DNA of 64,000 bases. Origin: Planctomycetota bacterium (GTDB lineage: Bacteria; Planctomycetota; Planctomycetia; Pirellulales; Pirellulaceae). The position numbers and the translations under genes were made by a program. The notes beneath the pieces are model-generated. The model saw only the letters and a list, made by a program, of their open reading frames with translations. It was not told where the DNA came from and made no database searches. Shown here piece by piece: positions 1 to 64,000 of this stretch. Positions within the stretch are counted from its first letter, which is position 1. Every line of letters starts with the position of its first letter. Location of the stretch: NCBI GenBank assembly GCA_026692905.1, contig JAPLNL010000038.1:62001-126000 (forward strand), given 5' to 3'.

Positions 1-1
1 G

Positions 2-250
2 CGATTGTTCGATCGAATCAACGCGATCGAAGTGACTGTAGACATGGAACACTCGGACAAACCCACCGTTGAAATGAACGTATCCGCCGAGCATTCACCC
101 GATTTTGTTGCTACCGCTCAAGCATCGTCCATCCTCGCTGCGTTGGATTTGTCGATTGGCAAAGTGGAACAGCAAATTCGAAAACACAAAGAAAAAGTAA
201 CCGATCACAAGGCTACTCCTGTAAAACACACCGGCAACAACGAAGTCTAG
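2..250 (+). CDS. hpf: Ribosome hibernation-promoting factor (HPF/RaiA family), 3' part
   Basis: The gene enters from the left edge, so only the last ~82 codons are visible. The protein binds the 30S subunit in stationary phase and promotes inactive ribosomes. The visible part has the family's C-terminal half: FDRINAIEVTVDMEH (fourth strand), a short strand with EMNVSAEHS, then a helix ASSILAALDLSIGKVEQQIRKHKEK matching the usual 'D.yaAID.a.dKlerQLrKyKek' pattern. There is no long C-terminal dimerisation extension, so it is a short-type HPF. The TTG at base 5 lies inside the conserved fold and is not the real start. The ptsN gene follows after 114 bp; an hpf-ptsN pairing is familiar from rpoN loci of other bacteria. 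Family call is firm; the start is outside the window. Confidence 0.85.
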   Translation, partial: RLFDRINAIEVTVDMEHSDKPTVEMNVSAEHSPDFVATAQASSILAALDLSIGKVEQQIRKHKEKVTDHKATPVKHTGNNEV

Positions 251-364
251 GCTCCGTTCGATTGTCTTTTTGTCCTTTTTATCCATTCCAGAATGCGATT
301 CCCGACGGTTGTTTCCGACGAAACACTCTGGGAATCGTTGGTTAGTTGTAAGGGTCCTTAAGTA

Positions 365-841
365 ATGAAGTTCTCCGTATTTATATCCCGGAAGGCAATT
401 TGCGCAGAACTTACTGCGACGACTAAAGAAGGTGTCATTACGGAATTGGTCCAGTCGCTCGTCAACGCGGGCGACATCAAGGAAGCGGACCAAGCTGACA
501 TCATCAAGGCGATTATGAAGCGTGAGGAGCTTGGCAGCACCGGCATCGGCCGTGGAGTAGCTGTCCCTCATACGAAGCACGCCAGCGTCGAAAAGCTTAT
601 CGGTACGGTCGGCGTTAGTCCTGCCGGCCTGGATTTCGAATCGCTCGATGGCCAAGTAGCCTCGCTATTCTTTTTGCTCGTCTCCCCTCCAGACCGACCT
701 GGCGATCACTTGCGCGCGTTAGAAAACATTTCGCGACAACTGCGGGACGACATGTTTTGCCGTTTGTTGCGACAATCCAAAACCATCGAAGACATTGCTC
801 AGTTGCTTGACGAAGCTGACGGCAATCAGTTCGGCAGCTAA
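365..841 (+). CDS. ptsN: PTS EIIA-type regulatory protein (EIIA-Ntr)
   Basis: 158 residues, the usual length for a stand-alone EIIA of the fructose/Ntr class. It should accept phosphate from HPr on a histidine and act as a regulator, because no EIIB or EIIC permease is visible nearby. The active-site histidine is H69 in GRGVAVPHTKH; the following GLDFESLDGQ and FFLLVSPPDRPGDHLRALENISR segments are also typical of the family. The start is ATG 365. It lies between hpf and an HPr gene that begins 23 bp after its stop, so co-transcription with ptsH and ptsI is likely. Assignment as EIIA-Ntr rather than a fructose EIIA rests on gene context (hpf upstream, no permease). Confidence 0.88.
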   Translation: MKFSVFISRKAICAELTATTKEGVITELVQSLVNAGDIKEADQADIIKAIMKREELGSTGIGRGVAVPHTKHASVEKLIGTVGVSPAGLDFESLDGQVASLFFLLVSPPDRPGDHLRALENISRQLRDDMFCRLLRQSKTIEDIAQLLDEADGNQFGS

Positions 842-864
842 AACCTCCCCTCAAAACCAATCGT

Positions 865-1158
865 ATGTCGGCTATCCAACACTGCACGGTAAAGGTCAAC
901 AATCCAGAGGGATTGCACATGCGCCCGGCAGACAAACTCGTTCGCGCTGCCGCTGGCTTTCAGTGCCAGATCGAGCTGGAACGAGCTGGACAGATAGCCG
1001 ATTGCCGAAGCATTTTAAGCTTGCTGACCCTCGGAGCAACCCAAGGCTCCGAGTTGGTTCTTCGAGCGCAAGGGCCTGACGCGGACGAGGCGATTCGCGT
1101 TATCCGATTGATGTTCGACCAACAATTCGACGAACTCAACGTCGAGCAGTCGACGTAA
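865..1158 (+). CDS. ptsH: HPr-like phosphocarrier protein
   Basis: 97 residues, slightly longer than the usual 85-90. HPr relays phosphate from enzyme I to EIIA proteins. The active-site histidine is H18 in EGLHMRPADKL (family pattern GLHaRPA), and a serine (S49) sits in CRSILSLLTLGA, where the regulatory Ser-46 lies in Gram-positive HPr. The C-terminal helix DADEAIRVIRLMFDQQFDE also fits. It starts 23 bp after ptsN and enzyme I follows 92 bp later. The retained serine means regulation by an HPr kinase is possible, but no hprK is in the window. Confidence 0.9.
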   Translation: MSAIQHCTVKVNNPEGLHMRPADKLVRAAAGFQCQIELERAGQIADCRSILSLLTLGATQGSELVLRAQGPDADEAIRVIRLMFDQQFDELNVEQST

Positions 1159-1250
1159 CTGGCTCAGTAATCTCGTGGATTCTTGAGCTTGCAGAATTGC
1201 AAATTCGGTTGCCGCCAAAGCAACCAACTAACCAGATTGATCATTTCAGC

Positions 1251-2999
1251 ATGCTGGAATTGCAAGGCATTGCGGTTTCGCCCGGTGTCGCGATTGGGCG
1301 AGCACTCGTGTTTGATCGCGAGGGCTACCGGATTACTCGTTGCTTGGTCGCCGTCGGTGAAGACGAACGCGAATGGGAGCGGCTCGTCGATGCTGTAAAA
1401 CAAGCCTACGACAAACTGGAAAGCAGCCGCCAATCCACCACCGCTCAACTCGGTGAACGACTAGGCAATATCTTTTCGGCTCAGCAGCAAATCCTGCACG
1501 ACCCCCATTTGCAGTCGGAACTCGAGAGCCTTATTCGCACCAAGACGTATTCGGCGGAATATGCGGTCAGCGAAGTCTTTACCAAATACGCATCGGCCTT
1601 TCGCAAAGCCACGAGCACATTCCTGTCCGAGCGCGCCGCCGATATTCGCGACGTCGAACGACTGCTTCTTGAGGGACTGACAGGTCAGCCGACAGCGACG
1701 CTCAAGCAGTTGCCTCACGAAGCGATCGTCGTCAGCCATGATCTAACGCCCGGCGAAACTGCGGCTTTCGATCGAGAAAAAGTGCTTGGCATCTGCACTG
1801 AAGCTGGTGGCCCCGGCGGACACACGGCGATAGTCGCTCGCGGGATGGAGATCCCAGCCGTCGTCGGCGTCGGAAATTTTTTGCACAATATTCGAAGCGG
1901 CGATGAGGTCATCGTGGACGGCCACCTGGGCCGCATCATCGTTTCGCCAGACGAAGCAACTCGCGATCACTACATGCAGCGCCGTCGATTTCGACAATCG
2001 ATCGCCACGCAATTGGAAGAGATTCGCGACTTACCCGCGTGCACCAGCGACGGTGTCCGCATTGAGTTGATGGCCAATGTTGAGTTCCCGAACGAAGCGC
2101 TCTCGTGCATCGCTCGCGGGGCAGATGGTGTTGGCCTCTACCGAACTGAGTTTCTCTATCTGGGGCGCGACCAAGAGCCTACAGAGGAGGAACACTACCA
2201 AGCATACGCGCAAGTTGTGCGCGATATGCAGAACCGGCCTGTTGTCATTCGCACACTCGACCTCGGTGCGGACAAAATGGGCATGACGATGCTGGCAGAA
2301 CCCGAAAACAATCCGTTTCTCGGCCTGCGAAGTATCCGTTTGAGCCTTCGAAACCCAGCGCTCTTCCGCATTCAAGTTCGCGCAATCCTACGCGCTGCTT
2401 GTCTTGGGGATGTGCGCATTATGTTTCCAATGATCACCACACTGGATGAACTGCGAAGCGCTCGCTTCCTGCTCCGCTCCGTGTCGGAGGATCTAGCGTC
2501 GGAAGGCAAACACATTCAATGCGCAGTTCAAGTCGGGATGATGGTCGAAGTCCCTGCTGCAGTTCTTATGCTCGATCGGTTTATCGACGAAATCGATTTT
2601 GTGAGCATCGGTACCAATGACTTGACGCAATATACGCTTGCCGTGGATCGCAGCAATGACTCAGTTGCTGACCTCTATCAAGCGTGCGATCCAGCTGTTC
2701 TTCGGCTCATCCAAAGAACACAACAGATCGCATCGGAAAAAAAGAAATCGACCAGCGTTTGTGGCGAAATGAGCAATAACCCTGCTTACGCCCTCTTGCT
2801 GGCCGGAATGGGGATTCGAACATTAAGCTTAGCCCCAGCCGCCATTCCCATCCTAAAGAAAGCAATTCGCTCGGTCACCATTGGCCAATGCGAAGCCATG
2901 GCTTGGCGAGCACTACGTCTTTCGACGGCTCGCGAAGTCGACGCTTTTGTGATGAACCAACTAGCCGGGCTCGTGCCCGAAATAGTACTACAAGCATAA
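1251..2999 (+). CDS. ptsI: Phosphoenolpyruvate-protein phosphotransferase (PTS enzyme I)
   Basis: 582 residues from ATG 1251, where MLELQGIAVSPGVAIGRAL matches the standard enzyme I start; a TTG at 1197 would add 18 unrelated residues. It autophosphorylates with PEP and passes phosphate to HPr. The phosphorylated histidine is H191 (GGPGGHTAIVARG), the PEP-binding TIM barrel shows GLYRTEFLYLGR, MIEVP-like VEVPAAVLMLD and FVSIGTNDLTQYTLAVDRSN, and the catalytic cysteine is C504 (SVCGEMSNNP). There is no N-terminal GAF domain, so it is a canonical enzyme I rather than a PtsP-type protein. With ptsN and HPr it forms a complete phosphorelay without a sugar permease. Confidence 0.95.
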   Translation: MLELQGIAVSPGVAIGRALVFDREGYRITRCLVAVGEDEREWERLVDAVKQAYDKLESSRQSTTAQLGERLGNIFSAQQQILHDPHLQSELESLIRTKTYSAEYAVSEVFTKYASAFRKATSTFLSERAADIRDVERLLLEGLTGQPTATLKQLPHEAIVVSHDLTPGETAAFDREKVLGICTEAGGPGGHTAIVARGMEIPAVVGVGNFLHNIRSGDEVIVDGHLGRIIVSPDEATRDHYMQRRRFRQSIATQLEEIRDLPACTSDGVRIELMANVEFPNEALSCIARGADGVGLYRTEFLYLGRDQEPTEEEHYQAYAQVVRDMQNRPVVIRTLDLGADKMGMTMLAEPENNPFLGLRSIRLSLRNPALFRIQVRAILRAACLGDVRIMFPMITTLDELRSARFLLRSVSEDLASEGKHIQCAVQVGMMVEVPAAVLMLDRFIDEIDFVSIGTNDLTQYTLAVDRSNDSVADLYQACDPAVLRLIQRTQQIASEKKKSTSVCGEMSNNPAYALLLAGMGIRTLSLAPAAIPILKKAIRSVTIGQCEAMAWRALRLSTAREVDAFVMNQLAGLVPEIVLQA

Positions 3000-3098
3000 A
3001 TACAAACAAACGCCACCCAACAGGTTGCTCGATCGCCTGAGTCCGATCGCAGTTCAACCAAACTGGATAGCGATAATCGAAAGGAACAAACCAGTCCG

Positions 3099-4802
3099 AT
3101 GAAGAAGGAAATGCTCATCAATGTCTCCCAATCCGAGGAATGCCGAATCGCATTGCTGGAAGACGGTGTTCTCGAAGAACTCTACACGGAACGTACCAGC
3201 CAAAACAATTGGGTTGGCAATATCTACAAAGGCAAAATCGTCAATATCGAACCCAGCATCCAAGCGGCGTTCGTCGACTTCGGTGTAGGTCGAAATGGCT
3301 TCCTCCACATCAGCGACGTCGAAGCTCAATATTTCCGACAAGCGGGCTATGATCCCGAAGAAATCATGGACGGACATTATCCCGGCTCCGACGATGACCA
3401 CGGCGGCGACCATGACGACGAGGACCACGATAACGAAGACAACGACGAAGAGGATGACGATTCGGACGAAGATGGTGGCTCCCGTGGCAGCAGCCGTGGT
3501 CGACCGCGTCGCAGCAACAAGCTTCGCAGCGGACGCCCTCGCTTTAAGCCACCCATTCAAGAAATCTTCCGCCGCGGTGATGAAGTTCTCGTTCAAGTGA
3601 TCAAAGAAGGCATCGGCACAAAAGGACCAACCCTTTCGACCTACATCAGCATTCCTGGCCGCTACTTGGTCTTGATGCCTGCTTTGGGACGCGTAGGCGT
3701 CAGCCGAAAGATCGAGGACGACGACGAACGCCGCAAGCTGCGTGGCTACATGCTCGACATGAAGCTGCCTAAGGGGGTTGGCTTTATCGTGCGAACGGCC
3801 GGCTGCGAACGAACTCGCAAAGAACTTTCTCGCGACGTTGCGTACTTGTTACGACTTTGGAAAGTCATCGTCAAACGTGTTCAGACGGCACCTGCACCCT
3901 GCGATGTGTACGAAGAAAGCGACATTCTCATTCGAACCATCCGCGATACGTTTACCGAAGACATCGATTCGGTCGTCATCGATCACCCAGAAGCGTTCCA
4001 GCGAGCCAAAGAGTTTGTCGAACTTGTTATGCCTCGCGTCGCCGATCGACTGCATATGTACGAAGGGAGAGAGCCTCTGTTTTACAAGTACAAACTGGAG
4101 CAGGAGATCGGACGCATTCATCAACGCGTGGTTCCGCTCAAAGGAGGCGGATCGATCGTCATCGATCAGACCGAGGCGTTGGTCGCGATCGACGTCAACA
4201 GCGGTAACTTCCGCGGTGGTGACAAGAATGCGGAGGACAATGCGTTCCACCTCAATATGAACGCAGCCAAAGAAATCGCAAGGCAATTGCGGCTGCGCGA
4301 TTTGGGGGGCGTGATCGTCAACGACTTCATCGACATGCGGAAAGACTCCCATCGCCGCAAGGTCGAGAAGACGCTTCGCGATGCCATGGATCGCGATCGA
4401 GCACGAACCAAGATCTTGCGAACGAGTCCATTCGGATTGGTGGAAATGACCCGTCAGCGGATTCGACCAAGCTTCAAGCGGAGCGTCTACGAGGATTGCC
4501 CTTGTTGCCGAGGACGCAGTTTGGTCAAGACAGCCGAAAGCATGTCCATTGAAGTCGAACGACTGCTGATGATGGCGTGTCAAATGCCCAATGCGGCGAA
4601 GGTTGTGGTTCGCGTCAACGAGAACGTAGCTGGTTACTTGAACAACCGAAAACGTCGCGAAATGATCCATTTGGAGGAATCCGCGGGAGTAAGCGTCCAG
4701 ATTTTGGGCAGCGACACGCTGTTCCCAGAGCATCTGGAAATGGACTGTCGCGATAAAGACGGAACGCTCATCCCTCTCCATTTTTTGAGCGAACGCGGCT
4801 AA
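3099..4802 (+). CDS. rng: Ribonuclease E/G family endoribonuclease
   Basis: 567 residues. RNase E/G cuts single-stranded AU-rich RNA and processes rRNA and mRNA. The N-terminal RNase-H-like and S1 regions are recognisable (NIYKGKIVNIEPSIQAAFVDFG...GFLHISDV). The metal-binding aspartates are D365 (ALVAIDVNSGNFRGG) and D409 (GGVIVNDFIDM), and the zinc-link cysteines are C467 and C470 (CPCCRG). The long disordered scaffold of E. coli RNase E is absent, so the length is closer to RNase G. Unusual: residues ~92-150, inside the S1 region, are an insertion with a run of Asp/Glu/His followed by a Ser/Arg/Gly-rich basic stretch. It starts 99 bp after ptsI, and a tandem hairpin array begins immediately after its stop codon. 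Confidence 0.92.
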   Translation: MKKEMLINVSQSEECRIALLEDGVLEELYTERTSQNNWVGNIYKGKIVNIEPSIQAAFVDFGVGRNGFLHISDVEAQYFRQAGYDPEEIMDGHYPGSDDDHGGDHDDEDHDNEDNDEEDDDSDEDGGSRGSSRGRPRRSNKLRSGRPRFKPPIQEIFRRGDEVLVQVIKEGIGTKGPTLSTYISIPGRYLVLMPALGRVGVSRKIEDDDERRKLRGYMLDMKLPKGVGFIVRTAGCERTRKELSRDVAYLLRLWKVIVKRVQTAPAPCDVYEESDILIRTIRDTFTEDIDSVVIDHPEAFQRAKEFVELVMPRVADRLHMYEGREPLFYKYKLEQEIGRIHQRVVPLKGGGSIVIDQTEALVAIDVNSGNFRGGDKNAEDNAFHLNMNAAKEIARQLRLRDLGGVIVNDFIDMRKDSHRRKVEKTLRDAMDRDRARTKILRTSPFGLVEMTRQRIRPSFKRSVYEDCPCCRGRSLVKTAESMSIEVERLLMMACQMPNAAKVVVRVNENVAGYLNNRKRREMIHLEESAGVSVQILGSDTLFPEHLEMDCRDKDGTLIPLHFLSERG

Positions 4803-4803
4803 A

Positions 4804-4996
4804 GTGTAGAACGATTGCCTCAATCGTTCAGTATCAGTGAAAGTGTAGAACGATTGTCCTCAATCGTTCAGCATCAGTGAAAGAGTAGAACGATTGTCCT
4901 CAATCGTTCAGCATCAGTGAAAGAGTAGAACGTTTGTCCTCAATCGTTCAGCATGAGTGAGAGAGTAGAAAGATTGTTCTTCATCGTTCTACTCTG
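4804..4996. repeat. Tandem ~40-bp hairpin repeat, about five units
   Basis: Units start at 4804, 4843, 4883, 4923 and 4963 (spacing 39, 40, 40, 40). Each unit holds GTGTAGAACGATTG or GAGTAGAACGATTG, a 3-4 base loop, then CAATCGTTC; GAACGATTG and CAATCGTTC are perfect 9-bp complements, so each unit can fold into its own hairpin. The fourth and fifth units carry substitutions (GAACGTTTG; GAAAGATTG). Units abut without unique spacers, so this is not CRISPR. The array begins 1 base after the RNase E/G stop and could lie in its 3' UTR. Confidence 0.9.
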
Positions 4997-4998
4997 CG

Positions 4999-5062
4999 GT
5001 AGCGAAACTCGCCAAGAGTTTCGGCTACTCACAGTCCCGAAAGTCTTGACGACTTTCGCTGC
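4999..5062 (+). repeat. Two-hairpin interspersed repeat, copy 1
   Basis: Left hairpin GAAACTCGCCAAGAGTTTC and right hairpin GAAAGTCTTGACGACTTTC sit in opposite order, with GTAGC at the left end and a degenerate GCTGC at the right end. The same arrangement recurs at 8961-9028, 10456-10524 (inverted) and 15945-16013. The gap 4803-5139 holds only this repeat, the tandem array and the leader of the symporter gene. Confidence 0.85.
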
Positions 5063-5139
5063 AGCGAAGAAAACCAAAAGTAAATTCCTCTCCGCAAACC
5101 ACCTACAAAAACATTGGACCCCAACTGGAATCGAGTTGA

Positions 5140-6612
5140 ATGAACACAGCACTTCTTGTTCTTGTCATCATTTACTTGTTAGGTACTTTGGCGGTTGGCG
5201 CTTGGGCTGGTTCCAAGATCAAGAACACAGCAGACTTCGCGGTTGCGGGCCACAGTTTGCCATTGATCATGGTCATCACAACCAGTTTTGCGACTTGGTT
5301 TGGTGCGGAAACGGTACTTGGCATCCCGGCCACCTTCGTTAATGGCGGGCTCAAGGAAGTAGTCGAGGATCCCTTCGGCGCATCGATGTGTTTGGTTTTT
5401 GTGGGGCTCTTCTTCGCCCAACGGCTCTACAAGATGAATCTCTTGTCGATCGGTGACTATTTCCGAAATCGATACGGTGTCGTGGTTGAAATGCTGTGCT
5501 CGACGTTGATCATATTGAGTTATTTAGGTTGGGTAGCTGCCCAAATCACCGCGTTGGGCCTGGTGTTTTCGGTGTTGTCGGGCGGAGCGATTGACCCTCG
5601 TGTGGGTATGGTGATAGGGACCGTGTTGGTGCTCATTTACGTGATCATGGGTGGGATGCTCGCGGTCGTTTACACCGACTTCATTCAAATGATTGTCCTC
5701 GTGATTGGATTGTCCTACATCGCATGGATTGCTGCAGATCAAGCGGGAGGAGCCGGCAAAGTCATCTCGCTTGCGAGCGAGAAGGATTTGTTTACTGTTT
5801 TTCCAGAACCAACCTTTAAGAATTGGCTGTTCTTTGTCGGGTCTGCGATCACGATGATGCTGGGTTCGATTCCGCAGCAAGACGTTTTTCAGCGAGTCAT
5901 GTCGGCCAAAGACGCGCCAACCGCGAGAAATGGGGCCGTCATCGGTGGTCTCTGCTATCTGATGTTTGCCTTTGTGCCAATGTTTATCGTGGTTTCGTCG
6001 TTGATTATCATGCCCGAGACCGCCGAGACACTGCTAAAGGAAGACAAGCAAAAGGTTTTGCCGACGTTGATTTTGAATCACATGCCTTTCTTTGCACAAG
6101 TGTTGTTTTTTGGAGCCCTGGTTTCTGCGATCAAGTCGACGTCGTCGGCCACGTTGCTCGCCCCCTCGACGAGTTTCGTGGAGAATATCCTACGACATTT
6201 GTGGCCAACTCTCGATGACCGACATTTGTTGAGAGCGATGCGAATCAGTATTTTTGTGTTCGCCACCTCGGTTCTATGTTATGCGATATCTGTGCATGGA
6301 AAACCAATCTACGACATGGTTTCATCTGCGTATCAAGTTACGCTCGTCGGAGCGTTTGTGCCCTTAACTTTCGGTCTTTATTGGCGAGCCGCAACTACCC
6401 AGGGCGCGTTATCCAGCGTCGCGTGCGGTTTGAGTACATGGCTTGTTGTGAAATTGATGCCGGGGTGGGGCGATGCATTTCCAAGCCAGCTCGCAGGCTT
6501 GTTGGCAAGCATCGCAGGCATGTTAGCCGGCTCAATGTTGCCACAGTTCATAACGAATACTAAGGCGAGCGAGGAAGCCACCTACAGCGTACACCCCGAA
6601 GGTGTAATGTAG
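5140..6612 (+). CDS. Sodium:solute symporter (SSS family)
   Basis: 490 residues, almost entirely hydrophobic helices (about 12-13), the usual size and layout for a Na+-coupled symporter of the SSS family in the inner membrane. Recognisable family features are the first helix MNTALLVLVIIYLLGTLAVG, TADFAVAGHSLPLIMVITT with ATWFGAETVLG (first half of the sodium site), LSIGDYFRNRYG after helix 3, the GGMLAVVYTDFIQMIVLVIG segment and SAIKSTSSATLLAPSTSFVENI in helix 8, which holds the serine/threonine pair of the sodium site. Substrate cannot be told from sequence; candidates include proline-, pantothenate- or sugar-type solutes. It is preceded by the repeat region and has no obvious operon partner. 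Confidence 0.88.
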   Translation: MNTALLVLVIIYLLGTLAVGAWAGSKIKNTADFAVAGHSLPLIMVITTSFATWFGAETVLGIPATFVNGGLKEVVEDPFGASMCLVFVGLFFAQRLYKMNLLSIGDYFRNRYGVVVEMLCSTLIILSYLGWVAAQITALGLVFSVLSGGAIDPRVGMVIGTVLVLIYVIMGGMLAVVYTDFIQMIVLVIGLSYIAWIAADQAGGAGKVISLASEKDLFTVFPEPTFKNWLFFVGSAITMMLGSIPQQDVFQRVMSAKDAPTARNGAVIGGLCYLMFAFVPMFIVVSSLIIMPETAETLLKEDKQKVLPTLILNHMPFFAQVLFFGALVSAIKSTSSATLLAPSTSFVENILRHLWPTLDDRHLLRAMRISIFVFATSVLCYAISVHGKPIYDMVSSAYQVTLVGAFVPLTFGLYWRAATTQGALSSVACGLSTWLVVKLMPGWGDAFPSQLAGLLASIAGMLAGSMLPQFITNTKASEEATYSVHPEGVM

Positions 6613-6745
6613 CGTGAAAGACCGGCATTGTCGCACACACCCGTGAGATAGTTGAAGTTCCACCGAGACTTGCTATATTCATGGCGTGGAGGACGAGCTT
6701 TCAGAATTTGGACGGCATTTTTGCCGTTGGGAAAGCTAAGTTGCA

Positions 6746-7471
6746 TTGATCGGTTTTGTCGGTACTAATAACTTCAATTCGTTGTTGCGTAAGGCGGTTG
6801 CGTGTTCGCTTCTGTTTTCTTTTTGCGCTTCCATCCTGCCAATTCCAGTCCCGACATTTCACGTTTCCGAGTCCATTTCGTCGGAACAATATCCGTGTAA
6901 GGGTGGTTCTTGTGGTTGCAAGTCGGCAGAGCAGTGCTGGACCAGTTGCTGTTGCAATTCCCCCGCCCAGCGTCTTGCCTGGGCCAAGAAAAACCAGGTA
7001 ACGCCGCCGGAGTACGCCGTCTTGGAGGACACTCCACCAAAGAAAACAGTTCAAGCCGTTTGCTTGGAAGAAAAGGGCGATGCAACCAAGGTCGGAAATT
7101 CGTGTTGCAGCAAGGTTAGCAAAGAATCGACAGGGGAACGCTGTTGTGCGGGGCGTCACAATCTGAAAACCAAGGAGATCAGCAAGTGCTGCGAGACCAA
7201 GACAACCGCTCAAAAGTCAACTGCCCATAAGACCATGACGCCAGAACAGGCGTTGGGCAAAAGGGAACGATCGGTAGTTGTGAGCATGCTTGCTTTGAAA
7301 TGCCAAGGTGCAGATTCGGTATTCACGCAGCTTCCATGGATGATACCTTCGGTCGGTCCTGAACCCGTTAGTGTTGACCATTTAGACACGGATCATTGGC
7401 CGTTTGCCAATTCGCTTCGATCTGTCGATTGTGAACCGGATACTCCGCCACCCAAGCGACAATTCTCCTAG
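6746..7471 (+). CDS. Cysteine-rich exported protein of unknown function
   Basis: 241 residues from TTG 6746. An in-frame TAA lies at 6737, so the start cannot be further upstream; the next candidate starts are TTG codons about 36 bp downstream. A hydrophobic stretch (AVACSLLFSFCASILPI) looks like a signal peptide. After it comes a dense cysteine block, CKGGSCGCKSAEQC with WTSCCC, followed by ERLAWAKKN-type sequence RLAWAKKNQVTPPEY, then more CC pairs (NSCCSK, ERCCAG, SKCCET). The middle is Lys/Thr rich and the C terminus Pro rich. I recognise no characterised family; metal binding or disulfide cross-linking outside the cytoplasm is inference from composition. It lies alone on + between the symporter and a DUF1559 gene. 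Confidence 0.65.
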   Translation: MIGFVGTNNFNSLLRKAVACSLLFSFCASILPIPVPTFHVSESISSEQYPCKGGSCGCKSAEQCWTSCCCNSPAQRLAWAKKNQVTPPEYAVLEDTPPKKTVQAVCLEEKGDATKVGNSCCSKVSKESTGERCCAGRHNLKTKEISKCCETKTTAQKSTAHKTMTPEQALGKRERSVVVSMLALKCQGADSVFTQLPWMIPSVGPEPVSVDHLDTDHWPFANSLRSVDCEPDTPPPKRQFS

Positions 7472-7786
7472 GTCGTAGATTCGTCTCGCAGCGCACAGGC
7501 ATTCGTGCCGGTGCTAGCTGAAATCTCGCCCTATCTCTTTGCAATGGAAAAAAACAGGAACTCGCGATCAATGCGTGAGATCCACAATCCATTGCAGTAA
7601 CTTTGCGAGAACGCACCGCCTGACACAAAACGGTCCGGTATGGCGTGCTTGCTCGGAGTTTCACTCGTCCTCCACAAGCGGGTTTTTCTTCCGTACCAAG
7701 CGCGCCGTTCCGAATCGTAAACGGTGGCGGTGGCGACGCCAGCACTCTCACTCGCACTAACCCAAACTACATAAAAATCCATAGTC
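7472..7786. other. Non-coding gap with a UUCG-capped hairpin and an inverted repeat
   Basis: No convincing gene. At 7493-7514 GCACAGGCA and TGCCGGTGC flank a TTCG loop (one A-G mismatch), 22 bp after the Cys-rich gene; it lacks a T run, so terminator function is uncertain. TGCAATGGA at 7540-7548 pairs with TCCATTGCA at 7588-7596. The remainder is leader sequence for the DUF1559 gene. Confidence 0.5.
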
Positions 7787-8899
7787 ATGAAAATCCAATT
7801 CCCATTCTCGCGTAAGCTTCGGAAACACCATGCGTTTACGTTGGTCGAACTACTCGTGGTCATCGCAATCATCGGAATTCTGATCGGGCTTTTGTTGCCA
7901 GCGGTTCAATCTGCCCGCGAAGCAGCAAGGCGAATGCAGTGCAGCAATAACATTCGTCAATTCGCGCTCGCGATGCACAGCTATGAATCGGCCTATCGAA
8001 AATTCCCGATGCAAGGAACTGTCGATGTTGATTTTTCGGTCCAAGCTAGATTGCTTCCGTTCGTCGAGCAATCCAACATTCACAATATGCTCGACTACAC
8101 CAAGCCAGCCTTTACTGGGCCTTTCAATGCCAAGGTTCCCAACCCTCTTTTTGTAAATGCATTCGCTCAGTCCATTCCCTTTTTCCTATGCCCAAGTGAT
8201 CCGGCTCCTGGCGTGTCAATTGTGCCCGTAAATGGAACCAACTATTCCTACGGCGCTATCAATTACATGGTCAGCTATGGCAGCGGGACCAGCACCAACT
8301 ATGATTTGCGGTGGACAACCGACGGAGTCGTTTTCCAAAACTCTAGGCAAGGCTTTCATAGTATCACCGACGGAGCATCGAATACGATCGTCTTGAGTGA
8401 AACGGTTCGAAGCGTGGGCGAGGATGTCACGCTTCCTTTGGGACAGATCCCGAAGTTCCCTTATCAGCTAACGTTGAACGGTTCCAGTGGTGTAAGCTCC
8501 GCTCTCAACTCGATTCCTGGGCTCAAAGCTACCGGTGGTGGCTGGTCCGGGTATGTGAACACAAATGGGATGATCGCGAATCCTGATTTGAGCATTTTTT
8601 GGAAATCGTTTAACACTTGGCGAGGAGGGACAAGCACGGCATTGCGAGGGCGAGGAATCTCTTGGGCGTTCAATGGCTCGATCAATTCGTTGACCAATGG
8701 TTATCAGCCTCCTAACAGCCGCATTCCTGATTTGGTAACGCACCATACTGGGTTTTTCGGCCCTCGAAGTTTCCACACAGGCGGAGCGAACGTAGCCAAG
8801 GCGGATGGCTCCGTCGAACTGCTTGCCAATGGAGTCGATGCTGGTATCTGCCAAGCGCTGCACAGCTGCAACGGAGGCGAGGTTGTTAATAGCTATTAA
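7787..8899 (+). CDS. DUF1559 prepilin-like protein
   Basis: 370 residues. The N terminus is a type IV pilin/type II secretion prepilin signal: a short basic leader, then [20 protein letters not shown], with the conserved glutamate at position +5 of the mature form and a long hydrophobic helix. This is followed by [21 protein letters not shown], the hallmark of the DUF1559 family that is hugely expanded in Planctomycetes. The C-terminal part has [18 protein letters not shown], the family's His-Gly...DGS signature. It is expected to be cleaved and N-methylated by a prepilin peptidase and placed at the envelope; its function is unknown. ATG 7787 is chosen because the leader is of normal length. 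Confidence 0.92.
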
Positions 8900-8960
8900 G
8901 CGATTCTAAGCAAATCGCCGCCCCCGATTCGCCCGATTCGGGAACCCTGTGAAGCGTTAC

Positions 8961-9028
8961 GTAGCGAAACTCGTCAAGAGTTTCGGTGGTTTGGAAATGC
9001 AGCCGAAAGTCTTGACGACTTTCGCTAC
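8961..9028 (+). repeat. Two-hairpin interspersed repeat, copy 2
   Basis: The cleanest copy: starts GTAGC, left hairpin GAAACTCGTCAAGAGTTTC, right hairpin GAAAGTCTTGACGACTTTC, ends GCTAC. It is wrapped by an outer inverted repeat CTGTGAAGC (8947-8955) and GCTTCACAG (9057-9065), so the whole unit spans about 119 bp. It lies between a DUF1559 gene and the di-CXXCH gene. Confidence 0.9.
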
Positions 9029-9179
9029 ATAAAAGGCTGTTTTTCCAATGAAAAATGCTTCACAGAGTTACCTAAAAGGGGCGAGTGGAGCTAAGTCAAA
9101 AAGAACTGGGTAATGACAAGGCAAACGCCGAACGCCCAATCTGTTGTCCAATCACCTTTTTTCAAAGCAACGTTTATCA

Positions 9180-10412
9180 ATGCACTCGTTACGTTTTACG
9201 ACTCACTCGGTCATCTTGATGTTTTTTTGCCAATTGGCTTGTGCCGACACGCCGGCCGAAATTTACCAGCGGCGAGTACTTCCGTTGCTTCAGTCATCGA
9301 AGGCAAGTAGCTGCTCTGAATGCCATCTTCAAGGAGTCAAGCTGGATGACTTCCTCACCTCCGATCCTAAGAAGTCGTTTGCTTCGTTGCGGTCGCTTGG
9401 CTGGATTGATGTCGAGCATCCTTTGGAGTCCCAGTTGTTGAAGTTCATTGCGAAGAAGCCTGACCAATCAAGCGACTTGATGGATCAGGTGCGCAAGTCG
9501 GAACTGGAGGCCATTGGTCAGTGGATTGATGCTGCTGTCCGAGATCCTGACTCGTTGAACGTTCCGCTCCCAAAGCTCAACGACCTCAAACTGGACGAAA
9601 CGTTGATCCGACATGCGAGAAAAGACCGCGTTCTTTCGCGTTTCGTCGATGTCGTTTGGTCGCAATTGGAGCGTTGCGCCAATTGTCACTCACCAGAACG
9701 CAATGCGAAGCAAGTTGAAAAGAACGGATTAAAAATGAGTTGGATTGTTCCCAATTCTCCGGGCGAGACACTGCAATTGCTTGAGGAACGAAAGCTGATC
9801 GATATCGAAAACCCCAAAGCAAGCTTGCTCAAGACGAAGGCGTTAGGGCAGAACGATCATGGCGGTGGAGTCAAGTTTCCCGCTGAGGGGCACACGGATC
9901 GAGAGTGGGGGCGTTTTCTGGAGGACTATGCCGCAATCAAACGTGCTCGCTATAAGTCTTCGAGTGACTTACCGAAACTTGATTCCATGCGAACTTGGAG
10001 GACGGGCCTCCATCTTCGGATCAAGGAGCTGCCGCTGCTACCGCCAGGACAATACGCGGTCATTCTGATGCATCGTATCAAGGCGACGGGCATGGTTGAC
10101 GAGGAACCGATTGCGATCGGCGAGGGGAGCGTCTCGAAGGACGGAACAAGCTGGAGTTCTTCGCTCATGATTCTCGAGCCTTCGCAGCAACGGCAATCGC
10201 AGGAAAATCCAGATTGGGTTTCTTTGTTACCAGAAGACAACCGGTACCAGCTGCGGTGGATTGTCGTTGACGACTCGACTTCTACGCTCGAAGAAATCAT
10301 CTCAACGCGATCTGCCTCGCGAATCGAAATCGACTCGCTTTGGAAAACTGGGCACAGTTCTGCCAAAATCATCTCGTTCGAGAACTTCGAACCGATTGAG
10401 TCGCAGAAGTGA
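9180..10412 (+). CDS. Exported protein with two CXXCH (c-type haem) motifs
   Basis: 410 residues from ATG 9180, chosen because it gives a compact signal peptide (HSVILMFFCQLACADT) directly before the mature part; a TTG at 9144 would add 12 residues. The first CXXCH is CSECH at residues 45-49, in the pattern AEIYQRRVLPLLQ...CSECH typical of planctomycete cytochrome-like N termini; the second is CANCH at 166-170. Each could bind one covalent haem. The region after residue ~260 has no haem motif and looks like a beta-rich domain. Function unknown; electron transfer or haem-linked sensing is inference. It is flanked by copies 2 and 3 (inverted) of the two-hairpin repeat. Confidence 0.7.
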   Translation: MHSLRFTTHSVILMFFCQLACADTPAEIYQRRVLPLLQSSKASSCSECHLQGVKLDDFLTSDPKKSFASLRSLGWIDVEHPLESQLLKFIAKKPDQSSDLMDQVRKSELEAIGQWIDAAVRDPDSLNVPLPKLNDLKLDETLIRHARKDRVLSRFVDVVWSQLERCANCHSPERNAKQVEKNGLKMSWIVPNSPGETLQLLEERKLIDIENPKASLLKTKALGQNDHGGGVKFPAEGHTDREWGRFLEDYAAIKRARYKSSSDLPKLDSMRTWRTGLHLRIKELPLLPPGQYAVILMHRIKATGMVDEEPIAIGEGSVSKDGTSWSSSLMILEPSQQRQSQENPDWVSLLPEDNRYQLRWIVVDDSTSTLEEIISTRSASRIEIDSLWKTGHSSAKIISFENFEPIESQK

Positions 10413-10455
10413 ATGGCCGAATCGCTTTCGACTGGTACTAAAAACAGACTTTTCT

Positions 10456-10524
10456 GTACCGAATGTCGTCAAGACTTTCGGCTGCATCGCATAAACCACC
10501 GAAACTCTCGACGAGTTTCGCTAC
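10456..10524 (-). repeat. Two-hairpin interspersed repeat, copy 3 (inverted)
   Basis: Same element in reverse orientation, with the GAAACTCTCGACGAGTTTC hairpin on the right and a decayed hairpin (GAATGTCGTCAAGACTTTC) on the left. The outer GCTTCACAG is kept at 10530-10538; its partner on the other side is lost. With copy 2 it brackets the di-CXXCH gene in inverted orientation. Confidence 0.85.
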
Positions 10525-10596
10525 AAATTGCTTCACAGCGTTCTCGTCCGCTGGCTCCGTCTGGGGACGCAATGCACCGGAGGCTCCTGTCTCCTG

Positions 10597-11604
10597 CTAC
10601 TCGCCGATGACTTCGCCACCGGCTCTTGTTCCCAGCGCCTGCCACGTTGCCGATTCGATCGAGTTGCTAATGCTGCGAACGGAACCGTCCATGATCGCTA
10701 CTTGAACCAGCCCAACGTGATGACTGCGGCTGGTAACGACAGCATACGTTGGAACCGAGGTGGATCGCCCCTCTCGCATGCTATTGAAGTCAATATCGTA
10801 AGTTTTGCCGCCTACCACGTACGGACACTTTGTATTGGGAGTAAACGTCGTTGTAAAGCCAGTCTGATGAACTCGAGCGTCGACCCATTCCGTGTGTCCT
10901 GAATCAACTTTGAACTCCCCACCGAACGCACCGAGTTGACTCGGTAGTGTTGGTACAGCAGCCACACCAGAAGGGTTGCCACCGTCGCGCAAGTAGGGCG
11001 TGAATGCTTTGACCTCTGCGATACCGAGCGTGTTGCTCAGTCCGTCTGCGATTTCGGAGATGCTGGTCGATTTGTTAACTTGAAAGACACCAGTGCTCTG
11101 TCCGGCGGGAGGTTGGTAGATATGCCAAAGCCCGACGTTGCCCGCATAGTTCAACGGGTAATGCGTGAAGGTCGGGCCATCCGGTCGCTCGCGATCATTG
11201 GGTTCACTTGGGCAAAGTAAATAGGAAACCCTTACCTTGGCGACGTTAGGCTGTTGGCTGATTGGGAGTTTGAAGTCGATCAGGTTTTGAAGATTGGACT
11301 GCTCGCAGTATGGTAGCAGCTTGGTATGGAAACTCCAATAAACGGAACTACCTGAGGAAACGTAATCACCGAGGGGTGGAAATCGCCTCAAAGCAGATTC
11401 GTGATTGTGCAACGCGATTCCGATCTGACGAAGATTGTTGGAGCACTGCATCCGGCGAGCCGCTTCGCGTGCTGATTGCGCAGCGGGCAGAAGCAGCCCA
11501 ACAAGAATTCCAATAATGGCGATGACCACCAGCAGTTCGACCAAAGTAAAGGCGTTTTGATGGCGACTTTTCGATTTGGGATGGAACACGTAACAGCGAT
11601 TCAT
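10597..11604 (-). CDS. DUF1559 prepilin-like protein
   Basis: 335 residues on the minus strand. Basic leader (HPKSKSRHQN), prepilin motif [19 protein letters not shown], then [21 protein letters not shown]. The middle has LLCPSEPNDRERPDG and SISEIADGLSNTLGIAEV, and the C terminus has RSHHVGLVQVAIMDGSVRSIS, all family landmarks. It is likely processed by a prepilin peptidase and exported. It converges with the di-CXXCH gene; the 184 bp between them hold repeat copy 3. It is a paralogue of the genes at 7787 and 14397 but clearly diverged, so not a recent duplicate. Confidence 0.92.
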   Translation of the reverse strand: MNRCYVFHPKSKSRHQNAFTLVELLVVIAIIGILVGLLLPAAQSAREAARRMQCSNNLRQIGIALHNHESALRRFPPLGDYVSSGSSVYWSFHTKLLPYCEQSNLQNLIDFKLPISQQPNVAKVRVSYLLCPSEPNDRERPDGPTFTHYPLNYAGNVGLWHIYQPPAGQSTGVFQVNKSTSISEIADGLSNTLGIAEVKAFTPYLRDGGNPSGVAAVPTLPSQLGAFGGEFKVDSGHTEWVDARVHQTGFTTTFTPNTKCPYVVGGKTYDIDFNSMREGRSTSVPTYAVVTSRSHHVGLVQVAIMDGSVRSISNSIESATWQALGTRAGGEVIGE

Positions 11605-11694
11605 GGTTGCTTCAATCTAGTGTTTGGATGCAAATCTTCTACCCGGCGTCGATCTAAGCAGATCCGCATGTGTTTTTCGTGTCAATTAGGCGAT

Positions 11695-11753
11695 GGGCGC
11701 TAGCCCCGGTTTTCAAATTGCCCGACACTCGTCGAGAACCGGGGCTAGCGCCC
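11695..11753. repeat. Perfect 17-bp inverted repeat, GGGCGCTAGCC family
   Basis: GGGCGCTAGCCCCGGTT at 11695-11711 is the exact reverse complement of 11737-11753, with a 25-bp spacer. The GGGCGCTAGCC core recurs in a longer palindrome at 58332-58404, so this is an interspersed family rather than a gene-specific structure. Confidence 0.9.
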
Positions 11754-11970
11754 AACGGCTATTGTTTTGTTTCACTCGAAGACTCATGCCGAGGCGCTTG
11801 GATTCCATTGTAACCCTATCTCGTAAAGTTCTTTTTAAGAAGCCGTTAAGAGCAAGTTAAGCATCTTCGGTTCTAAGTGCAAGCTACATCGGGAAACCTG
11901 ACTAGTCGTTTGATCCCATATTGCGTAGAACGTGCTCTACCCCAAAAGGGAAGCGGTGTAAAGCATTTCA

Positions 11971-11997
11971 GGACGGCAGGGGCTTGCCCCTCCGTCC
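11971..11997. repeat. GC-rich hairpin element
   Basis: GGACGG pairs with CCGTCC and AGGGGC pairs with GCCCCT around a TT loop, with one bulged C. It has no downstream T run, so it is more likely a REP-like hairpin than a terminator. Confidence 0.6.
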
Positions 11998-12207
11998 GCA
12001 GCTTTGGAGTTCTAAATTCACATTGCCTGATCGCATGCCTTCTGATCCGTCGCACCACACATTAGAACACCAAAGCGATTTCCGGTCGTGTCAAGCCCGA
12101 GCTGGACAAAACGACAAAAGGGGAATCAAGCTTTTGTCCGAAACGCATCGTTGTACTGATATTCACCGCGATTGTTCTTGACTGGAAACCGCATAAGGGA
12201 GAGTAAG

Positions 12208-13209
12208 TTGAAAATCGTACGCACGGATCGAGAACTTGAAATGACTCTGGTGGATGCTCGACTACGCGAGTTGGGAGCGACACTTGTGACAATGCCTGAT
12301 GGCAGTTCGGAGGCTGAGTTGTCTCGAGAACTCGCCGACGCGGATTTGCTGCTCATGTGTTACGCAAAGATCAGTAGGACTGTGATTGAGCATGCGCCCC
12401 GTCTCAAGGCGATCATTAAGTACGGCGTTGGTATTGATGCTATCGATATCGATGCGGCACGCGAGCGGGGCATTCCTGTCGTCAATATTCCAGACTACGC
12501 GGAGGAGACGGTAGCCGAGGGAGCTTTTGCATTGATGATTGCGTTGGCCAAGCGATTTAAGACGATTCAACATGTCATGCAACAGGATGGCTGGGCTTGG
12601 CCGGAGTCGCGATGGTTGGCAAATGATCTCGCGGGCAAAACGCTTGGCCTTGTCGGCGTTGGGCGCATCGGTACCAGCATGGCTCGTATGGCAGGCGCGT
12701 TCCGAATGCGGGTTTTGGGATTCGACCCGCCTGCTAAGAATATTTCCGCGGAGCGTTTTCACGACCTTGGCGATATGCTTGAAGAGTGCGATTTTGTTTC
12801 CGTGCATTGCGTGTTGAATGCCCAAACAAAAGGTCTGATCGGTGAGACCGAATTCTATCGGATGAAGCCCAGTGCGTTCCTAATCAACGTCTCGCGTGGC
12901 GAGATTGTGAACGAAATGGCACTTCTCCATGCTTTGCAATCAGGCAGAATTGCAGGAGCAGCGCTCGATGTTTATGGGCAAGAACCGCTTACCAAAACCG
13001 GTCATCCTCTTTCTGCTTTGTATGCGATGGACAATGTGCTGGTGTGGCCACACCTGACTTTTTACACGCAAGAGGCCATGCACCGATTGGAGGAGGAAAC
13101 GTTGGCGAGGTGCATCGAGGCCCTCGAAGGACGCATGTTGACGGTGAAGTCGCATGACCCTCGACTTCGCGCTCAGACTGCGGGTGTGGTGTTTGAGCCG
13201 AAGTTGTGA
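12208..13209 (+). CDS. D-2-hydroxyacid dehydrogenase (phosphoglycerate dehydrogenase-like)
   Basis: 333 residues from TTG 12208, preferred because AAGGGAGAG lies just upstream and the first residues LKIVRTDREL begin the first beta strand. NAD-dependent oxidoreductase of 2-hydroxyacids. The nucleotide-binding motif is G150-V-G152-R-I-G155 (GLVGVGRIGTSMA). The catalytic residues are R230 (NVSRGEIVNE), E259 (DVYGQEPL) and H282 (VWPHLTFYT), so the active site is complete. It has no C-terminal ACT domain, unlike full SerA, and the substrate is not defined. It stands alone, between a repeat-rich gap and the DUF559 unit. Confidence 0.88.
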   Translation: MKIVRTDRELEMTLVDARLRELGATLVTMPDGSSEAELSRELADADLLLMCYAKISRTVIEHAPRLKAIIKYGVGIDAIDIDAARERGIPVVNIPDYAEETVAEGAFALMIALAKRFKTIQHVMQQDGWAWPESRWLANDLAGKTLGLVGVGRIGTSMARMAGAFRMRVLGFDPPAKNISAERFHDLGDMLEECDFVSVHCVLNAQTKGLIGETEFYRMKPSAFLINVSRGEIVNEMALLHALQSGRIAGAALDVYGQEPLTKTGHPLSALYAMDNVLVWPHLTFYTQEAMHRLEEETLARCIEALEGRMLTVKSHDPRLRAQTAGVVFEPKL

Positions 13210-13290
13210 TGGGGCATTTCGACAATGATGAACTTGTAGAACTCCATTTAAGGCAATACCGGTTGGTTCTCCGGATCAGTCAGTACTCGC

Positions 13291-13462
13291 AACTTTGTCA
13301 CCTCTCCCAACGGAGTTGGGGGAGGTCGAATGGAGCCTTCAGCGACATTCGGGAGGGGGCTTGAGCTCTTCAGGAGGCTCCTTGGTTCGAATTCGTAGCC
13401 GTACCCCCTCCCGGACGAGGCTAACGCCCGTCCGACCTCCCCCAGCTTCGCTGGGAGAGGTG
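13291..13462. repeat. 172-bp palindromic direct repeat, left copy
   Basis: Differs from 13980-14151 at one base only (TTGAGCTC versus TTAAGCTC). Outer hairpins CCTCTCCCAAC-GGA-GTTGGGGGAGG and CCTCCCCCAGC-TTC-GCTGGGAGAGG also pair with each other; an inner pair CGGGAGGGGG / CCCCCTCCCG lies within. A further TTCTCCGGATCA is shared upstream (13267 and 13956) at the same 689-bp offset. The DUF559 stop codon is only 4 bp beyond this copy. Confidence 0.95.
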
Positions 13463-13465
13463 GCG

Positions 13466-13882
13466 TTACCGGCTTTTTGTGGAGTTTGTTAAGCGATGGG
13501 AGCGCATTCCGGAACGCACTTCGATATGCGGCCCATAGGTTGGCTTCAATCCCATCGATTTAGCGATCGCGATTGCAACGGCTTCTACATCGTCGATCAC
13601 TTCTTCGTTGGAGAATCGAAGAACGCGCCATCCCTGTTCTTCAAGATACTGCTGACGATGAGTATCATCCTCGTACGTGTAATCGTGATATCCACCATCG
13701 ATTTCCACGATCAACGCCAACTCGCAGCATGCAAAGTCAGCGACAAACGGGTGAACAGGGTGTTGTCGACGAAACTTTTTGTTGCACAGCCGGTTGGCTC
13801 GCAGAACACTCCAAACCAAGGACTCCGCTTTTGTTTGGCGATGTCGTAACTCGCGAGCTTTACGAATCAATTCCGTTGTCAT
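13466..13882 (-). CDS. DUF559 endonuclease-domain protein
   Basis: 138 residues on the minus strand. DUF559 proteins have a Vsr/restriction-endonuclease-like fold; their biological role is not settled. The family pattern is complete: RKARELRHRQTKAESLVWSVLR, then KFRRQHPVHPFVADFACCE, IVEIDGGYHD and GWRVLRFSNEEV. Candidate active-site residues are E20, D49, E60 and D62, with H66 close by. A clear ribosome-binding site (TTAGGAG) lies upstream of ATG 13882. The gene is enclosed by two almost identical 172-bp palindromic repeats, which suggests it moves with them or was captured by recombination between them. No methyltransferase or other defence gene is adjacent. Confidence 0.88.
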   Translation of the reverse strand: MTTELIRKARELRHRQTKAESLVWSVLRANRLCNKKFRRQHPVHPFVADFACCELALIVEIDGGYHDYTYEDDTHRQQYLEEQGWRVLRFSNEEVIDDVEAVAIAIAKSMGLKPTYGPHIEVRSGMRSHRLTNSTKSR

Positions 13883-13979
13883 CGGTTGGAGCTCCTAATA
13901 ACCAGTAGATTTGGGGAACCAAGAAACAGCAGTCCAAGGATTGTCAACGATCAGATTCTCCGGATCAACCAAAATTAGC

Positions 13980-14151
13980 AACTTTGTCACCTCTCCCAAC
14001 GGAGTTGGGGGAGGTCGAATGGAGCCTTCAGCGACATTCGGGAGGGGGCTTAAGCTCTTCAGGAGGCTCCTTGGTTCGAATTCGTAGCCGTACCCCCTCC
14101 CGGACGAGGCTAACGCCCGTCCGACCTCCCCCAGCTTCGCTGGGAGAGGTG
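13980..14151. repeat. 172-bp palindromic direct repeat, right copy
   Basis: Second copy of the repeat at 13291-13462, same orientation, 171 of 172 bases identical. The 514-bp gap 13883-14396 holds this copy plus about 97 bp before and 245 bp after it in which I see no gene. Confidence 0.95.
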
Positions 14152-14396
14152 ACCGCTTTGCATAGGGAATGACAGATGGCTTCAAGGCGAGTCGATGCTC
14201 CCCAAAAAGCCAAAGCTCGACGCGAAACCGCGCAACTTGCCAGCATTAGCCGGTGTATGACCCCTAAGCAAAACGAAAAACGGCTTTCCTCCTTGTTTTT
14301 CATTGGCTAAGTCCGCAAAACAACATTACAATCGAGCCGTTGTTGCAACGCGGTTGCGATTGCACATAACTACTTTCGCCAGCAAAGGTGGTATAC

Positions 14397-15416
14397 ATGA
14401 ACCGTCACGGGAATAGGGTTGCTTCGAAGAGTGCTTTCACTCTCGTCGAGCTTCTCGTTGTTATTGCGATTATTGGAATGTTGGTTGGTCTGCTTCTTCC
14501 TGCGGTGCAGTCCGCCAGGGAAGCGGCCAGAGCCATGCAGTGTAAAAACAACTTGCACCAGCTCGCATTGGCTGTAAATATGTTTCATGATGCGCAGAAA
14601 GCATACCCGCCTGCTCGATACCAACCGCGACCAGGCGACTCGGCTCCATTCGATTGCGGTGGCAAAGAAACAACTTGGCTTGTTCGGATCATGCCGTATT
14701 TAGAAGCGACCAATATGGAGCAACGATGGGACTACTCTATTCCATATGGAGACCATGCAGAACAAGTTCGCACCCAAACCCTCCCGGCATTTTGCTGCCC
14801 TGCTCGTCGATCAGCCAGTGACGCTGTCGGAATCGGTCAATTGGTCGGTTCTGGTACGGTGTGGATTACACTGCCATGCGGCTGCAGGATTCCTGTTACG
14901 GGCAGCGCGCCGTCCAATGGCGCTGTAGGCGATTACGGTGGTAACCACGGTGACATATCGCCTGGGGCTAGTGGACTACCAACCGATTTCAGCTTCGGTG
15001 GCAATGGAAACGGAATCATCATTTCAAGTCGAGCGAATTGCATCAATGGCAGCCCGAAAAACTGGGCGGACCGCATTCGTTATTCGAGTGTGACCGACGG
15101 ATTAAGCAATACGATTGTGACCGGCGAAATGCATGTTCCGATTGGAAAACTGGGCCAATCACCGCAAGATGCTTTCATTTTCAATGGCGACCACGTATTC
15201 AACATGACTCGACTTGGTGGTCCGACGATGCCGATCGTCAAAGACTTGAGAAGCGAAGGAAACAGTTTGGTTCAATGGGGCAGCTGGCACGTCGGACTCT
15301 GCCAATTCGCATTCGCTGATGGCAGCGTTCGCGCGATTAGCACCAGTATCGATACTGAGACTTTAGGTCGATTTTGTAATCGAGCCGATGGCCAACCCGT
15401 CGGTGCACAGGACTAA
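14397..15416 (+). CDS. DUF1559 prepilin-like protein
   Basis: 339 residues from ATG 14397; a GTG at 14388 would add three residues. The leader [12 protein letters not shown] is basic, followed by [19 protein letters not shown] and [21 protein letters not shown]. Later landmarks are [27 protein letters not shown] and the C-terminal [19 protein letters not shown]. It is probably processed as a prepilin and exported. Its stop is one base before the start of a small lipoprotein gene, so the two are almost certainly translated from one transcript; DUF1559 genes are often paired with such small proteins in Planctomycetes. Confidence 0.92.
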
Positions 15417-15417
15417 T

Positions 15418-15903
15418 ATGCAACTGAAATCACTTCTCTCCGCCTTTGCTATTCTGTTGTCTGTGTGCGTTGGATGTGGCGATGGACGCCCACCTGCTTA
15501 CCCTGCCAAAGGAAGAGTCGTTTTTGCGGACGGCTCACCCGTGAAAGTCGGGACAATCGAATCAAAGTCGAGACTGCATGGTGTTCAAGCCACCGCTTCA
15601 ATCGAACTCGACGGAAGTTTTGTATTCACGACCTACTCGAAGGGTGACGGTGCTGTCGCGGGACCACACGACTGCGTTGTGGTTCAGTTCGTTCAAGCGG
15701 AGAATATCAAAAATCATAAGCCATCGACACTTGGTGTCGTTAACCCAAAGCATGCATCGTATGCATCCTCTAATCTGCAAATCGAGATTTCGCCTGACAA
15801 GCAAAACGAATTGGTGATCGAAGTCCAGGGAGTGCCCAAATCCAAGAATGGGAACGCCAAAAGCGATCACGAACAAGGAATAGGCGGTCACACTAAGGAG
15901 TAG
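15418..15903 (+). CDS. Small lipoprotein paired with DUF1559 gene
   Basis: 161 residues from ATG 15418, immediately after the DUF1559 stop at 15416. The N terminus MQLKSLLSAFAILLSVCVGCGDG is a signal peptide with a likely lipobox ending at C20, so the protein is probably lipid-anchored. The mature part begins PAYPAKGRVVFADGSPVK, a pattern common in planctomycete proteins with a carboxypeptidase-regulatory-like (transthyretin-like) beta domain; SIELDGSFVFTTYSKGDGAVAGPH continues that fold. The C terminus is charged and probably disordered. Function unknown; coupling suggests it acts with the upstream DUF1559 protein. Confidence 0.8.
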   Translation: MQLKSLLSAFAILLSVCVGCGDGRPPAYPAKGRVVFADGSPVKVGTIESKSRLHGVQATASIELDGSFVFTTYSKGDGAVAGPHDCVVVQFVQAENIKNHKPSTLGVVNPKHASYASSNLQIEISPDKQNELVIEVQGVPKSKNGNAKSDHEQGIGGHTKE

Positions 15904-16318
15904 GCAACACCCCCACCCAGTTGGACAACGCGGTGTGGCATTTCGTATCGAAACTCGTCAAGAGTTTCGGTCGTTTAGGCGATGCAGCCGAAAGTCTTTA
16001 CGACTTTCGCTACACATGAGCCAGCCTGCTACCATACAAATTCGGGACTAGAAACCATTTTCTGTATTGGTCACGTCATTGGATCGGCACACTTGGCCGG
16101 CCGCACCGACTAGCGATTGGCGAACCACTGCGCAAGCTTTTTGGGTAGTTCGTAATTCATGGTTCGCAAAGAAACGCATGTTCCTAAGCGTTTCTTCTCT
16201 AGAGTTCGCTACCACTGGCTTTATGCTAGTGGGGCGATCATTGGCAGCTACAAACAACCGATGAGTTACTAGGCTCTCCGCCGCGCGCCAAAACGCACTT
16301 TGGTATTACGTCACTGCT
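15904..16318. other. 415-bp convergent gap with repeats
   Basis: Lies between a + gene and aspS (-), whose 3' ends face each other. It contains two-hairpin repeat copy 4 (15945-16013), a hairpin AAGAAACGC (16169-16177) / GCGTTTCTT (16188-16196), and a degenerate CCACTGGC...GCTAGTGG hairpin near 16211-16231. No coding sequence is supported. Confidence 0.6.
15945..16013 (+). repeat. Two-hairpin interspersed repeat, copy 4
   Basis: GTATC end, GAAACTCGTCAAGAGTTTC, then GAAAGTCTTTACGACTTTC and a GCTAC end. Loop positions vary between copies (CTTGAC here CTTTAC) while the stems are kept. Confidence 0.85.
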
Positions 16319-18103
16319 CTATTGAGGCTTTGGACCGTCGTTGGTGAACTTGATCCCGAGTTCTCGAAGTTGCTTGGCGGAAACTTCGGAGGGTGCCCCC
16401 ATCATGAGGTCTTCGGCCTTTTGGTTCATCGGGAACAAGATAACTTCGCGGATATTGGGTTCGTCCGCCAGCAACATCACGATTCGATCCACGCCTGGAG
16501 CTGAGCCACCGTGCGGCGGTGCACCGAACTTGAACGCGTTGATCATGCCACGGAACTTTTCATCGACCAAACTGCGATCGTAGCCAGCCAATTCAAAGGC
16601 CTTGTACATGATTTCGGGTTTGTGATTTCGGATCGCGCCCGATGAGAGCTCGATACCGTTGCAAACGATGTCGTATTGGTATGCCAAGATATCGAGCGGG
16701 TTCATCGTCATGAGTGCCTCCATCTCCCCTTGAGGCATGGAGAACGGGTTGTGGCTGAAGATGACCTTTTGTTCCACTTCGTCGAACTCGTACATGGGGA
16801 AGTCGACGATCCAACAGAATTTGAAGGTGTTCTTTTCGATCAGATCGAGTTCGACGCCGACACGGGTTCGAGCCAGGCCTGCGAGTTTGGCGGCCTCCAA
16901 AGGTTTACCGCAAGAAAAGAAGACCCCATCGTCCGGACCGAGCCCCATTTGCTTTACGATTTGAGCTACTCGTTCTGGTCCGAGGTTTTTGGCGATGCCG
17001 CCGCCACCTTCACCACCTTTGAAGTTGATGTAACCGAGTCCCGCAAAGCCTTCGTCTTTTGCCCATTGGTTGGTGCCGTCAAAAAAGCTACGTGCGCGAA
17101 CACCTGCGCCGGGAGCGGGGATGGCACGTACGACCGACCCATCCTCGATCGCCTTGGCGAAGACAGCGAAGCCTCCACCGCGGAAGATTTCGGTTACGTC
17201 AGAAATCTCGATTGGGTTACGCAAGTCGGGCTTGTCGTTCCCGTACTTCAGCATCGAATCCTTGTAAGCGATGCGAGGAAATGGCGGGGTAGTCACATCG
17301 CGCTCACCAGAGAACTCCTCGAAGACGCCGTAAAGGACTGGTTCGATGGCGGCGAATACATCCTCTTGGGTGACGAAACTCATTTCGAAGTCAAGCTGAT
17401 AGAATTCACCGGGCGATCGATCGGCCCGAGCGTCTTCGTCGCGGAAGCAAGGAGCGATTTGGAAGTAGCGATCAAAGCCTGCCACCATCAGAAGTTGCTT
17501 GAACATTTGCGGAGCTTGCGGCAACGCATAAAATTTACCTGGATGGATTCGGGATGGGACCAAAAAATCGCGGGCACCCTCAGGGCTTGAAGCGGTGAGG
17601 ATTGGTGTTTGAAACTCCGTGAATCCTTGGTCGATCATTCGTCGGCGGAGACTCGCGATGACGTTGCTCCGCAGGACGATATTGGCATGCAGTTTTTCAC
17701 GGCGAAGATCGAGGAAGCGATTTCGCAATCGAATCTCTTCAGGATATTCCGCGTTGCCGAAGACGGGCAATGGAAGGTCGGCGGCTTCGGATAGAAGTTC
17801 GATGGCGGTAGCGCGGACTTCGATTTCACCAGTGATGAGATTTGGGTTGATAGCATCGTCGGCGCGTGCGTTTACCTTGCCATCGACGCGTATCACCGAT
17901 TCGCTTCGCAGGGATTCAGCTAACGGAAATGCAGCACTGTCTTTTTCGACCACGATTTGCGAAATTCCGTAGTGGTCGCGCAAATCGATGAACAAGAGGT
18001 TCCCGAAGTCTCTCTTGCGATAGACCCAACCGGACAGACGAACATTTTGCCCCACGGAATCTTTTCGGAGCTGTGCGCAATGATGTGTGCGGTATGCGTG
18101 CAT
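16319..18103 (-). CDS. aspS: Aspartyl-tRNA synthetase
   Basis: 594 residues, the normal length of a bacterial-type AspRS. It charges tRNA-Asp (and possibly tRNA-Asn). The N-terminal OB-fold anticodon-binding domain begins [19 protein letters not shown] and continues [23 protein letters not shown]. Class II motifs follow: motif 1 around [20 protein letters not shown], motif 2 [25 protein letters not shown], and motif 3 [24 protein letters not shown]. The bacterial insertion domain (GAD) is present between motifs 2 and 3. It diverges from the glutamine amidotransferase gene. Whether it is discriminating for tRNA-Asp cannot be decided by eye. Confidence 0.97.
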
Positions 18104-18278
18104 TAAATTATCGAATAGTGAGGGGTGCGTGCGGAAAGGGGTCGCAATTGAACGGAAAGCAACTTATCGATAAGCTTGCCGATTCTCAACCCCAACGACT
18201 AATTGGACAGGATTTCTCCGGCGCCTTATGATCGCGGTTGCGGGTCATGTCGCTCATTCAAAAAACAGCCCAACTTTT

Positions 18279-18887
18279 ATGATTTTACTGATCGATAACT
18301 ACGACTCGTTTACCTACAACCTGGTTCAGCGGTTAGGGGAGATCGACTCGTCACTCGATGTCCGAATTTATCGCAACGATGAGTTGTCCATCGAGGAGAT
18401 CCGCAAGATGCGGCCGGAGCGAATCATTTTGTCTCCAGGTCCGTGCACTCCGAACGAGGCTGGGATTTGTGTTCCGGTGATTGAGCAATTGCATACGGAA
18501 TTCCCAATTTTGGGTGTATGTCTTGGGCATCAATCCATCGGACAGGCCTTCGGCGGAGAAATCGTGCGGGCCAAGCAGTTAATGCACGGAAAGACGGATC
18601 GGATTCATCATGATGGCAAAGGGATGTTTGAGGGTTTGGACAATCCGTTTGTAGCCACACGTTATCACTCCTTGGTTATTTCACCCGAAAGCCTGCCGAA
18701 TTGTCTCGAGGTTTCCGCTTGGGTTCACGATACGCTCGGAAATCGGATTATTATGGGGGTCCGGCACAAAGAGTATGCAATTGAGGGCTGGCAATTTCAT
18801 CCCGAGAGTTTCTTAACTGAGCCTGGTCCAAGATTGCTTGAGAGGTTTCTCACTTGGACTGGTAGTTCGACCGTTTTGCATCCATGA
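18279..18887 (+). CDS. pabA: Glutamine amidotransferase subunit of anthranilate/aminodeoxychorismate synthase
   Basis: 202 residues from ATG 18279, where MILLIDNYDSFTYNLVQ is the canonical start of TrpG/PabA; upstream in-frame codons would add an unrelated leader. It releases ammonia from glutamine for anthranilate (tryptophan) or aminodeoxychorismate (folate) synthesis. The catalytic triad is visible: C81 (GVCLGHQSIGQAFGG), H174 and E176 (WQFHPESFLTEPG). RIILSPGPCTPNEAG and RYHSLVI are also typical. No trpE or pabB is adjacent, and one amidotransferase may serve both pathways, so TrpG versus PabA is open. It precedes aroDE, another shikimate-pathway gene, by about 65 bp. Confidence 0.9.
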   Translation: MILLIDNYDSFTYNLVQRLGEIDSSLDVRIYRNDELSIEEIRKMRPERIILSPGPCTPNEAGICVPVIEQLHTEFPILGVCLGHQSIGQAFGGEIVRAKQLMHGKTDRIHHDGKGMFEGLDNPFVATRYHSLVISPESLPNCLEVSAWVHDTLGNRIIMGVRHKEYAIEGWQFHPESFLTEPGPRLLERFLTWTGSSTVLHP

Positions 18888-18953
18888 TTTGCTGCTACCT
18901 TTTGAATTTTGCGTCGAATCCTTTTTCTCCTCTGCTAGATTAATTTGTCCGAA

Positions 18954-20495
18954 ATGCTCTGCGTTACCATTGCCCGAACTCGCCATAAACACACGATTGC
19001 TGAGCATTTGCAGGTTGCCGAACAAGGTGCAAAGCTCGTCGAATTGCGGCTGGACTACATTGGCCGGAGTATTGATTTGAGCCGATTGCTCAAGAATCGC
19101 CCGACGCCAGTCGTGCTGACTTGTCGGCGTAAAGAGGATGGCGGACGATGGGATCGGACGGAAGAGGAGCGATTGATGCTCTTGCGTTCGGCCATTGCGA
19201 TGGGGGTGGAATATGTGGATTTGGAGGAAGACATTGCAACCAAAATTCCTCGCTATGGTAAGACCAAGCGCATCGTCAGTATCCACAATTTCGAAGGAAC
19301 GCCTGTTGACTTGCAAACGATCCATTCCGGTTTGGCGAAGCTCGATGCAGACATCGTAAAGATTGCAGTTCAAGCGAATTCGTTTGGCGATACGATTCGG
19401 ATGCTGGAATTGATGAAATCCGCTTCGGTGCCCACGATTGGCATCAGCATGGGTGATTATGGCACGCCGAGCCGCATTTTGGCGACGCGATACGGTGCCC
19501 CTTTCACTTTTTGCGTCTTTAGTGCAGACCGCAAGGTGGCCCCAGGACAGCTCAGTTTCGATCAAATGAAATCCATCTTTCGAGCTGATTCCATCGACTC
19601 GGAGACCCAACTATATGGAGTTGTTGCGGATCCCGTTGCCCATTCCTATAGCCCTTTGATACACAATGCTTCGTTCTTGGCAAGCAAGTTGAATTTTAGA
19701 TACGTGCCATTTCGGGTCCCAGCCGACGAGTTGGAGCTGTTTTTGTCTTGGTGCAAGGGAGAGAAGATCGGTGGTTTGAGCGTCACGATTCCGCACAAGC
19801 AGTCGATTCTGCCGATGTTAAGCCAAGCCGAAGCTGCGGCCCAGGGAATTGGAGCTTGTAACACTGTCGTTTTTGCAAACAACGCAGACAAAGAATTGAT
19901 TGGTTACAACACCGATTATCGGGCTGCCATGGATTGCCTGACAGAGGCGATGGCGAAATGGACAGGCCAGCAAGATCCATTCGAGAGGGAGTCGGTTTTG
20001 ATTTTGGGAGCAGGCGGCGTTTCGCGGGCGATCGGATATGGACTTGCACAGCGTCGAGCCAATATTACGATCACAAGCCGAAATAGGATGGCCTCTGAAG
20101 CGTTAGCCAAGCATCTGAATTGCCGCTGGGTGAATTGGGAGGAACGCCATGAGATCGAACCCAAAATCCTCGTTAATGGAACGCCAGTTGGTATGTTTCC
20201 CGAGATGGATGAGACTCCGTTTCAAACGAAAAACTTGAAGGGGAGAACACTGGTTTTTGACACCGTTTACAACCCAGAGCAGACATTGTTTCTCAAGGGT
20301 GCAAAGGCAGCAGGTTGCCCTGTGATTTCCGGATTACAGATGTTTGTAAGACAAGCGGCGTATCAATATCGCCTGTTTACCGGCTTGGAGCCGCCGATTG
20401 ACGTCATGGTCAAGACTTTGAAGAAAGCAATTTCTCCTGTCAATTACCAGGATTTGGAAGAGGACGACGACCAGGATTCGAAGGCTGATATTTAA
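18954..20495 (+). CDS. aroDE: Fused 3-dehydroquinate dehydratase (type I) - shikimate dehydrogenase
   Basis: 513 residues from ATG 18954 (TTG at 18945 would add three). Two consecutive shikimate-pathway enzymes are joined. The N-terminal half is type I dehydroquinase with catalytic H111 (RIVSIHNFEGTP) and Schiff-base lysine K136 (DIVKIAVQAN). The C-terminal half, starting near YGVVADPVAHSYSPLIHN, is shikimate dehydrogenase with catalytic K282 (SVTIPHK), IGYNTD and the NADP-binding LILGAGGVSRAI. The fusion is known from plants, Chlamydiae and Planctomycetes. The C-terminal tail is acidic (QDLEEDDDQD). It probably shares a transcript with the amidotransferase gene upstream, linking steps of aromatic biosynthesis. 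Confidence 0.94.
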   Translation: MLCVTIARTRHKHTIAEHLQVAEQGAKLVELRLDYIGRSIDLSRLLKNRPTPVVLTCRRKEDGGRWDRTEEERLMLLRSAIAMGVEYVDLEEDIATKIPRYGKTKRIVSIHNFEGTPVDLQTIHSGLAKLDADIVKIAVQANSFGDTIRMLELMKSASVPTIGISMGDYGTPSRILATRYGAPFTFCVFSADRKVAPGQLSFDQMKSIFRADSIDSETQLYGVVADPVAHSYSPLIHNASFLASKLNFRYVPFRVPADELELFLSWCKGEKIGGLSVTIPHKQSILPMLSQAEAAAQGIGACNTVVFANNADKELIGYNTDYRAAMDCLTEAMAKWTGQQDPFERESVLILGAGGVSRAIGYGLAQRRANITITSRNRMASEALAKHLNCRWVNWEERHEIEPKILVNGTPVGMFPEMDETPFQTKNLKGRTLVFDTVYNPEQTLFLKGAKAAGCPVISGLQMFVRQAAYQYRLFTGLEPPIDVMVKTLKKAISPVNYQDLEEDDDQDSKADI

Positions 20496-20571
20496 GATGG
20501 CGTAGCTCGGCAGGATGCTGCCACTCCTGCAAACATGTTTTCAACGAGTTTACCCAACGAATTCGTTAGTA

Positions 20572-20632
20572 GGGAGGGTGAGGCTCCTGCCGAACCGTGG
20601 CGTCGCAAGCTCGGCAGGAGCCTCGCTCTCCC
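20572..20632. repeat. 22-bp inverted repeat, GAGGCTCCTGCCGA family
   Basis: Arms 20572-20593 and 20611-20632 pair along all 22 positions, two of them as G-T pairs, around a 17-bp loop. Related fragments (CTCGGCAGG near 20505, ATCGGCAGGAGTCTC near 20671) lie on either side, so the 229-bp gap before yraN is mostly repeat sequence. Confidence 0.8.
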
Positions 20633-20724
20633 GAAGGTTTTAGTTGGAATTGGCAATGCAAAGATGTTTGGATCGGCAGGAGTCTCAATCTCCGACGGGT
20701 TTTTCCACCGAAAGGAACGTTTCT

Positions 20725-21219
20725 ATGGACGCCGCAACGAAACGAATTGGGGCTGACACCGCATATGCTTATCTGAGCCGCATGTGGAAAAATTGGCGTT
20801 TGTCACGTGCTTATCCAAAAAGAGGTGCCACTGAGTCCGTTGGGGCATATGGCGAGAGGGTTGCAGCGTTTTTTTTGGAGCGCAAGGGGTACATCATTCT
20901 TGAGCGATCGTACCGGCAAAAGTCAGGTGAGATTGATGTGATCGCAGTCTGGGAGAGAAAGGTAGTCGTTTTTGTGGAGGTCAAGACTTGGGCCGTTTGC
21001 AAGGAAAACACAGGAGGCCCGAGCGATGCTGTGGACTCGGCCAAGCAAGAAAAGATTTCCAAAACAGCAATGCGTTACATGAAGCGGCACCGACTTTTGG
21101 AATCAGCTGGACGTGCGGATGTGATTGAAATAGTTCTTGGGAGCTGCCCGGAACGGCCGTCCATTCGGCATTTTGAGAATGCGTTTGAAGCCGTTGGATC
21201 GTTTCAGATGTTTTCATAA
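20725..21219 (+). CDS. yraN: YraN/UPF0102 family nuclease-like protein
   Basis: 164 residues from ATG 20725, which has AAAGGA upstream; an in-frame TTG at 20644 would run through the repeat and is unlikely. UPF0102 proteins have a restriction-endonuclease-like fold and unknown role. The motif set is complete: GAYGERVAAFFLERKGY with E44, SGEIDVIA with D71, and VVFVEVKTW with E85 and K87. The N-terminal ~35 residues before GAYGE are a basic extension (WKNWRLSRAYPKR). The usual neighbour rnhB is not present here. A strong hairpin follows the stop codon. Confidence 0.88.
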   Translation: MDAATKRIGADTAYAYLSRMWKNWRLSRAYPKRGATESVGAYGERVAAFFLERKGYIILERSYRQKSGEIDVIAVWERKVVVFVEVKTWAVCKENTGGPSDAVDSAKQEKISKTAMRYMKRHRLLESAGRADVIEIVLGSCPERPSIRHFENAFEAVGSFQMFS

Positions 21220-21232
21220 AGCAACGAGAGTT

Positions 21233-21295
21233 GGCAGAAAGATCGAACGCAGAAAAATGTTCGCGAATCATCTTTCTGCGTTCGATTTTTCTGCC
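21233..21295. repeat. 23-bp near-perfect inverted repeat between convergent genes
   Basis: Arms 21233-21255 and 21273-21295 match at 22 of 23 positions with a 17-bp loop; the shared core is ATCGAACGCAGAAA. It lies 13 bp after the yraN stop and ahead of the convergent gene's stop, so it could end transcription from both sides, or be an interspersed repeat. Confidence 0.8.
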
Positions 21296-21327
21296 GTCCA
21301 TGGCGGGCGACTTATGCACTGAGTTCG

Positions 21328-21792
21328 CTACATGAGGTCACAAACTTGCAGTTTTAATTCCCAGTTTCGATCCGTTTCAGTAGTGGTTTTTGTCAAGTTT
21401 AGGGTCGCTACGACGAGTGGATTTTGCTTCTCTTTTTCCCAACGGAACTGCAAATTCAAAACCAATAAATTCTCTGAGCGGGTAACCCATTGCGCATCTC
21501 CCTTAAGAATCTGCGAGACCATCCCGCGGTTACCCGAAACGGGGCCTTCGTAGGTAAGGTAGATTGCCCGATGGTCCGGTAACTGCTTTGCAGGTGTCGT
21601 TTTTTGCCAATCGCCAGGGGGCACGGAAACTTCAAAACAAAGGAGTTGACTACTTTCTGGATTGGGTTGTTCCAAAAGTAGGTCCCAATGGGATTCACGT
21701 TCTGAGCTTGGGGGGAATTGATGATAGAGGACGACAAATTGCAAACTTCGAAATTTTTTTTCGAATTCTTCAAGTGTTGAATTTCCACCCAT
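21328..21792 (-). CDS. DNA ligase D 3'-phosphoesterase-like domain protein
   Basis: 154 residues. The pattern FVVLYHQFPP...SHWDLLLEQ, then PDHRAIYLTYEGPVSGNRG and GDAQWV matches the short planctomycete proteins resembling the LigD N-terminal phosphoesterase domain (RFVVLxHxxPxxHWDxxLE...LxDHRxxYLxYEGPVSGxRG). In LigD this domain trims 3' phosphates at DNA ends; whether these stand-alone versions do so is unknown. Several catalytic histidines of true LigD-PE (the RHDA-type pattern) are not obvious here, so it may be a derivative with another role. It converges with yraN and no ku or ligD lies in the window. Confidence 0.65.
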   Translation of the reverse strand: MGGNSTLEEFEKKFRSLQFVVLYHQFPPSSERESHWDLLLEQPNPESSQLLCFEVSVPPGDWQKTTPAKQLPDHRAIYLTYEGPVSGNRGMVSQILKGDAQWVTRSENLLVLNLQFRWEKEKQNPLVVATLNLTKTTTETDRNWELKLQVCDLM

Positions 21793-22179
21793 ATGGTTCG
21801 GAACCTTTCCGGGATCATGGCATCCAAATGGTCGTCAAAGGCCACAAAATCGTCGTGTTCTGTGGGTGATGACGAATGTAGGAGACTGGTTTTTGCAAAA
21901 TATGCAGCTTTTCCCATCGCAACGAACCCGGTTCGACCCATTCTTTAGGGTGGTTTCGTACCTTTTTGCCATCATCGAATTGCGAAGGGGTGCAGCACAA
22001 ATTTGCATCCATATCCTACCTAACTATACTCGAAAACAAGTGTTCTTTTGAGCTTAGATTCGTTAAGGGGGGCTTGCCTACCCTTGCGGCGTTCAGTTTG
22101 AGAGACGCAAACTTTCACAGCCTTGTGGGATATGTAGACCACAGGGGGTCCCTGGCTACTTTTGCACTGAGGGTTGGTG
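21793..22179. other. Leader region of the first giant gene
   Basis: 387 bp with short ORFs on both strands but none with good coding character. It holds a plausible promoter (22003-22030), a ~140-base leader, and a GAGGG ribosome-binding site at ~22168-22173 before ATG 22180. The leader has several short complementary stretches (for example CCACAGGGGGTCCCTGG) that could fold. Confidence 0.4.
22003..22030 (+). promoter_or_regulatory. Possible sigma-70-type promoter of the giant gene
   Basis: TTGCAT at 22003-22008 and TATACT at 22025-22030, separated by 16 bp, resemble -35 and -10 boxes. Transcription would begin near 22037, giving a 5' leader of about 140 bases. The match is by eye only. Confidence 0.35.
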
Positions 22180-25100
22180 ATGACCATCCGCCGGCTTCGC
22201 AACGTGAGTTCTCCTATCAATACCAATACACCAAAAAATGCCAGCGCATCCAGCGTCAAGAAACGCGGGGCGCTTCGTCGTTATCTGCTTGAGACATTGG
22301 AGTCTCGGCAATTGCTTGCGGCAGGTCCGCAGTTGATTGGCGTCCAGCCAAACAATAGCGATCTGATTGAGAATGGGGTCGTACGCAACATTGCTCCGCG
22401 CGAGCTCACGTTCCGCTTCGACGATTCGCAGGTGATTGACGCTTCGACGGTTGGCGGAATTCGTGTCACTCGCGCTGGTTTGGATGGTACTTTCGCGTTG
22501 CCTAGCGTGACCTCCGACTTTGGTTCGAATGGACGGGCCGATATCCTTCTAACAAGTCGCAATGCGGCTGACCTGTTGGTGGTCAATGTGGTTCGTAGTG
22601 ATCTTGGGCCGACGGGCGATCCGACGTTTGCGATCAGCGGTGTTAACGTCACGTTAACATTGAACTCGAATCCGAATGGTTTGGTCACCGCGCAGAGGTT
22701 GGTGGATTTGATCAATGCATCTGCCGTGGTGTCGCCGCGTCTTACAGCTAAGTTGAACGGCGGCTTGGCCTCGGCAAAGCTGGGTGGAGTTGATACCTCG
22801 ACCTATAGTCCGATTCGTTTGGTGTCAAACAATGACGTGATCGTCCAGCCTGGAGCGGTTGTCATTGGAGATCGTCCGAATGAAAACGAAGTAACTTTGC
22901 GATTCGCCGAGAATCTGCCGGATGACACCTATCGTCTAGAGGTTTTTGGCTTTGATGATGCCGGTCGTGGGATCAAGGGTTTGCGGAATACCAGCGGGGA
23001 TTTCTTTGTTCCTTCGAAATCAAATACGCGGCAGGATACGATTGATTTCCGTCTGGATTTAGGGTCAAAGGTAACGGCTGTTGTGCCGCAACCGGTCGTG
23101 AGGCTGGCTAATGGCTCGATTGAGCAGCAGCGCAATACGATTGTCGTTTATTTTGATAACGACAAGTTGTTGGTTGAGAATGGTGCCGATGGAAAGCCCA
23201 CGGCCCGAAGTGTTGAAAACCCCTCTTTTTACCAATTGATTTATACTGCCGATACGGTTCGAAACACCGACGATTTACCGGCCTTTTTTCCGTCGACTGT
23301 GACCTACAACGCATCGGCAAACACGGCAACACTGCGTTTTGACGGTGACATCGACTCTCTGCCTGGACCGTTCCTGCCGTCCAGTACTTTCCGATTGAGA
23401 ATCGGAACGAGTGAGACGGCGCCGATGTCGCCAGTACGCACAGAAGCCTCTGCAACCGCCATTTCGGATTTGAACACGAACGGCAGAGCAAAGCTTCGGT
23501 TTACTTCGAAGGTGTTAGGCGAGTCGGGCTCAGGGATTACGGTTTCGTTTGTGAGCGGGCCGGCTTCGCTTAGTCCAACCGTTTCGGTGAATGGCAACTC
23601 GATCACTGTGAATATTGGCAGCGCTACTGCGACTGCTCCAAACACGGTGACAACCGTCAATCAAGTTCTCGCGGCTTTGGAGACAGACCCGGCATCTTCG
23701 GCTTTGATTAAAACGACCTTAGAGCCTGGTAGTGACGGTAGCCAAGTCGTTGGAAATCGCCCGATCAATTATTCTCCCGTCACCCTTTACGGTCTTGGAA
23801 GCACGTTCGATACAGCGACTAATTTGGGGCAGATTGGTTCGGCCAATGTCGCACAAACCAGTTTGTTGCTGAGTTCATCGATTGATGCCGAAGTGAATTC
23901 GCTTGACCTCATTGGAGCTGCAGATGACCCAGCCCAGCGCATCGTGGGAGAGACGTTTGAGAATCATATCAACCCAGCGTTTGGTGGGGATAATTTCCCT
24001 GGCATTCGTACCGTCTATTACAATTTCCAGGGCATCTATGGTACCGACGCAGGCTTGCCTGTTTCGAACGCGATCACGGAGAAGCAGAAGGCCCGCGTCC
24101 GCGAAGCGTTTTCGCTCTGGTCCAACAAGCTTGGGGTGCAGTTCGTTGAGTCGGCTAGCAGTGGCTTGACAATGGCTCTCGGGACGACGAATGCACTGCC
24201 TCAAGGTCAATTGCGAGTTGAGACCGTGGGTCAATGGGGCGTGCGAATCGATCCGAGTTACCAGAACAGTTTGGCGGTATTTTCGGCCAACAATGTTTGG
24301 AACGATAACTACGGGGAGAATTTCACGAGAGCTGCAGCAACCAGCATTGGCTTTATGTTGGGTCTATCTCGTGCAGGTAATCTTGCCCCATCCGAGTTGT
24401 TGAATCTCGATTCCGGATTCCTCGATTTCCAGACCACGACGGACCGCAATTTTGAGCCGATATTCCCTGGCAATCAAGATGTTATTCACGGTCAATATTT
24501 GCATCGCCCTGAGGGCAGCGATATCGACATGTATCGGTTCGAAATCGATTTCGGCGCCAATGGCAAGTCTCGCGAGGGCGTTCTCGTGGCGGAGACTTTG
24601 GCTGAGCGAGCTGCGAATAGCAGCCCTCTCGATACTCGATTGGCCTTGTACAAGGAAGTTCTGGCGACCGCTTCATCGAATCTTGGTTTAGGCCAAGGGG
24701 TAAATTTGCAGTTTACAGCGGTCAAGCCCGGGAAGCTTGGCAACAATCTTCAAGTCTTTGTCACCCGAAGCAACCGAGGAGCGGGTGCGCTACCGATTGT
24801 TAATGTGTATCCGAATGCGATCACCGTCGATTTGAATTCGACGAATAATTCGGAATCTACCTTGGGCGAATTGGTGGCGGCGCTGGACAACGACCCGGCA
24901 GCACGGTCACTTGTTAAGGTAAATCTGGTTAGCGGCAACGTCTCTACCAGGTTGGTTAATCGCGAAATCACTTACTCGCCGATTACGTTAAAGGGTGGCG
25001 AGCTGCAGCTTGTTTCGCAAAATGACAATTACTTCAGCAAAGACTCGTTGTTACGTCAAAAACTTGCTTCTGGCGTTTATTACATCGGCGTCTCTGCATC

Positions 25101-28074
25101 TGGCAATGATCAGTACGATGCAACCATTCCAAACACAGGAACCGGCGGAAAGACTCAAGGCAATTATGATCTTCGGTTGACTTTCCGAGCTCAGACCGAC
25201 AGCAACGACTCGATTCAAGACATCGCGGGACTGAATGGGGATCAGTCTCAAGCATTGGATGGCGATTCCGATGGCACGAGTGGTGGAGTCAACAATTTCT
25301 GGTTCCAGACTCGTCCTCTCGATCGTGCTTTGCGGTTCAATGCAGGCGGGTCTTTGAATCTGGAGGGTCGAATTGTCACGATTACGGGCGGGAGCGGTGT
25401 CGTGCGCCGCTTTGAGTTCAGCAGTGATAACAACGTGGCTATCGGTAACACTCGAATCTTCTACACGCTTAGCAGCACGGAGGGGGACTTGGCACTGGCT
25501 TTTGCCAATGCGATCAATAGTGTTACGGCGGATTTCGGAGTTTCGGCCATTGCCAACGGTGCCCGTCTGACGCTTCGTGGCGAACGCTCGATCGCTCTCT
25601 CCGCAGGGTTGACGGTAATCGACATTTCAGGCAAGACCATTTTTGTTGATAAGTCGGCAGGACCAAATGCAGATGGCTCCTTAGCTCATCCTTTCAATAA
25701 CATTTCCGGTTCAGGTGTCCCGAATGCTTTCGGGGCTTCTGCATCAGGCGACATCGTGCGCATTGTCGGCAACGGTGGATCGGATCAAAAACTAGAGACG
25801 ACAGCCGATAACTTCGCATACGAAATCGGATTCGGATTGCTTGCAGGCACGATCCTTAGCGATGGTGCGACGATGGACGTGCCCAAGGGTGTAACGGTCA
25901 TGATCGACGCTGGGGCCGTATTCAAGTTGAATCGAGCTCGAATTGGTGTCGGCAGCTCTACCTTGGGTGTGGATCGAAGCGGTGGTGCTTTGCAGGTTCT
26001 TGGAGCACCAATCCTTTTGGATTCAGCTGGAAATGCACGGAGACTGAGCAATGGTACGACGGCGTCTGGCAGCGTATTCTTCACGTCTTGGCTCGACGAA
26101 ACGATCGGTCTGGACAACTATCAGCCGCAAACAACACCATCGGCAGGAAATTGGGGCGGGTTGGTTTTCAAACGGGACCTGGATCTTTCAGCAGGCCGGT
26201 TTGACTTAGAAGACGAAGGAATCTTCCGACAGTACGTGAATCATGCCGATATTCGCTACGGTGGCTCGAGTGCGGTCGTGGTAGATACGGTGCAGCAGAC
26301 CGTAAACTCGATCCAAATCGCGGACATGCGTCCAACGCTCTCGTTCAATCGTGTTACTTTCGGTTCGGACGCGGCGATCAGCGCGACTCCAGACAGCTTC
26401 GAAGAGACTCTTTTCAGCGAGCCGAAGTATCAAAGAAAGGGTAGTTTTACCCCTGACTACACGCGAGTTGGGCCTGAAATACACGACAATATTCTCGTCA
26501 ACAATTCAATCAACGGAATGTTCATTCGCGTCAGCACGCCGGCTGGTGGCGAGCTCAAGCAACTTACAGTACCTGGGCGATTTGACGATACGGACGTTGT
26601 TCACGTTTTGACCGAGAACATTCTGGTTCAAGGCAATCCAGGCGGAGGTCTTTTGGATTCGTCCATTTTGCCATCGAATCTAGTTTCGTTGCGAGGACGC
26701 ACAGGCGGTACGCTAACATCGGGGATTTACAACTACAAGTTCACCTACGTGGATAAGTATGGATATGAAACACCACCGAGCAACGCGACTCAAAGCGTAA
26801 CGGTTGCGCCTGGACAAACTGCAGTTAGCATGACCGGACTTCCCAGTGTCAGCGGCGAGTTCGTTAATCGACGTCTTTATCGCAGTTTTGGGACTGGTAC
26901 TGGCCCTTATCGCTTGATCGCTGAGCTTGATGGCTCCTCCACTTCTTACGAAGATCTTGGAGCGATACTGACAGATGTAACCGACGATAAAGCAACTTTG
27001 TTGCGTGATCGTCCGGATGTGAGCGCTGTGCTTTTGCAGTTATCTGCAGGCGGCACCTTGGCAGCCGGAACCTACAACTATCGTATTGTGATGGTGGACG
27101 AAGTCGGTCGGGAGAGCTTAGCATCGGTTTCGACCTCAAGCATAGCGACTAGCCTTATCAATCGCTCTATCAGTTTGACTCAGTTGCCAGCTCAACAGGC
27201 GGGATATGCTGCCCGACGAATTTATCGTAGTTCGTCCAACGGTTCAGGAACGTTCCAATTGGTTGCTCAGATTTCAGATGCGACTGTAACTTCGTTCCTC
27301 GATACCGGCGCCAACTTAACGGGAACGCTCTCGGCAGCAACCCTTGGAAATGTAAGGCCTCGTTTGGATGCATCGCTTGCAATTGATCCGGGTACAATCA
27401 TCAAGCTGGAAGGTGCACGTATCGAGCTTGGCCATAGCACGCAGTTGTTGGCTGAGGGCGTTGATGGCGGTCGCGTTGTGTTCACCAGCAAGCAAGACGA
27501 CCGGTTTGGTATCGGTGGAACTTTCGATACCAACAACAATGGGCTCAATGCGGACAAAGATGCGAAGCCTCGCGATTGGAGCGGGATTTATGCTTCGCCA
27601 GGTTCCAAATTGCAGCTGGATTATGCGGAGTTCGCATATGCCGGGGGTTCTTCGCGAATCGAAGGCACATTCAAATCCTTTAGTCCGATCGAGTTGCAAC
27701 AAGCAGATGCCCGTATAGCGCATAGTTTGTTTGAGAACAACGCCAATGGGATTGGTGGACAAGGTCCCATCGATCGTCTTGGCCGCCCAGCCAACGAAAA
27801 CTATCCGTTGGGGAATAATGCAAGTCACGGTTCGACGTTGTTTATTCGTGGGGTTCAACCTGTTATTTTGGATAATGTTTTCCAAAACAACGAGGGAACT
27901 GCGGTGACCATTGATGCCAACTCGATGGACGCGGTCTTGCGCGGAGACTCGGGGCGACAGTCAGGTGCAATCGATCGCGATTTAACCTTAGACACCAATC
28001 GTGGCCCTCTGTTTAGAGGGAATCGACTTTTCAACAATGGTATTAACGGTACAACCGTGATGAAACGGTTGTAG
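22180..28074 (+). CDS. Giant LEPR-XLL-type surface protein, 5' part (frame-broken)
   Basis: 1,964 residues from ATG 22180 (GAGGG upstream). N-terminal basic segment and YLLETLESRQLLAAGP, the planctomycete LEPR-XLL-type motif found at the start of giant exported proteins. In order: SbsA/Ig-like domains (~50-410), a matrixin-like region (~585-760) whose zinc site is lost (T721-S-I-G-F725...R731), a PPC-like domain (~790-1010), an 'FEFD' module (~1060-1140), beta-helix segments (from ~1150), two fibronectin-III-like domains (~1500-1710) and more beta-helix. A ~100-residue module is inserted at ~118-212, ~430-537 and ~834-941. The frame closes at TAG 28072 where the intact paralogue at 39508 continues without a break; the rest of the protein follows in the -1 frame from 28047. 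Probably secreted or surface-bound; role unknown. Confidence 0.85.
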   Translation: MTIRRLRNVSSPINTNTPKNASASSVKKRGALRRYLLETLESRQLLAAGPQLIGVQPNNSDLIENGVVRNIAPRELTFRFDDSQVIDASTVGGIRVTRAGLDGTFALPSVTSDFGSNGRADILLTSRNAADLLVVNVVRSDLGPTGDPTFAISGVNVTLTLNSNPNGLVTAQRLVDLINASAVVSPRLTAKLNGGLASAKLGGVDTSTYSPIRLVSNNDVIVQPGAVVIGDRPNENEVTLRFAENLPDDTYRLEVFGFDDAGRGIKGLRNTSGDFFVPSKSNTRQDTIDFRLDLGSKVTAVVPQPVVRLANGSIEQQRNTIVVYFDNDKLLVENGADGKPTARSVENPSFYQLIYTADTVRNTDDLPAFFPSTVTYNASANTATLRFDGDIDSLPGPFLPSSTFRLRIGTSETAPMSPVRTEASATAISDLNTNGRAKLRFTSKVLGESGSGITVSFVSGPASLSPTVSVNGNSITVNIGSATATAPNTVTTVNQVLAALETDPASSALIKTTLEPGSDGSQVVGNRPINYSPVTLYGLGSTFDTATNLGQIGSANVAQTSLLLSSSIDAEVNSLDLIGAADDPAQRIVGETFENHINPAFGGDNFPGIRTVYYNFQGIYGTDAGLPVSNAITEKQKARVREAFSLWSNKLGVQFVESASSGLTMALGTTNALPQGQLRVETVGQWGVRIDPSYQNSLAVFSANNVWNDNYGENFTRAAATSIGFMLGLSRAGNLAPSELLNLDSGFLDFQTTTDRNFEPIFPGNQDVIHGQYLHRPEGSDIDMYRFEIDFGANGKSREGVLVAETLAERAANSSPLDTRLALYKEVLATASSNLGLGQGVNLQFTAVKPGKLGNNLQVFVTRSNRGAGALPIVNVYPNAITVDLNSTNNSESTLGELVAALDNDPAARSLVKVNLVSGNVSTRLVNREITYSPITLKGGELQLVSQNDNYFSKDSLLRQKLASGVYYIGVSASGNDQYDATIPNTGTGGKTQGNYDLRLTFRAQTDSNDSIQDIAGLNGDQSQALDGDSDGTSGGVNNFWFQTRPLDRALRFNAGGSLNLEGRIVTITGGSGVVRRFEFSSDNNVAIGNTRIFYTLSSTEGDLALAFANAINSVTADFGVSAIANGARLTLRGERSIALSAGLTVIDISGKTIFVDKSAGPNADGSLAHPFNNISGSGVPNAFGASASGDIVRIVGNGGSDQKLETTADNFAYEIGFGLLAGTILSDGATMDVPKGVTVMIDAGAVFKLNRARIGVGSSTLGVDRSGGALQVLGAPILLDSAGNARRLSNGTTASGSVFFTSWLDETIGLDNYQPQTTPSAGNWGGLVFKRDLDLSAGRFDLEDEGIFRQYVNHADIRYGGSSAVVVDTVQQTVNSIQIADMRPTLSFNRVTFGSDAAISATPDSFEETLFSEPKYQRKGSFTPDYTRVGPEIHDNILVNNSINGMFIRVSTPAGGELKQLTVPGRFDDTDVVHVLTENILVQGNPGGGLLDSSILPSNLVSLRGRTGGTLTSGIYNYKFTYVDKYGYETPPSNATQSVTVAPGQTAVSMTGLPSVSGEFVNRRLYRSFGTGTGPYRLIAELDGSSTSYEDLGAILTDVTDDKATLLRDRPDVSAVLLQLSAGGTLAAGTYNYRIVMVDEVGRESLASVSTSSIATSLINRSISLTQLPAQQAGYAARRIYRSSSNGSGTFQLVAQISDATVTSFLDTGANLTGTLSAATLGNVRPRLDASLAIDPGTIIKLEGARIELGHSTQLLAEGVDGGRVVFTSKQDDRFGIGGTFDTNNNGLNADKDAKPRDWSGIYASPGSKLQLDYAEFAYAGGSSRIEGTFKSFSPIELQQADARIAHSLFENNANGIGGQGPIDRLGRPANENYPLGNNASHGSTLFIRGVQPVILDNVFQNNEGTAVTIDANSMDAVLRGDSGRQSGAIDRDLTLDTNRGPLFRGNRLFNNGINGTTVMKRL
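28051..28074 (+). other. Frame junction with a 7-bp hairpin
   Basis: ACAACCG (28051-28057) and CGGTTGT (28066-28072) are perfect complements around the loop TGATGAAA, and the premature TAG is 28072-28074. The -1 frame is open from 28047 and resumes homology to the paralogue at TTESVWDDTDIVHV. I see no canonical slippery heptamer. Confidence 0.75.
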
Positions 28075-28076
28075 CT

Positions 28077-31000
28077 GTGCGAGATCTCCAGCATAATATC
28101 TTGACCACGGAGAGTGTCTGGGATGATACTGACATTGTTCACGTTTTGTTTGACTCGATTACTGTTTCTAATATGGAGCACAGCGGCGGGTTGAGATTGC
28201 AAAGCGCGATCAATGAATCACTCGTGGTCAAACTTGAGGGACAAGGGTCGAATTTTGACAAAGAGCGAGGTACGGGTTTTACGGCAACTGGCGAGTACAG
28301 TAGTGTACCGGACCGAGTAGGTGGTACTGTTCAGATCGTTGGCCAGCCAGGTTTTCCTGTGGTCTTGACGAGTCTACGCGATGATGCGGTCGGGGCTGGA
28401 ACCCAGCCAGATGGTCGCCCTCAAACCGATACAAATAACGACGGCATCGCATCTATTCCGAGACCCGGTGACTGGCGAAGTCCTTTGTTTGACACGTTCA
28501 GCAACGATCGAAACGTTTTGTCGATCCAAGAAATCGAACGCGTTGATACTGTTGCGCCCGGAACAAATGATTCCGCAGTTTCGGCGCAGTTCCTTGGGAC
28601 ACTGGCAAAGAATGAACAGTCGACAGATGAGAACTTGCCCCTGGGCTTCGTTGTCCATGGTGTTTTAAGCGATGCAAACGATCAGGACGTCTATAGCTTT
28701 GTTGGCACTGCCGGCACGCAAGTATGGTTTGATGTTGACAACACTCGTTTTTCGTTGGACACGATCATCGAAGTGTTGAATGCCAATGGCGACTTGTTGG
28801 TTCGAAGCGATGACAGCACATTTGAGCAAACTGGCGCACAAACGATTTTCACAACGGCTCTTGTCAATGTAAACAATGTCAATCCGCTTTTGCGGAAAGC
28901 AACTCCTGTTTCTCGATTCAACACATCGGGATTGCTTAAGGATGATTACACCAGCAATCCAAGAGATGCTGGAGTGCGATTGCTATTGCCTGGCATCACC
29001 GGCGCTCAGAGTACATTCTTCTTCCGGATTCGAAGCAAGAGCACGAATATCGAGAATTCGGGCGCTGGGCTAACGAGCGGTTCGTATGATGTTCAGATTC
29101 GAATTCGAGAAGCTCAGGAGTTCTCTGGTTCGACTGTTCAGTTTGCAAATATCAGGTATGCAACCAATGGTGTTCATGCGACAGGTCTTCCCTACCACTC
29201 GCCTTTAACTGGCGAAGCGAGCACAGGCATGTTCGATGGTACGACCACGGACGGTATCACTCAGGTGGGTTCTCTCAACCTGACAGACCGAGGTGCGATA
29301 AGTGTTGCTGGCTCAGTAACAGTTGGGGGTGGAAATCTGATTCAATTTTCGCTGGGAGACAACGATTTGATTCGTCCCGCAGCAAACACTCTTTATCCTA
29401 TTGTAGTTGACGTCGATTATGCGGACGGCCTGAATCGACCGGACACAACTGCTTACCTGTTCACATCACAGGGCATCTTTGTAGGGGCTGATAGCAATAT
29501 TGTAGATGACCGTTCCGGACCATTGCGAGGCTCCGACTTGGCGGACTTGTCACGTGGATCGGTGGGAACCAAAGATCCGTTCATCGGTACCGTTTCATTG
29601 CCAAGAGGCACTTACACGTTGGGTATTAGCGGTCCGAATGCGGCACCTGTAGCCATCGGTAGAAATACGGTTCTGTTTGACGACAGCAATGAAGTGCTAC
29701 CCTATAGCGGAATCAAAACACCCATCCAGAATTCGTTTATCGATCTTGCGTTAGCTCAAAACAGTTACGCATCGAACAATGCATATTGGTGGCGTGCGGT
29801 AACGACTACCGAAGGTGGGCATGGAGGGACGCGAGCGTTTAGCTGGAACCCTAGCGATCCAAACAAGTTTGGTTCCACTTCGATGCCAGGGGTTTTGAGT
29901 TCGACAACATTCTCGGTTCCAACGACATGGAGTCCAACCGATCCGATTCGTTACTCGATGAACTATCGATATCCAACGAACGGATCCGGCGTGATCGCGA
30001 TGGATGTTGTGCGTAACCTGACTCCGACTACGACTCAGATTGTTCGGCGAACGATTTTGAATGGAAACGGAAACGATTGGACAAACTTGGAGTTAGACCT
30101 GACGAATGTATTAACTGGAAACTCGACTTACACCATTACGTTCACCTACGTGGACCAAACGACTTTAGCTCCCATTACCACTGCAACGCGTCCAGCGTTG
30201 CTGGACGATTTCTACTTGGGTATTTGGACACCGAGATATTCGCCGAATGCTGCCTACAAATTGATTGCGGACGAATCCTTTGATAACGTCAGTGCGACGG
30301 CCGATATGCCGGTCTTGTTCGACCAGTCGGTGCTGGGAAGCGGTGCGAACCTTTGGACGTATCGAAACGTGAATCAAAACGTGAATCACAGTGGCACGAG
30401 GGTTCTCGCGTTCCAACGCCCAACGGCGCCTAGCAATATTGATGGTGCGGCCGCATTCGGTGACATCGTTTCAAACCCGATTGATTTGTCGAGTGAGACG
30501 GGTATTGTCGTGAATTTTGCCTACGACTTTAACCCGCACGACAATACCGATCGTTTGGAAGTGTATTATCGAATCGCAGGTCGGCCTGACGTTTTGCTGG
30601 CAAGCAGTTCGCCCTTGGCAACCGCGGTAACGTTGGCAAGAACCCAAGGACAGTGGGAGCAAGCCAGGATCGATCTGCAGCGATTCGAGGGTGCTGTTGG
30701 AGCGTTGGTATTCCGATATAGCAGCCAAGGAGTGAATCCATTCGGATCCGGAGACACTGGCTACGCGTATATCGACGACGTCAAGGTCGGGCTTCGATCT
30801 CGAGGTCAACTCGTTACCAACACCAATACGATTACCGATTTTATCACGACGGGTTTTGGTGGGACGGCTGGCGACTATCAGGTCGAAATCCGAAAGTCGG
30901 ATCCACAGCCAACCACGGCCTTTGGTACCCCCATTCAACAATCTCGTCTTACTCGTGGGTCAGAGAGCACGTCCTTCTCGTTCAGTGCAGGCTTGGTTAT

Positions 31001-34000
31001 TCCGGATAAGAGCATTTTAGAAATCAGTGATGGCTCAAACCGGATCAAGTTTCAGTTCACCTACGATGGAACATTTGACTTTGGTAATAGTCCAATCGTC
31101 ATTTCGGGAACGATGGCAAATTGGCAACTGGCGGCAGCCGTACGTGATGCAATCAACACGATGTTCCAGCAAAGTCGATTGAATATCACAGCTGCCAACA
31201 GCAGTGGTATTTCTTCTGGATCGGCCGGTTTGAGCAGCTTCATCAATCTTATTGGTAATGTGGAAATCCTGAGTGGCGGAAATTTACTTGGACCAAACGG
31301 AATTCTCAATTTCAGTGGTTTCGGCGATAAGAATGTTGCCCGCGATCAGGGGCAGTTTGTGGTCAGCTCGAGTACGATCACTGACTCGCGTGATTACGCG
31401 GTCTGGTCGGCGCCAGCAGACCTGTATTATGCAGATGGACGTTTAGCTCAACCGCTCTATAGTAACAATCCAGCTTTCATTTCGAATTATGTGATTCCAC
31501 CAACGTTGGGTGGCTCTTACGCAAGAAAGCTTCCGATTCTAAATACGGTGCCATTTGCAGTCGTTTCGGGCTCTCCGGCTGAACGAGCTGGTGTCGCGCC
31601 TGGAATGATAGTGGTTAACAACGTTTTTGATTCTTCTGGGTTGGGTGGACTTCATATTGAAGGCGAAACTCCGTTTTGGCGAATTACTGCCTTCCCAGGT
31701 GCGAATGATCTTAGCCAAACAGCCAATGCTTGCGGGGACCACTCTGGTTCCAATATCCAAGATGGAGCTACGTTAACGATTGACTATGGACGTCAAAAAA
31801 CTCAGTTCGAGTTTGAGGATATTGCAGGTGGTGCACCTCCAGGAACGTGCGTAGGTAGCGGAACTGTGGGTGGAAACGGTTGGAATCCGGACCGCATTCC
31901 AATTTATTATCGAGTTGATACTGGACAAACTTATCTTCGAGTTCCAAATACCTCCAGTGGATATGGTGCCGACGAAGTGGTCAAAGCCATTCGTGACTCC
32001 ATTATGGGTAGCGCATTGGTTACCAATGGAACGACCGCAAATGTCCGTTCGTGGGTCGAGCCATTAGGTTTGGATATCATTGATCTAGTAACACCGGCGA
32101 ACTCGGTGTTTTCATCGGCTTCGATTATCGTTCAGGGACCGCAGAATATTACACGTTCGAGTAACGCGGGCATTCAAATCCAACGTATTGGTGAGTACAC
32201 GGCCGCTCCATTTGTTCGTGCGATTAACAATACGATCATTGGCAATGACGGGCGAGCATCGTTCACTGCTCTGCAAGTCGATACCGCGACGAACAACACC
32301 ATTGCTGGTGCTACCGAAACATGGCAAGGGACCGGTACCAATACGGCCCCTTACGTTATCAGCGGTACGTTGACGCCCGACCCATTGTCGACAGGCTCGT
32401 CGGACGTCGATCTTTATAAGTTCCACCTAGAGGTGGGTGAACGTGTGTTGATTGATATCGACACGGCGCCAACGTCAACGCTCGATTCAGCTCTCAAAAT
32501 TTTCGACTCGAATGGGCGTGGCCAGTTGGTTTCCATTGGTATCGATCCAACAACTATGGATGGCAATTCTGCACCTGGCGAGGGGGCCGCGGGTCGAGAT
32601 CCCTATATCGACTTCACGGCCAAAGTTGCAGGCGACTACTACGCTGCGGTAAGTGCGTCAGGTAACACTTCGTTTGACCCACTGTCCCTTGCGGATCGAC
32701 GCCGGGGCGCAACGAGCGGTGCCTATGATCTAAGCATCAAAGTATTGAAGGCAGAAAGTTATGTCATCACCGTCGATGATCCATCGGCGTACCAGGACGG
32801 CGAAACCTTCACTATCGAGCAAGTAGCTGACTTTACTGGCACGACGAATCGTGGAACGACCTTTGAGTTTACAAGGTCTGGAAATGTTGCCGCGGGAAAT
32901 GTGCCGATCTACATCGGGCCTGAGTACAGGTTTCCGGACATGGCTAGGGCGATTGCGGGAGCGATCAACGCAGCCGGAATGCTCAATCTACAGTCGATAG
33001 ACAATGGAGCCTTCGGGCTAGCCAATCCACTCGCGCCGGTTTCAGCGATTGCTTTGGGTGGTATCAATGGTCACTCGCCTACGCTTGATCTCCCCGGGGT
33101 TAGCAACGGCGACGTGGGGGTCAACTCTGGGAATATACGGGGACCAGAGACGCAAGCTGGGTTGAATCGTTATCGAGGGCCAGGCGACGGTGGTTGGACC
33201 GATGAACGATCTCCTGTCGATGGCGGAAAGGGACACGCGAACCGAGGAATTGGTCACGATAGAACCATGTCGCTACCGTTCACGGGAACGAATGGTCGGC
33301 CAATTACTTCACTTGGAAACGGAACAACTGAGAAGTATGTACTCGTTCGAAACGCGTCGTCGATTATTAGTCGAGGAAGTATCAAGGTTGATAAAGATTT
33401 AGGTGCCAATAACAATCTAAATCAGATCATTCCTGAATCTGGGATTTTTGTTTCGGGTGGTGCTTCGCCAACGCTTTTGAACAATCTGTTTATTAACGTT
33501 CAGACACCGATCGTTCGAGAGGCTACGGCCGAGACTTCGGGACAAGCCTCTGTTCGTCCGTCGGCTGTGGTCGTTGGTGGCAACACGTATCAATATTTCG
33601 AGACACGTCAGGCCTTTGCCTATATCAACCAACCGGTTGAAGCGGCTCCGACCAACGTTGCCAATACTGCCTTGGACTTTAATTTCATAGCTGGAAATTC
33701 AGAACAATTGCTCGTGAACGCGGTTGGCGGAAACTATTTGCCAGCTGCAGGTTCCCAAGTGATTGACAGTTCGATTGACTCCTTGCCAGAACGCGAGGGT
33801 TTTCGAGCGATCAAGGGTGCGGTCGGTATTGCACCTTCTCCAGTCTTGACTCCGGACCGCGACAACAGTGGTCAGTTGCGTGCAGACGACCCATCGGTAG
33901 CGCCGCCAAGCGGTCTCGGTGGAAATCCGTTCAAGGACCGGGGGGCTATCGATCGAGCTGACTTCGTCGGACCAACTGCCGTATCGCTGAACCCTGTCGA

Positions 34001-37000
34001 CAATGACGCCCAGGGAGTGGACATCGACACAGCGGCATCGATCATGCGTTTGGCGAGCGGTGTGTATCCGGAATTCCGTATCCAACTCAAGGACGGTTTT
34101 GAAACGGGGAACTTGCAAGCAGGTACAGGCATCGACGACAACTCAGTGACAGGTCGAGACGGGGGCAATCGTTTGCCAGGTTCTGTTGTCACGATCACTG
34201 AAAATGGCCGACTGCTCGTTGAGGGAATCGACTATGTGTTTTCCTACAACACCACAACCAACGAAATCGTTCTGACGCCATTGGCTGGAATTTGGAAGAA
34301 CGACCGTGTGTACGACATCACCTTGAACAACAAAGATCGTTTTGTGGTGGATGCACCAGCAGGAGATCAAACCGCAGATGGCCAAAGCTTTACTGTCAAA
34401 GACACGTCAGGTGGGAATGTCACGTTCGAGTTTGACAGCGGTTATCGATTGCAGATCCCACAGGGAATCGAATTGAATGTTCCGTTAGCCGGTGGTGGAG
34501 CAGGCGGAATCAACGATGGTGATCGATTTGTTATGGAAAATGGAGCTCAACGTTTCACGTTTGAGTTTGATAACAATTCCAACTCGATCGCGGGAACAAC
34601 GAGAATTCCGTTTACGTCATTGTCGACGCGGCAAGAGATTGCAAGTGCGATTGTGACTGCACTTTCCACGGTTCCAAACATTGCTCCGCAAATTGTAGGA
34701 GATGGAAATGTCTTTATTGGTGCCGTACTAGGCGCTTATGCGGACACAACGGATTCTGCAGCATTATCGCAGCCTAAGACAACGACAGCCTTGCTCGTTC
34801 CAGCACTTGGTACTCGTCCTGGCGGCGTGACAGATGGCCAGACATTCGGTGTTTCGGATGGACGTCAAAATTTGATTTTTGAGTTTGACTCAGACCGTTC
34901 GGTTCAACCGGGCAATATACGCATCGACATTTCGAATTCCAGCACTGCCGCTGAGGTAGCCCTAGTCATCAAGGGGGTGCTCGATACTTCAGGCTTGGCA
35001 TTGGCAACGCAAATTGTTGACGGCGACAAGGTTTATCTAGGATTGCCGAATGCGGGCCGCTTTGATGTCATTGGTTCCAATCTACGGAGTGTTGGTGTAT
35101 CCCGCGCTCTGGTGGATGGACAATCGATTGCGATCACGAGAACGGTCGGTGGGGTTCCAACGACGAAAGTCTTCGAGTTTGACACCGAAGCGGATCCAGG
35201 TCGTGTTTCTGCCAACGCCGTTAGGATCGCGATTTCGGTTTCGGACACTCAAGCAATAATTGGTGATAAGCTCGCAAAGGCAATTGCATTCGCTGGGCTC
35301 GGTCTCGAACCGCAGCACGTCGGTGATGGCAATGTCTTTGTCGGCGGAACTTCGGAGCACTCTATTTCGATCAACAATGCTCCGTCGGTTGGATTGTTTG
35401 GACGCCCTGGTGTCCAGAGTAGTACGACGTTGGATATCTTCGGAACGCTGCTTCTCCAATTGCCTGCTCGAGGCGGCGTGGACATCGTGGACGATACGAA
35501 GTTCACGATTACGAACAACAACCGAACGGTAACATTCGAATTCGATGGAAATTTTAGCGGTCCAACTTCGCCTGCGAATGTGGCCGTTCGGTACACACCC
35601 GGTAGCACATCGTCGGACCTTGTTAGTGCGTTGCTTCCGTTGATTGCGAATGCTGGATTGGGAATTGTGCCTCGCGATGCGGGAGGCGGCCGAATCGATC
35701 TTGGTTTGCTTCAGAACTCTGCGGTAAACGTTTTAACATCTGCGGTAACGATTGCCCGAGGCAGTGTTGCAGACGGTGACTACTTCGTGATCAACAACGG
35801 TACGACTTCGGTGACGTTTGAGTTTGAGAACTTGAGTATTGGGAATGGTCGCGATCCTTCACGGACCCCAATTCGCTATAACAATCAAAGTTCTCGAGCG
35901 GATATTTTTGCAGCCATGAAGGCAGCAATTGAATCTTCGTCGCTGGGTTTGGCGACCGTTATTCAGTCCAATGGGCTTCGGTTGTTGGATAGTGCTAAGT
36001 TTACGACCAACATCGACAATGCCACATCATTGTCGCTCTCAGGAGTACCTGGGGGAGCAGTGCCGATCAGCTTCGTTCAGGATCAATCGTTTACATCGCT
36101 TCAGATGCGAGATTCGATCATTCGAGCGATTAACGACGCGTTCGCATCAGGACGTACGACATTGCAAGCCAAAGCTCGCGGCGGGTCGACTTTGTACGTG
36201 GAAAATGCGATTAGTATCAGCCCAGATGTTGCGAGTTACTACCTGCGTGGAATCGCTGACAAGGCTGGGAATTTCCTGAAGAGCAATCGGATCAACAACG
36301 AGACGCAGTTCACCATTTTGATGCCTGGTATTGAATTGGATTTTGGTGATGCACCGGATCCTGTGACAACCGTGCCAGGTCGCTATCCAACGCTGCTTTC
36401 GTCAGACGGTGCTCGACACGTATCCAATGCTACGGCATTGAAAATGGGTGCAACGAATAGCTCGGAACTGGATGGCATTCCTGATCCATTGGCTCGTGGT
36501 GATGCCAGCGATGACGGTGTTTTCTTCCAGTTCCAATCGTTGGCACAGCCAATCTTCAATCGTTTTGTGGATACGACAATCACGATTACCCTCTCAATGC
36601 CTGGGATCGTAGATGGTTGGATTGACTTTAACGCGGATGGTGACTGGACAGATCCAGGTGAAAACGTGCTCGATGGAGCGGAGTTCACCTCAACCACATT
36701 GACGCGTCAGTTCCAGATCCGTGTCCCAGCTACCGCTCCGGTCCCTGCGGTTGGCGTAACGTCATTTGCTCGATTCCGTGCATCGACAGCGGGGCAAACG
36801 TTGCCTACCGGCTTGGCGTTGGACGGCGAAGTGGAAGACTACAAGGTCCGCATCGTTCCTGGAGTTCCACCGACGGGCACGGCGGATGCGTACACCATGA
36901 ACGAAGATCAGGTAGGTGGGTTGGTCACAACCGATCCAACCGGAAATCTGACCCCGAGCTTCAAAGTGGATGATGGTGTTTTAGCGAACGACACGAGTGG

Positions 37001-39398
37001 AGATGGTCGGCCATTATTGGCGAAATTGATTACTCCGCCGCAGCATTCTGTGTCGGGTGCATTCACCTTCAATTCGGATGGTACGTTTGACTATCAGCCG
37101 ACGCCTAACTATTTCGGAACCGACACGTTTGTTTACTCAAGCTATGTGAATTTGGGTGTTTCGGACGAAAACGAAATTGAACAGATTGAGTCGTTGGCTT
37201 TCACGACGGTGACCATTAATATTCGCCCCGTGAACGATGTTCCAACAGCGAGTAACTTCAGCCAGCAAATCGATGAGGATACGCAGCTGACGCTGTCAGA
37301 GCAGAGCATTATTTTCTTGAGTGGAGCGTTAGCAGGTCCAGCCAACGAATCGGATCAAACGCTTCGTGTTTCGCTGCCCAACTTTGTTTCAGCTCAAGGG
37401 GGTAGTTTGAATCTGATTGGCAATAATTTGGTTTACACACCCAAGTTGAACTTCAGCGGAGTCGACACCTTCACGTTCCGTTTGACGGATAATGGTTTGA
37501 CAGGGTCATTGCTGGATCCGTTGGCTGTGATTCGAACCGTTACCGTAACGGTTCGGGATACGAATGACGCACCGACTACCACTCCAAAGTCGTTCACGGT
37601 GGTAGAGGACGTAGTCGACGCTTCGAATACGTATCCAATCTCGTTCTTCACCAATGGCGACTCTGCCGGACCTTCGTCTGAGACGGATCCACCACCGTTG
37701 GGACAAGGTCAAACGATTTCGTTCTCCGGGGTTGTTCTTCAGAGCGAAAAGGGTGGGACCGTTTCATTCGCGGACGGCCAGGTTACTTATCGCCCTGCAG
37801 CTGATTTCAATGGCACAGACAGGTTCTTCTATCTGGTTACCGATTCGGATCCGAATAACCCACAGACCTCTCGTGGAACAGTCACTGTGACAGTGACTCC
37901 GGTCGATGATGCCCCTCGTGTTGTGGCCTCTCTTGGTCAGATCACGATGTTGGAAGATGCGGTTGAGCGTGCATTGCCACTCGCTTCGTACTTCTTCGAT
38001 CCTGACGTGATACCTAACGACGATCGATTGAGTTACGTTGTCATCAGCAATACCAATCCAAATCTTGTTGAGCCAACGATTGGACCAAACGATATTTTTG
38101 TTCGTCCGAAGGCGGACCAAAACGGCCAAGCGATTGTTGTGTTTGAGGCCAGCGATCGAGCCTTGAATAAGGTTCGTAACACATTGACCATCAACGTAAC
38201 TCCAGTCAATGACAATCCTCGTTTGGCAGCACCGCTTCCAAACTTGAGTGTGTCGGAAGACGCGATTATTCCAGAAACCGTTTTGTCTCCCACATTCTTT
38301 TTCGACCCGGACGTGATTCCTAACGGAGATACGCTTACATTTAGCGTAACCAATTCGAACACGGATCTTGTGGCGGCTACGATTGTCAATGGGCGATTGC
38401 GGTTGGTTCTGGTCCCAGACGCCTCGGGCTTGGCGATCATTACGGTCAAGGTTGTCGATAGCAGCGGTAGGACATTGGAAGACAGCTTTGATCTAGCTGT
38501 TGCGCCGGTCAACGACCCGCCGCGAGTCGTCAATGATTCCTTCACGACGCCGCAAGGTACAGAGCTTCGCACCACGGATGCGAGGGGAACATTGACGATA
38601 GCCAAGAACGATGACGGCGTGTTGGCCAATGATAGCGATATCGAAGGGAACACTTTCACTGCGAGACTCCTCCGAGCACCAACGCTTGGAACGGTCACAT
38701 TGAATGCAGATGGAACCTTTAGCTATGTCCCAGCAGTCACGACTCTCACGGGTGCGGTAGACACATTTACCTATCAAGCCGTGGACTCCTTGAACGCAAC
38801 AAGCACGGCCGCGACTGTTACGATCACGATCACCAATCCTCCGCCACCTAGACACCAAAATCCAATCCAAAAGTTGGATGTGGATGCGGACGGATTCATC
38901 TCCCCAATCGACGTTTTGTTGATTGTCAACTTTATCAACGCGAATGGTCCCTCGACCTCCGTAGCGAGCCTTCCGTCCCCGCCTCCATACCGGGACGTAA
39001 ATGGCAACAACGTGATCGAGCCTTTGGACGTTCTTGAAGTTATTAACTTTATCAATGCTCGAGGAAATAGCGGTGCGGGCGAGGGAGAGATGGTTGGGGT
39101 GATGGATGTTTTGCCGAATTGGGCGGTTCCATTGACCTGGTCCTCCGACGTAATGCGAAATTCAGACAACGTTGGTATAACTATGGTAGGAACAGCGACA
39201 AACAAGCGTTCGGCGGACGCTGCCAAGCCATTGGGCATGGATTTCCGTGCGGCTCCAACGAGCCTAGCGGAGTATCTTGCCAGCTTCTCAACGGATGACG
39301 AAGAGGTCGAAAGGTTAGCCTTGGCCACCGCGGATACACGCTCCTCGGACGACCACGAATCGTTAGACTCCTTTTTTGCGGAAGTCTTCGGTAGCTAG
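28077..39398 (+). CDS. Giant surface protein, 3' part (cadherin-like repeats and dockerin)
   Basis: 3,773 residues if counted from GTG 28077, but no ribosome-binding site precedes it and it continues the homology interrupted at 28074; it is best read as the rest of the upstream gene (about 5,740 residues together). Order: beta-helix end with TTESVWDDTDIVHV, PPC-like domains (DQDVYSFVGTAGTQVWFDVDN; DVDLYKFHLEVGERVLIDID), MAM/jelly-roll-like regions, further beta-helix (~1900), a tandem run of 'FEFD' modules (34490-36040), a GEVEDY-type domain, cadherin-like tandem repeats with VLANDTSGDG and VLANDSDIEG (~2930-3590), and a dockerin-like pair LDVDADGFISPIDVL / DVNGNNVIEPLDVL (~3595-3660). It ends SLDSFFAEVFGS. 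Calcium binding by the DxDxDG-type loops is likely. Confidence 0.85.
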   Translation: MRDLQHNILTTESVWDDTDIVHVLFDSITVSNMEHSGGLRLQSAINESLVVKLEGQGSNFDKERGTGFTATGEYSSVPDRVGGTVQIVGQPGFPVVLTSLRDDAVGAGTQPDGRPQTDTNNDGIASIPRPGDWRSPLFDTFSNDRNVLSIQEIERVDTVAPGTNDSAVSAQFLGTLAKNEQSTDENLPLGFVVHGVLSDANDQDVYSFVGTAGTQVWFDVDNTRFSLDTIIEVLNANGDLLVRSDDSTFEQTGAQTIFTTALVNVNNVNPLLRKATPVSRFNTSGLLKDDYTSNPRDAGVRLLLPGITGAQSTFFFRIRSKSTNIENSGAGLTSGSYDVQIRIREAQEFSGSTVQFANIRYATNGVHATGLPYHSPLTGEASTGMFDGTTTDGITQVGSLNLTDRGAISVAGSVTVGGGNLIQFSLGDNDLIRPAANTLYPIVVDVDYADGLNRPDTTAYLFTSQGIFVGADSNIVDDRSGPLRGSDLADLSRGSVGTKDPFIGTVSLPRGTYTLGISGPNAAPVAIGRNTVLFDDSNEVLPYSGIKTPIQNSFIDLALAQNSYASNNAYWWRAVTTTEGGHGGTRAFSWNPSDPNKFGSTSMPGVLSSTTFSVPTTWSPTDPIRYSMNYRYPTNGSGVIAMDVVRNLTPTTTQIVRRTILNGNGNDWTNLELDLTNVLTGNSTYTITFTYVDQTTLAPITTATRPALLDDFYLGIWTPRYSPNAAYKLIADESFDNVSATADMPVLFDQSVLGSGANLWTYRNVNQNVNHSGTRVLAFQRPTAPSNIDGAAAFGDIVSNPIDLSSETGIVVNFAYDFNPHDNTDRLEVYYRIAGRPDVLLASSSPLATAVTLARTQGQWEQARIDLQRFEGAVGALVFRYSSQGVNPFGSGDTGYAYIDDVKVGLRSRGQLVTNTNTITDFITTGFGGTAGDYQVEIRKSDPQPTTAFGTPIQQSRLTRGSESTSFSFSAGLVIPDKSILEISDGSNRIKFQFTYDGTFDFGNSPIVISGTMANWQLAAAVRDAINTMFQQSRLNITAANSSGISSGSAGLSSFINLIGNVEILSGGNLLGPNGILNFSGFGDKNVARDQGQFVVSSSTITDSRDYAVWSAPADLYYADGRLAQPLYSNNPAFISNYVIPPTLGGSYARKLPILNTVPFAVVSGSPAERAGVAPGMIVVNNVFDSSGLGGLHIEGETPFWRITAFPGANDLSQTANACGDHSGSNIQDGATLTIDYGRQKTQFEFEDIAGGAPPGTCVGSGTVGGNGWNPDRIPIYYRVDTGQTYLRVPNTSSGYGADEVVKAIRDSIMGSALVTNGTTANVRSWVEPLGLDIIDLVTPANSVFSSASIIVQGPQNITRSSNAGIQIQRIGEYTAAPFVRAINNTIIGNDGRASFTALQVDTATNNTIAGATETWQGTGTNTAPYVISGTLTPDPLSTGSSDVDLYKFHLEVGERVLIDIDTAPTSTLDSALKIFDSNGRGQLVSIGIDPTTMDGNSAPGEGAAGRDPYIDFTAKVAGDYYAAVSASGNTSFDPLSLADRRRGATSGAYDLSIKVLKAESYVITVDDPSAYQDGETFTIEQVADFTGTTNRGTTFEFTRSGNVAAGNVPIYIGPEYRFPDMARAIAGAINAAGMLNLQSIDNGAFGLANPLAPVSAIALGGINGHSPTLDLPGVSNGDVGVNSGNIRGPETQAGLNRYRGPGDGGWTDERSPVDGGKGHANRGIGHDRTMSLPFTGTNGRPITSLGNGTTEKYVLVRNASSIISRGSIKVDKDLGANNNLNQIIPESGIFVSGGASPTLLNNLFINVQTPIVREATAETSGQASVRPSAVVVGGNTYQYFETRQAFAYINQPVEAAPTNVANTALDFNFIAGNSEQLLVNAVGGNYLPAAGSQVIDSSIDSLPEREGFRAIKGAVGIAPSPVLTPDRDNSGQLRADDPSVAPPSGLGGNPFKDRGAIDRADFVGPTAVSLNPVDNDAQGVDIDTAASIMRLASGVYPEFRIQLKDGFETGNLQAGTGIDDNSVTGRDGGNRLPGSVVTITENGRLLVEGIDYVFSYNTTTNEIVLTPLAGIWKNDRVYDITLNNKDRFVVDAPAGDQTADGQSFTVKDTSGGNVTFEFDSGYRLQIPQGIELNVPLAGGGAGGINDGDRFVMENGAQRFTFEFDNNSNSIAGTTRIPFTSLSTRQEIASAIVTALSTVPNIAPQIVGDGNVFIGAVLGAYADTTDSAALSQPKTTTALLVPALGTRPGGVTDGQTFGVSDGRQNLIFEFDSDRSVQPGNIRIDISNSSTAAEVALVIKGVLDTSGLALATQIVDGDKVYLGLPNAGRFDVIGSNLRSVGVSRALVDGQSIAITRTVGGVPTTKVFEFDTEADPGRVSANAVRIAISVSDTQAIIGDKLAKAIAFAGLGLEPQHVGDGNVFVGGTSEHSISINNAPSVGLFGRPGVQSSTTLDIFGTLLLQLPARGGVDIVDDTKFTITNNNRTVTFEFDGNFSGPTSPANVAVRYTPGSTSSDLVSALLPLIANAGLGIVPRDAGGGRIDLGLLQNSAVNVLTSAVTIARGSVADGDYFVINNGTTSVTFEFENLSIGNGRDPSRTPIRYNNQSSRADIFAAMKAAIESSSLGLATVIQSNGLRLLDSAKFTTNIDNATSLSLSGVPGGAVPISFVQDQSFTSLQMRDSIIRAINDAFASGRTTLQAKARGGSTLYVENAISISPDVASYYLRGIADKAGNFLKSNRINNETQFTILMPGIELDFGDAPDPVTTVPGRYPTLLSSDGARHVSNATALKMGATNSSELDGIPDPLARGDASDDGVFFQFQSLAQPIFNRFVDTTITITLSMPGIVDGWIDFNADGDWTDPGENVLDGAEFTSTTLTRQFQIRVPATAPVPAVGVTSFARFRASTAGQTLPTGLALDGEVEDYKVRIVPGVPPTGTADAYTMNEDQVGGLVTTDPTGNLTPSFKVDDGVLANDTSGDGRPLLAKLITPPQHSVSGAFTFNSDGTFDYQPTPNYFGTDTFVYSSYVNLGVSDENEIEQIESLAFTTVTINIRPVNDVPTASNFSQQIDEDTQLTLSEQSIIFLSGALAGPANESDQTLRVSLPNFVSAQGGSLNLIGNNLVYTPKLNFSGVDTFTFRLTDNGLTGSLLDPLAVIRTVTVTVRDTNDAPTTTPKSFTVVEDVVDASNTYPISFFTNGDSAGPSSETDPPPLGQGQTISFSGVVLQSEKGGTVSFADGQVTYRPAADFNGTDRFFYLVTDSDPNNPQTSRGTVTVTVTPVDDAPRVVASLGQITMLEDAVERALPLASYFFDPDVIPNDDRLSYVVISNTNPNLVEPTIGPNDIFVRPKADQNGQAIVVFEASDRALNKVRNTLTINVTPVNDNPRLAAPLPNLSVSEDAIIPETVLSPTFFFDPDVIPNGDTLTFSVTNSNTDLVAATIVNGRLRLVLVPDASGLAIITVKVVDSSGRTLEDSFDLAVAPVNDPPRVVNDSFTTPQGTELRTTDARGTLTIAKNDDGVLANDSDIEGNTFTARLLRAPTLGTVTLNADGTFSYVPAVTTLTGAVDTFTYQAVDSLNATSTAATVTITITNPPPPRHQNPIQKLDVDADGFISPIDVLLIVNFINANGPSTSVASLPSPPPYRDVNGNNVIEPLDVLEVINFINARGNSGAGEGEMVGVMDVLPNWAVPLTWSSDVMRNSDNVGITMVGTATNKRSADAAKPLGMDFRAAPTSLAEYLASFSTDDEEVERLALATADTRSSDDHESLDSFFAEVFGS

Positions 39399-39419
39399 TT
39401 TACGAATTAAAATAGCAGG

Positions 39420-39438
39420 CGCCTCGACAGAGGCGTTT
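39420..39438 (+). terminator. Possible intrinsic terminator after the first giant gene
   Basis: CGCCTC (39420-39425), loop GACA, GAGGCG (39430-39435), then TTT. The stem is short and the T run weak. It lies 22 bp after the stop and 70 bp before the next giant gene, so the two could still share some transcription. Confidence 0.4.
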
Positions 39439-39507
39439 GGCCCAATTATCACAGAATCAAACCCATTCATTTTTTTCAATCTGTAAAGCCCTCAAGGTTC
39501 ATCCAAT

Positions 39508-42500
39508 ATGGGAATTGACGCATCCAAAAACGCTGACCGAAATCAATCCTCAATCAAAATGAGGAGGAAAGATTTTCGAACTCTTCTTTGCGAAAATTTG
39601 GAGCGCAGAGATTTGATGGCGGTGGACGGTCCACGATTGTTGTCGATCGCTCCGAACTCAGGCGAGATTTTTTCGACGACGAGTCCGAACAGTCTCAATG
39701 AGTCACCACGAGAACTCGTCTTGCGATTTGATGCATCGTTGGATCCAACCACGATTCAAAATGGAATTCGAATCACGCGTGCGGGTGGCGATGGAGCGTT
39801 TGGGGCGGCGTCTCCTACAGCCGACGTCATCATCCCACCGGCGTTTTTGAACTTTTCAGATCCGGCCAACCAACGCGTCGTTGTTGCTCGCTTCGCTCAA
39901 CCTTTGCTTGACGATTTGTATCGTGTTGAGGTTTTTGGAGTGAATCTCACGTCATCACCTCCTGCTACTGCGATCAAGGATGTGAATGGACTGCCCCTCA
40001 AGACTCGGCGTGCAGGAACGGATAGGGACACTTATGACTTCAATCTTGAGCTTGGCACCAAGATCGTTGCAGTGGTTCCGCAGCCGGTAACGCGAAGCAA
40101 CACGGGTGCATTGGTTCAAGCTCGCGATAAGGTCGAGGTCTATTTCGATGGTGCGGATCGACTTTACGCATCGGATGTTTCGACCGGACAAGTGTCACCG
40201 AATCCAACGGTCGTCGATCTATCTTTTTACCAACTTCACGCGGACCGCGGGACAGTATCCAATGTCGATGACGTAGTGATTAACCCGACAAAGGTTGATT
40301 ACGTAGCCAGTCGCAACATGGTCGTTTTGACGTTTGCTCAGAACATTGACCAACTGCAATTGAACGACACATCGTTCCGGCTTCGCATCGGCACAAACGA
40401 AGTAAAGCCGTCGGCTCCGACGACTGTCACACCAGCGACAGATCCTGGTTCAACCTTTCTGACATCGCGAGACTTGGGGACCTTCGCGTCGCTCAACAGC
40501 TTGAACATCCAGGAACAGATTGTAAACAGTGCGGCCTTTCCATTGGACTTCCCAGGTGCTCCAGATACCCCGGGAACACGAGAGGTAGACGATGACCCTG
40601 CACCAATGGGCCCGACGTCGGGTAATGAGAGTCACTTCCTGGCCGACTCGCCGGACACGGGTATTGGCGTGGTGGTGCAGCCGTACAATTTCAACAAGGT
40701 CAATCAGCTCGGGGTAGACAAGTTTGGGCAGCCCTACTTTAACTCGATTTCGCCAGAGCAAGAGCAACGGGCCAGAGAGATATTTGAGATTTATTCGAGT
40801 ATTGCTGGAATCCGATTTGTCGAGACCGATTCTTCTGGCTGGACGATTGCCACGGCGCCGATTGACGGTGTGGGAGGAGCAATCGGCATTGCTGGAGGTG
40901 GTATTGCGAGAATGGACGCTGCCGAATCGTGGTGGGACGGTGCTGGACCGGCTGATGACCCAACCAAGGATAGTTGGATTGCAGTAGCAACACACGAAAT
41001 TGGCCACTTGTTAGGTCTCGGGCACTCGACCGAATTGCCTCCTGGGACCAACATGGCTGGTGCTTATGACGATACGGTATTCGGTGGTGAGCCAGCTTGG
41101 CTGATCGGAAGTCCTGTTGAGCCTGTTTTGCCAGGGGTAGCCAGCGAAACCAACTTGAAGTATATGTTCCGTCCGGATAGTCGCGATATCGATATGTATC
41201 GATTTGTCGTCGGAGCGGGCAAAACGGGTGAGTTCTCGGCTGAGGTAGTGGCGGAGCGATCTCCGAATAGCAGCACGCTGGATACGTCCATTTCGTTGTA
41301 TCGAGAAAACCCGGATGGGACCCGGGAAATCATTTCAACCAATGATGACTACTTTAGTGAAGACTCCTATCTCAAGTTAAAGCTTGCCCCGGGCGTGTAC
41401 TATTTGGGAGTCAGCGCAAGCGGTAACCGTGACTACAACCCTGAGATTACCGACTCCGGTTTGGGTGGAACATCCGAAGGGGCTTATAGTCTTCGAACTA
41501 GTTTCCGGCCTTTGGAAGCAGCAAGCATCACTGACGTGGCCGGTTCCGCGTTAGATGGAGACTCCGATGGTTTAGCTGGCGGTGTTTATGATTTCTGGTT
41601 CCAGGCCGCGGCCCCGAACGGCGAGCAGACCACTCAGCGCCGGACATTGTTTGTTGATAAGGCGACAGGAGTTTCTGGTGGAAATGGTTCGCGAGCAACG
41701 CCGTTTTTAACGATCCAAGCGGCATTTGCTGCGGCGTTGCCTGGCGACATCGTCCGATTGGTCCCGAATGGTGGCATTGATGGCGACGTCCTTACACCCA
41801 AGGATAACAATGCTTTTGAAGTTGGAACCGGCGGCCTTGGCAATCAACCATTGCGAGATGGAAGCACGATGGACGTCCCCAAGGGCGTAACCGTCATGGT
41901 GGATGCAGGTGTGCTCTTCAAGATGGGGCGTTCCTCAATTGGAGTGGGAAGCACCACTAGTTCAGGGGACCGTTCGCGAGCAAATCTACAGGTATTGGGA
42001 ACGCCTGAACGTTCCGTACTATTCACAAGTTACACAGACGAGTCCTTAGGAGTCGATACGGATAGCTTGCCAACGACGCCGCTTGCTGGCGATTGGGGTG
42101 GAGTCATGTTTCGCAATGCGCTCGACCGCGCAGAGGGACGGAATGACTCCGAGCTTCAAGGCCGGTTCGTTAACTATGTTGGCTTCGCTGACATGCGATA
42201 CGGTGGAGGACAAGTTTCGATTGACGGTCAAAACACCGTTGTTACACCTCTGCACATGATCACGGCCCGTCCAACATTGGTGTACAACACGATCACCAAG
42301 AGCGCATCAGCGGCTATGTCGGCGAACCCAGACAGCTTCGAGGAAACCACCTTCACCACGGCCCGTTATCAAGCTGAAACCGCCTTCACGCCAGACTATT
42401 CTCGCGTTGGACCTGACATTCATGGCAATACTGTTACCAACAATTCGGTGAACGGTCTCTTCATTCGCATTGAAACATTGCCTGGGCAGTCGACAACAGG

Positions 42501-45500
42501 ACAAACGGTTTCGGGACGATGGGATGATACCGATATCGTTCACGTTATGACCGATACGCTGAACCTTGATGGAACACCTGGTGGCGCTTACATCGAGCAA
42601 ACTCCACCTTCGGTTGGGGGCGTTTTAGTAGCGTCTGGCGCAAACACAATTGTCGGTAACTTGACTGCAGGTACTAGTTATCGCTATCGCATGACGTTTG
42701 TGGACGCCAATGGAAACGAAGGTGTTCCGAGCGCGTCTACTGCCGCATTCGTTTTGGGAGCGGGTAGTAGTTCCATACAGTTGAGCAATTTGCCAGCGGC
42801 AACCTCAGGCTTTGTTGCAAGGAAAATTTATCGCAGCGACAATGGCAATGCATTCCGCTTGGTCGCAGATCTGGATCGAAGCAGTACGGTTCTCGTGGAT
42901 ACTGCTGTGCAAAAAGCGGCTACCTTGAGTGCCGCGACCACCGTCGCTCGCGCACGGCTCGATGCGAGTCTCACCATCGATCCTGGAATGGTAGTCAAGC
43001 TGCAGGGGGCTCGGATCGTCGCGGATGTCGGGTCGCAATTGGTTGCCGAGGGTAGTGAGACATTGCCTATCGTGTTTACCAGTCGACAAGACGATCGTTT
43101 TGGAGCGGGTGGAACATTCGACACCAACAACGACAGGACGGTTTCCACTCCACAGCCTGGCGATTGGGGTGGGTTGTATTTTGGCCGCATTAGTACTGGG
43201 TCGCTCGATTCGGTAACCGTTTCGTTTGGTGGCGGTATTTCTGCCATCGCGGGTACATTCGCGGGCTTCAATGCAATTGAGGTTCATCAGGCGGACGTTC
43301 GTATCACCAATTCGATTATTGAGCGAAACGCTTCGGGAACTGGCGGACCTGCAACGGCCAATCGTCAGGGGGCAGAGTTCAATACTCCATCGGTGATTTT
43401 CGTCCGTGGCTCTCAGCCGATCATCGTTGACAACATCATCCGCAACAACAACGCACCTGCGATCAGTATCGATGCGAATTCGATGACTGGCGAAGCGGTC
43501 GTTGACACGGGACGCTACACGGGGCTGGCAAATCGCAACGAAGCGATAACCGAGAACAAAGGACCATTGCTTCGCGGCAATGCATTCGGTGGCAATACGA
43601 TTAACGGGATGTCGATTCGCGGTGGTACGCTGAATACGGAAAGTATTTGGGACGACACCGACATTGTTCACGTAGTCCTTAGTGAAATTCTCGTTCCTGA
43701 CTTGTACGTATTCGGTGGACTCAAGCTGCAGAGCAGTCCGAACGAAAGCCTTGTCGTTAAGTTTGGTAACGGTGCAGGACTTACGAGCAACGGGCGACCG
43801 CTCGAAATCGACGATCGTATCGGAGGAACGCTCCAGGTCATTGGTACACCTGGATTCCCTGTGATCGCAACCAGTTTGGCCGACGATACCGCGGGGGCGG
43901 GTTTTGACCCAAATGGTCGAGCCCAGACGGACACCAACAATGACGGCAGCAGCTCCGTTCCGGTCGCCGGGTCATGGCGCAGCTTGCGGATTGACGAGTT
44001 TAGCAATGACCGCAATGTCGTAACCACGACGGAGCTAGAGCCAGCCCAATCGACGGGTGGGGGAGTCAATGCGTTTCCGAGCACGGCCCAGTATCTAGGT
44101 ATTCTCGCGCCCAATGAAAAATCGGGTGACGACAATTCAAGACTAGGCTTTACGATCTCGGGTGTGATCAACAATATCAACGATCTTGATATCTACAGTT
44201 TCCGAGGAACAGCGGGATCGAATATTTGGTTGGATATCGATCGAACCAACATTAGTCTCGATTCGGTCATCGAAATCGTTGACTCGAATGGAAACATTAT
44301 CGCTCAGAGCGACAATAGTTTCGAAGAATCCCAAGGACTGGTGTCGCTTTACGCCAATTCTTCTGCGATTGATGGAAGATTCGTCAACGCGATGCAAACA
44401 AGCCCTTTTAGCCCCAGAAATGGTGGCGGGGCGTTGACGAACACCTTTGCGGACTTCTATTCGACCAATCCTTTGGATCCAGGCATGAGAGTGGTTTTGC
44501 CTGGAACAAAGGGCACCGTCAACACTTACTTTGTTCGGGTCCGAAGCAGTAACATCGATTCCCGATTGCCTGGGGTAAATCGAGCCGATTTGCAGGACGC
44601 TAGCAAGGTTTCGAATGGAAAGACGGAAGGACAGTATCAACTCCAGATCCGACTTCGCGAAATGGACGAGTTTGGCGGTTCATCGATTAGTCTTGCCGAT
44701 GTTCGCTATGCAACCAATGCGATCGAAGTGCTTGGCATGCCTACGCACTCGCCGCTTGTCGGAGAAGCCGTTGAACTAGCGACAAACAACAATCAAATCG
44801 CGAATGCTCTTGATCTCGGTAATTTAGCCAATACCGACCGTGCTGCACTCTCCGTCGGCGGTGACTTAAACAGCTTGCAAGATGTTGACTGGTACAAATT
44901 CCAGGTCAACCAAGTCTCACTGCAGAGTGGTGGTTTGGTGCAACACTTGTCGGCTGTGATCGACGTTGATTATGCAGACGGACTTGGGCGAGCCAATACC
45001 AGTTTGTGGCTGTTCTACGATGATCAGAACGGACTTGGTACCGGCACGACTACGGGTATTCGATTGGTCGCATTTGGAAATGATTCCAATATTGCAGACG
45101 ACTTTGCGGCACCTTTGCGAGGCAGCAATGTAGACGATTTGACGCGTGGATCTGCGGGTGTTTTGGATGCATTTCTTGGAAATATCGAACTACCGAGCGG
45201 CAACTATTACCTTGCCATCACGTCCAATGAGCTAGCCTCCGATTATTTGTCCCAACTCTACCGTGGGGACGCGGGTGGAAATCCGCTGACACGCGTTGAA
45301 CCGGTCAATAGTGTGACTAGGATCATTGAGGATCGGTTTGGCGGCTCGACGAATACCGCGGTTGGTCCTTTGCAGACTGCATTTACTGGCACTGCGACTG
45401 GGGCAACTCCCAATGCGGTTCCTTACAATCTTGCGGATGTGGTTTTGTTTGTTTCGCAACAAGCTCCGGGATCTGATACCAGTGAACTGATTAGTATCAA

Positions 45501-48500
45501 CGCATTAACTGGACAACAAGTGTCGTTGGTCAGTAGGTTCCCGTTCGTTCAGGATATTACGGTTCGAGGCGACGGCACGATTCACGGCTCGCGAGCACCG
45601 CAGACAGGTGTAGTGCAGGACTCCAACAGTGGAGGGATCCTTGCAGTGGACTCAGCCGGGAATGCGACGACAGCCGTCACTGCTGGCTCGGGTATTGTAA
45701 CTTTTGAAATGGATCGCACGGTAAGTCCCCCTGCGGCAAATACAGCCGTGACGCCGGCTACTGGACAGCGAAATGGGCGAGGAATGGAGTTTTTGGGGCT
45801 AACCTATCCGCAAGTTGGGGGTGATGCCCAATTTCTCTATGCAGTTGGCTCTCGAGCTGGTGGTGTGACGACGTTTGATGCGGGCACCATTCAGCGCGAC
45901 GCAAGAAACTACGTTTATAAGCTTGACCCGACATCGTTGTTGGCAATAAGTGCACCTCAACAAGATCGTGCCGCTGGCCCACCGGACACGCGACTTCAGG
46001 GAGCGGGAACCTCAATTGTTGAGCGAGGGTACATTGACACATCTAGGGATGCTGGCGGACAAGTTGCACCAACGCAAAACGCGCAGAATACAACCGCGCA
46101 GACTATTCGGATGGATAACGCGACAACCACTACCTTGCCAGCGTTGCTAACTGGAGACAAGGTCACTGTTCGAACGGGTCTGGACACGGGTTCCCCTGTT
46201 GACAATACATTTACTTGGGTGGCGTCAGAACTTTCGGCAACGCTGATTGCGAATACCAGTGCTCAGCGATTACTGAATCCTACTTTCCCGCCGCCAGCAC
46301 CGACGAATTATTTCAGCGATGGAATGTCGTTCCAATTGGATACGATTACAAACTCAAAGACATTTGAAATCGAGACTGGGCGGGTGTTGGTGAACAATCA
46401 CCAGCAGAATCAAGACATTGACAAGTTTTCGTTTACGATTACGAACACGGCCACCACTCCCAATCGTTCAATGACTTTTGAATTTGATAGAGATGCTACG
46501 TTCACTGCTGGAAATGCGAGAGTTATATTTGATCAAGCGAACACGACGCAGCTGCAATTGTCAACAATCATTGTTGATGCGATCAACAATCCTATAACAG
46601 GCAATAATCCAACTGTACCTTTGGCAAGCATAGGCGTTGAAGCTCGTTTGCTTCCTGGAACAAATCGAATTTCGTTGCGATATTCGTCACCTGCAAACCG
46701 AGATAGCCAGCCTGGGCTAATCATTGGAGCCCTAGCGGGGGCAAACCCTGGTGTTGCCAATCCGATGTTAGTGACTGAGATCGTCGACAATTTCCCAGCG
46801 CTAGGAGGGGGCCAAAGTTACGACGGTGCGTACTTTACGATAACGGATCGATCGGGTACGTCGAAGACCTTCGAATTTGATAACGACAATAGTGTTTTGC
46901 TTGGCGGGCCGATCGTTGCTATCGATTACACTGCGGCCACCACACAGCAATTTTTGACGCAGTCCATTTCTGCTGCGATCAACACAGCTTTTGGCGGCAC
47001 GGTTCAAGCGATTTTCACGCCTGGGTCGAACCGACTCAAACTCATTGGTGATGCGGAAATTGTGCAGCCCCGCGATATTCCAGGACGGGTGAGTCCCATT
47101 TCGTTTACCGCCCAAACAGGTGCAGTACGAAATGTTGGGGCACTGTTCAACAACGATTTTGCGGCCGGTCCTAATTATGATGGAGCTCAGTTTAGGCTTG
47201 ACTTGAGCGCTGCGGGTGGGGGGCCTGTTGTCACTTATGAGCTAGACTCAAATAATTCGGTCATTGAGACTCCGACGTTGCGTCAGATCGTAATCAATGG
47301 CGCAACAACGCGTGCAAGTTTGAACATAGCCATTTTGAACGCCATCAATTCGACCCCGAATACGACTTTGGAAGCCTTGGTGTTACCGGGAACGAATACG
47401 ATTTCAATCGTTCGCAAGGATTCACATCTAGCGCCGGTCGTTTCCGTATTGCCTTTATTAACAACACCGTTTTCTGTTAATAATCACTTCGTCAACAACT
47501 TTCCGACTCTATCCGGGGGGCAGACGTATGAGGGGGCGACGTTCACTGTTAGGTCGCAAAACGGAACGGAGCAGATTTTTGAGTTCGATAATATCTTGAA
47601 TGGAGTTTCGCCGACGACCAATGTTCGCGTTTCTTACAATTCGAGCACAGTAACACAGGCTATCTTGTCGCAGGCGATAGCGACTGCAATCAATGGAGTT
47701 GCAACTCTTGGTGTTACGGCAACTGTGTCAGCAACGGCAATCAACGTGGCTAACGCTTCGAACTTGATCGTGAGTGCTACACCCAACATCAATCCATTGA
47801 GCGTTGCGACTCTTTCCGATACAGAGTTGGTGCCGATCGAAGAGTATTATACCAATCTGGACGACACTCAAGTTCCGCCGACTGCATCTACGCCGGGCGC
47901 AATGCCCATCTTGGTTTCCAAAATTGATGCATTTGGGATGGGTATCGATGCATCATCCATCGGAACGCGTCTTCTCCTTACTGGGTCATCCGGGGCAAAT
48001 TTCACCAACACTTCAACCATTTCTTACACACAGCCGAATGTTGTGGGGACCTCGCTCCCATTTAATTTCACGGATACCGCACTAACTCTCAACACAACTT
48101 TGTTCAACGCCATTAAGGCAATCGAACCGCTTGCCCAGTTTGTTGAAGTGGATCGAATTTGGCTTCCAGCTCGATCTACATTCATTCAAGCGACGACAAG
48201 TGATCGTGGAGATACTCCGTCAAAGAATGCAGTACTTTCGCTTCCCGTATCCGGTCTTGTTACCGGGTTGGCGTTCGCTGGCAGCAACATGTACGGTGTT
48301 AGTGACAAAGGGGATTTGTTCCAAGTTGGGTCAGGAGTATTCACTTCAAATAGCTCCACCAACAATGGCGATTACATAGAGACGATCTACAATACGACGA
48401 CGAACCAGAGAGTTCAGTTTGCAAGTTTGGTGGCTGGGCCAAGAAATGCGGAGAGTAGTCTCCAGTTTTCGACGCTGAGCGCTGGCTTGAGCAAGATCCT

Positions 48501-51500
48501 CTTCGGTATCGATACCTCAGGTATGCTCTACGCGTTTGATACTCTTGGTCGACCTGCCCACGTGTTCCCTGACGCTCAGTGGTTTATTCAAACGGCGTCG
48601 ACAAACCCGAGCGGCTTGGCGTTCTCCAATCTCGACGTCAATCTATGGCACCAATCGGCCAATCGTGGAACAGACGCAGGGCACGGGGTTAACATCGCGT
48701 TTGATGGTTCTCGACGCTCGCAAGAGAATGGTGGAAGCAGCTTGTACTTTGGATTTGATAATCCGAACGATACCCAAAAGCAGCCTGGCGATTGGACTGG
48801 AATCAACAATCCGATAGCAAGCTTCCCGGGCTACGACGCTGCCAGAGAAAACACATATGACTTCCCAGGGGGAGCAAAAGGCTCAGTTGTTAGTAATTTG
48901 ATTGATTTGTCGAACTATAGCCCGGGCGACAAACCTACTTTGTACTTCAACTATTACTTAAAAACCGAAAATGCCAACGATGACAATCCTGGTAACGGCA
49001 CGTACATGAGAGATGCGTTCCGCATTTTCGCGAGCGATTCAACCGGTGAGTGGCAACTGCTGGGCACGAATAATTCGCAGTACGATGTAACCAGGTTGAC
49101 TGGAGCGCAAGATGAATTGGACTATCCGTTTTTGGTAGATCCAGTGAATGCACTAAATCGCCAAGTATCGGAACTGTTCGATGCTGGGTCCACATTCAAC
49201 GGCCAAACCGCGCCGGACACTTGGCGACAAGCACGGATCGACTTAAGTCGGTTTGCTGGCCAAAAGGACTTGCGCATTCGGTTTGACATGAGCACGGCAG
49301 GTTCTTTCAACGTCGGTGTTGGAGGTGGTCTTGAATTGATCGCTGTTCCAGCCAGCGATATTCCTACCACAACCGTGGCTCAGCGCCAGTTTGCGGTTGG
49401 CGGACAGACATTCGAATTCGATTTCGGTCTGATGTTGCAAATTCCATCGGGAGCAAGACTGACCAATGGCGATACTTTCGAAGTGGATGGAGTGACTTAT
49501 ACGTTTTCAACCGCCAACAATACGGGAAACAACGTTTTGTTCACGGCAAACGAAGCGGCAGAAACCATCGCTGCACGCATCGTTCCGAAATTGACATTAC
49601 GCGGTTTGACTGCTGCGATCGATCCTGCGACTCCGAGTCGGGTTTCGGTACTGAATGCAGTCAATCCGAATCCTGTTTTGTCTACAAACTTATTGAGCCT
49701 AGGGAACTTCATTGCGGACAGACCTGGCGTCTCGGTTGGGACGAATCCAGTATTGATTCGCAGAGATATGACTGCGATCGAAGTGCGCGATGCCATTCGG
49801 GTTGCTTTTGCTCAAGCGTTTAATGCGATTGGCCAGAAGAGCAATCTGAATTCGATTCGAGTTCAGGATCGTTCAATTATTCTTTACAAGCCTGTAACGA
49901 ATCGGGGGCCGCTCTTGCTATCGGGTAGCTTGCAAGGAGATGAGTTCGGCGAACCGGTCAGCGGCAAAGCTAACACCGTCGGTCAAGGAGCCCAACGCGG
50001 GCAGAACAACCGCTTCGAGGGAGTGTATGTCGACGATCTTGTGATCGGTTTTGCCGAGCGGGGCGAAATGGTCACCTATCAAGCAAATTCCACGACGTCG
50101 GTAACATCTTTTTCAAAGAACCCTCGGCATGAGCCTGCTGCTGGTTACGCTGAGATCGAAACAGGAACCTACCAAGTCGAAGTACGCCGTGGAGCGACCT
50201 ACGGCGCTGGCGGAGCGGCTTTCCCAACCTTGACTCTGGCAAGCTCATTTGACACGAACGATCGTTCATCGCAGCAATTGTCGCTGGTGGCGCCGCGTGG
50301 GTCTCAAGTTTTCGACGGCCAGACATTCCAACTGAGTAACGGTGTGACTATCGCTACCTATGAGTACGACGATACAAGCATTGTCAGTGGTCCTCGCGTA
50401 GGCGTGGCACAAGGCAACGTGCGGGTTCCGTTCTCGAGCCTTGACACAGCAGCCGGTGTTGGACAGAGCATGCGCGACGCGATCAACAGTGCGGCATCAC
50501 GATCCATATTGGATGTGACAGCAGGCATGTCAGACGGAACGGTTTCGGGTGGCACGTTTGTAGGAAAGCCCACTACTTCACGAATCGTCAACATTCACAG
50601 TACGGGCAAGGTTGCCGCGAACAATCTTGGTGGCGCGAATTTTGGAGTGACTCAGTTTACGACCTCGACGGCTCCGACGGGGCCTGGCTACATCCTGTTT
50701 GGTATCGACACCTTCAAATTGAACGAAGCAGGCGACCAGAATCGCGATCGCGATCAGGGACTGGTCATGATCTCGAGCAACATCATCCGCGATGTCTCAG
50801 GGGTTGGCATCGTTGTCGATTCTGGCGCGAGAATCAGTCCGCTTACTCCGCTGGCTGGCGCTTTGCCTCATCCGGGTGCCGCTCGCAACCTATTGCAATT
50901 CAATGCAACCGGCTTGGTTCCAGGACCTGTTATTGTTAACAATCTTATCTATTCTGCAGCCGTTGGTGGAATTCTGTTTAGCGGAGATCAGCGATCGGCA
51001 AACTCCGTGCAAGCTCCAGTACCGTTTGGCCGTATCGTGAACAATACGATTGTCGGACTAAATGGTGCCGGAATTGGTATTAACGTCACTGACAATGCAA
51101 GTCCAACGTTGTTGAACAACATCATTGCATCGAACGCTGTCGGTATCAATGTAGATGCATCAAGTTCGACGACGGTAATTGGTTCGACCCTCTACAAAGG
51201 CAACGCAGCCAATGTCGGCGGGTCCGCCGTATTAGGCAACAAACCGCAACTTCTGTCGGCTAGCGACCCATTGTTCGTCAATGCGGCCGCACGCAATTAC
51301 TATTTGGCTTCGGGAACACGGGCTATCGATAGTTCGGCAGATTCGCAAAACGACCGTCAGGAAATGACCACGGTACGTCAAGTTCTCGGAATCCCAGATA
51401 GCCCGATTTTGGCCCCAGATTTTGACTTAACTGGACAACTCCGAGTAGACGACACCTCCGTTAGCAGCCCAGACGGTACAGGGGCCAATCCGTTCAAGGA

Positions 51501-54500
51501 TCGCGGTGCGTACGATCGCGCCGATTTCTTTGGACCTGTCGCGATCATTCAGCAACCGTTGGATAACGACCCGGATATCGTGGACGTCGATCGTACCAAT
51601 ACCTATATCCGCCTGTCGTCCGGAACACTGAATTCGTTCTCGATATTGCTCTACGAACCAGAGGGAACGGGACCAGATGCCGCCACTGTTACTGACAACT
51701 CGGTTGCCTTGACGGAAAATGGTCGGTTGCTTCGACCTGGAGTGGACTACATTTTCGGATACAACGCTTCTAGCCGAACGATTCGCTTTACTCCTTTGTC
51801 GGGATTCTGGCGTGCGGATAGTACGTATGAAGTTACGCTTGTCAATAAGTTTTCTTACCGTTTAAGTATGCCAAGCGGCAGCACTTTGACAGATGGTCAG
51901 AAGATTACCTTCAATGTTGGTGCAACTCCGGTTGTGATGGAGTTTGATACCGGCAACGGAGTTTCGAGCGGCGCGATTCCAGTTCCATATCAAACGACCT
52001 TTACACCAGCAATGGTTGCGGGTGCGTTATTAAAGGCGTTGAGAACGAGCGGCATTGTTGGCTTAAATGCTTCCGCGATGGCGATTGACCAGATTCTTCT
52101 TAGTGGAGTCAATAGCTTGGCGATATCGCCGGCTTCAACCTCTTTGACTTCCGTTGCGATTCCTGCAATCACCGATGTCGCCCAGAACCCGCTTCAGGCA
52201 AATCGGTCAAGCTCGCTCACGCAGTTCACGATCGTGATGCCAGAGGTCGGCGTCGATTACGGTGACGCGATGCAAAGAACCGCATCGGCGTCTTCATCCG
52301 GAACATTGCAGTCCGACAATGGAGCACGTCACGCGTTGTATCCTTCGGACGTTCCTGTACTTGCCCTTGGGCAGTTTGCGGATGCGGACTTGAATGGAAC
52401 ACCAAGCCCTGCGGCAGATGGTGACGATTTGGGCTCCGCTTTCAGCTTCTCGGCTGGAGTACCACTATCGATTTCCAATCGTGGCTCTACGAGACTCGTG
52501 GTTTCAACACCTGTTTTCCCAGCGGTCGTGGGCAAGACGTTTAGCATCACTGATCCAATCGGCAAGAGTGTTACGTTTGAAGTTACGAACACAACCGTTT
52601 GGGCTTCTGCGACGAACTATGCTGCTGGGGTCTTTATTACGAATGGTGGGTTCCTGTACCGAAGTTTGGTCGCGCACACGTCTGGCGTGTTCGCAACCGA
52701 TCTTGCTGCTGCGAATTGGGTTCTGGCAACCAAAGACACCGTAGGATCGAATCTCGGTGTCAACTTGACGGTTGGCATGACGGCTCAGCAAGCAGCTGCA
52801 GCATTGGCCAATAGTATCTTTGTGAAGGCCATCGATAGAGGCTTGATAAAAGGGATTACATCTGTCCAAGATGGCAATGCAGTTGCCTTGGGAGGTACGT
52901 TTAGCCATGTGTTTGACCTCAGCAATGGAGTTGGGTTTGTTCAGAAGCAAGCCAGCGGTGCAGTCGGAATCGCAGTAGCGTCCGACGTGTCTGGCCTAGC
53001 GGCCGGGCAGACCTTTACCATCCAAGACGGCTCTGGCCGATCGGTGACATTCCAATTCATCAATTCCGTCATTCCGACGCCTCTGCTCGCTGGTAACACA
53101 GCAATCACGCTTGATCTAACGGCCGGCGTACAAACGCAAGCCACGTTGGCGGCAGCCGTTTTGACGGCGATCAATGATGCGATTGTGGCTGGTAAGTTGC
53201 GAATGCCACAAGCTACGCTTGTTGGAAGCACAATTACCGTCAACGCAGACGATGAGGACGGCGTCCAGTTCATCGGTCAATTCAACTCCAAAACACCACC
53301 AGTGACTGTTAGCGTAACATCAACGGACACGGGTTATTTGGACGCTTGGATCGACTGGAACCAGGACAATGATTTCGATGATGTCGGGGAACAAGTCATC
53401 AGTACGGAACCAGTGATCGCGGGGGTGAATACGTTCCGAGTATCGACTCCGACATTAGCCGTGTCTGGTTATACGACAGCTCGATTCCGATTGAGCGCTA
53501 CGGGTGGATTGTTTACAACCGGCCTGGGAATTGGTGGTGAAGTCGAGGACCACATGATCGAGATCCTTCGCGGGACACCACCGACCGCAGTCGACGATAT
53601 CAACTACCAAGTCCTCGAAGACAATACGATTAACATTAGTGCTCCGGGCATACTGTCCAACGATAGCGACGCAGATGGCGATCCATTTACAGTCTTCGAC
53701 AGTAATCTGATCCTTGCGGACGGTGTTCAGCCACTGGTTGCTCCTCGGTTTGCAAAGAGCTTTACTCTCAATGCTGACGGGTCGTTTAGCTACACTCCAC
53801 TCGATAATTTCTTCGGAACATTGCGACTCGATGGATCCATCGATTATACCGATACATTCGTATATCAGGTCACAGATCCGCGACTGGTAAGTAGTCAACC
53901 TGCAACCGTAACGATCACGATCACACCGGTCAACGATAGACCATTTGGAACGAACAAACGTGAGCCGATCAACGAAGACAACAACGGAGTTGCTTATGTA
54001 TTCTCCGCGGCGAGTTTCGGATTCAATGACCCGACCGACGTTCCAGCAAGCAATGCGTTGTTGGAAGTGCAAATACTGACGTTGCCACCAGCGTCCGAGG
54101 GTGTCCTCAGGCTTGGAGCAGCGAATGTAACTGCTGGTCAAGCGATTCCAGTCGCATTGATTCCAACTTTGACATTCACACCGGCAGCGGACTTGAACGG
54201 ACTGAATAGAGGTTCCTTTACATTCAAGGTGCGGGACGATGGAGGAGTTGCGAATTCCGGGTTTGATACGAGTGCCGTCGCAAATACGATTGCGTTCGAC
54301 ATTACGGCTGTAAACGATGCTCCCTCGTTCATTCTTCCCACAACGAACATCACCTTGTCCGAAGATCCGGGTGCTCAGAACCTGACAAACTTCGTTACCA
54401 ACGTGCTAGTTGGACCACCGTCGGCAGCGGATGAAATCGCAACTCAATTGGTTACTTTCCGAGTTCGTGCACTTGATCCAACCCGGTTTGCCGTCCAACC

Positions 54501-57500
54501 TGCAATAACGCCGACATTCATTGGACATGGCGGAAATGGAAATTTCACGTTTACGCTTGCTCCTGATGTGAACAATGTCAACTCCGGACCGATTTTGGTT
54601 GAGTTGCAAGCAGATGACCAAGGCGGACCAGGGACTTTCCCAAATGGCCCGTTGTCGTTGAAACGGACGGTGACGATCAATGTGACACAGGTCAACGATC
54701 CGCCAACGTTTACGATTTCCCAGACCGTCTTCAATACAACCGAAGACGCGCCGAGAACCATTATTCCTGGCTTTGTTTCCAACATCTTGGTTGGACCTGC
54801 GACGGCAGTGGACGAAGTTGCAAATCAAACTGCGACTCCAACCGTTCGAGCGGTAAATCCATTGTTGTTTAGCTCTGGGCCAACATTGAGTGGTTCGGGC
54901 GATTTGGAGTTCCAGCTAGCGCCTGATGTGAATAGCCTATTCACAGATGCATTGGAAATCGTGGTTACGGTTAAGGACAATGGTACACCGGTTGAATCTG
55001 CGTCCAAGACATTGACCATCGTTGCGGCGGCAATCAATGATGCACCGTCTTTCGTGATCAATCCCTTGAAGACGACGATCAATGTTGACGAAGATAATGA
55101 GACATTGACCAACACAACGGAAACCGTTGTGAATGACTTTGCTCTGAATCTTCGACAAGGGCCGGTGACGGCGAGAGACGAAGCCGGATTGGAGTCTGTC
55201 GTTGCTCAAACCTTGTCGTATGATCCAATCATCATTTCGAACCCGTCGATTTTCTCGCAGCTTCCGACAATCGACGCTGCAGGAAGGTTGCATTTCCATA
55301 CCGAGGCAAATCGAAGCGGTTCATCCGTCTTTGTTATTCGCTTGCGAGATAACGGACTTGCCGGTCCACCGCCAAATAGCAACACAGGACCAACTGCAAC
55401 CTATACGATCAATATTCGCGCAGTGAACGACGCACCTGAGTTTACCATACCTGCGTCGACTACCGTCGCTGAGGATCAAGGCGTGGCAACGATTCCAGGC
55501 TTTGCAACCGGAATTCGACCCGGCCCTGCAACAGCCGTGGATGAGAGCACACAGGAGTTAACTTTCATTGTTACTGCTGCGGATCCAAGTGTCTTCACCG
55601 TCCAGCCAACGATTCAGGCGGATGGTACGCTGGTTTTCCAAACGGCAAAAGACGTTAACAATAACACTAGGGATTCCGACGGCGCTCTGCTTAACCGACG
55701 CATTATTGTTTCGCTACGAGATAACGGTTCGAACGTTAGTCCGAACGTGAATCAATCTGCGAATCAGACGTTTACCCTCAATATTAATCCAGTCAATGAT
55801 CCGCCAATTCCGAGCGTGCACGTTCGACCTGGAACTGAAGATACACTGGTAAGCTTTAGCGCTGCGAGCATCATCAATGCCGCATCGCCAGACCGGCCAG
55901 ATGCACCTGGACCAGCAGACGAAAGTGCCCAAATCGTTCGTATGACTCAAATCGAGCGTACAACCGATCGTGGTGGAGTCGTGACGCCGGTATTCGGAAC
56001 AGGACTACAGTCAGATCAAATCCTTAGCTTCACTTACAATCCGCCACTGAACTACGTTGGCGATGATTTGATTCGCTACGTTGTAACGGACGATGGCAGC
56101 CCGCAGCAGAGCGCCACTGGTACCATTACAATCCAGTTGGCTCCTGTGAATGATCCGCCGCAGTTTATTCCGGGCAGCGATATAGCCGTCCAAGAAGACT
56201 CGGTCGCATTTTCGGCACCTTGGGCGTCAGCGATCTTTGCTGGACCACCGAGTGCAGTTGATGAGCTAAACGGAGTTCCTCCGTTGACTCCAGCTCAAAC
56301 CGTGAGCTTTGCGATTACAACAGACAACAATGCACTTTTTGCGGTGTTGCCTGCAGTTAGCCCGACAGGAGTACTGACCTTTACGTTGGCGAAGGATGCA
56401 AACGGTCGAGCTATCGTTGATGTGACTGCTGTCGATAGTGGCTTGGGATTATTTCCGGACATCAATCGATCAGCAGTGGCCAAGCTTACTATCGTCGCAA
56501 ATGCAGTTAATGACGCTCCTGGCTTTAATGTCATCGGAAACGTAACCGTTGATGAAGACTCGAATCGTTACACTGGCGCTGCCATCAAGGATATTGTTCC
56601 TGCCGAAGGGATGAACAGCACACCGCCGACTGGCAGTGATGAGGTCGGCCAAGTGATTTCCATCATTACGTCGAACAACAATACAAGCTTGTTCTCGGTC
56701 CAACCTACTGTAAGTTCCACGGGCGTCCTTGAGTTCGTTCCTGCCCAGGATGCGTTTGGCACCGCAATCGTCAGTGTCATTGCTCGCGACAATGGTGCGA
56801 ATACTCTGCCAAACGTGAACCAGTCGGCAGCAAAGACCTTTACGATCACGTTGACCCCGAAAAATGATGCACCGATTGCAGTTAACGATCGATACACAAC
56901 TGGTGAAGACACTGTTTTGACAGTCAACGCACCAGGATTGCTGACGAACGACCGAGATGTCGATTTACCAAACGACACCATTACGGTCGCATCATCTCAG
57001 TCGACGAGCACGTTGGGAGCCATTGTTCGTGTTTTGCCAAATGGTCAATTCACGTACGATTCTCGCAATGCGGCTCAATTGCAGAGACTTGTCGATGGCG
57101 AGACTGCCGTTGACACATTTACCTACACAATCAAAGATGCGGCCGGTGTTCTGAGTAATCTCGCCACGGTGACAGTTACTGTATCCGGCAGTAATGACAA
57201 CCCTATCGCGGTCGACGATAAATTCAGCGTCCCCTTCGGCACATCGCAATTGCTAAACGTTCTCGCGAACGACCGTGATCCAGATACCTCGATCGATCCG
57301 CGAACCGTTGAGATCGGTCAGTTGGCCGCACACGGTACCGCGATCGCTCAATCAACAGGCCGAATCGATTATCGCCCTGCGGCTGGTTTCCGAGGAGTGG
57401 ATACGTTTACCTATCGTGTACGAGATGCTCTCGGGGCGATCTCCAACGAAGCGACGGTCACGGTTACGATCAACACGCCCCCTGTCGCTGTTGCTGACTT

Positions 57501-58287
57501 TGCAAGAACCAATGTAGGAACAGCGGTCGTTATCGATGTTCTTCGAAACGATAGTGATGAAGATGGAACGCTGAACCGAAGCTCGGTCGTTATTGGAAGT
57601 GGACCGGACGTAGGCTCAGCAACGGTACAAACCGATGGCACGATCCGTTACTCGCCACCAGCCGGTTTCGGTGGTACTGCAACGTTGCAGTATTCGGTCC
57701 TCGACAATGACGGACTCGCAAGCAACTTTGCGTCCGTAACGATCCTGGTTGGTGGCTCGGTTCATCAGAACCCTGTCAACAACTTGGATGTGGATGCAGA
57801 TGGATTTGTTTCCCCGATCGACGTTTTGATTCTCGTCAACGACATCAATACCAACGGTTTCCGAACATTGCCAACCACGCTTGCGACGCCACCTTACCTC
57901 GATCCAAATGGGAACGGTGGCACGGACGCACTCGATGTGCTTTCGGTGATTAACTTCATCAACGAACGCGGAAATGCCGGTGCCGGAGAAGGCGAGGCTT
58001 CGATGGCTTGGCTGGGATACAGTCAAGAAATTGTTCGAACTCCATCCAAGCAAGAAATCGTAACTGAACTTCGGCGAGCAGAGTACCTGTCGAGCGTGGA
58101 AGGTCAAATCGACTTAGCTGTGTCTTCCGTAGGAAGTGAGTCGGTATACGGTCCAAGCTTGGCTGGCGAATTCGATAACGAAGACGCAGACGATTCGCTG
58201 GATAGCTATCTCGCTGGATGGACGGTCAAGCCGAAACGAACTGCAGGAGCATTGGACTCTATCTTTGCCGAAGAAGATTGGGTGTAA
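39508..58287 (+). CDS. Giant 6,259-residue surface protein with matrixin-like peptidase domain
   Basis: One uninterrupted frame of 18.8 kb from ATG 39508 (AAGGT upstream). LLCENLERRDLMAVDGP is the LEPR-XLL-type N terminus. In order: two SbsA/Ig-like domains (~45-310); a matrixin-like metzincin with H496-E-I-G-H500 and H506, followed by a possible Met-turn TNMA; a PPC-like domain (~545-680); beta-helix with a fibronectin-III-like insert (~700-1430); PPC-like domains (~1540-1900); 'FEFD' modules, four in tandem at 46,400-47,800 and more up to 53,250; a jelly-roll-like region (~3040-3270); beta-helix (~3760-3950); cadherin-like tandem repeats with LSNDSDADG and similar (~4690-6080); dockerin-like pair LDVDADGFVSPIDVL / DPNGNGGTDALDVL (~6090-6155); acidic tail ending ALDSIFAEEDWV. 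Likely exported, calcium-binding, and able to cut or process protein. Substrate unknown. Confidence 0.93.
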   Translation: MGIDASKNADRNQSSIKMRRKDFRTLLCENLERRDLMAVDGPRLLSIAPNSGEIFSTTSPNSLNESPRELVLRFDASLDPTTIQNGIRITRAGGDGAFGAASPTADVIIPPAFLNFSDPANQRVVVARFAQPLLDDLYRVEVFGVNLTSSPPATAIKDVNGLPLKTRRAGTDRDTYDFNLELGTKIVAVVPQPVTRSNTGALVQARDKVEVYFDGADRLYASDVSTGQVSPNPTVVDLSFYQLHADRGTVSNVDDVVINPTKVDYVASRNMVVLTFAQNIDQLQLNDTSFRLRIGTNEVKPSAPTTVTPATDPGSTFLTSRDLGTFASLNSLNIQEQIVNSAAFPLDFPGAPDTPGTREVDDDPAPMGPTSGNESHFLADSPDTGIGVVVQPYNFNKVNQLGVDKFGQPYFNSISPEQEQRAREIFEIYSSIAGIRFVETDSSGWTIATAPIDGVGGAIGIAGGGIARMDAAESWWDGAGPADDPTKDSWIAVATHEIGHLLGLGHSTELPPGTNMAGAYDDTVFGGEPAWLIGSPVEPVLPGVASETNLKYMFRPDSRDIDMYRFVVGAGKTGEFSAEVVAERSPNSSTLDTSISLYRENPDGTREIISTNDDYFSEDSYLKLKLAPGVYYLGVSASGNRDYNPEITDSGLGGTSEGAYSLRTSFRPLEAASITDVAGSALDGDSDGLAGGVYDFWFQAAAPNGEQTTQRRTLFVDKATGVSGGNGSRATPFLTIQAAFAAALPGDIVRLVPNGGIDGDVLTPKDNNAFEVGTGGLGNQPLRDGSTMDVPKGVTVMVDAGVLFKMGRSSIGVGSTTSSGDRSRANLQVLGTPERSVLFTSYTDESLGVDTDSLPTTPLAGDWGGVMFRNALDRAEGRNDSELQGRFVNYVGFADMRYGGGQVSIDGQNTVVTPLHMITARPTLVYNTITKSASAAMSANPDSFEETTFTTARYQAETAFTPDYSRVGPDIHGNTVTNNSVNGLFIRIETLPGQSTTGQTVSGRWDDTDIVHVMTDTLNLDGTPGGAYIEQTPPSVGGVLVASGANTIVGNLTAGTSYRYRMTFVDANGNEGVPSASTAAFVLGAGSSSIQLSNLPAATSGFVARKIYRSDNGNAFRLVADLDRSSTVLVDTAVQKAATLSAATTVARARLDASLTIDPGMVVKLQGARIVADVGSQLVAEGSETLPIVFTSRQDDRFGAGGTFDTNNDRTVSTPQPGDWGGLYFGRISTGSLDSVTVSFGGGISAIAGTFAGFNAIEVHQADVRITNSIIERNASGTGGPATANRQGAEFNTPSVIFVRGSQPIIVDNIIRNNNAPAISIDANSMTGEAVVDTGRYTGLANRNEAITENKGPLLRGNAFGGNTINGMSIRGGTLNTESIWDDTDIVHVVLSEILVPDLYVFGGLKLQSSPNESLVVKFGNGAGLTSNGRPLEIDDRIGGTLQVIGTPGFPVIATSLADDTAGAGFDPNGRAQTDTNNDGSSSVPVAGSWRSLRIDEFSNDRNVVTTTELEPAQSTGGGVNAFPSTAQYLGILAPNEKSGDDNSRLGFTISGVINNINDLDIYSFRGTAGSNIWLDIDRTNISLDSVIEIVDSNGNIIAQSDNSFEESQGLVSLYANSSAIDGRFVNAMQTSPFSPRNGGGALTNTFADFYSTNPLDPGMRVVLPGTKGTVNTYFVRVRSSNIDSRLPGVNRADLQDASKVSNGKTEGQYQLQIRLREMDEFGGSSISLADVRYATNAIEVLGMPTHSPLVGEAVELATNNNQIANALDLGNLANTDRAALSVGGDLNSLQDVDWYKFQVNQVSLQSGGLVQHLSAVIDVDYADGLGRANTSLWLFYDDQNGLGTGTTTGIRLVAFGNDSNIADDFAAPLRGSNVDDLTRGSAGVLDAFLGNIELPSGNYYLAITSNELASDYLSQLYRGDAGGNPLTRVEPVNSVTRIIEDRFGGSTNTAVGPLQTAFTGTATGATPNAVPYNLADVVLFVSQQAPGSDTSELISINALTGQQVSLVSRFPFVQDITVRGDGTIHGSRAPQTGVVQDSNSGGILAVDSAGNATTAVTAGSGIVTFEMDRTVSPPAANTAVTPATGQRNGRGMEFLGLTYPQVGGDAQFLYAVGSRAGGVTTFDAGTIQRDARNYVYKLDPTSLLAISAPQQDRAAGPPDTRLQGAGTSIVERGYIDTSRDAGGQVAPTQNAQNTTAQTIRMDNATTTTLPALLTGDKVTVRTGLDTGSPVDNTFTWVASELSATLIANTSAQRLLNPTFPPPAPTNYFSDGMSFQLDTITNSKTFEIETGRVLVNNHQQNQDIDKFSFTITNTATTPNRSMTFEFDRDATFTAGNARVIFDQANTTQLQLSTIIVDAINNPITGNNPTVPLASIGVEARLLPGTNRISLRYSSPANRDSQPGLIIGALAGANPGVANPMLVTEIVDNFPALGGGQSYDGAYFTITDRSGTSKTFEFDNDNSVLLGGPIVAIDYTAATTQQFLTQSISAAINTAFGGTVQAIFTPGSNRLKLIGDAEIVQPRDIPGRVSPISFTAQTGAVRNVGALFNNDFAAGPNYDGAQFRLDLSAAGGGPVVTYELDSNNSVIETPTLRQIVINGATTRASLNIAILNAINSTPNTTLEALVLPGTNTISIVRKDSHLAPVVSVLPLLTTPFSVNNHFVNNFPTLSGGQTYEGATFTVRSQNGTEQIFEFDNILNGVSPTTNVRVSYNSSTVTQAILSQAIATAINGVATLGVTATVSATAINVANASNLIVSATPNINPLSVATLSDTELVPIEEYYTNLDDTQVPPTASTPGAMPILVSKIDAFGMGIDASSIGTRLLLTGSSGANFTNTSTISYTQPNVVGTSLPFNFTDTALTLNTTLFNAIKAIEPLAQFVEVDRIWLPARSTFIQATTSDRGDTPSKNAVLSLPVSGLVTGLAFAGSNMYGVSDKGDLFQVGSGVFTSNSSTNNGDYIETIYNTTTNQRVQFASLVAGPRNAESSLQFSTLSAGLSKILFGIDTSGMLYAFDTLGRPAHVFPDAQWFIQTASTNPSGLAFSNLDVNLWHQSANRGTDAGHGVNIAFDGSRRSQENGGSSLYFGFDNPNDTQKQPGDWTGINNPIASFPGYDAARENTYDFPGGAKGSVVSNLIDLSNYSPGDKPTLYFNYYLKTENANDDNPGNGTYMRDAFRIFASDSTGEWQLLGTNNSQYDVTRLTGAQDELDYPFLVDPVNALNRQVSELFDAGSTFNGQTAPDTWRQARIDLSRFAGQKDLRIRFDMSTAGSFNVGVGGGLELIAVPASDIPTTTVAQRQFAVGGQTFEFDFGLMLQIPSGARLTNGDTFEVDGVTYTFSTANNTGNNVLFTANEAAETIAARIVPKLTLRGLTAAIDPATPSRVSVLNAVNPNPVLSTNLLSLGNFIADRPGVSVGTNPVLIRRDMTAIEVRDAIRVAFAQAFNAIGQKSNLNSIRVQDRSIILYKPVTNRGPLLLSGSLQGDEFGEPVSGKANTVGQGAQRGQNNRFEGVYVDDLVIGFAERGEMVTYQANSTTSVTSFSKNPRHEPAAGYAEIETGTYQVEVRRGATYGAGGAAFPTLTLASSFDTNDRSSQQLSLVAPRGSQVFDGQTFQLSNGVTIATYEYDDTSIVSGPRVGVAQGNVRVPFSSLDTAAGVGQSMRDAINSAASRSILDVTAGMSDGTVSGGTFVGKPTTSRIVNIHSTGKVAANNLGGANFGVTQFTTSTAPTGPGYILFGIDTFKLNEAGDQNRDRDQGLVMISSNIIRDVSGVGIVVDSGARISPLTPLAGALPHPGAARNLLQFNATGLVPGPVIVNNLIYSAAVGGILFSGDQRSANSVQAPVPFGRIVNNTIVGLNGAGIGINVTDNASPTLLNNIIASNAVGINVDASSSTTVIGSTLYKGNAANVGGSAVLGNKPQLLSASDPLFVNAAARNYYLASGTRAIDSSADSQNDRQEMTTVRQVLGIPDSPILAPDFDLTGQLRVDDTSVSSPDGTGANPFKDRGAYDRADFFGPVAIIQQPLDNDPDIVDVDRTNTYIRLSSGTLNSFSILLYEPEGTGPDAATVTDNSVALTENGRLLRPGVDYIFGYNASSRTIRFTPLSGFWRADSTYEVTLVNKFSYRLSMPSGSTLTDGQKITFNVGATPVVMEFDTGNGVSSGAIPVPYQTTFTPAMVAGALLKALRTSGIVGLNASAMAIDQILLSGVNSLAISPASTSLTSVAIPAITDVAQNPLQANRSSSLTQFTIVMPEVGVDYGDAMQRTASASSSGTLQSDNGARHALYPSDVPVLALGQFADADLNGTPSPAADGDDLGSAFSFSAGVPLSISNRGSTRLVVSTPVFPAVVGKTFSITDPIGKSVTFEVTNTTVWASATNYAAGVFITNGGFLYRSLVAHTSGVFATDLAAANWVLATKDTVGSNLGVNLTVGMTAQQAAAALANSIFVKAIDRGLIKGITSVQDGNAVALGGTFSHVFDLSNGVGFVQKQASGAVGIAVASDVSGLAAGQTFTIQDGSGRSVTFQFINSVIPTPLLAGNTAITLDLTAGVQTQATLAAAVLTAINDAIVAGKLRMPQATLVGSTITVNADDEDGVQFIGQFNSKTPPVTVSVTSTDTGYLDAWIDWNQDNDFDDVGEQVISTEPVIAGVNTFRVSTPTLAVSGYTTARFRLSATGGLFTTGLGIGGEVEDHMIEILRGTPPTAVDDINYQVLEDNTINISAPGILSNDSDADGDPFTVFDSNLILADGVQPLVAPRFAKSFTLNADGSFSYTPLDNFFGTLRLDGSIDYTDTFVYQVTDPRLVSSQPATVTITITPVNDRPFGTNKREPINEDNNGVAYVFSAASFGFNDPTDVPASNALLEVQILTLPPASEGVLRLGAANVTAGQAIPVALIPTLTFTPAADLNGLNRGSFTFKVRDDGGVANSGFDTSAVANTIAFDITAVNDAPSFILPTTNITLSEDPGAQNLTNFVTNVLVGPPSAADEIATQLVTFRVRALDPTRFAVQPAITPTFIGHGGNGNFTFTLAPDVNNVNSGPILVELQADDQGGPGTFPNGPLSLKRTVTINVTQVNDPPTFTISQTVFNTTEDAPRTIIPGFVSNILVGPATAVDEVANQTATPTVRAVNPLLFSSGPTLSGSGDLEFQLAPDVNSLFTDALEIVVTVKDNGTPVESASKTLTIVAAAINDAPSFVINPLKTTINVDEDNETLTNTTETVVNDFALNLRQGPVTARDEAGLESVVAQTLSYDPIIISNPSIFSQLPTIDAAGRLHFHTEANRSGSSVFVIRLRDNGLAGPPPNSNTGPTATYTINIRAVNDAPEFTIPASTTVAEDQGVATIPGFATGIRPGPATAVDESTQELTFIVTAADPSVFTVQPTIQADGTLVFQTAKDVNNNTRDSDGALLNRRIIVSLRDNGSNVSPNVNQSANQTFTLNINPVNDPPIPSVHVRPGTEDTLVSFSAASIINAASPDRPDAPGPADESAQIVRMTQIERTTDRGGVVTPVFGTGLQSDQILSFTYNPPLNYVGDDLIRYVVTDDGSPQQSATGTITIQLAPVNDPPQFIPGSDIAVQEDSVAFSAPWASAIFAGPPSAVDELNGVPPLTPAQTVSFAITTDNNALFAVLPAVSPTGVLTFTLAKDANGRAIVDVTAVDSGLGLFPDINRSAVAKLTIVANAVNDAPGFNVIGNVTVDEDSNRYTGAAIKDIVPAEGMNSTPPTGSDEVGQVISIITSNNNTSLFSVQPTVSSTGVLEFVPAQDAFGTAIVSVIARDNGANTLPNVNQSAAKTFTITLTPKNDAPIAVNDRYTTGEDTVLTVNAPGLLTNDRDVDLPNDTITVASSQSTSTLGAIVRVLPNGQFTYDSRNAAQLQRLVDGETAVDTFTYTIKDAAGVLSNLATVTVTVSGSNDNPIAVDDKFSVPFGTSQLLNVLANDRDPDTSIDPRTVEIGQLAAHGTAIAQSTGRIDYRPAAGFRGVDTFTYRVRDALGAISNEATVTVTINTPPVAVADFARTNVGTAVVIDVLRNDSDEDGTLNRSSVVIGSGPDVGSATVQTDGTIRYSPPAGFGGTATLQYSVLDNDGLASNFASVTILVGGSVHQNPVNNLDVDADGFVSPIDVLILVNDINTNGFRTLPTTLATPPYLDPNGNGGTDALDVLSVINFINERGNAGAGEGEASMAWLGYSQEIVRTPSKQEIVTELRRAEYLSSVEGQIDLAVSSVGSESVYGPSLAGEFDNEDADDSLDSYLAGWTVKPKRTAGALDSIFAEEDWV

Positions 58288-58603
58288 GTGAGCAAGGGTG
58301 CGAGCCCAATGACACTCGCGTTATCCCAACGTGAGCCGCGGGCGCTAGCCGCGACCAATGTACTTGTTCAGGGGAAATGGAACGCGGCTAGCGCCCGCGG
58401 CTCAGTAATTTGCCTGCAGCAAATGCAAAGTGAGTGCCATTGGTGGGAGTCGTTCGTTGAGAGCCTCGATGCCAAAACAGGCTGCTGATCTGTCTGAGAG
58501 GGAAAATGAATGGTGCAAGGGATGTGCCTGCTGCGATCATGCTGGTTGCATTAGAATGAGGGCTCGAACGAGCTATGCTAAGCAACAGCATTGAGGATAA
58601 CGG
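58288..58603. other. Gap after the second giant gene
   Basis: 316 bp with the long palindrome at 58332-58404 and otherwise no recognisable feature. The final bases carry GAGGA just before the next start codon. Confidence 0.5.
58332..58404. repeat. Perfect 22-bp inverted repeat, GGGCGCTAGCC family
   Basis: Arms 58332-58353 and 58383-58404 are exact reverse complements with a 29-bp spacer. The core GGGCGCTAGCC is shared with the element at 11695-11753, while the outer bases and spacer differ. Confidence 0.9.
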
Positions 58604-59032
58604 ATGACCTACACGAGAATCGCGACAGGATTAGTACCCATCGTTCTAATCTCTATCGCTTGGTCGCTTGCAGCCAAAGGCTATCTTGCCCATTATCTGG
58701 TCTTAATTGGCTTTGCCATTTTTGCTTTTCTTTGCTTGTGGGCTTGGCGAAGGACACTACTGGGCAGTTTACCAACGGGCTATCAACAGCTTGTGCAGGA
58801 AAGCTCATCCAGGATGCGAGTCCGGATCGGGCGGGCTCTAGCCGTCCTGATTGGAGTGACAATGTTGTTGCCGTTAGCAGTCGTTGGGGTGATGTATTTG
58901 AAGCCAGGAATGAGCGAGAGTTGGAAGACCTTTTCGATTTGTCTATTCCTGATCGCATGGGCATCGAAGATTCCGCTGGCGGTTCTAATCACGGAATGGC
59001 ATTTGTTCCGGGGGAGGACTGTTGGAAAGTAA
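58604..59032 (+). CDS. Small integral membrane protein, unknown function
   Basis: 142 residues from ATG 58604, preceded by GAGGA. Four hydrophobic segments are visible: ~8-25 (GLVPIVLISIAWSLAA), ~28-47 (YLVLIGFAIFAFLCLWAW), ~80-99 (LAVLIGVTMLLPLAVVGVMY) and ~109-128 (FSICLFLIAWASKIPLAVLI), with a charged loop QQLVQESSSRMRVRIGR between the second and third. No family is recognised. A longer overlapping ORF in another frame (58591-59040) has poor composition and was not chosen. The stop TAA is directly followed by GTG of a small ORF, suggesting coupled translation. Confidence 0.65.
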   Translation: MTYTRIATGLVPIVLISIAWSLAAKGYLAHYLVLIGFAIFAFLCLWAWRRTLLGSLPTGYQQLVQESSSRMRVRIGRALAVLIGVTMLLPLAVVGVMYLKPGMSESWKTFSICLFLIAWASKIPLAVLITEWHLFRGRTVGK

Positions 59033-59176
59033 GTGCCTAGTATTAACTTATCCTACGCGACAGGAACGTTAGACAACCCGGGATTTTTCATTTCTGTCGC
59101 TTTAGTCAGTTTGCTTGGTTGCGTCGGATTGGTAGCGACTCATCGACGTCGTAAGGCTTTGGCGATGAAGGTCTAA
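59033..59176 (+). CDS. Possible 47-residue membrane peptide, coupled to the upstream gene
   Basis: Opens with GTG directly after the TAA of the membrane protein gene and ends TAA 59174-59176. The peptide has a short polar start (PSINLSYATGTLDN), then PGFFISVALVSLLGCVGLVA, one hydrophobic helix, and a basic tail THRRRKALAMKV. A hydrophobic helix followed by arginines is the topology of a membrane anchor; the PGF before the helix superficially resembles archaeal PGF-CTERM tails, though here it would be a stand-alone peptide. It could be a genuine small protein or the remnant of a longer gene. No ribosome-binding site of its own is seen. Confidence 0.4.
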   Translation: MPSINLSYATGTLDNPGFFISVALVSLLGCVGLVATHRRRKALAMKV

Positions 59177-59502
59177 TCAAGCGATTCAGCAAAACAACTG
59201 GATTGCCTGCTTGGTAGATAGCTGTTTAACATGATTGAACCTATGGCTCTACCTTTGCTGTAGCCTTAACTGCGGAGCAGTGTCATTTGAGAGCCACGGA
59301 TGCAATCCGTGGTGAGCCTGGAATGAATTGTCTGAGCGTCGCGGAGCGGCGGCATTTCCGCTGAATTCCGCTCCTTGAGAGCTTTAAAACCACTGGGGCG
59401 TACTACCAGGGGTTTCGTTCGCCTAGCGAACTTTACCCAGGCTGAAAATCTCATCTCATTCGCGATTCGATCGCAGATGCAACCATTGCAACTGCCGACG
59501 AT
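59177..59502. other. Gap with a multi-hairpin repeat cluster
   Basis: No gene. Hairpins: CCACGGAT / ATCCGTGG (59294-59312, 3-base loop), AAACCACTGG / CCAGGGGTTT (59387-59415, one mismatch), GTTCGC / GCGAAC (59417-59431, 3-base loop), and further GGAGCGG / CCGCTCC-type pairing around 59343-59374. The cluster looks like an old interspersed element rather than a terminator. Confidence 0.6.
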
Positions 59503-60333
59503 TTAAATTGGGTCTTTCAAAATGCTCTCGATCAGCGGGACCAATTGGCTTTGGGCTTTGCGAGACCAGTCGAGCACCTCTTGGTGGTCCGTCACTTTCT
59601 GGACGTCTGGCGTTGCTACATTCGTGACGATAGAAAAAGCCAGAACTTTTAAGCCTAGTTGGTTGGCCAATAGAACTTCCGGGACCGTGCTCATCCCGAC
59701 CATGTCGGCTCCCAGCTTCGCGAACAATCGGTATTCAGCTCTCGTCTCGTAGTTCGGGCCCAGCGTCGCTAGATACGTACCTCGGGCCAATGCGAAGCCT
59801 TGGCGAATCGCCAGTTGCTCGGCCAAGTTGAGCAAACCTGCATCATAAGGATTGCCAGCTCGATGCGGAACGCCCATCGATGCCGCTCCACTGGCTCCCT
59901 CGCTCGCATTCACGCCGCTACGATTCATCCAGTCGATATGGTTGTCTATCAACACCACTTGGCCACTATGAAATCTTGGGTTGATCCCGCCCGAGGCGTT
60001 GGACACGATCAACGAATGGATGCCGAGTGCGTGCATACAGCGAAGCGGAAACGTCGCCTTGTCTGCCGACCAGCCTTCGTAGAGGTGCGCTCGTCCTTGC
60101 ATGGCGACAACGGGCGTTCCGCTTAGATACCCCAATACGAAATTGCCTGCGTGACCTGGTACGCGCGATTCAGGAAAGCCCGGTATCTCCGCATAAGGAA
60201 TGCGGCATGCATTATCGATTCGTTCCGCAAGCAACCCCAGGCCGCTGCCAAGAATCAGCCCGACCTTTGGCCGAAATCCACTGCTGCGATGCGATACCCA
60301 TTCGCAAGCATCTGATATTGAGCCTTCTTTCAC
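59503..60333 (-). CDS. punA: Purine nucleoside phosphorylase (trimeric type)
   Basis: 276 residues. Cleaves purine nucleosides with phosphate to base and ribose-1-phosphate in salvage. The start is GTG 60333 with a strong AAAGGAG seven bases upstream. Phosphate-site residues are S30 (LILGSGLG) and H83 in GRAHLYEG; the base-binding pair is E196 (GPNYETRAEYR) and N238 (SIVTNVA), equivalent to Glu201 and Asn243 of human PNP, which indicates preference for 6-oxopurines (inosine, guanosine). SNASGGIN and GADMVGMSTVPE are also diagnostic. It lies 36 bp downstream of the large lipoprotein gene on the same strand, so they may be co-transcribed. Confidence 0.95.
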   Translation of the reverse strand: MKEGSISDACEWVSHRSSGFRPKVGLILGSGLGLLAERIDNACRIPYAEIPGFPESRVPGHAGNFVLGYLSGTPVVAMQGRAHLYEGWSADKATFPLRCMHALGIHSLIVSNASGGINPRFHSGQVVLIDNHIDWMNRSGVNASEGASGAASMGVPHRAGNPYDAGLLNLAEQLAIRQGFALARGTYLATLGPNYETRAEYRLFAKLGADMVGMSTVPEVLLANQLGLKVLAFSIVTNVATPDVQKVTDHQEVLDWSRKAQSQLVPLIESILKDPI

Positions 60334-60369
60334 CGCGATCTCCTTTGGCTTTTTTCTGTTGTGTCCGCA

Positions 60370-63165
60370 CTAAGGCAGGACTTGGACGCGATGGCTTTCA
60401 GAAATTGCATTGGTCTGGCCTAGGCTGGTGACCGAAGCAACTAAATCGCCGGCTGCAACTTCGTCGTGACGCAATTGGATGACGCAAGAAAAACTGTCGT
60501 TGGCCCGGAAGTACTTGATCGGTTCCAACTCGATTTGCCGGTCTGAATTCGAGATTTTGTACTGCAAGTCCTTGGCTCGAATCGATTTCAACACCGCACC
60601 TTTAGGCGTTAGGATACTCAAGGCGACACGTTGATCGGGCTTGTTAACTAGGTTTGCAATCGTGATCTCGTAGGTCCCAACATCTCCTTTTCGAATGGAG
60701 TTCGTGACCGGTTGAATCGTGACGCTCAATCGTTTTTCGGAAGCGGATTTGAGCGTTAACTCGGGCTTGCTCATTGTTCCGTTAGGTTGCGGCCCGCCAG
60801 GTGGCCCGTTGGGAATACCACCAGGTAGGATCTCTCCTCCAGACCCGTTGTTTCCTACTTCAAGTATTAAGTTCTTACGGTCGCCGACCCCGTCGGATTC
60901 CGCAGCGACTTCCACTGAGGCAGGGCCTGCCGCGATGACTCGGAATCGAGCGCTGAAGTAACCAAGGCGACCGTTTGGCGCGACATCCCCCAACCGCGTC
61001 CACCTGCCCAGCCGATTTGCCTCGATGTATTCAACACCTTCACTAAGTTGCCATCCGCCGTTCGCTTGAACAACTTGCAGATTTGGACTGTGTTGCATGG
61101 ATATGATAGGAGTACGAAGGAGCACTGGTCCGGTATTGTTCACGGCCCACCGCGCTGAGAACTCGGTACCGACAGCAACCGCATTCTGTCCAGCGTCGCT
61201 TTCCAAGATCAAGCTTAACGATGGGCGTTTCGGAACGGCAGGCACGCCGACAATGACCGCGGATTGGGTAGCAAGTTCTCGCCCCTCCGCACTTACTTTG
61301 ACTTGGACGGACAGTTGTCCTACGCTATCCACTCGGAAGTATCCAGGGAGAGTTACGGGTTGGCCGACCCGCAGAAAACCTATCTGTTCCTCTACTAAGT
61401 TCGAATTGGTCCGAGAGTGTGATAGTCCCGGAGTGCTCTGAAGTGACACGCGGATATTGTTGAGTGTCTGTGTGCCATTGTTGGTTACGGTGACTTCAAA
61501 TTTTGCCTCATTGCCCATCTCGACTTCATTAGTGTTCTGCATAGGTCGTATTTGAACAGCGACCTGCGGACGTAGAAATGTAGTTGAGACTTTTTGCCTG
61601 AGCGGTTCGGTCCTATTGGCTCCACTGGCTTCAAAGAGAACATCTACCTGATTTTCTAGTTGAGGAAGCAAAACTAAGTTGACGTCGAAAGCACTTCGTG
61701 GCATGAGCGGACCAATGTCCCATCTCAATGCGTTTTGTGATTGGGAGCTCGTAGGAACATTAAGCGACTGTAGGGACATGCCTGGTGGAATGACCAAGCT
61801 GAGGTAAACATTCTCGGCCACGCGATCACCTGTGTTTGCAAGTGTGGCGAAGTAATTGATGGGTTGGCCGGGGACACCGACTTCGGGACCACCAACGTCC
61901 AATCGAAGCTCGGGAGCGCTCCAAGTTACCGTTGTCGAATCGCGGCCAAGCGTGATCTGACGCATATTGTCCTTCGGCCGAGCATTGCGAACGACCTCCA
62001 TCTCCACCATGGCTGTACCAAGTGGAACTTTTTCGTCATGGAGAAGGCGGACCGCCGCTTTTCCTTCAGCATCCACATTGATTTCCTCGGTCATAGCTCC
62101 TTCTCGCCCAGGCATCACAAATCGAGCGATCTCTGGATTCAAAATGCGGTAGATGACTCGATAGCCTTCAGCCGGCGATACTCTATCCGATCGAGTGACG
62201 CAGGTAATGAGCAAAGCCTCTTTACCGCTTTCCGTTGTGACGCATTTCGGGAATTGCCAACTAGCGTCCTCCCAATAGATCGTTGCCGTTTGACGGCGTT
62301 GATCCCATACATCGCTATCCGGGGCGAGGACCGTCACCTTGGAGGTCCCTTCGCTCGGACTGGTTAAACTGATCCATGTCTGGCCCTTGCGCACCGGCAA
62401 GTCATCATCCGGAGTGGATGTTCCTCGCGTGATCGTCCAGGGTTCACGGCTAGTACGTCCCTTTGCGAAATCAATGCCAAGCTTTTCGACTTTCGGACGA
62501 AGGTCTTTCTTGAAAAAGGACTGACGCTGCCCCTTCGAGTCGTCACCAACTTGGACAATTTCTCCGACCCCGTCTTGCGAAATCATGAACTCAATCGGCT
62601 CGTCGGTAACCAAGTAGCCGTCCTTTCCGCACACTCCAGCAAGGAGAATCACCTCGCCCCCAACGGGAGCAATAATACTCGTCGGTGTCAGGAGCAATTG
62701 CCCACATCGCCCGCGTACCTCTTCGGCTTCTTTTCGTTTGGCAAAACAGCCTTTGCCAGACAAGCAGCCTTTGCAAAGTTTCTTATCCCCGGTTTGCGTA
62801 CAAGCCGGAGGATTCGGTGGCGCTTGAAAGGCGGGCTGGGTTGATGGGTAACCGTTATTCGGATCGTGCGGGTTGATGAGTGTTGTAAAACCGTTCGGCG
62901 CAAAGATCGTATTTCCTGTCGGGTCGATAGCCGGTAGGGAAAGTGTTTGGCAGCCGCCAAGAACGGCGATGAAGCTCGCAATACCAAGTAGCAGGCAAAC
63001 TCGGTGTGACGTAGCCTCGAAGAGTAGTTGTCTTGGAATTGCGGAGGGCACTCGCCATATGGCTGCCACTCGCAATGCATTCAAAACGCCGATGAAAGCG
63101 ATACGGATTGTTGAGCCGTTCGTTTCATTCGATTTCAAATTTGCGTTGAGTTGAATGCGGAACAT
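60370..63165 (-). CDS. Large lipoprotein with repeated CARDB/DUF11-like domains
   Basis: 931 residues on the minus strand. The signal is unusually far in: CLLLGIASFIAVLGGCQTL gives a lipobox with C72, so the true start may be later than ATG 63165. After it comes a Pro-rich stretch and a Cys cluster (CTQTGDKKLCKGCLSGKGC). The body has an N-terminal beta-sandwich (QLLLTPTSIIAPVGGEVILLAGV), then several domains with the pattern 'vGqpi.y..tl.NtGd..a.nV.lsl.iPpGm' (e.g. GVPGQPINYFATLANTGDRVAENV, GNEAKFEVTVTNNGTQTLNNI, GDVGTYEITIANLVNKPDQRV), typical of DUF11/CARDB-like surface proteins. A Gly/Pro linker (GGIPNGPPGGPQPNG) separates the last domain. Likely an envelope structural protein. Confidence 0.75.
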   Translation of the reverse strand: MFRIQLNANLKSNETNGSTIRIAFIGVLNALRVAAIWRVPSAIPRQLLFEATSHRVCLLLGIASFIAVLGGCQTLSLPAIDPTGNTIFAPNGFTTLINPHDPNNGYPSTQPAFQAPPNPPACTQTGDKKLCKGCLSGKGCFAKRKEAEEVRGRCGQLLLTPTSIIAPVGGEVILLAGVCGKDGYLVTDEPIEFMISQDGVGEIVQVGDDSKGQRQSFFKKDLRPKVEKLGIDFAKGRTSREPWTITRGTSTPDDDLPVRKGQTWISLTSPSEGTSKVTVLAPDSDVWDQRRQTATIYWEDASWQFPKCVTTESGKEALLITCVTRSDRVSPAEGYRVIYRILNPEIARFVMPGREGAMTEEINVDAEGKAAVRLLHDEKVPLGTAMVEMEVVRNARPKDNMRQITLGRDSTTVTWSAPELRLDVGGPEVGVPGQPINYFATLANTGDRVAENVYLSLVIPPGMSLQSLNVPTSSQSQNALRWDIGPLMPRSAFDVNLVLLPQLENQVDVLFEASGANRTEPLRQKVSTTFLRPQVAVQIRPMQNTNEVEMGNEAKFEVTVTNNGTQTLNNIRVSLQSTPGLSHSRTNSNLVEEQIGFLRVGQPVTLPGYFRVDSVGQLSVQVKVSAEGRELATQSAVIVGVPAVPKRPSLSLILESDAGQNAVAVGTEFSARWAVNNTGPVLLRTPIISMQHSPNLQVVQANGGWQLSEGVEYIEANRLGRWTRLGDVAPNGRLGYFSARFRVIAAGPASVEVAAESDGVGDRKNLILEVGNNGSGGEILPGGIPNGPPGGPQPNGTMSKPELTLKSASEKRLSVTIQPVTNSIRKGDVGTYEITIANLVNKPDQRVALSILTPKGAVLKSIRAKDLQYKISNSDRQIELEPIKYFRANDSFSCVIQLRHDEVAAGDLVASVTSLGQTNAISESHRVQVLP

Positions 63166-63553
63166 CCGTTGTTTCCAGTCCTGTCCTTGGTGCTGCCACA
63201 GCCGTTGGGCAACCGTATCCGTTTTGTCATTGTCGATTGAGTTCTATCACCACGAATGTGACAACTAGTCTATTCACAACCCTAAGACAAAACCTTCGGA
63301 AGGTTAACCCATGAAATGCGCCCAATATCATTGGACCAACAATTCAGAAACGAAAACCCGATCCACCCTATTCAATATTAGGACCGTAGCGATTCCAGCA
63401 TACCTTGCACCGTATAGCGAATTTGCCCAGAAATTGCCCTTGTCTCAAGAGTTTTAAACAAAGTGAGCAAGTTCCCTCAAGTTGCGTTAGGCATACGGTC
63501 ACAACTAAACCGTACGAACCTTCTGCGATTGAATCGCGAATGCGATGGGATTA
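63166..63553. other. 388-bp gap upstream of the large lipoprotein gene
   Basis: No gene is supported. It holds the presumed promoter of the lipoprotein gene and the end of the ceramidase-like gene. A short hairpin AACCTT / AAGGTT with loop CGG lies near 63292-63306. Confidence 0.45.
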
Positions 63554-64000
63554 TCAAGGCTTTAAAACGGAAGACAACTTTTCTCGGAGAATCGGTTCAC
63601 AGCCTACCCCTACCCAGCGCCAATCATGGTTAAATCGTTCTTCAAAGGCATGCTGAGTTGGGACATAACCGGTCCAGCATTCGCCGTATCCGATCGCCAT
63701 GACGAATGAATCGGGACGAATTCGCTGCGCCATCAACTGGTAGCCAACAAACGATTCGCCCGGCAAAATGACCACTTGTGCGGTCCCCAAATCTAAACAG
63801 GGCAGGTCGATCGGCTGGCCTCGCTCGATTCGATTCAATGAGGCCAGCCCCATGGCGGCGAGAATACGATCGCGCGTGCTGGCTTTATCGTTTTTCAAGA
63901 CTGCCGTCATGGTGTCGCGTTTAAATGGCTCGCCGTCATGAAACGGTAAATCAAAAGATTCACAACGAAAGGCAAATTTGTCGATTCTATGTGCCACCGT
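63554..64000 (-). CDS. C-terminal part of a neutral/alkaline ceramidase-like protein
   Basis: The last ~149 codons of a gene that continues past the right edge; the GTG at 63997 is not a credible start. The pattern CLDLGTAQVVILPGESFVGYQLMAQRIRPDSFVMAIGYGECWTGYVPTQHAFEERF matches the C-terminal region of planctomycete proteins annotated as neutral/alkaline ceramidase-like or hypothetical. The catalytic part lies outside the window, so activity cannot be judged. The final residues GVGCEPILREKLSSVLKP are the usual end of these proteins. Confidence 0.6.
   Translation of the reverse strand, partial: TVAHRIDKFAFRCESFDLPFHDGEPFKRDTMTAVLKNDKASTRDRILAAMGLASLNRIERGQPIDLPCLDLGTAQVVILPGESFVGYQLMAQRIRPDSFVMAIGYGECWTGYVPTQHAFEERFNHDWRWVGVGCEPILREKLSSVLKP

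Follow-up and report, generated by a model that had tools for sequence, protein, structure and literature searches.

Among the dispersed repeats of bacterial genomes, the PIT (potential intrastrand triplex), also described as the G/C-rich intrastrand triplex motif (TM), has the form CCCTCTCCC-loop-GGGAGAGGG-(TTA/CCG)-GGGTGAGGG and is frequently found in inverted pairs (Holder et al. 2015, PMC4666352, and earlier PIT studies cited there). PITs occur in more than 260 genomes, including those of E. coli, and have been tied to genome instability; the E. coli motif forms a triplex in vitro, and no evidence was reported of a stable triplex in vivo (PMC4666352). The 2015 survey sought mobility genes near PITs and found none, named no agent of their spread, and mentions neither DUF559 nor ycjD in its text (PMC4666352). 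Among DUF559 proteins, a published phenotype was found only for Caulobacter VsrA (CCNA_02930), which contains the same Pfam domain; it has been interpreted as the mismatch-repair enzyme of a methyltransferase, and no discussion of flanking repeats was found there (PMC12907096). A link between DUF559 and palindromes or PITs was not found in a literature search that had most subscription papers and preprints outside its coverage.

The window analyzed here is a stretch of 64,000 nucleotides from a Planctomycetota bacterium of the family Pirellulaceae (contig JAPLNL010000038.1, positions 62,001 to 126,000). It includes a DUF559 nuclease gene between two direct repeat copies, and the repeat that flanks the gene is the published PIT/TM repeat. 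The features of the locus are as follows:

13296..14149, no strand: the whole unit of PIT pair, DUF559 gene, and PIT pair; the block common to the window and G017:C70, with the outer PIT stems as its ends
13289..13462, no strand: repeat copy A, an inverted pair of PIT units; 174-bp core, with a weaker match starting at 13267
13300..13326, plus strand: hairpin of PIT A1, ACCTCTCCCAACGGAGTTGGGGGAGGT, outer, tail rightward, with stem covariation
13327..13351, plus strand: second hairpin, CGAATG...CATTCG, between the A1 stem and the third strand, read from the sequence
13351..13359, plus strand: candidate third strand of PIT A1, GGGAGGGGG, which includes GGAGGGGG, the mirror image of the stem purine arm GGGGGAGG
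13404..13412, minus strand: candidate third strand of PIT A2, CCCCCTCCC on the plus strand
13435..13461, minus strand: hairpin of PIT A2, inverted relative to A1, adjoining the 3' end of the gene
13466..13882, minus strand: DUF559 nuclease gene, 138 aa, PF04480 E=5.6e-35
13978..14151, no strand: repeat copy B, two PIT units in inverted arrangement, located upstream of the DUF559 gene; 174-bp core, with a weaker match starting at 13956
13989..14015, plus strand: hairpin of PIT B1, tail rightward
14040..14048, plus strand: candidate third strand of PIT B1, GGGAGGGGG
14093..14101, minus strand: candidate third strand of PIT B2
14124..14150, minus strand: hairpin of PIT B2, outer right end

Near-identical direct copies around the DUF559 gene, differing at one base, had been described in the original prediction, and they were confirmed here with a length of 174 bp and a single mismatch (13363 G and 14052 A); including the weaker left extension to 13267 and 13956, the match spans 196 nt at 96%. 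The sequence TTCTCCGGATCA, reported to be shared at the same offset outside the copies, is indeed common to 13267 and 13956, outside the hairpins, and the stop codon of the gene (13466-13468) does begin 4 positions past the end of the left copy at 13462. Each copy had also been called a large palindrome: it is an inverted pair of hairpins but no single simple palindrome, as it consists of two hairpin-and-tail units placed face to face, where each hairpin is followed by a small hairpin and then by the purine run GGGAGGGGG. This variant of the PIT is characterized by the extra hairpin interposed between the stem and the candidate third strand. The compensatory differences noticed in the outer hairpins were borne out among 18 distinct copies of the genus, in which pair 10-16 is A-T in eight and G-C in eight, and pair 9-17 forms an A-T / G-T / G-C series. 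As single-stranded DNA, a repeat copy is predicted to fold with -54.3 kcal/mol (z = -7.2 relative to shuffles). An Rfam search returned no match.

The direct 174-bp repeats are present in the window because the cassette has a PIT pair on each side. Between copies A and B the similarity is 99%, whereas it is 94% between either of them and its counterpart in G021, the nearest relative, and this higher similarity within the genome than between G000 and G021 fits conversion or a recent duplication. The repeats of the window have probably been homogenized by conversion. The original reading of near identity as a sign of recent origin or conversion fits the window, but near identity is no constant feature, as in G017 the similarity between the two copies is only 79%. 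Besides the two copies at this locus, around eight more places in the genome contain full or partial repeat copies without the gene, and the genomes of some relatives are rich in copies, with G021 being the richest.

In G021, synteny with the window was seen on the right flank. In G017, a unit of 85.6% identity is located elsewhere, at an unrelated position, and the outer hairpins bound the block that is shared. Deletion derivatives in which most of the gene is gone were found at G000:C98 and G021:C504. No clean single insertion was identified in the genus of the window: two solo copies are common to G000 and G021, and other solo copies are present in one and absent in the other, but with diverged surroundings. 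Tandem arrays of DUF559 genes with hairpins around each gene were observed at loci L072 and L073 (G006:C1, 254-292 kb) and L071 (G021:C208, 5.7-7.7 kb), with a spacing of approximately 680-890 bp and stop codons in some of the genes.

The window protein matched the Pfam family PF04480 with 119.9 bits (cut-off 20.6), and its PD-(D/E)XK residues D49, E60, and D62 were invariant across 44 sequences. The dN/dS ratios of 0.06-0.14 among G000, G021, and G017 indicate purifying selection on the protein. An AlphaFold model had a core pLDDT near 90, and a Foldseek search with this model showed a resemblance to a solved DUF559 protein, to the catalytic domain of the homing endonuclease I-Bth0305I (E=7.8e-5), and to Vsr. 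The score against the Vsr model TIGR00632 was 19.5 bits, below the cut-off of 97.85. No transposase domain of a known kind was found in the window gene by Pfam domain search.

An antiparallel purine-motif triplex requires a mirror-image third strand. The tail of the PIT is the mirror image of the purine arm of the stem, with T permitted opposite A. As the stem varies, the tail varies with it, and the pairings observed include CCCTCTCCC with GGGTGAGGG, CCTTCCCCC with GGATGGGGG, CCTTCTCCC with GGATGAGGG, and TCCTCTCCC with AGGTGAGGG. Perfect mirror tails were present in 73 of the 96 hairpins nearest to the gene, whereas permutations gave 25.3 on average and 37 at most. Where the arms were asymmetric, 44 of 61 tails were mirror matches versus nine direct ones. 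At the level of sequence comparison, this covariation of third strand and stem is evidence for selection on the triplex-forming capacity itself.

The arrangement was not confined to the window. Among the relatives, nearly all stand-alone DUF559 genes were flanked by hairpins with sequences that differ from those of the window. In a set of 80 loci from many phyla, chosen for DUF559, the density of pyrimidine/purine hairpins fell from 5.2/kb at distances up to 150 bp from the gene to approximately 0.1/kb beyond 600 bp, and hairpins were found beside the gene in 74 of the 80 loci when one stem mismatch was allowed. The exceptions included four Legionella loci (L101, L104, L106, and L114) where PITs were lacking; in Legionella, DUF559 segments have been described as recombination hotspots (PMC12308824). 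Left and right flanks resembled each other in 32 of 74 DUF559 loci versus nine of 373 random control ORFs from the same loci, and the hairpin tails aimed inward at the gene on both sides (29 versus 3 on the left and 31 versus 7 on the right). A second set, picked by HMM only, contained hairpins at 20 of 20 gammaproteobacterial DUF559 loci compared with one of the 22 true Vsr loci taken from that set of genomes (p=8e-11).

The association was also evident for entire genomes. Of 143 gammaproteobacterial genomes, at least two strict hairpins were found in 23 of the 29 with stand-alone DUF559 versus 17 of the 114 without it (OR 22, p=8e-11), where the strict pattern overlooks stem variants such as those particular to the G105 and G179 loci. 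Strict hairpins numbered 25-115 in four of the five genomes with named loci and were absent from the reversed-pattern controls; L. longbeachae, the fifth genome, contained none. A search for the repeat with and without DUF559 had been suggested as a check against a coincidental placement, and such coincidence was not seen, as the copies are scattered yet associated with DUF559. Several genomes without a detectable DUF559 are nonetheless PIT-rich, with for example 59 and 77 copies, as may be expected after gene loss or with an undetected relative of the nuclease. In G091 (L229, G091:C8), which has 59 strict hairpins, neither DUF559 nor Y1_Tnp was detected.

The search for empty sites that had been proposed was successful at the fadB-fadA site of Variovorax, where 22 of 61 genomes have empty alleles with approximately 20 bp between the flanks, around 33 contain a cassette, and a few have a remnant or an unrelated repeat. 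No PIT was found at fadB-fadA in the empty alleles, and no clear target-site duplication was seen at this site. Two cassette types were distinguished: the type 1 nuclease was always accompanied by CCCTCTCCC PITs (13 cases) and the type 2 nuclease by CCTTCCCCC PITs (18 cases), with third strands that match in both, giving an agreement between nuclease and PIT of 31 of 31 that is partly clonal. In the topology of the flank tree, the two types are interspersed, so that nuclease and PITs are exchanged together as a whole cassette. In these cassettes, the PITs extend into both ends of the gene, so that the termini of the protein are partly encoded by PIT sequence. No residue significantly tracked the PIT type (best p=0.001 over approximately 100 positions). 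The fadB-fadA site seems to be a hotspot, and another repeat, around CCCCCTTGCAGGGGG, was observed there in genomes without the DUF559 cassette (L280, L282, and L283).

In E. coli, the DUF559 gene ycjD was present in approximately 3,300 of 5,426 genomes. At least 12 PIT places were found in all 36 sampled genomes with ycjD, compared with at most eight in 13 of 23 genomes without it, while some strains of the latter group keep 13-25; this comparison is confounded by clonal structure, as the correlations in both E. coli and Variovorax are partly clonal. The sapF-fabI loci examined included no clean empty ycjD site, and those read from strains without ycjD (L167 and L170-L174) had an MFS/outer-membrane efflux operon after sapF. 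No clean PIT insertion was found at lptG-yjgR and yhfS-frlR, where alleles were replaced, expanded, or deleted, and the PIT difference that could be read at the base level resembled a deletion. In strain H9 (L239, lptG-yjgR), one PIT had its third-strand portion expanded into a run of TTAGGG repeats, as by slippage. Overall, the comparisons of G021 with G000, of E. coli, and of Variovorax resolved neither a target-site duplication nor a scarless single event.

We consider it likely that DUF559 and its flanking PITs form one small selfish cassette that moves as a unit, whose sole gene encodes a Vsr-like PD-(D/E)XK nuclease specific for that type of PIT. The original prediction had set against the Y1 transposases a Vsr-like nuclease that moves with palindromic repeats or maintains them, and this idea gains support from the positional enrichment, the co-occurrence, the cognate swapping, and the unit at an unrelated site. 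We infer that the nuclease recognizes and cuts the PIT and that host repair does the copying. A PIT turned single-stranded during replication or repair would fold into a hairpin plus third strand; the cognate nuclease would recognize the folded PIT, probably as a single strand, and nick or cut beside the fold; and host repair would then copy the cassette or the PIT to another place. The spread would rely on host repair because a lone nuclease is without strand-joining chemistry. Solo PITs and PIT pairs elsewhere would be non-autonomous derivatives or remnants of the cassette. A narrower proposal, to which we give about even weight, is that each DUF559 nuclease recognizes its cognate PIT in the three-stranded form, in which case these would be the first mobile cassettes with intrastrand-triplex ends, a case of nuclease-triplex coevolution, and the agent of PIT spread.

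Several other explanations can be considered for the same observations. DUF559 could be a homing-type nuclease whose targets are alleles carrying just a PIT or a PIT pair, which it would cut and into which gene conversion would copy it, with the PITs serving as homology arms and solo PITs being of other origin. The closest solved structures besides the DUF559 protein, I-Bth0305I and Vsr, the location of the window gene, which has a direct PIT pair on either side as though it had inserted at one of them, and the existence of tandem gene-PIT arrays would all suit such a nuclease; however, the empty Variovorax alleles are PIT-free, so that the presumed target is missing there, and solo PITs spread too, which leaves this explanation rather unlikely. 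Somewhat less probable still is a maintenance enzyme that resolves a replication-blocking fold, where something else spreads or keeps the PITs and their adjacency to the gene provides autoregulation. The link of PITs to genome instability in E. coli (PMC4666352) and the low numbers of PITs in genomes without ycjD are compatible with this role, yet some strains without ycjD live with 13-25 PITs, and autoregulation leaves unexplained the joint exchange of nuclease and PITs and the unit at unrelated sites.

The remaining two explanations have very little probability. PITs could be REPs that owe their mobility to a Y1 (RAYT) transposase, with DUF559 as a bystander, given that their inverted pairs and high copy number resemble REPINs and that Y1_Tnp is common (94 of 143 genomes). 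The PIT-flanked gene was nevertheless DUF559 in 74 of 80 loci, although these had been chosen for DUF559, and Y1 was rejected as a driver by stratified counts: at fixed DUF559 the effect of Y1_Tnp was not significant (p=1.0 and 0.10), while that of DUF559 was significant in both Y1 strata. It is equally hard to credit the hairpins with a role as ordinary terminators or regulatory stem-loops for the gene, as might be supposed from GC-rich hairpins near gene ends and as was guessed, for termination, by the authors of the Enterobacter sp. 638 study (PMC2869309). In an earlier study cited in PMC4666352, PITs showed neither promoter nor terminator activity, and terminators were rejected on the basis of the conservation of stem and mirror tail across phyla, the third-strand covariation, the presence of hairpins on both sides in opposite orientation, the dispersed copies, and the absence at Vsr genes.

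Compared with known systems, the preferred reading of a nuclease-PIT cassette builds on two elements that had both been described before, the PIT repeat and the DUF559 family, while their pairing, the third-strand covariation, and the cassette behavior are new relative to the literature searched, which covered few subscription papers and preprints. To the PIT/TM repeat (PMC4666352), which is the same repeat as that flanking DUF559, the present analysis adds a partner gene, the cassettes, and a large number of stem variants, each with a third strand to match. DUF559, including ycjD of E. coli, is now the prime candidate for the agent spreading PITs, and since the ycjD family is present in E. 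coli, the origin of PITs can be tested in a model organism. An alternative reading is also offered for the DUF559-dependent DNA damage reported in Caulobacter. Vsr and I-Bth0305I-type endonucleases resemble DUF559 in fold, and the likeness to homing endonucleases is one of fold only; unlike DUF559 genes, Vsr genes are without PITs (hairpins at one of 22 loci). With RAYT (TnpA-REP) and REP/REPIN systems, the cassette shares one gene within inverted palindromic repeats and many dispersed non-autonomous copies and pairs. In contrast, its enzyme is of the PD-(D/E)XK rather than the HUH/Y1 type, and the PIT hairpins have no GTAG or CGTC tag, with tails that form a purine third strand like GGGTGAGGG. 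We conclude that DUF559 nucleases and PITs constitute cognate cassettes, mobile as units, that resemble RAYT/REP in working without being related to them, and that add a second answer to the problem which RAYT/REP address.
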